From assembly GCA_937898585.1 (NCBI GenBank), contig CALDHR010000228.1, forward strand, positions 1-36,016: a stretch of DNA of 36,016 nucleotides. Reading direction: 5' to 3'. The DNA comes from an uncultured Oligoflexia bacterium. Lineage in GTDB: Bacteria; Bdellovibrionota; Bacteriovoracia; Bacteriovoracales; Bacteriovoracaceae. Position 1 is the first letter of the stretch. Every line of letters starts with the position of its first letter. The notes beneath the pieces are model-generated. The model made no database searches. It was not told the DNA's origin and was given only the letters and a program-made list of their open reading frames with translations. Of this stretch, positions 1-36,016 are shown one piece after another. Both the position numbers and the translations under genes were made by a program.

Positions 1-1615
1 GAACCTTCCCGACACAGGACCTGAATACAATGTGACGAGAACCTATCTCAATTTAGTGATTCAGCTTCCTTGGAAGAAATCTTCCACAGAAAATTCAGAT
101 ATCCAAAAAGCAAAAAAAGTTTTGGACAAAGATCACTTTGGATTAGAGCGTGCCAAAGAGCGCATTTTAGAGTTTTTGGCCGTTCGTATGCTTAAACCTA
201 ACTATGATGGGACAATTCTTTGCTTAGCAGGCCCTCCTGGTGTGGGAAAAACCTCTCTTGGGCGAAGCATTGCCACCGCCCTTGGGCGAAAATTTTATCG
301 CATCGGTCTAGGAGGATCGCGCGATGAAGCAGAAATCAAAGGACACAGGCGAACTTATATTGGGGCCATGCCAGGAAAGATTATTCAGGCCCTCAAAAGA
401 GTAGAGGAAAACAACCCTGTTATCATGCTCGATGAAATTGATAAACTCGGTAGCAGCTATCAAGGCGATCCCTCCTCGGCCCTTCTCGAGGTTTTAGACC
501 CTGAACAAAATGACAAGTTCATCGATAATTATCTCGATCTTCCCTTTGATCTCTCTAAAGTTCTCTTTGTTGCCACGGCCAACTACATTGCCGATATCCC
601 CGCCCCATTGCTAGACCGAATGGAAGTCATTGAGCTGAGTGGCTACACCCTAGAAGAAAAAGTCTCTATTGCTGAAAAATGGGTTGTGCCTAAGCTTTTG
701 GGAAAACATGGATTGAAGAAAGAGCATCTCAAACTTTCGGCCAAAACTCTTCACCGCCTCATTAGCGATTATGCGCGCGAGCCGGGGATTAGAAATTTAG
801 AACAGATGATTGCCAAGCTCTGCCGTAAAGTGGCCATGGATAAAGTCTCGCTTTCTAAGACTCGTTTTAAACCCTTTGTGCCAGCGCCAGATGATTTAGA
901 GAATATTTTAGGACCTGTTCGCTTTCAAACAGAAGTCGCTGAAAAAGAGTTAGACCCTGGAGTGGTTATTGGTTTGGCGTGGACGCAGTATGGAGGAGAT
1001 ATTCTCTTTATTGAAAGCATTCCTCTCAAAGGGAAAGGATTTAAACTTACAGGTCAGCTAGGCGAAGTGATGAATGAGTCGGCCAATTTGGCCTATAGTT
1101 ATGTGCGAAAGCTTCTTCAAGAGGAGTCTGGAAATTTAGTGAAGCCTAAAAAGGCCGATACTGAGAATGAAGAGGGTGATGATTTTTTCTCTCATCATGA
1201 AGTTCACCTTCATCTTCCAGCAGGGGCAACACCTAAAGATGGTCCCAGCGCGGGAATGGCCATGGCCTTAGCTCTTTATGGCCTGGCAAAGGGAAAAAAA
1301 GTTCGCTCCTCTATGGCCATGACAGGAGAGTTATCTTTGACAGGAAAAATTCTTCCTATCGGTGGACTTAAAGAAAAGATCTTAGCGGCCAAACGATCGG
1401 GAATTAAGTTAGTTTTATTTCCTGAACAGAATATTAAAGACTTAAAAGATGTACCTGAAAATCATCGAAAGGGTCTAGAACTTGTGAGCGTCTCTCGCTT
1501 TGAAGAGGCCATGGAGATTGCTTTTTCTTCTCACAAGAAGAAAGTGAAAAGAAAAAGCAAGATCAAGACAGAGAAAAAAACGGTTCTTAAAATTCGTCGG
1601 AATCGTACTCGCTAA
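1..1615 (+). CDS. lon: ATP-dependent protease Lon, 5'-truncated by window edge
   Basis: Reading frame is open from nt 2 ([16 protein letters not shown]...). AAA+ Walker [12 protein letters not shown], Walker [10 protein letters not shown], and Lon catalytic motif [10 protein letters not shown]. The listed GTG at 32 is probably internal. Confidence 0.96.
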
Positions 1616-1799
1616 TTTGAGCGTGAACAACTTTGCCAGCAGCGATTTCGCGCAGAGCAGTAACGATGTCTTTGTTCTTTGATCGAACGAGATGTTCGTC
1701 GCCTTCGCGAAGTTGCTTTACCCTTTTAAATGTAAGATGTACTAGTTCATAGCGGTTTTCAACTTTATCAAGGCAGTCTTCAATTGTTATCCTGGCCAC
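1587..1799 (-). CDS. rpoZ: DNA-directed RNA polymerase omega subunit
   Basis: 70 aa, [33 protein letters not shown] start with AGGAGA Shine-Dalgarno; 3' end overlaps lon. Confidence 0.93.
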
Positions 1800-1887
1800 G
1801 AAGATTCTCCTAATTTAACTTTTAATAAATTTTATTTAAAAGGGGTTCATTGCATAAGGCCAGCAATTTAAGTTGAGTGGAAAAAAA

Positions 1888-2739
1888 ATGTCAAATCAAA
1901 TATTACTTTTTGTGAAAAAGATGCTGCTATTTTTCTCTTTTGCTCTTCCTTTGGTCCCCCTCTGGGGACAAAGCTGGATGATCCTCAGAGAATCAGAGGA
2001 AAAAAGACCTTTTTTTATTGAGAGCTCTTTAAGTCAGGCACGCCACTATTTAGAACAACTTAGTTGGCTAGGAAAAATGAGTTTTTCCTTTAAAGAAAAG
2101 AAACTTTCCCTTCGTTCCACTCAATATCTTCTCTCGCTTATTGCCGAGACCATTAATGAGGGGGGCAGTTATGCCTATTTAATGGAAAACAAGACATTAT
2201 CTTTTCATTTGATAGATAGTCCTTCCATCTTTTTCTTTTCTTTGCCCTCTGGAGATATTTATTTTTCTCGCAGTGCTTTTAAAAATATTTTTCGCAATGA
2301 AGGCGATCTGCTCTCTTTTCTTCTCTATGAGTTAACGAGAATTCATTTCTCCATTTACCCTAAAAGAAAAATTATTCCTCGAGGGGGATTGAGACCAGAG
2401 GAATTTCTTTATTTGATTCAACTGCCTTTAGAGGAAAGAAAGAATATTAACGAGTTTTGTTACGGTGTACTAAAGAGGAGCAAGAGGGACCCTTACCTTT
2501 ATCTAAGCTGGCTGCAGTTACTGGGACGCAATTATATGAAGGTACCTCACTTTGAAGATGCCTCAGGTCTTGCTGAGCAGGAATTTTCTTATAAAAAACT
2601 CTACCTTCAAGAAACTTCAAAAAATGAAAAAGGACAGTTGAAAGATGCCTCCAGTAAAGAGTATTATGATTTTACAAGGAATGTTTTAAATGAGCGAGAT
2701 AACGAAAAAGAACGGTATATTATGGAGCGAAAAAATTAA
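1888..2739 (+). CDS. M48 peptidase-like protein with degenerate active site (predicted non-catalytic)
   Basis: Segment FHLIDSPSIFFFSLPSGDIYFSRSAFKNIFRNEGDLLSFLLYELTRIH resembles M48 'NAF.LPGG.I...G......nEaELA.VLaHEiaH', but HExxH reads YELTR. N-terminal hydrophobic signal. ATG at 1888 has a better SD than the TTG at 1873. Confidence 0.55.
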   Translation: MSNQILLFVKKMLLFFSFALPLVPLWGQSWMILRESEEKRPFFIESSLSQARHYLEQLSWLGKMSFSFKEKKLSLRSTQYLLSLIAETINEGGSYAYLMENKTLSFHLIDSPSIFFFSLPSGDIYFSRSAFKNIFRNEGDLLSFLLYELTRIHFSIYPKRKIIPRGGLRPEEFLYLIQLPLEERKNINEFCYGVLKRSKRDPYLYLSWLQLLGRNYMKVPHFEDASGLAEQEFSYKKLYLQETSKNEKGQLKDASSKEYYDFTRNVLNERDNEKERYIMERKN

Positions 2740-3676
2740 AAGTTGTCTGAAAGATGAATGGCCTTCTTTTAAGGAAATAATTCCTCTTTCTTTGCAGGCA
2801 TCAGGAAGAGTTTATTTTCGTCTAAGAAAAGAAAATGATGAGAGTATGGTTCTCTGTTTCGATGAGACTCTTTGTGATGAGAAGCATTCTTTTTTACTTC
2901 AAAGCTCTTTTTTTCAGGAACAAGGAGTTTATACTCCCCAGCTACTTAAAATAGATTTTAAAAATCATTTTTACTTACAAGAAGACTTAGGTGATGAGTC
3001 ACTCTTAGTGAAAAGCTTTTTGGCAAAAGATGAAAAAGAGGTAGATGTTTTTTATAAAAATGTCATTGATGAAATGATGAAATGGCAAAAAATAAGAAAG
3101 AAGGGGGGAGAGTTTTCTTTTTCAGAGGAAAAATTTAATGAAGAAATAGAGAAGAGTATTGAGTTTTTTTATCAGAACTTTTTAAAGGTAAAAGACTCCG
3201 GTCATTTAAGAGAAATTAAAAATTTTTTTGCGCCTCTTAATAAAAAATTGAGCAATGAATCAACCTATTATACTCATCGCGATTTTCACTCGCGAAATAT
3301 TTTCTTCAAAGAAGAAAGACCTTATATTATTGATTATCAAGATGCTCGCTTTGGTCCTTTGAGTTATGATTTAGTTTCTCTTTTAGAAGATTCTTATTTT
3401 GATTTAAACAAAGAACAAAAAGAAGATTACAAAAACTACTTTTCTTGCAAAATGCAAATATCTCAAGATGAATTAGATCTCTCTTATAGGGAATGTTTTT
3501 TACAGCGAATTGTAAAAGTTCTAGGAACTTTTTCATTTTTAGGGATGAGAGAAGAGAAGAGATTTTATCTTCAATATATTGCTTTTAATGCAGAGAAATT
3601 GAGGCATTTTTTAAGTAATAAGAAAGAAGACAAGGAGCTTAAAGAGCTCCTGCTAAGGCCTTATTATGGTCTTTGA
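2690..3676 (+). CDS. APH-family sugar kinase, AmgK-like (anomeric MurNAc/GlcNAc kinase candidate)
   Basis: Catalytic/metal-binding motifs THRDFHSRNIFF and PYIIDYQDARFGPLSYDLVSLLEDSYFDL; directly followed by a MurU-like nucleotidyltransferase. Confidence 0.75.
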   Translation: MSEITKKNGILWSEKIKSCLKDEWPSFKEIIPLSLQASGRVYFRLRKENDESMVLCFDETLCDEKHSFLLQSSFFQEQGVYTPQLLKIDFKNHFYLQEDLGDESLLVKSFLAKDEKEVDVFYKNVIDEMMKWQKIRKKGGEFSFSEEKFNEEIEKSIEFFYQNFLKVKDSGHLREIKNFFAPLNKKLSNESTYYTHRDFHSRNIFFKEERPYIIDYQDARFGPLSYDLVSLLEDSYFDLNKEQKEDYKNYFSCKMQISQDELDLSYRECFLQRIVKVLGTFSFLGMREEKRFYLQYIAFNAEKLRHFLSNKKEDKELKELLLRPYYGL

Positions 3677-4595
3677 TTATCTTTTTTTATTGGCAGCGGG
3701 TAAGGCCACAAGAATGAAGGAGATTTGCAAGAAACGGCCTAAGGTTCTTTTGCCTATCTATGATGTTTTGGCCCTTGATCTTTTTTTGCGTTACTACGCT
3801 CCGATGGTGGATAAAAAAATTTTCATCAATACTCATGATTTTCATGAAGAGATAAAAGATGCTTGTGAGAAATCTTCTTACAAAGAAAAAATTGTTTTAC
3901 TAAAAGAGGAGATTCTTTTGGATGTAGGAGGGGCCGTAATGAACCTCAAAAAGCATCTTAAGGATCAAGGAGAAGAAGAAGGCAGGGTTCTCCTTGTTAA
4001 TGCCGATCAGTTTTATTTTTTTGAGGAAGAAAAAAAAGAAGATCATCATGGAGTGGCCCTTTTTTCAACAAAAGTTCCTCGTTCTTTAAAATTTAATGCG
4101 CTTAAAGTTGATGAGAATAATTTTCTTAAAGAAATTATTCCAAGTGATTTGATAAAAGAAAAAGAGCATCTTACTTATACGGGAGTCGCTCTCCTTGATT
4201 TAAGTCACATTGATTATAAAGAAGGTGTAAGTTCTTTTTTCAAAACAGTGGCCAATTATAAAGAAAAAGATGTTTTTATTTTTCCACCTCAAGAGATAAA
4301 GAGCTTTGATTTTGGGACACCTCTTCGCTACTATCAATTTTTGATCCATCTCTTGGAAGCAGAAGAGTCTTATTTTCATGAGGCCATAGATAAGAAGAAG
4401 ATTAATAAAGAGAGACAAAATTATCAGGCGGGAGAAGAAGAAAAAGTTATCAATTTAGGAGGAAATATCATTAAAAATACAAGCAAGGGGTATATTGTGA
4501 CATATTACAGTACTCATCAGGTTGCAGAGAAGGAAGGGTTTTATTTTTTTGATGATTTTGTTGAGGTTTTCCCTTCTCGTGATATAGAATCGTAG
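3666..4595 (+). CDS. Nucleotidyltransferase, MurU-like (MurNAc-1-P uridylyltransferase candidate)
   Basis: N-terminal LFLLAAGKATRMKEICKKRPKVLLPIYD matches the LAAG.g.RM...t...PK.LLP nucleotidyltransferase signature; overlaps the AmgK-like ORF. Confidence 0.72.
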   Translation: MVFDYLFLLAAGKATRMKEICKKRPKVLLPIYDVLALDLFLRYYAPMVDKKIFINTHDFHEEIKDACEKSSYKEKIVLLKEEILLDVGGAVMNLKKHLKDQGEEEGRVLLVNADQFYFFEEEKKEDHHGVALFSTKVPRSLKFNALKVDENNFLKEIIPSDLIKEKEHLTYTGVALLDLSHIDYKEGVSSFFKTVANYKEKDVFIFPPQEIKSFDFGTPLRYYQFLIHLLEAEESYFHEAIDKKKINKERQNYQAGEEEKVINLGGNIIKNTSKGYIVTYYSTHQVAEKEGFYFFDDFVEVFPSRDIES

Positions 4596-4762
4596 GGGCA
4601 GATAAGATAACAGAGATCGCAGGATGTGCAGCGATAGTCATCAATAAAGAGACCATTCTTATCTTCGAGAATAGCACTTTCAGGACAAATAATTTGGCAT
4701 AAATCACAGTTTATACAAGAGGCCGTGATTTTAAATTGATCATTAAAAAAGTTTTCATTCAT
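4541..4762 (-). CDS. 2[4Fe-4S] ferredoxin-like protein
   Basis: Two CxxCxxCxxxCP motifs: CINCDLCQIICP and CTSCDLCYLICP; 73 aa. Confidence 0.88.
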   Translation of the reverse strand: MNENFFNDQFKITASCINCDLCQIICPESAILEDKNGLFIDDYRCTSCDLCYLICPYDSISREGKTSTKSSKK

Positions 4763-4897
4763 CTTTCTAGTGTGAAAGATTTAAGGGAAAATGAAAAAGA
4801 GGAAAAATATGCTGGCCTTGAGACTAATAACCTATCTTTTCTGTTTATTTAATTCCCTAAGTTTTTTTTTTACTTTCTCGTTAAACACTACTTCTCA

Positions 4898-5533
4898 ATG
4901 GTTCCTCTTTTTAGCAAAGTAATTTTTTTCGATTTTCTCAATGAAGAAAAAGTTCTTCTTCTTATTTTTTGCGCTCTTTTTTTGACAACACTTTTAAGAC
5001 AAAAAATATCAAAAATATTTTTTCTCTTCTTTCACGGACTGATAAGTTTTTATTTTCTTTTTGAGTTTTATCAAAAAATGCAAAGTGAGATTTTCATTCT
5101 TTTTTCGGCCGAAATATTTTTTGCTTATCTCTTTGGTTATTTATGGTGGGATTTTTTAGATCGCTCTTATAATTCTTGCAGAGTATCTCTCTTTGACAGA
5201 GAGTTTCGGCCAGAGGTTCCCCTTGAAAGCTATCTTAAATTTAGTAAGAAAAAAGAAGAAAAATCTTTGCGCTCTTTTGTTGTCTCTTGGGATGAAGAAT
5301 CAATTTCACTTCTTGTGCCGGACCTTAGTGAGCATTCTTTTTTTAAAAAGGGACATTGGGATCTTTTTTTTGATGGGCGTCGTTATTCTTATCCCGTGAG
5401 AGTAGTTGACTTTTTTAGAGAGAAAAAGATTATCCACCTTTTGGTAGCAAAAGAAAGGAGAGAAAAAAGAGAAGAGATGAGCTGGGGGGAAATATTTATC
5501 TTATTAGAGAGAAGAGGTTACTTAACCCATTAA
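4898..5533 (+). CDS. Membrane protein of unknown function; N-terminus may begin upstream in another frame
   Basis: Open frame with hydrophobic N-terminal segments and a soluble C-terminal beta-rich region (possibly PilZ-like). No SD before ATG 4898; see finding on the T10 tract. Confidence 0.55.
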   Translation: MVPLFSKVIFFDFLNEEKVLLLIFCALFLTTLLRQKISKIFFLFFHGLISFYFLFEFYQKMQSEIFILFSAEIFFAYLFGYLWWDFLDRSYNSCRVSLFDREFRPEVPLESYLKFSKKKEEKSLRSFVVSWDEESISLLVPDLSEHSFFKKGHWDLFFDGRRYSYPVRVVDFFREKKIIHLLVAKERREKREEMSWGEIFILLERRGYLTH

Positions 5534-5563
5534 GAATTCTTTGTTTATTCCGACAGAAAACTC

Positions 5564-5869
5564 ATGAAGAATGAATATGATAAACTCCTTAAAGAAACCT
5601 ATGACCTATTAGATGAGAAGGGAAAGTTTTTGCTTTGTTTGAAAAAAAACACAAAAAGAGGGGTTTTTATTTCAACATCAGAAAAATTTCCCTACTGCCT
5701 TCCTGTTAACTGTCCTTGGCTGCAAGAGGATTCACTAAAAAAGCTATTATCTGTTTGTAATATCTTAATGAATGAGAGCTTTACTCATATTCAACGCCAG
5801 GATTCTTTTCTTCCCAGTGAGAAGATAATAATCCTTCTTACAAAGAATGGTAGTAATTCTTCATCTTAA
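5564..5869 (+). CDS. Hypothetical protein (101 aa)
   Basis: Open frame, in the same frame as the preceding ORF and separated only by one TAA; no clear SD. Confidence 0.4.
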   Translation: MKNEYDKLLKETYDLLDEKGKFLLCLKKNTKRGVFISTSEKFPYCLPVNCPWLQEDSLKKLLSVCNILMNESFTHIQRQDSFLPSEKIIILLTKNGSNSSS

Positions 5870-6689
5870 GAGCATCAATTTCTAAATTTGGTCCTGCCGA
5901 GATAACATGTCCGCCACAATCTTTATCTTTAAAGGCCCTCATAAGATCGCGCCAGTTAAAATTTGATTCATCGAGGTTCATGTGTTTTAAGTCGCCTTTA
6001 GAGTTAGAGCTAACGCCCGAGAGATGTATGTGCATTTTTTCCAGAGCACTGTGTCCAATCTCTGCTTCAATGCGGTTTAAAATTTCCATAAATTCGCTAT
6101 AGCTATTGCATTCATTGGTGCGTGCATAGAGGTGAGAGAAGTCCAGGCATGGCCAACAGCTGGGAACTGATTTAGCAAGACCTAGAAGTTCATCGAGAGA
6201 GCCAAACTGACTTGTTTTTCCTGTAAGTTCAGGGCGAAGTTCAATATCAATATCAAGACGAGCGAGTCTTTCTTCGATGACATTGAGGCTTTTTTCTACT
6301 AGATCAAAGACATCATAGGGAGAATCTTTCATGTAAAAAGCAGCATGAAATGTCATGGATTCTGCCCCGCACATATCAGAGACTTTTGCCGTTTGAATAA
6401 TTCTCTCTACAGAAGAGTCAATTTTATCTTGTTCACGAGCGTTTAAGTTAATATAGTAGGGTCCATGAGAAGTGAGAGGAATTCCTAATTGGTAGGAGGC
6501 ACGACGAAGCCCAGAACTTGTTTCTTCTTTCATGCGTACACCATGGGAAAACTCCAATTGCATACAATCAAGGCCTAATTGATGGATTCTTTTAACTCCT
6601 TCAATGGGATTGCCTTTTTTAATAGTGCTATTGGGAATACCCGCCGTGCCAAAAAGTAGCTTTGATAAAGTCATGAGTTCCCCTCTCAT
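5838..6689 (-). CDS. Sugar phosphate isomerase/AP endonuclease family TIM barrel (Endonuclease IV-like)
   Basis: MQLEFSHGVRM, TSHGPYYINLNA, MTFHAAFYM, CLDFSHLYAR, MHIHLSGVSS are EndoIV/xylose isomerase-like TIM-barrel metal-site segments. Confidence 0.8.
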   Translation of the reverse strand: MRGELMTLSKLLFGTAGIPNSTIKKGNPIEGVKRIHQLGLDCMQLEFSHGVRMKEETSSGLRRASYQLGIPLTSHGPYYINLNAREQDKIDSSVERIIQTAKVSDMCGAESMTFHAAFYMKDSPYDVFDLVEKSLNVIEERLARLDIDIELRPELTGKTSQFGSLDELLGLAKSVPSCWPCLDFSHLYARTNECNSYSEFMEILNRIEAEIGHSALEKMHIHLSGVSSNSKGDLKHMNLDESNFNWRDLMRAFKDKDCGGHVISAGPNLEIDALKMKNYYHSL

Positions 6690-6794
6690 TTATATGAAAA
6701 TTTCAATTATGGTATACCATAGCATAAGTGTCATTTTTTTTTCAAAGAAAACCTATGACACGTAACAATAAGTGTAAAAAATGAAAGGTTTTAG

Positions 6795-7442
6795 ATGAAT
6801 TCCTCATTTGTAATGATTTTTTTAATTCATGAATTAAAAGTTGTTTTTTGTTTTTTTTTAATATCTTTGAGTGTCATTTATTTGCTGACACCCTATGGGA
6901 CCTCACTTTATCTCTATTGGCGTCTAAAAAGAAAAAAAGTTTTAAAAAATCAGTATCTTCTTTTTGACTGCCAAGTAGAAAGTTTTTGTGCTAAGTGGCA
7001 TTATTCTCCTGTGAATTTTTTTCTTATTCAGGAGAAGAATATTGTTTTAAAGGGATCTTATTTTCTCGTTCCGAGGATTTTTTCTCCTACAGAAGTTTAC
7101 TTAACGGAAGATTTCTTTAATAAAATGACAAAAAAAGAGTTAGAGAGAATTTTTTCTCAAGCAGGGAAGAAAAACTTCTTTATTTCTTTTGCTCTTTTTT
7201 GGCCTAATATTATGATCTGCTATTTTCTTATGTTTACTCGATTTATCTTTTCATTTTTTGATATGAAAAAAAGTTTTTCTTCTTCCATGATAAATTTCGT
7301 TATATTTTTCACCGTTCTTCCTTATTTAATGGTTTTTAATTTTTTAAAAAAAGATAAAAAAGTATATGGTGATATGGTTAAAATGTTTGACTCACATCTT
7401 TCATTAGATATAAAACTTCTTCCTCTTTTTTACCTTCTTTAA
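6795..7442 (+). CDS. Membrane protein, possible degenerate M48/HtpX-like pseudopeptidase
   Basis: Hydrophobic N- and C-terminal segments; central VYLTEDFFNKMTKKELERIFSQAGKK resembles the M48 'i.lt.gLl..l...EleavlaHElgH' region without HExxH. Stop overlaps next ATG. Confidence 0.5.
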   Translation: MNSSFVMIFLIHELKVVFCFFLISLSVIYLLTPYGTSLYLYWRLKRKKVLKNQYLLFDCQVESFCAKWHYSPVNFFLIQEKNIVLKGSYFLVPRIFSPTEVYLTEDFFNKMTKKELERIFSQAGKKNFFISFALFWPNIMICYFLMFTRFIFSFFDMKKSFSSSMINFVIFFTVLPYLMVFNFLKKDKKVYGDMVKMFDSHLSLDIKLLPLFYLL

Positions 7443-9298
7443 TGAAATACTTTATTTTTTTTCTTTTAAATCTTCTTTTTAATAGTGCCATTCTTTTATT
7501 TCCTTTAGATTTTTTTGATGCTGCCATTTATGACTCCTTTTTGCGCTTTAGTTTAAAAGAAAAAGTCTCTAGCAACGTGGTCCTTGTGACTTTTGATGAA
7601 TTTTCTGATGATTTTTTTCAACAACAATATCCCTATCCCTTTGCCGTTTATTACTCTATCTTTAATAAAATTATTGATTTAAATCCTCGCATGATTGCTT
7701 TTTCTTTAGATTTTCCTTTCTTTGAAAAAGAAGATTTTCATTGGAAGGAGAAGTTTAATACTCTTTTTTCTTCTTTTTCACCTTCAAAAAAAAGAATTAT
7801 TCAAGGAGAGAGAATTAATCCATGGGGGGAAGAAAAAAGAGTTTTTCATCTCAATGATTTTCCTCATGGGCCAGATATTATTAATTTTGATCACTATGTT
7901 TATGCAAAAGATGGAGTTCATCGAAGAATTTTGACTCGTTTTAGAAAAAAAGAGTCCTTCCCTTTTTTAGTAGCAAAAAATTTTTTGCCAAGGGAAGAAA
8001 AATTTTTGCCTCATGATTATTACTTTGAAAAAGCAGAGGCCTATTTTTCACTTTATCGTTTTCCCTTTTCTCCTAATCTTGCAGGCCAGAGAAGTATTGA
8101 GAGAATATCTTTGAGAGATCTCTATTCAGGATCTTTGGTTTCACTGGACCTTAAAGATAAAATTATTTTATTGGCCAAAGAGTATGAGACGCATGGAGAG
8201 ACTTTTATTGCGACACCTTTTAGCAAAGATGTCTCTAAGAGAAGTACACGGGCCCTCGTAAAGGCCGCTCAGATAGAAGCTTTAATTAACCACCAAAAAT
8301 ATTTAGTCAAACGGGTTCCAGAAAGAGGAGTTAGGATTTTGGGGCTCTTGTTTTCCCTTTGGCCTTCTTTTGCTATCATGTCATCTCTGCCATTGAACAT
8401 TGTTTTGTTATCGCCTTTTTTAATGACTTTTCTTCTCTTTCTTTCTTCTTATCTCTTGCTTCTTTGGGGAGGTATTTATCTTTCTGCTCTTCCCTTTGTT
8501 CTTATTTTTTTTGTGGGCTTTCTTATTTGGGCCCCGTTGAGAAATTTGCGGGAAAGAGAAGAAAAATTAGTCTATTTGCATGAGTCAAATCTTCTCAGAG
8601 AATTAGATGAGTTTAAGGAAAATTTTCTTTCTCTCATAGGACATGATCTTAAGACGCCTCTGAGCAAAGTCTCATTATCTCTTGATTGCTTAGAGCAGGT
8701 TTTGCCTGCACAAAAAAAAACAATATCCTATTTTCAACAATTAAAATCAGGTGTCAGTGAGCTAGAGCGATTGACAGGACTTTTGATGGATTTTGCCAAA
8801 GTTGAAAAGAAGAGCGTTATTTTAGATCTTCAGTCAGTCGATATGAATGACGTTATTAAAGAGGCCATTAAACAAAGAGAGCAGGAGATGAAGAAAAAAA
8901 ATATTTCTTTAACTCTTTTGCTTGATTCTCTTTACCCCCTTTTGATGGATAAAAAATTAATCATAAGGATTCTTATTAATCTTCTCGATAATGCTATTCG
9001 CTACTCACCTGAAAATTCTTCTGTTGTCATTGAGAGCTATGAGACAAAAGAAGAGTGGGTAAAAGTCTCTATTAAAGACAGCGGGATGGGAGTAGAAAAA
9101 GAAGATTCTGCTTTTCTTTTTCAGAAATTTTACAGGGGAAAGAATGTTCAAAAAAAAGAGACTATGGGGCAAGGATTGGGGCTCTATTTGGCCCATTATT
9201 TTATTTCTTTGCATCAGGGAAAAATTTTTTTAGAGTCAACTTCTATGCAGGGTAGCACTTTTTCTTTTGAGCTTCCCTATAATGGAGAAAATAAATGA
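7442..9298 (+). CDS. CHASE2-domain sensor histidine kinase
   Basis: CHASE2-like N-terminus (FDAAIYDSFLRF...VVLVTFDEFSDD; GETFIATPFSKD...KAAQIEALINHQKYL), TM cluster, H-box LIGHDLKTPLSKVSLSLD, N-box NLLDNAIRYSP, G-boxes DSGMGV and GQGLGLYLAHYF. Confidence 0.9.
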   Translation: MKYFIFFLLNLLFNSAILLFPLDFFDAAIYDSFLRFSLKEKVSSNVVLVTFDEFSDDFFQQQYPYPFAVYYSIFNKIIDLNPRMIAFSLDFPFFEKEDFHWKEKFNTLFSSFSPSKKRIIQGERINPWGEEKRVFHLNDFPHGPDIINFDHYVYAKDGVHRRILTRFRKKESFPFLVAKNFLPREEKFLPHDYYFEKAEAYFSLYRFPFSPNLAGQRSIERISLRDLYSGSLVSLDLKDKIILLAKEYETHGETFIATPFSKDVSKRSTRALVKAAQIEALINHQKYLVKRVPERGVRILGLLFSLWPSFAIMSSLPLNIVLLSPFLMTFLLFLSSYLLLLWGGIYLSALPFVLIFFVGFLIWAPLRNLREREEKLVYLHESNLLRELDEFKENFLSLIGHDLKTPLSKVSLSLDCLEQVLPAQKKTISYFQQLKSGVSELERLTGLLMDFAKVEKKSVILDLQSVDMNDVIKEAIKQREQEMKKKNISLTLLLDSLYPLLMDKKLIIRILINLLDNAIRYSPENSSVVIESYETKEEWVKVSIKDSGMGVEKEDSAFLFQKFYRGKNVQKKETMGQGLGLYLAHYFISLHQGKIFLESTSMQGSTFSFELPYNGENK

Positions 9299-10668
9299 GC
9301 TTAGTTCTTATTGTTGATGACGATTTAGACCTGCAACTTTTACTCAAAGAGGCCCTTCAGTTAAGAGGGTATGATGTTCTATTGGCCAGTGATGGTTTAA
9401 AAGCGTTAGAAATTGTTGAAGAGAGTAAAGATCTTTCTTTTGTTTTTTTGGACCTCAATATGCCTGAAATGAGGGGAAATGAAGTTTTAGAAAAAATAAA
9501 GATGATTCGCCCTCATCTTATTGTCATCATGCTGACGGCCCATTCGACAATTCAAGATGCCGTCTCTTGCATTAAGCAAGGGGCCTATGATTTTTTAGAA
9601 AAGCCGGCAAAAGTTGATGACTTAGTCTCTCTTATGCAAAGAGCAGGTGAGGCCAAGCAACTTTTAGAGACGGCCCGTTACAGTGGTCCTCGAGTAGAGG
9701 GAATGATTGGTGATTCACCTCCTATGGAGCAACTTTTTTTTCTTATGGAAAAACTTGGCCGGGTGAAGACTCCTGTTTTAATTAGGGGAGAGTCGGGAAC
9801 AGGTAAGGAGCTGGTGGCCAGGGCCATTCATTTTAATTCTGATAATAAAAGTGGTCCCTTTGTGGTGATTAACTGCGCGGCCATGCCAGAGAATCTCTTA
9901 GAATCAGAGCTCTTTGGCCATGAAAAAGGGGCCTTTACAGGGGCCACAGAGCGTAAAATGGGTAAATGCCTACAGGCCAATGGAGGGACACTTTTTCTTG
10001 ATGAAATAGCAGAGATGCCTTTACTGCTTCAGGCCAAAATTTTGCGTTTTTTGCAGGAAAAAAGCTTTACTCCCGTTGGTTCTTTAAGGGAGGTTAAAGT
10101 GGATGTGCGGATTTTGGCGGCCACGCACCAAGCTCTGGAAGACATGATTGAGGCCAAAGAATTTCGCTTGGATCTTTTCTATCGCCTCAACGTGATGCCG
10201 TTAAAATTAGCACCTCTTAGAGAGCGTAAAGAAGATATTTCTTCTCTTTTGGCCCACTACATCGCTTTTTTTAATAAGCAGTTTAATCTCAATATTCAAG
10301 GAGTAGATCCTTGTGTTTTAGATACTCTTCTTCAATATCACTGGCCGGGAAATATTCGAGAATTGAAAAATGTTGTGGAGCATGCTTTTATTTTAGAGGA
10401 AAGTGATCTTATTACCCTTAGCTCTCTTCCTTCAGAGATTAAAGAGCTTGCCCCTGTTGGTCCTTATAAGCGCGATTATCTTGATACAAGAGTAGAGGGG
10501 TTAGACTTTAAGCGGGAAAAAGAATCTTTTGAGCGAGAATTTTTAAAACAGGCCCTGGAACGCAATCAAGGAAAAATTAACCAGACGGCCCTCATGGCCA
10601 ATATCCCTAAAAAAACGCTGCTGCGAAAAATTGATTTCTATCAGATGAAATCTACAGGAAAACAATGA
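9295..10668 (+). CDS. Sigma-54-dependent response regulator, NtrC family
   Basis: Receiver domain FVFLDLNMPEM; AAA+ GESGTGKELVARAIH, ELFGHEKGAFTGA (intact GAFTGA), GGTLFLDEIAEMPL; C-terminal Fis-type HTH. Confidence 0.95.
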   Translation: MSLVLIVDDDLDLQLLLKEALQLRGYDVLLASDGLKALEIVEESKDLSFVFLDLNMPEMRGNEVLEKIKMIRPHLIVIMLTAHSTIQDAVSCIKQGAYDFLEKPAKVDDLVSLMQRAGEAKQLLETARYSGPRVEGMIGDSPPMEQLFFLMEKLGRVKTPVLIRGESGTGKELVARAIHFNSDNKSGPFVVINCAAMPENLLESELFGHEKGAFTGATERKMGKCLQANGGTLFLDEIAEMPLLLQAKILRFLQEKSFTPVGSLREVKVDVRILAATHQALEDMIEAKEFRLDLFYRLNVMPLKLAPLRERKEDISSLLAHYIAFFNKQFNLNIQGVDPCVLDTLLQYHWPGNIRELKNVVEHAFILEESDLITLSSLPSEIKELAPVGPYKRDYLDTRVEGLDFKREKESFEREFLKQALERNQGKINQTALMANIPKKTLLRKIDFYQMKSTGKQ

Positions 10669-11156
10669 ATAATTTATTTAAATCTTTTGTTATTTTGTTA
10701 GTGATTGTGTTGCTAGATCAAGTGACAAAAGCAATGATTCAATCTTCTTTTATTTTAGGTGAAACGAGGAGCATTATTCCTCATTTTTTTAACCTTACTT
10801 ATGTGAAAAATACGGGGGCCGCTTTTGGCATGCTGGCCGATGGGCCCTTGCTTGTTAGGCAAGTTCTCTTTTTATTTTTACCTGTAGTGGCCTGTTTTTA
10901 TTTGGCCTATCTTTTAATAAAAGAGCGAAAAAAAGCGGGCCTTCTTTTTTGGAGTTATTTGCTTATTCTATCAGGGGCCATTGGCAATCTCATTGATCGA
11001 TTTTCGATGGGGTATGTCGTGGATTTCTTAGATTTTTATTGGAAAGATTATCACTTTGCCTCTTTTAATGTGGCCGACAGTGCAATCTCTATTGCTGCCT
11101 TTTTATTGATCTTAGATGCTTTTTTGGGAATGAAAAAAAGTGCACGCTCTTCTTAG
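10665..11156 (+). CDS. lspA: Lipoprotein signal peptidase (signal peptidase II)
   Basis: LDQVTKAMIQ, NLTYVKNTGAAFGML, GAIGNLIDRFSMGYVVDFLDFYW, FNVADSAISIAAFLL. Confidence 0.96.
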   Translation: MNNLFKSFVILLVIVLLDQVTKAMIQSSFILGETRSIIPHFFNLTYVKNTGAAFGMLADGPLLVRQVLFLFLPVVACFYLAYLLIKERKKAGLLFWSYLLILSGAIGNLIDRFSMGYVVDFLDFYWKDYHFASFNVADSAISIAAFLLILDAFLGMKKSARSS

Positions 11157-11784
11157 CGGTCTTTTGTGGAGCATCGGTTATCTTTTTTGTAGTTTTTCCT
11201 TTTCAGTAGAAAAACAAAAAATTCTTCGGTTTTATTTTCTTTCTCTTTTTCTTGTCTCCTTTATGGGAGGAAAACTTTTTTTTTATCTTACTTACCCTTA
11301 TCTAAAATATTCTTTTTGGCCATTTCTTATGGGTGGAGGGCTTGTTTTTAACGGTGCTTTTTTATTTGCCTTGTTTTTCACCTTTTTTTTTCAACAAAAA
11401 TTTTTCCTTTTTTCCGAGGAAGATCTCAAAAAGATGATCTCTTTATTCTTGCTGCTTCATGTTCTAGGACGATTAGGCTGCCTTTATGTGGGGTGTTGCC
11501 AGGGGAGCATAGGAGGAATTTCTCTTGTTATCCTAGAGATGATAGTGCTGCTCTTTCTTTTTTTCTGTTTAAGGGGAATCTCATTTTTTAACAAGGCCTC
11601 TTTTTTTTATCACTTAGGGGCGTATTTTTTTTGTTATGGTTTCTTTCGCCTTGTAGGAGATTTTTTTCGCACAGGAGGCGAGAGAATTTCTTTTTCTCCC
11701 TCTCAGTACCTTTCTTGCGTGATGCTTCTTGCAGGCATGGTGCTCTTCTTTAAGAGGCCTTCAGAGGAGAGTTTTTTTCCATAA
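11140..11784 (+). CDS. Short prolipoprotein diacylglyceryl transferase-like (Lgt-family) membrane protein
   Basis: FMGGKLFFYL, MGGGLVFNGAFL, HVLGRLGCLYVGCCQG, YGFFRLVGDFFR and SPSQYLSCVMLLAGMVLF match Lgt-family blocks; only 214 aa. Confidence 0.72.
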   Translation: MHALLSGLLWSIGYLFCSFSFSVEKQKILRFYFLSLFLVSFMGGKLFFYLTYPYLKYSFWPFLMGGGLVFNGAFLFALFFTFFFQQKFFLFSEEDLKKMISLFLLLHVLGRLGCLYVGCCQGSIGGISLVILEMIVLLFLFFCLRGISFFNKASFFYHLGAYFFCYGFFRLVGDFFRTGGERISFSPSQYLSCVMLLAGMVLFFKRPSEESFFP

Positions 11785-12190
11785 TTTCCACGTATTTTTC
11801 TTCATCGATATAAAGTTGGGTGGAGAGGGTCTCTGTTCCCCAGGCCACAAAAGCATCATCGTGTTCATACATAGTGATGGTATCCCAAGGACAATCAATA
11901 GAACAGTTTTGGCAGCCAATACAGCGAGAAAAGTCAATTTCAACGACTTGCTGGTATCCAGGATTGCTGGGATCGGGACCAGGGACAAGTTCAATGGAAT
12001 CAACAGGGCAGCCGGCAATACAGACCTCGCAGCCCGTGCAACCACTTTGATGAACAAGGGCCAAGAGCTTGGGCGGTTTCTTTCCTTTGCGCAAGGGCTT
12101 GAGGCGCGCTGTGTGAAAGGGATTTTCTATTTTTATTTTTGCTTCATCACTCATGGAATATCCTTTGGTAAGAGAGGGGTTTTTTTCCAT
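11750..12190 (-). CDS. Ferredoxin / RnfB-like 2[4Fe-4S] protein
   Basis: CTGCEVCIAGCPVDSIELV and CIGCQNCSIDCPWDTITMY. Confidence 0.88.
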   Translation of the reverse strand: MEKNPSLTKGYSMSDEAKIKIENPFHTARLKPLRKGKKPPKLLALVHQSGCTGCEVCIAGCPVDSIELVPGPDPSNPGYQQVVEIDFSRCIGCQNCSIDCPWDTITMYEHDDAFVAWGTETLSTQLYIDEEKYVEIMEKNSPLKAS

Positions 12191-12322
12191 TATATTCTAC
12201 TCTTCGACTCATTTATAGAACAGATGAGGAGATTTTGACGATGAAAAAAGTTTAAGGCAAACTGTTCATCAATAGAAAAGCTTTATAAAATTAGTTTCCT
12301 TCTTTTATCAAGGATAAACTTT

Positions 12323-15300
12323 GTGACAGAGACCCACTCTCCTTTGCGTTTTGTTTCCGCTGCCGCGCTTTTTGATGGACACGATGTTTCCATTAATATT
12401 ATTCGGCGCATTCTTCAAGAGAAAGGTGTGGAGGTGATCCATCTAGGGCATAATCGAAGTGCTCAGGATATCGCCAAGGCCGCTCTTGAAGAAGATGCTC
12501 AGGGAGTGGCCATTAGCTCTTACCAGGGCGGGCATAATGAGTTTTTTCCCTATGTCGTTCAACTACTGCAAGAAAATGGGGGAAAAGAAATTAAGGTTTT
12601 TGGCGGTGGGGGCGGCGTTATTATCCCTAAAGAAATTGAAGCACTCCACCGTGCAGGAGTAGAGCATATTTATTCGCCTGCTGATGGAATGCAACTTGGC
12701 CTTGAAGGCATTATCGAAGACATGATTAAGCGGGCCCAAAAAAGTAAGCAGCAAAAAAGTGATGTAGAATCTCTTTTGGTAAAAAAAGAAAAATCTCACA
12801 GCGATATCGCAAAAATTCTCAGTGCCATTGAGAATAAAGAGATTGAAGCTTCAAATTTCTCAGTTGCCAGTAAAAGCAAAAAAGAAGATTGCCGTGTCCT
12901 TGGTATTACGGGAACGGGAGGGGCCGGAAAATCTTCTCTCCTCGACGAATTGTTGCTGCGTTTTTTGCGCTTTTATCCTGAGATTCATCTCGCTGTTCTT
13001 TGCGTTGATCCTTCTAGTAAATTGCGCAAAGGTGCTCTTTTGGGAGATCGCATTCGCGTAGGAGCGGCCGCCTCAGAGAGGATTTATTTTCGTTCTTTGG
13101 CGACGCGTGAGTCCCAGACAGAAATTAGTCAGGCCACTTCAGAGATGATCTCTTTTTTAAAAGCTTCACAACTCTTTGATCTTATTATCGTAGAGACTTC
13201 AGGCATTGGGCAAGTTTCTAACGAGATTACTTCCATCAGTGATAAGAGTCTCTATGTCATGACCAGTGAATTTGGAGCGCCTACTCAATTGGAAAAAATT
13301 GAAATGCTCAGCAGCGCTGATTTTATTGTTATCAATAAGTTTGAGCGAGAGCGCTCAGAAGATGCCTTAAGAGATGTACGCAAGCAGTACCGTCGCAATA
13401 AAAAAATGTTTTCCCTTGAGATTAAAGACAACGATCTGCCTATCTTTGGAACATGTGCCGGCCAATTTAATGATCAAGGCGTCAATATGCTTTTTAAAAG
13501 CATTATTCTTGAAATGCTGCCTGACTCGTTTGATAAAAAAAGTGTCTCAGATCTCTTTACAGGAGAAAAGCAGTCTTCTCCTCGTTATCTGATTCCTCCC
13601 TCGAAAACAAACTATCTCTCACAAGTGGCCGAAGTTTGTGAAAATTATCGCAAAAAAGTTTTGGCCAGTAGAACAAAGATAGAAGAGTTGGAGGCCAAAA
13701 GAGTTTTGAAAATAGAGTGTTCTGCTTTAGAAAAAGAACTATCAGTTGAACTTGAACTTATTGAACAATATCAAAAGGCCAGAGAATCATTTAAGGAGAG
13801 TTATGAGACACTTTCAGGCCTTCGCCTCCCTCAAGTAACTCTTCCCAAAGAAACACTCTCTCTTTATGGGCTTTATGAATTTTTGGCCACGCAAAATCTT
13901 CCCGGATTTTTTCCCTATGCCGCCGGGCTTTTTCCTTACAAAAGAACAGATGAGCTTCCCACACGTCAATTTGCAGGAGAAGGTGGTCCTTCGCGAACCA
14001 ATAAACGTTTTCATTTTTTGTCAAAAAACGAAACATTTAAACGCCTCTCCACTGCTTTTGATTCAGTGACACTTTATGGAGAAGAACCTCACGAGAGACC
14101 TGATATTTTTGGAAAAATTGGGGAGTCAGGAGTAAGCATTGCCACCTTAGATGATATGGAAGAGCTGTTTAAGGGCATTGATCTTGCTGATAAAACCACT
14201 TCTGTTTCCATGACCATTAATGGGCCGGCCGCGATTATTTTGGCCATGTTTATGAATGCTGCTTTTAAACAACAACTAAAGGGTGATGATTATCACAATA
14301 AAGAAAAACGCATTGCTATTATGAAGCAAGTGCGTGGAACAGTGCAGGCCGATATCCTTAAAGAAGATCAAGCGCAAAACACCTGCATTTTTTCACTGAA
14401 TTTTTCCTTGAAACTTATGGGGGATGTGCAGGAATTTTTTTCTAAAAATGAGATAAAAAATTATTATACCGTCTCTATTAGTGGCTATCACATTGCTGAA
14501 GCTGGAGCTAACCCCATCACACAATTGGCCTTTACGCTCGCTAATGGACTTACTTACATTGAATATTACCTTTCGCGCGGCCTTGATATTGATAGTATTT
14601 GCAACAACCTCTCTTTTTTCTTTAGCAATGGTCTCGACGCAGAATATAGCGTTTTAGGGAGAGTGGCGCGAAAAATTTGGGCCATCACCATGCGGGATAA
14701 ATATGGCGCCAGCGAGCGTTCTCAGAGGCTTAAATATCATGTTCAAACATCGGGGCGATCTCTTCATGCTCAAGAAATTGACTTTAATGATATTCGAACA
14801 ACTTTGCAGGCCCTTACGGCCCTTCAGGAAAATTGTAATTCTCTTCACACCAATGCTTATGATGAGGCCATTACAACGCCCACCGAAGAAAGCGTTCGGC
14901 GTGCTCTGGCCATTCAGCTTATTTTAAACCGAGAGTTTGGTCCTTTGAAGACAGATAATATCATGCAAGGATCTTTTTATTATGATCTCTTGGCAGAATT
15001 AGTAGAAGAAGCAGTTTTAAAGGAATTTCATCGTCTCTCTTCGCGGGGAGGTGTTCTTGGCGCGATGGAAGGACTCTATCAGAGAGGAAAAATTCAAGAT
15101 GAATCACATCACTATGAATCTCTAAAAGACAGTGGCGATCTTCCCATTATCGGTGTGAATACTTTTATTGCTCCCGATGTTCATGAGCAGATGAAAGAAG
15201 AAATTGATCTTTCTCGCTCCTCTTATGAAGAAAAAAATCAGCAGTTGCAGCGCCTCAATGATTTTAAAAAACGACATCAAAAACATTCACAAGAGGCCCT

Positions 15301-15436
15301 TCATAAATTGGCCCAAGTGGTTTTAAGTGAAGGAAATATCTTTGAAGAGCTCCTTGAGACAGTAGAGCATTGTTCTTTAGGAGAAATCACTCACTGCCTT
15401 AACTCCCTTGGAGGAATTTATCGGCGAGGAGTCTGA
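12323..15436 (+). CDS. icmF: Fused isobutyryl-CoA mutase IcmF (B12-binding, G-protein chaperone and mutase large domain)
   Basis: B12 motif DGHDVSI; P-loop GITGTGGAGKSSLLDEL; mutase segment FAGEGGPSRTNKRFHFLS...KRLSTAFDSVTLYGEEPHERPDIFGKIGESGVSIATLDDM; 1037 aa; GTG start. Confidence 0.93.
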   Translation: MTETHSPLRFVSAAALFDGHDVSINIIRRILQEKGVEVIHLGHNRSAQDIAKAALEEDAQGVAISSYQGGHNEFFPYVVQLLQENGGKEIKVFGGGGGVIIPKEIEALHRAGVEHIYSPADGMQLGLEGIIEDMIKRAQKSKQQKSDVESLLVKKEKSHSDIAKILSAIENKEIEASNFSVASKSKKEDCRVLGITGTGGAGKSSLLDELLLRFLRFYPEIHLAVLCVDPSSKLRKGALLGDRIRVGAAASERIYFRSLATRESQTEISQATSEMISFLKASQLFDLIIVETSGIGQVSNEITSISDKSLYVMTSEFGAPTQLEKIEMLSSADFIVINKFERERSEDALRDVRKQYRRNKKMFSLEIKDNDLPIFGTCAGQFNDQGVNMLFKSIILEMLPDSFDKKSVSDLFTGEKQSSPRYLIPPSKTNYLSQVAEVCENYRKKVLASRTKIEELEAKRVLKIECSALEKELSVELELIEQYQKARESFKESYETLSGLRLPQVTLPKETLSLYGLYEFLATQNLPGFFPYAAGLFPYKRTDELPTRQFAGEGGPSRTNKRFHFLSKNETFKRLSTAFDSVTLYGEEPHERPDIFGKIGESGVSIATLDDMEELFKGIDLADKTTSVSMTINGPAAIILAMFMNAAFKQQLKGDDYHNKEKRIAIMKQVRGTVQADILKEDQAQNTCIFSLNFSLKLMGDVQEFFSKNEIKNYYTVSISGYHIAEAGANPITQLAFTLANGLTYIEYYLSRGLDIDSICNNLSFFFSNGLDAEYSVLGRVARKIWAITMRDKYGASERSQRLKYHVQTSGRSLHAQEIDFNDIRTTLQALTALQENCNSLHTNAYDEAITTPTEESVRRALAIQLILNREFGPLKTDNIMQGSFYYDLLAELVEEAVLKEFHRLSSRGGVLGAMEGLYQRGKIQDESHHYESLKDSGDLPIIGVNTFIAPDVHEQMKEEIDLSRSSYEEKNQQLQRLNDFKKRHQKHSQEALHKLAQVVLSEGNIFEELLETVEHCSLGEITHCLNSLGGIYRRGV

Positions 15437-15458
15437 GTTTGAAGATGAGACAAAAGAG

Positions 15459-15486
15459 TTGCAATCCTTGAAGAATTTGCTATAAG
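15459..15486 (+). promoter_or_regulatory. Candidate sigma70-like promoter for tRNA-Leu
   Basis: TTGCAA - 16 nt - TATAAG, with the tRNA starting 24 nt downstream of the -10. Confidence 0.5.
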
Positions 15487-15510
15487 CAACAAGCTAAATT
15501 TCTCCAAAAT

Positions 15511-15595
15511 GCCCAGGTGGTGAAACTGGTAGACACGTACGCTTGAGGGGCGTATGCCGCAAGGTGTGAAGGTTCAAGTCCTTTCCTGGGCACCA
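15511..15595 (+). tRNA. tRNA-Leu (anticodon GAG)
   Basis: GCCCAGG acceptor pairs with CCTGGGC; anticodon stem TACGC/GCGTA enclosing TTGAGGG; long variable arm; GGTTCAAGTCC T-arm; encoded CCA. Confidence 0.95.
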
Positions 15596-15613
15596 TAAAT
15601 TTTCTTTAATCTC

Positions 15614-16015
15614 TTATTCCAACATTCCCTTAATTTTTGTAGAACTCAATGTTGCTACATAGGCCGATACATTTTCAATATCTTGTGGAGTGAGATTTTT
15701 AATTTTTAACTTCATTGTATTTGTATATGCTGTCTTGCGCGAACCATCGTGAATGGCCGTCATTTGTTTGACAATATACTGTTCATTAAGTCCGGCAATG
15801 GGAGGTCCTTTCATAGCGTTGAGTTTTAAAGGAGTGCCTTTGGCCTTCCCCTCGCCTTTTTTGTCATGGCAAAGAGCGCAGTTAATTTTTTTCCACACTT
15901 TTTCTCCTTCTTTGGCATCAGCTGCGGCCATGAGAGAAGAAAAGGTTGTTGTTGTAAGTGAGAAGGCCAAAAAAGAGCGAAGAGCAACTCTATAGATTGA
16001 TTTTTTCATTTGCAT
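15614..16015 (-). CDS. Periplasmic class I c-type cytochrome
   Basis: N-terminal signal peptide (MQMKKSIYRVALRSFLAFSL...) and single CALCH heme-binding motif. Start at 16015 preferred over 16030 because of upstream AGGGGA. Confidence 0.85.
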   Translation of the reverse strand: MQMKKSIYRVALRSFLAFSLTTTTFSSLMAAADAKEGEKVWKKINCALCHDKKGEGKAKGTPLKLNAMKGPPIAGLNEQYIVKQMTAIHDGSRKTAYTNTMKLKIKNLTPQDIENVSAYVATLSSTKIKGMLE

Positions 16016-16102
16016 TTTATCCCCTTGCAAAATTGTTAATTATTGTGGGAATAGTATATCAAAAGAAAAAATAATAAACGAAAAATTTAAAAGAGGAAAA
16101 GA

Positions 16103-16117
16103 GTGATTAAAGTCATC
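16103..16117. promoter_or_regulatory. Weak FNR/Crp-like inverted site in the cytochrome c / ccoI divergent intergenic region
   Basis: gTGATtaaagTCAtc; 7 of 10 informative positions match TTGAT-N4-ATCAA. Confidence 0.25.
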
Positions 16118-16180
16118 TTTTTTTCTCAAGAGCAATGTTAGAAAAAAATATTCTTTAGGCCGTTAGCAGCGAGATTTTCC

Positions 16181-18598
16181 TTGGAATTGCGTCAAGCATA
16201 TAAACATCCTCCTTGTCATCATTGTGGTCTTCCTTCTCTTTATCTTGTCTCTAAAAAGATTTTGGAAAAAGAATGCCACTTTTGTTGCCATGGTTGTCTT
16301 ACAGTCTATGAATTTATTCATGAGATGAAATTGAGTAATTATTATGATTTAAAAAAAAGTGCTGATAGCACAGAGAATAATCCCATTGATGCAGAGACGC
16401 TTAAGCAAAAAAAGTCATCCTATAGCTATATTGATTCAGATGTTTTTAAAAAGCAGTACGCTTTCAAAGAGGAGAAGGGAACTCAGAGTATGCTTTTTTT
16501 TGTTAAAGGCGTTCACTGTTTGGCCTGCGTTTGGATTTTTGAAAAAATCAAAGAGATGGTTCCTCATGTAATTGACTCTTCTCTTTTTCTCAATCGTTCT
16601 TTAGCGAAAATAACCATTGAAGAAGGAACAGCATTTCAAGATGTTCTTTTACTTATTAATAAGTTTGGTTATAGCGCCCATCCCGTTAAAGAGGATAAAG
16701 AAGCTGCTTTTTATCAAAAAAAAGAGAATCAAAAAATCCTTCTAAAGCTTGGAGTAGCGGGGTTTTGTACCGCTCAAATTATGATGAATTCTGTGGCCTT
16801 ATATGTAGGAGCAGAAGGATTTTGGGCCATCTTATTTAACAGGCTTAATTGTCTTTTTATTTTACCCATTGTTTTCTATAGTGCCATCCCCTTTTATGAG
16901 ACAAGCTATCAGTCGATTAAGCAAAAAAGTATTTCCCTTGATATCCCCATTGTCTTGGCCCTTTTATTGGGAACAATGCATGGTTTTTTTAAAGTTTTCA
17001 CAGGCACAGGAGATGGTTATTTTGATACCCTGAGCACGCTTATTTTCCTTCTCCTGGGTTCGCGTTATTTTTTGCGCAGAATGCAGCAGAGTAATATGGA
17101 TCATCTCTCATGGACTTCTTTTTTGAAAAACGACAAGATTACACTTCTCTCCAAGGAAGGAGAAAAATCTGTTATCCACATGGATCTTCTCAAAAAAGGC
17201 GATGTTGTTTTTGTCTCTCCAGGAGAAATCATTCCCGTTGATGGAATGATCAAAGAAGGATCATCTCAAATTTCAAATTCTCTTTTAACAGGAGAATCGT
17301 TTCCCATAAAAGTGAAAAGTGGAGACAAAATATTTTCTGGCTCCACTAATATAAGCTCGCCGCTTATCATTGAGGCCCATGCTGTAAAAGAAGACTCTCA
17401 ATTGGGAAAAATGATCCTCGAGTTGCAACAAGGCTGGGGGGCAAAATCTTCAGTGGTAACATTTAGCGATAAAATGGCCAAATATCTGGTGAAGAGCATT
17501 CTTTTTTTGGCCTTTGTTCTTTTTATTTATTTTGGATTTATTCAACAAAATATGAGCGAAGGATTTTCGCGTATCCTTTCTATCATCATCATTAGCTGCC
17601 CTTGTGCTTTAGGATTGGCCGTTCCTCTCTCGATGATTCTTTCTCTAAAAGGGGCATTAAAAAAAGGTATCATCGTCAAAAGTGATATGGCCCTGCAGAA
17701 ATTGAGTGAAGCAAAAAATGTTTTTTTTGATAAAACAGGAACACTTACTTTCGGCCAAATTGCTGTTAGTAAATGGGAAGGAGAGAGTTCTCCTGAAATA
17801 AAAAAAATTATTTTAGGCCTAGAAGAGAACTCTCATCATGTTGTTGCTCTTGCCTTAAAAGATGATATTGGACGCAGTAATATTAAAAAAGACGAAAGAC
17901 TTTTGATAGAGGATATAAAGGAAATTCCAGGTCTTGGTGTTGAAGGAAGGATAGGCGAAGATTTTTATGAACTTCAGGCCGCTTCGTTTGATAAAGCTAA
18001 TAAAAATTTCTATTATTCAAAAATTGTTTTGCTTAAAAATAAAAAATTTGTCTGTAGTATTATCTTAAGTGATAAAATACGACCACAGGCCCATGAAGTC
18101 ATTTCTTTCTTGCAAAAAATAAAGATGAACCTTTTTATTCTCTCAGGAGACCGCTCGCAGAGTGTAAAATATCTAGGAGAGGAATTAAGCATTCAAAAGA
18201 AGAGAATTTTTTCTTCTCTTAGTCCTTTTGAAAAAAAAGAAATGATTCAATCTTTTAACAATACCGTCATGATAGGTGACGGTGCTAATGATGCTTTGGC
18301 ATTACAGGCCAGTGATGTGGGAATTGTGGTAAGCGGAGGGCTTTATGCAGGAATTCAGGCCGCTGATATTTATTTAACAAAAGCGGGAGTCAGACCCATT
18401 GGTGAAATTTTTATTCATGCAAAAAAAACAATACAACTCATAAAAATAAATACATTCTTTTCTCTTTTTTATAACATCTTAGGAGTGAGCTTTGCTCTTT
18501 TGGGAAAAGTAAATCCGTTATGGGCCGCTATTTTTATGCCCATTCAGGCATTAAGTGTTTTTTCCTATACACTTTTTTTTGCCAGGAAAAATTTATGA
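16181..18598 (+). CDS. ccoI: cbb3 oxidase-associated copper P1B-type ATPase
   Basis: N-terminal CHHCGLP...CHFCCHGC; HMA motif GVHCLACVW; SCPCALGLAVP; FDKTGTLTFG; GDGANDALALQ; TTG start. Confidence 0.93.
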   Translation: MELRQAYKHPPCHHCGLPSLYLVSKKILEKECHFCCHGCLTVYEFIHEMKLSNYYDLKKSADSTENNPIDAETLKQKKSSYSYIDSDVFKKQYAFKEEKGTQSMLFFVKGVHCLACVWIFEKIKEMVPHVIDSSLFLNRSLAKITIEEGTAFQDVLLLINKFGYSAHPVKEDKEAAFYQKKENQKILLKLGVAGFCTAQIMMNSVALYVGAEGFWAILFNRLNCLFILPIVFYSAIPFYETSYQSIKQKSISLDIPIVLALLLGTMHGFFKVFTGTGDGYFDTLSTLIFLLLGSRYFLRRMQQSNMDHLSWTSFLKNDKITLLSKEGEKSVIHMDLLKKGDVVFVSPGEIIPVDGMIKEGSSQISNSLLTGESFPIKVKSGDKIFSGSTNISSPLIIEAHAVKEDSQLGKMILELQQGWGAKSSVVTFSDKMAKYLVKSILFLAFVLFIYFGFIQQNMSEGFSRILSIIIISCPCALGLAVPLSMILSLKGALKKGIIVKSDMALQKLSEAKNVFFDKTGTLTFGQIAVSKWEGESSPEIKKIILGLEENSHHVVALALKDDIGRSNIKKDERLLIEDIKEIPGLGVEGRIGEDFYELQAASFDKANKNFYYSKIVLLKNKKFVCSIILSDKIRPQAHEVISFLQKIKMNLFILSGDRSQSVKYLGEELSIQKKRIFSSLSPFEKKEMIQSFNNTVMIGDGANDALALQASDVGIVVSGGLYAGIQAADIYLTKAGVRPIGEIFIHAKKTIQLIKINTFFSLFYNILGVSFALLGKVNPLWAAIFMPIQALSVFSYTLFFARKNL

Positions 18599-18780
18599 GT
18601 GTTGTTTTAATCCTACTTCCCATCTCTCTTTTGTTGGCCATTTTCTTTGCCTTGGGATTTTTTTGGAGTGTCAAAAATGGTCAGTATGATGAGTTGGACT
18701 CTCCTTCAATGAGTATTTTTCTAGAGGCGAAAAAAATAAATAAGTTTAATCATAAAATGAGGACTACTGATGATGAATGA
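18595..18780 (+). CDS. ccoS: cbb3-type oxidase maturation protein CcoS
   Basis: 61 aa, single N-terminal TM followed by FFWSVKNGQYDELDSP, the CcoS signature; ATGA overlap with ccoI. Confidence 0.9.
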   Translation: MSVVLILLPISLLLAIFFALGFFWSVKNGQYDELDSPSMSIFLEAKKINKFNHKMRTTDDE

Positions 18781-20956
18781 AAAGAGCGAAAGTCAGCAGC
18801 AACATTTGGAGACATTTTCTTATGATGATGATGTCACTAAATTGTTTGTTACAGCAACGTTAATTTGGGGTGCGGTGGCCATGTTTCTGGGAGTTCTCGT
18901 GGCCTTTCAATTGGCCGACTGGAGACTAAACTTTGGTATTGAATGGCTTACTTTTGGTCGCCTTCGCCCTCTTCACACCAATGCGGCCATTTTTGCTTTT
19001 GCAGGAAATGGTTTCTTTGCCGGTATTTATCACTCCATGCAAAGGCTTTTAAAATGCCGCATGTTTAACGATACTTTGGGCCGCATTCATTTTTGGGGAT
19101 GGCAGCTTATTATTGTCTGTGCCGCCATCACCTTGCCCATGGGCCTCAGTCGAAGCAAAGAATACGCCGAACTTGAGTGGCCTATTGGCATTATGATCAC
19201 CATTGTTTGGGTGGTTTTTGCCGTTAACTTCTTTGGAACTCTTTTTAAACGACGTGAAAAACACATCTATGTGGCCATCTGGTTTTATATTGCCACTATT
19301 GTCACTGTCGCCGTTCTCCATATTGTGAACTCTTTGGCCATTCCTGTGAGTTGGACAAAAAGTTATTCTATCTATGCTGGTGTTCAAGATGCTCTTGTTC
19401 AGTGGTGGTACGGGCACAATGCGGTGGCCTTCTTTTTGACGACACCTTTTTTAGGTTTGATGTATTATTTTGTTCCTAAGGCCGCTAACCGTCCGATTTA
19501 CAGTTATCGCCTCTCAATTATTCATTTTTGGTCATTAGTTTTTCTCTATATTTGGGCCGGCCCTCATCATCTTCTCTACAGTGCTCTTCCTGAATGGGTT
19601 CAGACGCTGGGAGTTGTCTTTAGTATTTCTCTTTGGGCCCCCAGCTGGGGAGGGATGATTAATGGACTCCTCACAATTCGCGGTGTTTGGCATCGTTTGA
19701 GAACGGATCATACGCTTAAGTTTTTGGCCACCGCCTTGACCTTCTACGGGATGTCTACTTTTGAAGGGCCTCTTCTTTCCATTAAATCTGTGAACTCTCT
19801 TGCTCATTTTACTAGTTGGATTGTCGGTCATGTTCACAGTGGGACAATTGGATGGAATTATTTTATGGTGGCGGGGATTTTTTATTATCTTATTCCCTAC
19901 CTTTGGAAAACAAAACTCTACTCGCAAAAGCTCGGGCATTTACATTTTTGGACGGCCACCATCGGTCTTCTTTTTTATATTGTCTCCATGTGGGTTGCAG
20001 GTGTTACACAAGGACTTATGTGGCGTGCCATTGATCAGACGACGGGAATGCTTGTTTATCCTAATTTTGTAGAGACAGTTATTCGCATTGTTCCCATGTA
20101 TTGGATTCGTGCCTTTGGAGGCGTTCTTGTTCTGACATCATTTCTTATTATGATGTATAACTTTTATAAAACAATCCAAGGTGCTCCGAAAAAAGTTAAA
20201 CCAGAAGAGTTTCAAGCACCGGCCCTTCATGCTCAAAAACATGAAGCAACGCAAGGCCATCGAAAGCTGGAAGGGTTACCGGCCATTTTTTCTGTATTAG
20301 TGGTTATCGCTATTTTAGTGGGAAGTGCGATAGAAATTCTCCCCGGTCTTTTATCTAATCATTTCATTGAAGAAAATCCCGATATAAAACCTCTCACGGC
20401 CTTAGAGCAAGCAGGGCGCGATATTTATACGAGGGAAGGATGTTTTTACTGTCATTCGCAAATGATTCGGCCCATGCCTCACGAGACAATGCGCTACGGG
20501 AAACGATCAACGGCCGCAGAGTATGTCTATGATCATCCTTTTCAATGGGGATCGCGTCGTACAGGACCAGATCTTGCGCGTATCGGCGGAAAATACCCCA
20601 ATATGTGGCATTACCGCCATATGATTGATCCTCGCGAAATGACTCCTGGCTCTATTATGCCTGTCTATGATTGGCTTATTTATAGAGAAATTGATTTTGA
20701 GATTCTTCCTGAAAAATTAACGGCCCTACGAAAAGTGGGAGTTCCCTACAGTGATGAAGAAATTCAAAATGCAGTGGCCGATGCAAAAGAGCAGGCCGAA
20801 TCAGTCTCTTATATGCTTACAGAGACAGGAGTTGATGCCTCTATTCAGGATAAAGAAATTGTGGCCCTCATCGCTTACTTGCAAAGACTAGGAGTTGATG
20901 CAGGAGAATCAACAGAATTTCAATTTACAGAAGAAAATCTGGAGGCCGAAGAATGA
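18770..20956 (+). CDS. ccoNO: cbb3-type cytochrome c oxidase, fused subunits I and II (CcoNO)
   Basis: CcoN region (LRPLHTNAAIFAF, WYGHNAVAFFLT, WAGPHHLLYS, HVHSGTIGWN) continues in the same ORF into CcoO (YTREGCFYCHSQMIRPM, GPDLARIGGKYPN, PGSIMPVYDWL). Confidence 0.96.
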   Translation: MMNEKSESQQQHLETFSYDDDVTKLFVTATLIWGAVAMFLGVLVAFQLADWRLNFGIEWLTFGRLRPLHTNAAIFAFAGNGFFAGIYHSMQRLLKCRMFNDTLGRIHFWGWQLIIVCAAITLPMGLSRSKEYAELEWPIGIMITIVWVVFAVNFFGTLFKRREKHIYVAIWFYIATIVTVAVLHIVNSLAIPVSWTKSYSIYAGVQDALVQWWYGHNAVAFFLTTPFLGLMYYFVPKAANRPIYSYRLSIIHFWSLVFLYIWAGPHHLLYSALPEWVQTLGVVFSISLWAPSWGGMINGLLTIRGVWHRLRTDHTLKFLATALTFYGMSTFEGPLLSIKSVNSLAHFTSWIVGHVHSGTIGWNYFMVAGIFYYLIPYLWKTKLYSQKLGHLHFWTATIGLLFYIVSMWVAGVTQGLMWRAIDQTTGMLVYPNFVETVIRIVPMYWIRAFGGVLVLTSFLIMMYNFYKTIQGAPKKVKPEEFQAPALHAQKHEATQGHRKLEGLPAIFSVLVVIAILVGSAIEILPGLLSNHFIEENPDIKPLTALEQAGRDIYTREGCFYCHSQMIRPMPHETMRYGKRSTAAEYVYDHPFQWGSRRTGPDLARIGGKYPNMWHYRHMIDPREMTPGSIMPVYDWLIYREIDFEILPEKLTALRKVGVPYSDEEIQNAVADAKEQAESVSYMLTETGVDASIQDKEIVALIAYLQRLGVDAGESTEFQFTEENLEAEE

Positions 20957-21123
20957 AATCTGAAGTTTTAACTCAAGCAACAAATCTATGGCCGCAGATT
21001 TTTGCTCTTTTTATTTTTATCGCTGTTTTTGTAGGGGCCTGTCTTTGGATTTTTCGCAAAAACTCAGCAAAAGTTTATGATGAAATGGCCAATATCCCCT
21101 TGGAAAAAGGACAAAAAAGATGA
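20953..21123 (+). CDS. ccoQ: CcoQ-like small subunit (56 aa, not in the supplied ORF track)
   Basis: ATG 20953 to TGA 21121-21123: MKSEVLTQATNLWPQIFALFIFIAVFVGACLWIFRKNSAKVYDEMANIPLEKGQKR; start overlaps the ccoNO stop and end overlaps the ccoP start. Confidence 0.85.
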   Translation: MKSEVLTQATNLWPQIFALFIFIAVFVGACLWIFRKNSAKVYDEMANIPLEKGQKR

Positions 21124-21764
21124 ATGACGACAATAAGACAGATCATAATGACAACCAATTGAGTGAAGAAGATAAAGCACTTCTTTTGGATCATAACTAT
21201 GATGGAATCCAAGAATTAGATTATCCTTTGCCAAGATGGTGGCTTGTGACTTTTTGGGGGGCGATTTTATTTTCTATTCCCTACTTTATTTACTTTGTCT
21301 TTATGAATGGTCCTAGTTTAAATGACAGTTACAATATGGATGTTAAAGAAATTAAAAAACTTCAACATAACTATTTCAAAGAACTGGCCATTTTTAAACC
21401 AGAAGTCTATGCCAGTATCTCTCAGACACCTGAAATGGTAGATTTTGGTGAAAAACTTTTTGTGCAAAACTGCACTCCTTGCCACGGTCCTAATGCCGAG
21501 GGATATATTGGGCCAAATTTAACAGATGGTTACTGGATGTATTCAGAGGGAACACCTGAGACAGTTTATCCTTTTGTTTTAATGGGAGCACCCGCAGCAG
21601 GGATGCCAGCATGGGCCGATAAACTCTCTGAAGATGAAGTTTACGCTGTTATTAGTTATGTTATGACTATTCAGGGGCGTGAGCAGGTAAATCCAAAGAT
21701 TCCTCAAGGAGAGTTTTTTCCTTCAGAGAGATTGCCAGAACCTAGAACATTACCAAGTGAGTAA
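21120..21764 (+). CDS. ccoP: cbb3 oxidase subunit III, monoheme CcoP
   Basis: GIQELDYPLPRWW, one TM, one CTPCH motif and cytochrome c tail GMPAWADKLSEDEVYAVISYV. Confidence 0.92.
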   Translation: MNDDNKTDHNDNQLSEEDKALLLDHNYDGIQELDYPLPRWWLVTFWGAILFSIPYFIYFVFMNGPSLNDSYNMDVKEIKKLQHNYFKELAIFKPEVYASISQTPEMVDFGEKLFVQNCTPCHGPNAEGYIGPNLTDGYWMYSEGTPETVYPFVLMGAPAAGMPAWADKLSEDEVYAVISYVMTIQGREQVNPKIPQGEFFPSERLPEPRTLPSE

Positions 21765-21770
21765 AGAAGA

Positions 21771-23189
21771 GTGACAAAAAATATTAATGATCTTCATGAT
21801 GAGCGTTTGGCCACCACGGATGAAAATGGGAAGAGAATTTATCTTTATCCGGAAGATGTTCATGGGAAATGGAAAAACGCGAGGCTGACAGTTTATTGGT
21901 TTCTCATTGTCATCTATCTTGTGATTCCTTGGGTTAATTTTAATGGAAAGCAAGTTCTTCTTTTTAATATTATTGAGCGAGAATTTGTTTTTTTTGGGAC
22001 GAGTTTTTGGGGACATGACGTCCCTCTTTTGGCCTTTGTTTTACTCTCTTTTATTTTTTTTATTGGTCTTGTGACGTCAATTTTAGGGAGAGTTTGGTGT
22101 GGATGGGCCTGTCCTCAGACAGTCTTTATTCATACAATTTTTTTTCAGATTGAACGTTTAGTAGAAGGCCATGCTCGTCATAGGCGAAGTCTGGACAAAG
22201 AAAAAATGGGAGGGCGCAAATTTTTTATCAAGGCCCTTAAGTGGCTTCTTTTTCTTTTAGTTTCTTTAATCATTTCTCACTCTTTTTTGGGCTATTTTGT
22301 AGGAGCAAGAAATCTTCTTCATATGGTGACGGCCGATCCTCTTGAGCATTGGACAAGCTTTTTAACGATGCTAGGAGTGACGGGAATTATTCTCTTTGAT
22401 TTTGGTTGGTTTCGCGAACAGTTTTGCCTTATTGCTTGCCCTTATGGTCGCTTTCAAAGTGTGATGATGGATGAAAATTCTCTTGTGGTTGCTTATGATG
22501 CCAAAAGAGGCGAGCCAAGGCGCAATACTGATGTCAAAAAAGAAGATGAAGGTGATTGTATTAACTGTCACTGGTGTGTGAAAGTTTGTCCCACAGGAGT
22601 TGATATTCGCCGCGGAACTCAAATGGAGTGTATTGCGTGTACGGCCTGTATTGATGCTTGTGACACTATTATGGAGAAGGTGAAAAAACCAAAAGGGCTT
22701 ATTCGTTATTCTAGCGAAAAAGAACTCGCGGGAGGAACAACGACACTTTTTTCTCCTCGTGTTCTTATTTATGGAAGTGCTCTTCTCTTTTTTGTGGGAA
22801 TTTTTCTCTTCACTTTGAATTCTACCAATAAACTCTCTGTCATACTTCTGCGCGGAAGCAATACACCCTTTAGTGTCGTCGAGGCCACCAAAGATGTTTT
22901 AAATCACTATAAAGTTGAGTTTCACTATAACGGGAAAGAACACTACGATCTTTATTTTACAGTGCCTGATAAATTTCAAAAAGAAGGTCTGCGCTTAGTG
23001 ACTCCTCGAATTCCTTTTTCTATGGATGCGGGACGAAAAAAAATAGCGCATCTTTTTTTCAAGTTTCCTTCTTCTTTTCTTAAGAATGGAAAGAGAATAT
23101 TGTCGTTAGAAATTTATAATGGAAAACCTCATGAAAAAGGAGTTCTTATTTTAACAAAAGAAGTCACTCTCATAGGACCTTATGAATGA
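21771..23189 (+). CDS. ccoG: cbb3 oxidase accessory iron-sulfur protein CcoG (FixG/RdxA)
   Basis: GRVWCGWACPQTVF, FCLIACPYGRFQ, CINCHWCVKVCPTGVDIR and CIACTACIDAC; GTG start. Confidence 0.95.
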   Translation: MTKNINDLHDERLATTDENGKRIYLYPEDVHGKWKNARLTVYWFLIVIYLVIPWVNFNGKQVLLFNIIEREFVFFGTSFWGHDVPLLAFVLLSFIFFIGLVTSILGRVWCGWACPQTVFIHTIFFQIERLVEGHARHRRSLDKEKMGGRKFFIKALKWLLFLLVSLIISHSFLGYFVGARNLLHMVTADPLEHWTSFLTMLGVTGIILFDFGWFREQFCLIACPYGRFQSVMMDENSLVVAYDAKRGEPRRNTDVKKEDEGDCINCHWCVKVCPTGVDIRRGTQMECIACTACIDACDTIMEKVKKPKGLIRYSSEKELAGGTTTLFSPRVLIYGSALLFFVGIFLFTLNSTNKLSVILLRGSNTPFSVVEATKDVLNHYKVEFHYNGKEHYDLYFTVPDKFQKEGLRLVTPRIPFSMDAGRKKIAHLFFKFPSSFLKNGKRILSLEIYNGKPHEKGVLILTKEVTLIGPYE

Positions 23190-23925
23190 GCTATTAGAAA
23201 AAATTCAATATTTTGATTTTCCTTTTGAAGTGCAGCAGGCCTCAGGATTATCTTTACTGCTGGTCACCTTTCTAGCGGGGCTTTTTGGAAGTCTTCACTG
23301 TTTAGGAATGTGCGGGGGGCTCGTGTTAGCTGTGGCCCACAGCTGGCGAGAGAATATTCTCTATCAAATAGGACGACTCATTGGCTATCTTGGAGTGGGG
23401 CTTTTGGCCGGAATGTTAGGGAAAGGATTAATTGAAAATATATCGCAGAAAATCTCTTCATATGCTTTTCTTATTTTAGGAATGACGCTCATTCTTTTAG
23501 GTCTTCGTCCTTTTATAAAACTGAAGTTAAGCTTGAAGTTTGATTTTTTGAAAAAGATAAATGTTTCTGTCTTTTTTCATCGTTTAGGGCAGAAGATCTA
23601 CCGATCAAAATTAAAGGGTAGTCAAAAATCATTTATGGTTGGCCTTTTCTCTGTTTTTCTTCCCTGTGGTCTTTTGTACGGAGTTGTTTTTGTGGTGATG
23701 AGTTTTCATAGGCCTATGATGGGGGCGCTGGCCCTCTTTAGTTTTTGGCTGGGAACATTGCCGGCCATGCTATTGGCCATTAGACCTCTTAAGAAACTTC
23801 TCTTTCCTCTTGTTTCTCGTTCTCCGCAAATCATGGGACTTCTCTTTATTCTATTAGGGGTTATGACGTTGGCCTTTCGCTATTACAGCTTTTTTTCCTC
23901 TGGAGGAAAAAGCTGCTGTCATTGA
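23182..23925 (+). CDS. Sulfite exporter TauE/SafE-family (DsbD_2-like) membrane protein
   Basis: FLAGLFGSLHCLGMCGGLVLAV, YQIGRLIGYLGVGLLAG, FLPCGLLYGVVFV; common cbb3-cluster neighbour. Confidence 0.85.
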   Translation: MNELLEKIQYFDFPFEVQQASGLSLLLVTFLAGLFGSLHCLGMCGGLVLAVAHSWRENILYQIGRLIGYLGVGLLAGMLGKGLIENISQKISSYAFLILGMTLILLGLRPFIKLKLSLKFDFLKKINVSVFFHRLGQKIYRSKLKGSQKSFMVGLFSVFLPCGLLYGVVFVVMSFHRPMMGALALFSFWLGTLPAMLLAIRPLKKLLFPLVSRSPQIMGLLFILLGVMTLAFRYYSFFSSGGKSCCH

Positions 23926-23980
23926 AGCAAAATTTTAATTCAAAAAATATATCAACGTAATTGAGGAGAATTCATTAAAA

Positions 23981-24352
23981 ATGAAAAGTTCAAAATGGTC
24001 TGTTTTGCTTCTTTTAGTTCTTTACTTAACGGCCTTTCTTTTAGAGCTTTATGCTTTTCACGGTCTTCATTGGCAGCGGACACATCCCTTTTATCAAGGA
24101 CTCTCTTTTTTAAAGTTCAATTCACTTTTTGTCTTGATTCTTCATTTCTGCGCCGCCAGCAAGATTCTTTTTTTTCCGCTTCTTTTTAGATTGAGCTTTT
24201 TTATCTCTTTAGTTTTATTCCCAGGTGGAATGCTTCTTAAATATTTGGGATATTCATCCTTTGGCAGACTTACTCCTTTAGGGGGAGGACTTTTTCTTTT
24301 GACTCTGTTACTCTTAATTTTTTGGAACACCATCAAGCGAGGGCGTCGTTGA
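23981..24352 (+). CDS. Hypothetical membrane protein
   Basis: 123 aa with several hydrophobic segments; stop overlaps the next gene's start. Confidence 0.6.
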   Translation: MKSSKWSVLLLLVLYLTAFLLELYAFHGLHWQRTHPFYQGLSFLKFNSLFVLILHFCAASKILFFPLLFRLSFFISLVLFPGGMLLKYLGYSSFGRLTPLGGGLFLLTLLLLIFWNTIKRGRR

Positions 24353-24912
24353 AAATTTATACCAAAACAGGTGACAAAGGTGAGAGTTCTCTTTTTAGTG
24401 GCGAGAGAGTCAAAAAAAATCATCACCGCCTTGAATGTTATGGTTCCATTGATGAATTAAACGTCGCCCTTGGGTTTCTTCTTACGGCCCTAGATTCAGC
24501 AAAAAAAAGCGAAGGAGAGCGACAACTCTTAGACAAAATTCAATCAAATCTTTTTAAACTGGGCTCCTTTTTGGCCACCACTCCCGCCAACTGGTCTTCC
24601 CTTAAGCTGAGTTTTCTCATGAAGGAAGATGTAGAGGAACTAGAAAAGGCGATGGATGAATGGGATAAAGAGCTTCCTCCTCTCAAAAATTTTATTCTGC
24701 CTGGAAGCTCAACTCCCGCTAACGATGCTCATTGGGCCAGAGTGATAACGCGAAAAGTAGAGCGGCAAATGGTGGCGCTGCAAGGAGAAGAGGCAGATTC
24801 TCTTCCTCCCTTGGCCCTTCATTACATCAACCGCCTTTCTGATCTTTTCTTTGTCTTGGCGCGTTTTCTCGATAAAAAGCAAGGGATCTCTGAGCGAGTA
24901 TGGGTTCCCTAA
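24349..24912 (+). CDS. PduO/MMAB-type cob(I)alamin adenosyltransferase
   Basis: LKIYTKTGDKGESSLFSGERVKKNHHRLECYGSIDELNVALGF is the PduO-type signature. TTG at 24349 overlapping the upstream TGA fits family alignment better than ATG 24322. Confidence 0.93.
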   Translation: MKIYTKTGDKGESSLFSGERVKKNHHRLECYGSIDELNVALGFLLTALDSAKKSEGERQLLDKIQSNLFKLGSFLATTPANWSSLKLSFLMKEDVEELEKAMDEWDKELPPLKNFILPGSSTPANDAHWARVITRKVERQMVALQGEEADSLPPLALHYINRLSDLFFVLARFLDKKQGISERVWVP

Positions 24913-24964
24913 AATGAATTTTTCCTTTAATCTCTACTGAAAATGAATAAGGGAGAGGTTTTCA

Positions 24965-25324
24965 ATGGAAAATGAAATTATCAATATAACTGATTTGGCC
25001 TGGAAAGAAATCCTTCGCGTTTTTCACGAAGAAGAGCAAAAAGCAGAAGAATCAAAAGCGGAAATAAAAAGACAAGGCGTTCGCCTCGCTGTTGTCGGTG
25101 GTGGTTGTTCTGGTCTATCTTATAAAGTTGATTTTTCAGAGGCAAAAGAAAATGATTATATTTTTACACGCGATGAGCGCGATATTCTCATTGACCCCAA
25201 ATCGGCCATCTATCTAAAAGGGTTGCTTTTGGATTTTAAAGATGGGCTTCAAGGACGCGGTTTTGTCTTTAATAATCCCAATGCCAAAAGCAGCTGTGGC
25301 TGCGGCGAATCTTTTTCATTATGA
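24965..25324 (+). CDS. A-type iron-sulfur carrier (IscA/ErpA-like)
   Basis: GVRLAVVGGGCSGLSYKVDF and C-terminal SSCGCGESF provide the three conserved cysteines. Confidence 0.93.
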   Translation: MENEIINITDLAWKEILRVFHEEEQKAEESKAEIKRQGVRLAVVGGGCSGLSYKVDFSEAKENDYIFTRDERDILIDPKSAIYLKGLLLDFKDGLQGRGFVFNNPNAKSSCGCGESFSL

Positions 25325-26766
25325 AAAAAAAATTACAAAATGAATTACAAGAGTTCTTCCTTAAAGGGGGAATTTTCTCTTTGCAGCAAAATTTTTCCCT
25401 TTTATCAGTGGCAGGTAAGGACGCCCTCTCTTTTTTAGAAGGTCGCCTCACTGTCTCTCTTTTACCCATGAAAGAAGGTGAAATAAAACCAGCGGCCTTA
25501 CTCAATCTTGGGGGAAAAATTCTTTTTTCTTTTCATGTCATCAAAGAAAGAGAAGATCTTTTTTTTCTCTTGATAGAAAAAGAGCAAGAAGGCGATCTTC
25601 AAAAAGAACTAGAAAAATTTGTTATTGCCGAAGATGTCTCTTTTCTTTTGCAAGCATGTCTCTTCTCTTTTCGCTATGGGCCCTCTATCAAAAAACACAG
25701 TGGTTTTTTCTACTCTCTGCCTATAGAGCTTTTTTCTTCTTCCGATGAAGAAGAAGCGCCAGAATTTCTTCCCTTCTTTCATCTTGGTTATCCTTTTTTA
25801 GTAGAATCACCTCTTCTCTTTTGGGCCTTTGATGAAGGGAAGGGATGCTTTTTGGGAAAAGAAGTAGTCTCCAAGCAGCTCTTAGGGCGAGACGTTCCTT
25901 ATCGAATTGCCTTGCTAAAAAAAGAAGGATCTAAACCTCCTCCTGCACCTTCTCGCTCTATTAGACGTGTTCTTTATGCGTTTAAAAGGGATGGAGATTG
26001 GTTTTTTATTATTGAGCTCTTTCGCGATCTTCGCCTTGAAGGAAAAGAAATTGAAGGGGGCCAAGTCTTTTTACTAGAAGACTTACTCAAAGAATGCCGG
26101 CAAGAGCGCTTTTGGAGTGATACGCTGTATTTTCGTGCCTTAGAGCTCATCAATTTTGACTCTTCTTCTCTTAAAGATAAAGAGGCCTTTCATTTGCTTT
26201 CTTCGGCCCTTTTTTTAGATCCTCAGCATTTTGAGGCCATGGAAGTGATGGGCGTTATCAAACACCGCCTCGAAGGAATTAAGAGCTCTATTGCCTACCT
26301 CGAAGAAGTCTCAAGGAAATTTCCTCGTGTCGTTATGTTTTTTACAAACCTCTCGCGTCTTTACATAGAGCTTGGCGATAAAGAGAAGGCCGAAGAGTAT
26401 CGCGCTCAGGCCATTTCTTTAGAGATGGGAGGAAAGAAAAATTCTTCTGTTTCCAATGAAGAGGAGGAAATGAAGAAAAGAAAAGAGATGTTTGAAAAGG
26501 TGCTAGATTTTGACCCCCATGATGACTTTGCTCTAGCAGGCCTTGCAACGCTTTTATTTAAAGAAGGCCAATTTCAAAGAGCGCTGTCTCTTGTGGAGCG
26601 CATTGAAGAGTTCTCTCTTGAAGGATATCTTCTCTATGGGCGCCTTTTGGTGGCGTTGGGAGACAATGACAAAAAGCTTGAAGAAGTGGTTTCTTTGGGA
26701 AAAGCGCTGGCCTTAAAGAAGAATAAAATGAAATTTATTGATGAATTTACCACCATGATGGCATAA
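25321..26766 (+). CDS. YgfZ/GcvT-like folate-binding protein with C-terminal TPR-like region
   Basis: N-terminal SVAGKDALSFLEGRLT; YgfZ signature variant GKGCFLGKEVVSK; C-terminal helical repeats (e.g. AMEVMGVIKHRLEGIKSSIAYLEEVSRKFPRVVMFFTNLSRLYIELGDKEKAEEYRAQA). Confidence 0.82.
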   Translation: MKKKLQNELQEFFLKGGIFSLQQNFSLLSVAGKDALSFLEGRLTVSLLPMKEGEIKPAALLNLGGKILFSFHVIKEREDLFFLLIEKEQEGDLQKELEKFVIAEDVSFLLQACLFSFRYGPSIKKHSGFFYSLPIELFSSSDEEEAPEFLPFFHLGYPFLVESPLLFWAFDEGKGCFLGKEVVSKQLLGRDVPYRIALLKKEGSKPPPAPSRSIRRVLYAFKRDGDWFFIIELFRDLRLEGKEIEGGQVFLLEDLLKECRQERFWSDTLYFRALELINFDSSSLKDKEAFHLLSSALFLDPQHFEAMEVMGVIKHRLEGIKSSIAYLEEVSRKFPRVVMFFTNLSRLYIELGDKEKAEEYRAQAISLEMGGKKNSSVSNEEEEMKKRKEMFEKVLDFDPHDDFALAGLATLLFKEGQFQRALSLVERIEEFSLEGYLLYGRLLVALGDNDKKLEEVVSLGKALALKKNKMKFIDEFTTMMA

Positions 26767-26815
26767 AAAAACCCTTTGAGCTTAGAGACTAAAAAGTCAA
26801 TAAAATCAAAGGGTT
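26765..26815 (-). terminator. Candidate intrinsic terminator for tRNA-Asn
   Basis: AACCCTTTGA (26770-26779) pairs with TCAAAGGGTT (26806-26815); an inner GACT/AGTC hairpin; on the minus strand the stem runs into a T tract. Confidence 0.6.
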
Positions 26816-26819
26816 AAAA

Positions 26820-26896
26820 TGGCTGGGAAGGAGAGACTCGAACTCTCGACCAATAGATTAACAGTCTACTGCGCTAACCAACTGCGCTACTCCCCA
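26820..26896 (-). tRNA. tRNA-Asn (anticodon GTT)
   Basis: Minus strand TGGGGAGTAGCGCAGTTGGTTAGCGCAGTAGACTGTTAATCTATTGGTCGAGAGTTCGAGTCTCTCCTTCCCAGCCA; cloverleaf with CTGTTAATC anticodon loop. Confidence 0.96.
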
Positions 26897-26915
26897 TTAG
26901 ATGAAAACGGTGCCA

Positions 26916-26944
26916 TTTATAGATCTCAATTTTTCCTTTGTAAA
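26916..26944 (-). promoter_or_regulatory. Candidate sigma70-like promoter for tRNA-Asn
   Basis: Minus strand TTTACA - 17 nt - TATAAA, 19 nt upstream of the tRNA 5' end. Confidence 0.55.
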
Positions 26945-27073
26945 GATTTTTTTTATCAAAAGTGTCCTTCTAAGTTCTTGAAATGTGGTGAGCGTGGCCG
27001 CTGGTGAGAGATAAGGGTATAATGGAGTCTATTGGTCTAATATGTATGCGAGCGCCCTTTGAAGGAGGGAGTC

Positions 27074-27616
27074 ATGGACATTAGCAATGCTGTCTTAAAA
27101 ATTATGCGGGTGGTGACACCTTCGCTGATTTCCACCATGAGTAAGTCCATTAAGGATGAAGAGCGCATTTCTCTGTCTAGTATGATTGCCCAGGACTTCA
27201 AAAAAAAGGGACTCGTCGAGGTTCCTGAAGAAGAAGCGGAAGGGCAAAATCAAGAAAAAGAGCAGAAAGCAGCGGAAGAAAAAAAGATTGCTCTTGTTCC
27301 TGAAATTGACCCAGAGAAAGTTGATCTCTCTATGGAGAGCGCCAAATTAGCGGTGGCCTCGGGAAATTATCTCGATGATGAAGAGGCCAGAAGGCTCAAA
27401 GAGAGTATGAAAAAAGAGGGAGATGAGTCCACTTCCAATGTGGATTTTTTTCTTTTAGAGCAAAAGAAAGGGCAGATGATTCAGCGAAAATTAAAGTTTA
27501 AACAGATTCTGGCCCTCTATGAAAGCGAGAAAAAATTTGATGTAGTGGAATCTTCTGATGAGTTTTTTGCAGATAAGGCCTCAAAGGGGACTCTTGTTAA
27601 TAAGCGGCGTTATTAA
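27074..27616 (+). CDS. Hypothetical charged cytoplasmic protein
   Basis: MDISNAVLKIMRVVTPSLISTMSKSIKDEERISLSSMIAQ; near-perfect SD GGAGGGAGTC before ATG 27074. Confidence 0.75.
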   Translation: MDISNAVLKIMRVVTPSLISTMSKSIKDEERISLSSMIAQDFKKKGLVEVPEEEAEGQNQEKEQKAAEEKKIALVPEIDPEKVDLSMESAKLAVASGNYLDDEEARRLKESMKKEGDESTSNVDFFLLEQKKGQMIQRKLKFKQILALYESEKKFDVVESSDEFFADKASKGTLVNKRRY

Positions 27617-27888
27617 ATATCTCTTTGAAGAGAAATCTCTGTTCCGTGAAGAAGTTTAAAGACTCCTTTCGTGTCATCAAATAAAAGAGAAGCTTCTTTG
27701 AATTCTCGGTAATTTTCCTTCATGGATGAAAAGCTAAGAGGAAGAAGCTTATCTTCTTTTTTATTGTGGTAATACCATTGATAGATATCAGAGGGATTAT
27801 CTGATTGCACATGGAGGTTCTTTATTTCATAGACTTCATGTTGAAGATCATCACTCATAAAATGATAAAGCACTTTTTTGTTACTCAT
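27613..27888 (-). CDS. Hypothetical protein (91 aa) immediately downstream of astD
   Basis: Open frame separated from astD by about 1 nt; no recognised motif. Confidence 0.65.
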   Translation of the reverse strand: MSNKKVLYHFMSDDLQHEVYEIKNLHVQSDNPSDIYQWYYHNKKEDKLLPLSFSSMKENYREFKEASLLFDDTKGVFKLLHGTEISLQRDI

Positions 27889-27889
27889 T

Positions 27890-29413
27890 TCAATCTCCTA
27901 GACCAACGGGTTTTTCTATTTTCATTTCGCCATTAACGAGAAGAGAGCTCACAGGATAAGTCGTGCTATCAATCATGGAAATCCCTGCTGGGCGATAGTT
28001 GCCCGATCCTTTGACACCGCCAAAAGGAAGCTTAGAGCTGGAGCCAATAGTGGTTCTATTCCAATTGATAAGTCCTGCATCAATTTCTTGCTGGCATTTT
28101 TTAAAGAGAGTTTCTTCTTTGCAAAAAATAGAAAAGGCCAAACCATAATCGCTGTCGTTGGCAATACTGATGGCCTCTTCAATATCGTCATAGGCCACAA
28201 AGGTGCAACTTGGACCAAAAATTTCACTTTTGAGAAAGAGCGATTTATTCTCACTTTTTTCAACATAGTGAATAGAAGGAGAGACATAGTGTCCTTTAAA
28301 AGGTTTATCTTCTAAATGCTTGCCGCGCATAACTTCTTCAAGCCCCTCTCGTTTGGCCATCCCCATATAGAGTAGGTATTTTTCAACGCTTTTCTCATCA
28401 ATAAGAGGCCCCATAAACGGAGTTTTTTCGTGAATAATGGGATGATCAATAATAATTTTTTTTGCCAGCTGGTGAAATTTTTCCATAAAACTATCCACTA
28501 AACTGCGATGAATGGCCACCACTGAGGTACATGTACAACGCTGACCTGTCGTGAGATAACTGGCCTTGAGAATTTCATAGAGGGCCAATTCCGTAGAAGC
28601 ACTTTCATGCAAAATAGTGCAGTTCTTTCCTCCCATCTCAAGGGCCACCAATTTTGAAAGATCACTATAAGTTTGACTGAGAATATTAACACCTACTTCT
28701 TTTGATCCTGTAAAAAAGACTCCTTTAATTTCGCTATACTGGAGGAGTCTTTTGGCCACCTCTCCACTTCCCTGAATAAGGTTAACAACACCAGAGGGAA
28801 AATTGGCCTCAGCGAGGGCCTCCATCATAATATGACCGCTCTGTGCCGTTTTTTCCGAAGGCTTAAAAATAATACTGCAACCTGTAAGAAGAGCACTCAC
28901 AATTTGTCCATTGGCCAGATGGCAGGGAAAATTAAAAGGGCCAATAATAAGAGAAGGACCAATAGGGCGAAAAAAAACTTCACCGGTGGTGGCCGGAAGG
29001 AGTTCACCGAGTTGATAGGGAGAGACTCGTTTTAGAGATTCATTAATGGTGATATCAACTTTGGCAATAACAGCATCAACTTCGCCCTTTGTCTCCCAAA
29101 GAGGCTTTCCCGTTTCCAGTGAGATCGTTTGGGCCAAAAGATCTTTGCGAGCGCGAATATTTTCTTGGTATTTTTTCAGACAATTGATGCGTTCACTGAG
29201 AGCTGTTTTTTTCCAAAGAGAAAATCCTTTTTGGGCCGACTCAACAACTGGTGCAAGGTGAGAGTAGAGGATATCCATTGTCCATAATTTTTGGGCCAAA
29301 TTGGCAGGAGAGTGTTTTTCAAAATGTTCATCTGCCGTTTCTGAAGAATTGAGGTAATGAAAAGATTGCTCATAAAAGCTAGAAGGTAGATGTATCGGTG
29401 TATGTTCTGTCAT
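27890..29413 (-). CDS. astD: Aldehyde dehydrogenase, succinylglutamate-semialdehyde dehydrogenase (AstD) type
   Basis: ALDH motifs GPFNFPCHLANGQIVSALLTGC, FTGSKEVG, LEMGGKN, TTGQRCTCTS, EIFGPSC; neighbour of astA. Confidence 0.85.
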   Translation of the reverse strand: MTEHTPIHLPSSFYEQSFHYLNSSETADEHFEKHSPANLAQKLWTMDILYSHLAPVVESAQKGFSLWKKTALSERINCLKKYQENIRARKDLLAQTISLETGKPLWETKGEVDAVIAKVDITINESLKRVSPYQLGELLPATTGEVFFRPIGPSLIIGPFNFPCHLANGQIVSALLTGCSIIFKPSEKTAQSGHIMMEALAEANFPSGVVNLIQGSGEVAKRLLQYSEIKGVFFTGSKEVGVNILSQTYSDLSKLVALEMGGKNCTILHESASTELALYEILKASYLTTGQRCTCTSVVAIHRSLVDSFMEKFHQLAKKIIIDHPIIHEKTPFMGPLIDEKSVEKYLLYMGMAKREGLEEVMRGKHLEDKPFKGHYVSPSIHYVEKSENKSLFLKSEIFGPSCTFVAYDDIEEAISIANDSDYGLAFSIFCKEETLFKKCQQEIDAGLINWNRTTIGSSSKLPFGGVKGSGNYRPAGISMIDSTTYPVSSLLVNGEMKIEKPVGLGD

Positions 29414-29426
29414 AGGATAATCCTTT

Positions 29427-30458
29427 TTAAGAGAGAGGAATGAGAGTCACTTTTTTTTCTTCTTGATTGAGCATTAAGTCTTTAGCAAGAGAAGAATCAA
29501 TAGAGACCTCTCTTTTTTCTTGTTCATTTTTTATTTTCATTGCAGCAAAAAGATATTTTTGGGAAGGAAGATTAACAAGATAATCATCGCCTTTGTCCAC
29601 TTCTTTATTCTTATCTGAAATAAGAAGAGTGCCTTCTTTTTTTTCTTTAATGGGTTTGATTTCAGAGAGTTTACAACGGTAATGAGGTCCTCCATCAAAA
29701 GGATCAACTTCTTGAATATAAGTAAAGCCTACTTGCTCCAGCATTTTTTTTACAGGAAGTGTCTCTTGACCAACATTGCCCACAGAATTGCGCGCTTCAA
29801 TGGGAAGGAGAGTAATATAGATGAGCTTGAGGGGAAAAAGAGAGAGGATAAATTCTTTATTTTCTTGGCTTAATTTATCTGCTTCGCGGTAATCCATATT
29901 GGTAAATTTTCGCCCTATGGCCTCCCAAAGAGGAGAGTTTCCTTCTTGATCAAAAGGAGGCAGAAGTTCTGAGTGAACTTCTTTTTTAAAACGTTCTGGA
30001 TAGAGACTCATGTAAAGAAAGCGAACAAAAGAGAGTTGCTTTCCAATTTTTTGAGCGTGGGCGCGATAGCTTGGATGAAGAACCAGTGCCCCAATTTCAG
30101 TGGGCCCATCCATTTCAAGGCCAAGTTTAAGCGTTCCATGAACCATTCCCGTATTGAGGGTTTTGCTAAAGCGGTCTTCTTTTGAGACTTTGAGAAAATA
30201 GTGAGGTGAGAGTTTTGTTCCATGTTGAGCATGAATAAGAGAGGTGCCGATAACTTTTCTTTCTTTGAGATCTTCAACAACAAATAAATAATGATTTTTC
30301 CAGAGAGGATTTTTAGGAGCACGAAAGGATTCTAGAGAGGATTTGATAATGTCAGTGAGTTCATTGCGATCAGCGGGTAGATTGATAAAATTGGCCAATT
30401 GGGCAAGCTCAAAGATATCGTTAATATCTTCTGGGACAGCATTTCTCAATAAAAACAT
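29427..30458 (-). CDS. astA: Arginine N-succinyltransferase (AstA-like)
   Basis: LRNAVPEDINDIFELA, GTSLIHAQHG, GPTEIGALVLHPSYRAHAQKIGKQLSFVRFLYM, PFDGGPHYRC. Confidence 0.85.
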   Translation of the reverse strand: MFLLRNAVPEDINDIFELAQLANFINLPADRNELTDIIKSSLESFRAPKNPLWKNHYLFVVEDLKERKVIGTSLIHAQHGTKLSPHYFLKVSKEDRFSKTLNTGMVHGTLKLGLEMDGPTEIGALVLHPSYRAHAQKIGKQLSFVRFLYMSLYPERFKKEVHSELLPPFDQEGNSPLWEAIGRKFTNMDYREADKLSQENKEFILSLFPLKLIYITLLPIEARNSVGNVGQETLPVKKMLEQVGFTYIQEVDPFDGGPHYRCKLSEIKPIKEKKEGTLLISDKNKEVDKGDDYLVNLPSQKYLFAAMKIKNEQEKREVSIDSSLAKDLMLNQEEKKVTLIPLS

Positions 30459-30556
30459 AAAATCCCTGATGTAAAGATTACAAACGGCATATCATATTTT
30501 TCGACTGAAAGTCGAATTTCGTTAACAAATATCTAAAAGATGGCCATACTTATTTT

Positions 30557-31057
30557 ATGATGGATAAACTCTCTTATGCCTCTTATTTAACTCTTTATTT
30601 ACAACAGCTACAATTTGATTTTTTAAAAGAGTTTTTTTTTCATCCTCATCGCATTTTTTTAACGCTTTTTTCTTGTTTCCTTATATCGACTCTTTTGATG
30701 TGCCGAGTTAAGAAATTTTCTTTCTTTGCTTCTCTCTGCCTGTCTCTTCTTTTATGGGGATCTCTCACTTTTTTTGTCATTTTTCAAAGTCAGCAAACTA
30801 AAATGGCCATCCTCAAGGAGGAAGTTTCTTTTCTCACAGGCCCTTCTTTTTATTTTGCAGGAGAGTCATTAGAAGATGAGCTTCTTCGTCTGAGAGTGCC
30901 TACATTTCAAGAAGAAGTTTTTATTTTAAAAGAAAGTGGATCTTTTTCTTTAGCTCTGAGTTCCAATGGAGTAAAAGGATGGGTTCCTAGCAGCTCTTTA
31001 CAATTAAATAGAGCTCGCATAGAACAACCCAACCGTTCATTCTTTTCCTTGGAATAG
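30557..31057 (+). CDS. Membrane protein with SH3-like C-terminal region
   Basis: N-terminal TM segments then LKESGSFSLALSSNGVKGWVPSSSLQ, resembling bacterial SH3 domains. Confidence 0.6.
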   Translation: MMDKLSYASYLTLYLQQLQFDFLKEFFFHPHRIFLTLFSCFLISTLLMCRVKKFSFFASLCLSLLLWGSLTFFVIFQSQQTKMAILKEEVSFLTGPSFYFAGESLEDELLRLRVPTFQEEVFILKESGSFSLALSSNGVKGWVPSSSLQLNRARIEQPNRSFFSLE

Positions 31058-31059
31058 TC

Positions 31060-31779
31060 ATGATGCATATATGTCGTTTATTGGCCTTGCTTTTTCTCTT
31101 AATTTCTTGTGCTACTCAAAGGCCTGAAGGAGTAACAGAGGCCGAGGTGCTTTATCGAGAGTCAGAACAGTTTATTAAGGCCGAGCGCTTTTTATTGGCC
31201 ACAGAAAAACTACACACCATTAAAACCCATCATCCCTACAGTGTTTATGCCGCTCAGGCCGACTTTCTTTTGGCAGAGATCCTCTTTTTACAAGGAAATT
31301 ATGCCGAGGCGGCGGCCAATTATCTCATGTTTCGCGATCTCCATCCTCGTTTTGAGCGTATGGAATACGTCATCTATCAAATCGCCCAGTCTTATTACAA
31401 GCAGCTACCTAGTACACATGACCGCGATTTAAGCAGTGCTCATGATGCCATAAGATTTTTTAGAGAAATTCAGGCCCTCTACCCCAAAGGCAAGTATGCC
31501 ATCGAGGCGGAAGAGCGATGTAATGAACTCAAAGATCTTTTGCAAAAAAAAGAATTTTATGTGGCCAATTTTTATTACAACACAGAGGTCTATGACGCTG
31601 CTTTCTATCGTTACAACACCATTTATAAAAATTTCCCCCAGAGTAAAGAGGCCATTCTTGGAGCACTGAAGTCTCTTTATCAAGATAAAAAGAAAGAAGA
31701 GTGTCTGAATTTTCCTACAGGGGAATTTTCTACTTCTAAAGAAATTCAAAAAATTAAAAAGCGCTGTTCAACAATTTAA
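31060..31779 (+). CDS. bamD: BamD-like outer-membrane assembly lipoprotein (TPR)
   Basis: Lipobox LLISCAT; repeats YRESEQFIKAERFLLATEKLHTIKTHHPYSVYAAQADFLLAEILFLQGNYAEAAANYLMFRDLHP; ANFYYNTEVYDAAFYRYNTIYKNFPQS. Confidence 0.8.
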   Translation: MMHICRLLALLFLLISCATQRPEGVTEAEVLYRESEQFIKAERFLLATEKLHTIKTHHPYSVYAAQADFLLAEILFLQGNYAEAAANYLMFRDLHPRFERMEYVIYQIAQSYYKQLPSTHDRDLSSAHDAIRFFREIQALYPKGKYAIEAEERCNELKDLLQKKEFYVANFYYNTEVYDAAFYRYNTIYKNFPQSKEAILGALKSLYQDKKKEECLNFPTGEFSTSKEIQKIKKRCSTI

Positions 31780-31802
31780 AAAATATAAGCTATACTAAAG
31801 GA

Positions 31803-32540
31803 ATGAATAAACAAGGATCCACTCTTTTAGAACAGGCCATGAGACTCCAACAAGAAGGAGAACTTGCGAAAAGTGAGGCCATCTTGCTTTATTTAACGCG
31901 TAAGTTTCCCAATGAGGCCGATTATTATTATCAGTTGGGTAACCTCTTTTTTCACAGCTCAAATCTTAAAAAAGCACAAAAGGCCTTTCAGGCCGCCTTG
32001 CAAATTAACCCCAATCACACAGATGCTTCCATTGCTCTCTCGGTTCTCTACAATGATGTGGGCCATTATGGGGCCGCAAAAAAAGTTTATCAGGCGGCCA
32101 AGGGAAAAGTAGAACTTTCTCCCTCAGAACATCTTATGGGAGATACGCATCTCAAACGGAAATTTGCTTTAAAGCACTTGGAATTAGCGGAGATGTATCT
32201 TCTCTATGAACAGTTAGATGATGCTATGCGTGAATACCTGAAAGTCTTGACCCTTGATGCCACTTTAGTGGAGGCGCGTATTAAACTGGCGAAGGTTTAT
32301 GTCCAAAAAGGCATGATGAGTAAAGGACTCTATGAACTCAAAAAGGCCAAAAATGATTTTCCCGATAGCGATGAGGTGCGTATGGCCCTGGGAATTTTGC
32401 ATTTTTCGCAAGGAAGAGTCATTGAAGCACAAACAGAGTGGGAAAAAATCCTAGAAAGAAATCCTCATTCGAGTGAAGCGAGAGTTTACCTCAATATTTC
32501 TCAAACAGCAGGTGAGACAACCTTAAATGAGCTCTTCTAA
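31803..32540 (+). CDS. TPR-repeat protein
   Basis: ADYYYQLGNLFFHSSNLKKAQKAFQAALQINPNHTDASIALSVLYNDVGHYGAAKKVY and further repeats. Confidence 0.85.
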   Translation: MNKQGSTLLEQAMRLQQEGELAKSEAILLYLTRKFPNEADYYYQLGNLFFHSSNLKKAQKAFQAALQINPNHTDASIALSVLYNDVGHYGAAKKVYQAAKGKVELSPSEHLMGDTHLKRKFALKHLELAEMYLLYEQLDDAMREYLKVLTLDATLVEARIKLAKVYVQKGMMSKGLYELKKAKNDFPDSDEVRMALGILHFSQGRVIEAQTEWEKILERNPHSSEARVYLNISQTAGETTLNELF

Positions 32541-33086
32541 ATCACGACGAGGTCGCTTAGAAGCTGACTTTTTTTCTGTAGAAGGTTTTTCTTCTTGAAG
32601 GGGAAGGGTTTGAACATTCTCTTCTTCTGCTGCGGGGCGCAATTGAACTAATTTTTTCTTCATCTCTAGATAAATCTCATGTCTTACCGCCAACTTATTA
32701 TCTTGAAGAACAATTTGCTTGCCCACTTTAAGTTGATTATTGATGACAATAGGGGCCTTAAGATTGGCCGTCATCTGAGTGATATCTTGAGGAATAGTTA
32801 AAATACAAAAAATCTTTGCGTCTTGCAGAGACTCTAACTTAAGCGAGTTCATCTCAGAAGGTAGAAGCTTGGACTCGTGCGCCTGGATGAAAAAGCTCGG
32901 TTCAATAATAGGAAAGGCCACATGGGGAGTGTCTGTAGACTGAAGCCACATAATATAAGTTTGATCGCCTGGATCAACGATAAAGAATTTTTTTAATTGC
33001 TCAAACCCCAAAATCCCTTCAGGAAAATGAATAAGATCGGCCTTTTCTACAAATAATTCACCAAAGCGACTTGTTGATACTTTCAC
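32523..33086 (-). CDS. fliW: Flagellar assembly factor FliW
   Basis: FGELFVEKADLIHFPEGILGFEQLKKFFIVD, FCILTIPQDITQMTANLKAPIVIN; adjacent to csrA. Confidence 0.93.
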   Translation of the reverse strand: MKVSTSRFGELFVEKADLIHFPEGILGFEQLKKFFIVDPGDQTYIMWLQSTDTPHVAFPIIEPSFFIQAHESKLLPSEMNSLKLESLQDAKIFCILTIPQDITQMTANLKAPIVINNQLKVGKQIVLQDNKLAVRHEIYLEMKKKLVQLRPAAEEENVQTLPLQEEKPSTEKKSASKRPRRDLEELI

Positions 33087-33172
33087 GGCCTACTAACCTC
33101 CACTACAAAGGGCCACACTAGACCCGTAAATAAGATGTTACCGGCCATTGAATAAGAAATGCAAGAATGAAT

Positions 33173-33415
33173 TTAATTCTCAGAGAGCTCTGTGGTGATT
33201 TTATGACGAAATTCTTCAATGTCCTCAGGTCTCGCTTCAGAGGCCATCTGATTTTGCTCCTGAATGGCCTGATAGACCTCTTCGCGGTGAATTTTCGTAT
33301 CTTTGGGCGCTTGAATACCTAAGCGGACTTGTTTGCCTTTGATTTGCACGACGACAATCTTGATATTGTCATCAATTGCAATACTTTCCCCGATCTTCCT
33401 TGTCAGTACTAGCAT
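33173..33415 (-). CDS. csrA: Carbon storage regulator CsrA
   Basis: [54 protein letters not shown] 33415 is spaced correctly from AGAGGA, so the listed upstream start (33490) is rejected. Confidence 0.96.
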
Positions 33416-33516
33416 AGTCATTCCTCTAACTAACTGCGGACGCCTTAAGGCCACTAAAAGTGGTATATATTGAACGAATTTAGAACTCAAGCAAAAAGAT
33501 CTCTATGAGAGAAAAA

Positions 33517-34512
33517 TTAGCGCAAGAAGTTAAGCAATCGTTTGTCTAATATTTGAGAACTCGTTTTATAGGCGGCCTCGAGAGCAACATTTTGTCTTTG
33601 AATTTCAGACATTAATTCAGCAACATCAGCATCTTCTAATTCACTTCGATTTTTGACGTTAAAGATTTTCTTATCATCAATCATTTTTGCTGTAGATTCA
33701 ACTGTATTTAACGAAGAACCTATTTGTGTGCGAATAGTGATAATTTGATCGATGGCATCATCTAAATCTTCAAGGATTGTTTGAATCAAATCGACATTAT
33801 TACTTCGCAGACCCATTTCAAGAGAATTCAATAAGTCGAACATGGTTTTGCGATCATCTAGAATGTTTTTATCCTCTTTTAAATGATTGTGATCCATGAG
33901 CATATCTTCGCCTTTAGTCTGCTTAACACCTTTAAAGCTTTCGACATTCTCCAAACCTGATTTTTTCTTTAAAGTAAAAACCTCAACCCCTGGAACATTA
34001 ACAGGAAGATAAAAATCGTTAAAAACTTCGAGATAAATAATACCAAGGTCACCACTATAGGCACCTTCTTGATCATAAGGGCGTGCAAGTGTTTTATGAC
34101 CACCAAAAATATAACGATTACCAAGACGTCTATTGGCAATGCCGGTAAGCTGATTTTTCATTTGTTTAATTTCTTCGGCAACACTATTTCTTACTTCTGG
34201 ATTATAAATCTCAGAAGATTGTTGAATGGCAATTTCTTTTGATTTGAGAAGGATTTCACTTGCCTCTGTTAAGGCATTTTCTGTGAAGTCGAGAATCGTT
34301 GTGGAGAAGTTAATGTTTTTTCGATATTGATCAAGATCTTTTGTATCTGTTTTATATTGAATTGTTTTAATATTGGCCACAGGATCATCACTTGGTTTAA
34401 CAATTCTTTTAAGGGTAGATCCTTTAAGTTGTAAATCTTCTAATCTTTGCCGGCTTTTATTTAAAGAATAAGCAACTGAGGCCGTATTACTGTTTTCTGA
34501 AACTCTTGTCAT
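33517..34512 (-). CDS. flgL: Flagellar hook-associated protein 3
   Basis: MTRVSENSNTASVAYSLNKSRQRLEDLQLKGSTLKRIVKPSDDP, NRRLGNRYIFGGHKT, flagellin-like C-terminus. Confidence 0.93.
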   Translation of the reverse strand: MTRVSENSNTASVAYSLNKSRQRLEDLQLKGSTLKRIVKPSDDPVANIKTIQYKTDTKDLDQYRKNINFSTTILDFTENALTEASEILLKSKEIAIQQSSEIYNPEVRNSVAEEIKQMKNQLTGIANRRLGNRYIFGGHKTLARPYDQEGAYSGDLGIIYLEVFNDFYLPVNVPGVEVFTLKKKSGLENVESFKGVKQTKGEDMLMDHNHLKEDKNILDDRKTMFDLLNSLEMGLRSNNVDLIQTILEDLDDAIDQIITIRTQIGSSLNTVESTAKMIDDKKIFNVKNRSELEDADVAELMSEIQRQNVALEAAYKTSSQILDKRLLNFLR

Positions 34513-34525
34513 GACTCAATCCTCG

Positions 34526-35977
34526 TTATTTTTTTATATTGAGAACAGTATCCATCGTCTCCTGTGCTGCTCTCATAACCCTCGCAGAGGCATCATAGGC
34601 ATGTTGAAAACGAATAAGGTTAGATGTCTCTTCATCTAAACTGACTCCGGAAATTCTCTGTTTTATGGCATTAAACTGAGCGAGAAGCCCTTCATTTTGC
34701 TCCATATCCATCTTTGCTTTCGAAGTTGATAAAGAAAGTTTTCCCACCATCTCAAGATATTTCTCTTCAAGTGTTTTTGTACTGCCATTTAATATTTTTG
34801 TATGAGAGAGCTTTGAAATGGCCAAGGCAACAGAGTTGTCTCCTGGCTTATTAATATTTGAGGCGGTTGAAATATAATCACTACTGGATTTTATTTCATC
34901 ACTGAGTTCAATTTTTTCAGCGACTTCAAAAATATTTTTAGGGATTTTAAAAAAAGAAACGCCTGTATATTTTTCTTTATCAATAGGATTACCTTGTTCA
35001 TCCAGAGGAGCATTGGCATTGATATAACCTTTTTCATGAATGGAGTTAACAATGGAGGCCAGTGCAAAAGCAAGTTCATTGAGCTCGCTTTTTATTTCAA
35101 CAAGTTCTTCTTTTCTCGTTTTAATAACAGCGGCAATTTTTCCATTTTTAAGTCCATCACTTACTTGAATTTTCTCCATGAAAACATCTTTTGAGTTGGG
35201 ATAGAGCACCTTCATCTCTTCACCATCAGGCATGTAACCAAGATTAAAGGGACGAACTTCGGCAGCACTAACAAGAACACCAATACCAGGGCTTGAAACA
35301 ATAAAATGACCGTGCTCATCAGTATAGGTATGAGTTTCCATAATCGTAGATAATTCTCGAAGATAGAGATCGCGCTCATCTCGCATATCTCCTGTTTCTC
35401 CATTTTGCGTCTCAAGTTCTAAAATTTTGACATTGAGTTGTCCAATATTGTGCATAAGACTATTGGCATCAGAGATGCTTTCAGTGAAAATACGATTGTA
35501 ATCTTCAATGGAGTCATTGAGTAGTTCTGTTTTGTTGTGAAACTCTCGAATCATAAGGACGGCCGTATCGCGAACAAGAGAACGAAGACTTTTATTTTCA
35601 GGTTGTGCTGAAAGTTCCCTGAAAGAGTTAAAGAAATTATTCATCATTTGGGCGACACCCTCTGAATTAATTTCATTAAAGAATTCATCTAAGACAGAGA
35701 GTTGTTTATATCGTTCAGCAAAAAAGGCCTGATCGCTGGAAGCAAGATTAATTTTTCTTTCTATAAATTCATTGTGAATCCGCCCAACTGATTTGACATA
35801 ACTTCCCGACCCTAAAACCACATTTCCCATGGGAACGGGGCGCGATGATGCCTGGCGGGCCATTTGGCGAGAATATCCTTCAGTGTTGACGTTACTGACA
35901 TTATGTCCTGTTGTCTTAAGTAGCTGAGAAGAACTCATTAATCCAGACTTTGAAATTTCCATTAAATCGACGGCCAT
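34526..35977 (-). CDS. flgK: Flagellar hook-associated protein 1
   Basis: LMSSSQLLKTTGHNVSNVNTEGYSRQ, NNFFNSFRELSAQPENKSLRSLV, C-terminal FQHAYDASARVMRAAQETMDTVL. Confidence 0.96.
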   Translation of the reverse strand: MAVDLMEISKSGLMSSSQLLKTTGHNVSNVNTEGYSRQMARQASSRPVPMGNVVLGSGSYVKSVGRIHNEFIERKINLASSDQAFFAERYKQLSVLDEFFNEINSEGVAQMMNNFFNSFRELSAQPENKSLRSLVRDTAVLMIREFHNKTELLNDSIEDYNRIFTESISDANSLMHNIGQLNVKILELETQNGETGDMRDERDLYLRELSTIMETHTYTDEHGHFIVSSPGIGVLVSAAEVRPFNLGYMPDGEEMKVLYPNSKDVFMEKIQVSDGLKNGKIAAVIKTRKEELVEIKSELNELAFALASIVNSIHEKGYINANAPLDEQGNPIDKEKYTGVSFFKIPKNIFEVAEKIELSDEIKSSSDYISTASNINKPGDNSVALAISKLSHTKILNGSTKTLEEKYLEMVGKLSLSTSKAKMDMEQNEGLLAQFNAIKQRISGVSLDEETSNLIRFQHAYDASARVMRAAQETMDTVLNIKK

Positions 35978-36016
35978 ATAATCTTCCTTTTATCTTTTTA
36001 TTTTTTTCAAAAGGGG

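Follow-up and report, generated by a model that had tools for sequence, protein, structure and literature searches.

Two open reading frames (ORFs) that meet at a run of ten T residues in the window (the whole stretch of DNA analysed, 36,016 nucleotides of an uncultured member of the Bacteriovoracaceae) are the halves of one gene, split at the T tract. On balance we judge it slightly more likely than not that this single gene for a four-helix PilZ-like protein slipped to T10 at a phenylalanine-coding hotspot, that the change is recent or still segregating, and that it is neither a conserved nor a programmed switch. Most simply, the frame break is a chance slip at a slippery spot (or a miscount by the assembly) and not a new genetic switch.

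The sequence of the junction agrees with the first-pass annotation, which had described the ten T's and a frame of about 43 codons from ATG 4791 or ATG 4809, followed by an ORF that is open across the tract and has no start or Shine-Dalgarno sequence of its own. ATG 4791 is preceded by AAGGG, ending 3 nt before the start codon, and ATG 4809 by GAGGA, ending 5 nt before it. The frame of ATG 4791 stops at TAA 4920-4922, and translation as assembled gives a peptide of 37-43 residues from either start. The ORF at 4898-5533 encodes 211 aa and its frame is open back to 4853; no ATG, GTG or TTG occurs in that frame between 4853 and 4898, and no Shine-Dalgarno sequence was seen before ATG 4898. The two frames overlap over 70 nt (4853-4922) in a -1 relation. 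By our own arithmetic over 850 kb of the genome, luck would place one of its 20 A/T runs of 10 or more in this overlap with P ~0.0016; the tract and the frame break are therefore linked. The features are collected in Table 1.

Table 1. Features of the split gene and its conserved neighbours, in window positions.
Feature	Position	Strand	Basis
Nucleotidyltransferase gene, conserved upstream neighbour	3666..4595	+	neighbourhood comparison
4Fe-4S ferredoxin gene, divergent, conserved neighbour	4541..4762	-	neighbourhood comparison
AAGGG, Shine-Dalgarno-like motif before ATG 4791	4783..4787	+	sequence
Frame-0 ORF (43 codons) with the start codon and the beginning of transmembrane helix 1; out of frame past the T tract	4791..4922	+	ORF reading; N-terminal homology
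Second frame, open stretch: remainder of helix 1, then helices 2-4 and the PilZ-like domain; ORF listed from ATG 4898	4853..5533	+	ORF reading; fold model
T10 homopolymer, frame-break site, coding the conserved Phe-rich motif of helix 1	4862..4871	+	sequence; orthologue comparison
PilZ-like beta-barrel domain (predicted), strands E110-E183 of the 4898 ORF model	5225..5446	+	AlphaFold2 model; Foldseek
AP-endonuclease-2-like TIM-barrel gene, conserved downstream neighbour	5838..6689	-	neighbourhood comparison

The evidence for one gene comes from the orthologues. A protein search among 143 relatives returned homologues whose frames stay open for about 245-268 codons, and a family profile search found the orthologue in 118 of 128 other Bacteriovoracaceae genomes (in 3 of the 118 as contig-end pieces only). 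Read as DNA, 117 loci (85 distinct) are all single ORFs of 233-271 codons. None has an internal stop; five rows were flagged for a stop, and on inspection each stop lay outside the coding part, either upstream of the start or past the natural end. The single continuous ORF is thus intact in the relatives and broken at T10 in the window, where the gene nevertheless shows full-length sequence homology to this four-helix PilZ-like orthologue group of the Bacteriovoracaceae. Orthologues starting at the equivalent of ATG 4898, which the first-pass annotation had set against a single gene, were looked for and not found: their starts fall at the column of ATG 4791, about 36 residues earlier. Reading through the tract, done solely for comparison with profiles, gives a window protein of 247 aa, which aligned with 15 homologues (239-264 aa) with no gap at the junction.

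The N-terminal part was scored against a profile of 85 orthologues from which the window sequence had been left out. The read-through protein reached 98.5 bits (uncorrected score) against 78.4 bits for the 4898 ORF alone, and the other two upstream frames gave 86.6 and 88.6 bits. With the first 36 residues shuffled the mean was 82.6 bits and 98.5 was reached once in 1000 trials; with residues 2-27 shuffled it was reached in none of 1000, the shuffles giving 82.6-85.5. The bias-corrected score gains little from the N-terminus (77.4 vs 76.7), and it is only the uncorrected score that separates the N-terminus from the shuffles; the N-terminal homology is argued from that score with its shuffle control, the ungapped length match and synteny. 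Since the orthologues do not start at the 4898 equivalent and the N-terminal score stands above the shuffles, the split ORFs are one gene, as the first reading had proposed. A stand-alone gene from ATG 4898 has an existing ATG and 211 open codons to its credit, but it lacks a Shine-Dalgarno sequence, would have three helices in place of four with the PilZ-like domain presumably on the opposite side of the membrane, and is ruled out by orthologues that all begin about 36 residues earlier; we regard it as extremely improbable.

The 4898 ORF was modelled with AlphaFold2 from 56 sequences (mean pLDDT 91.4) as membrane helices followed by a six-stranded barrel, and the model of an intact orthologue has one extra helix in front, four in total. 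Foldseek matched the model to the PilZ domains of Alg44, BcsA, YcgR and MapZ (E 2e-4 to 1e-2). As modelled, the gene product joins a membrane anchor of four helices to a PilZ-like domain. At the level of sequence the Pfam search of the window ORFs gave no family match for the 4898 ORF, and a PDB sequence search gave no match; among the orthologues, Pfam PilZ (PF07238) scored above the gathering cut-off in one and weakly, below the cut-off, in about a quarter. The c-di-GMP motifs RxxxR and (D/N)xSxxG were not evident by inspection of the alignment, where the family has LTNWDxxGCF and the window VVSWDEESIS, and because of this the label stops at 'PilZ-like'. With four helices, the N-terminus and the PilZ-like domain would both be cytoplasmic, and the predicted membrane topology would be disturbed without helix 1.

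The tract lies at a place where T runs recur. Ten orthologues have eight or nine consecutive T's (T8 or T9) at codons 21-25, within the LSxFFLHI motif of helix 1 and always in frame, which argues that the site is a natural hotspot; the T10 of the window stands at the equivalent place and encodes SFFFYF. The relatives have T4-T9 at the site and the longest T run in their first 60 codons is 9, so T10 is unique to the window genome. The T run is thus a by-product of a conserved Phe-rich helix as well as a natural hotspot of slippage and mutation. Replication slippage at this Phe-coding run would be the simplest cause of T10, and with the rest of the ORF intact the change may be recent or still segregating in the population. 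In the 850 kb of genome, A/T runs of 8 nt number 636, those of 9 nt 114 and those of 10 nt 16, and 4 are longer. Elsewhere in the genome, two adjoining ORFs of 534 and 441 codons hold between them three A/T tracts 10-11 nt long, all in frame (L115, G000:C204, 7911-8665), and an A27 run lies near a contig end, outside long ORFs (L228, G000:C175, 1485-1511). Homopolymer frame changes were also sought by codon usage, and the inspected cases were mostly ordinary gene junctions.

It is also possible, although unlikely, that the assembly miscalled the run length through PCR stutter or because mixed lengths were merged into one consensus, and that the gene is intact in the organism as it is in all 118 relatives. 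The genome is a fragmented draft (323 contigs, 2.25 Mb, 75% complete), and the location of several very long runs (A27, T13, T11) at or near contig ends is a hint that the assembly struggles at homopolymers. Homopolymer errors are not rife in it, however: at least eight further A/T tracts of 10-11 sit in frame within open ORFs, and the nine other genes that could be tested in the first 12 kb are unbroken.

A fixed break in an early pseudogene, the module being lost in this lineage, is distinctly less probable. The remaining ORF of about 238 codons has no further disabling change, and its fold is still predicted at high confidence. Similarity of the window gene to its orthologues, relative to similarity among the orthologues, gives a ratio of 0.65, and intact neighbours give nearly the same (0.68 for the gene at 1873, 0.65 for the ferredoxin, 0.66 for the gene at 11140 and 0.67 for the response regulator); therefore it is the whole lineage that is fast and not the PilZ-like gene in particular. 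With an otherwise intact ORF whose divergence is no higher than that of intact neighbours, the break is taken to be recent, segregating or a consensus error. On the other side, five of seven near-invariant positions are changed in the window copy (K63, N130, F137, G178 and G180 in 4898 ORF numbering), and the window slot at 5533-5564 lacks a small lipoprotein gene which follows in relatives and is matched in 101 of 124 genomes of the family; together these would fit a longer decay. The lipoprotein loss says little, because genus g14 has no match to the lipoprotein and yet keeps the PilZ-like gene intact.

The neighbourhood is otherwise conserved, in the order nucleotidyltransferase, divergent ferredoxin, PilZ-like gene, AP endonuclease, CHASE2 histidine kinase and response regulator, and the window gene occupies the same slot as the orthologues of its relatives, between ferredoxin and AP endonuclease. 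The next conserved protein (LLEETY) may have a shortened relative here in the 101-aa ORF at 5564-5869. The CHASE2 histidine kinase of the window (7442-9298) stands at 28% in this lineage against 57% among relatives, and is far more diverged than its neighbours.

A selected phase-variation switch, in which fast changes of tract length would turn the membrane PilZ-like protein on and off, is considered very unlikely. The tract does lie at the 5′ end of the gene, as described for homopolymer inactivation (PMC2831843), and a T23 tract was found in a second gene of the genome with the same layout. Against this, the protein is not a predicted surface antigen, nothing in the T4-T9 runs of the relatives points to selection for a long tract, and MutS is present in the genome; a HATPase_c_3 search aimed at MutL was unspecific and was left out of the evidence. 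The T23 run (L111, G000:C80, 542-564) lies at the N-terminal membrane segment of an ORF of 595-628 codons with no Pfam match, and an ATG (MNSSPPKKKGPSLLWR) with a purine-rich stretch upstream is in another frame; it is a candidate for phase variation or else an assembly artefact. The wider proposal, that this lineage switches membrane proteins on and off by means of poly-T runs in their first membrane helix, T10 and this T23 being two of a set of contingency loci, is given very little credence.

Programmed frameshifting or transcriptional slippage, as a conserved device for making two proteins, is hardly credible. Slippage by ribosome or polymerase would be compatible with the -1 relation and with the U UUU UUU heptamer that lies in frame 0, but neither the tract length nor the slippery site and the break are conserved, none of the 118 relatives needs such a device, and the predicted folding of the RNA at the site is no better than that of shuffled sequences (z 0.53), giving no stimulatory structure. 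Among the options which the first-pass annotation had left side by side, a recent slip in tract length or a consensus error at the hotspot is therefore favoured, and programmed or conserved recoding is unsupported.

Slippage may still matter for the product of the slipped gene. In bacterial RNA polymerase the insertion of a single nucleotide is the commonest insertion, at a rate that grows exponentially as the run lengthens, and in Buchnera no transcription error restoring a frame was seen (PMC5574713). The E. coli RNA polymerase slips at 5-10% on T7-T8 (PMC6260861), slippage at the A11 run of tssM1 is about 20% (PMC4256274), and about 30% full-length transcripts are reported for frameshifted endosymbiont genes (PMC3017870). 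By analogy with these cases, slippage of RNA polymerase on U10 would yield a minority of full-length protein, and it is plausible that the allele is a leaky null.

The proper annotation of the locus is a single frameshifted gene and not two ORFs. It offers a worked case in which a recurrent hotspot of T runs arises from a conserved Phe-Phe motif of a membrane helix, and if tract length proves variable in the population it would be, to our knowledge, the first hint of homopolymer phase variation in the Bacteriovoracaceae. A frame break in a conserved gene is in itself a well-known and ordinary kind of event.

By predicted fold, the window protein resembles PilZ-domain proteins such as Alg44 and BcsA (PF07238) in having a six-stranded barrel after membrane helices; it differs from canonical PilZ in that its family is without evident RxxxR and (D/N)xSxxG motifs and its Pfam scores are mostly below the cut-off. 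The frame break itself may be compared with three known systems. In the 5′ poly-A tract of Listeria inlA a change in homopolymer length likewise leads to a short truncated peptide, although there the variation was seen and measured between strains (PMC2831843), whereas the window represents one genome. In Citrobacter rodentium tssM1 the break also falls just past a long A/T run (A11), and slippage of RNA polymerase may rescue the gene; in that system two variants differing in length were demonstrated, both of them needed (PMC4256274), whereas for the T10 of the window rescue is a candidate read from sequence. For the homopolymer frameshifts of Blochmannia and Buchnera, PMC3017870 (citing Tamas et al. 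2008) describes some that are common to several species and shown in transcripts, whereas the window gives a single genome at the level of DNA. The Blochmannia and Buchnera cases are like the window gene in combining a single poly-A/T indel with an otherwise intact gene in an AT-rich bacterium, and in both a full-length product may be possible via transcriptional slippage.
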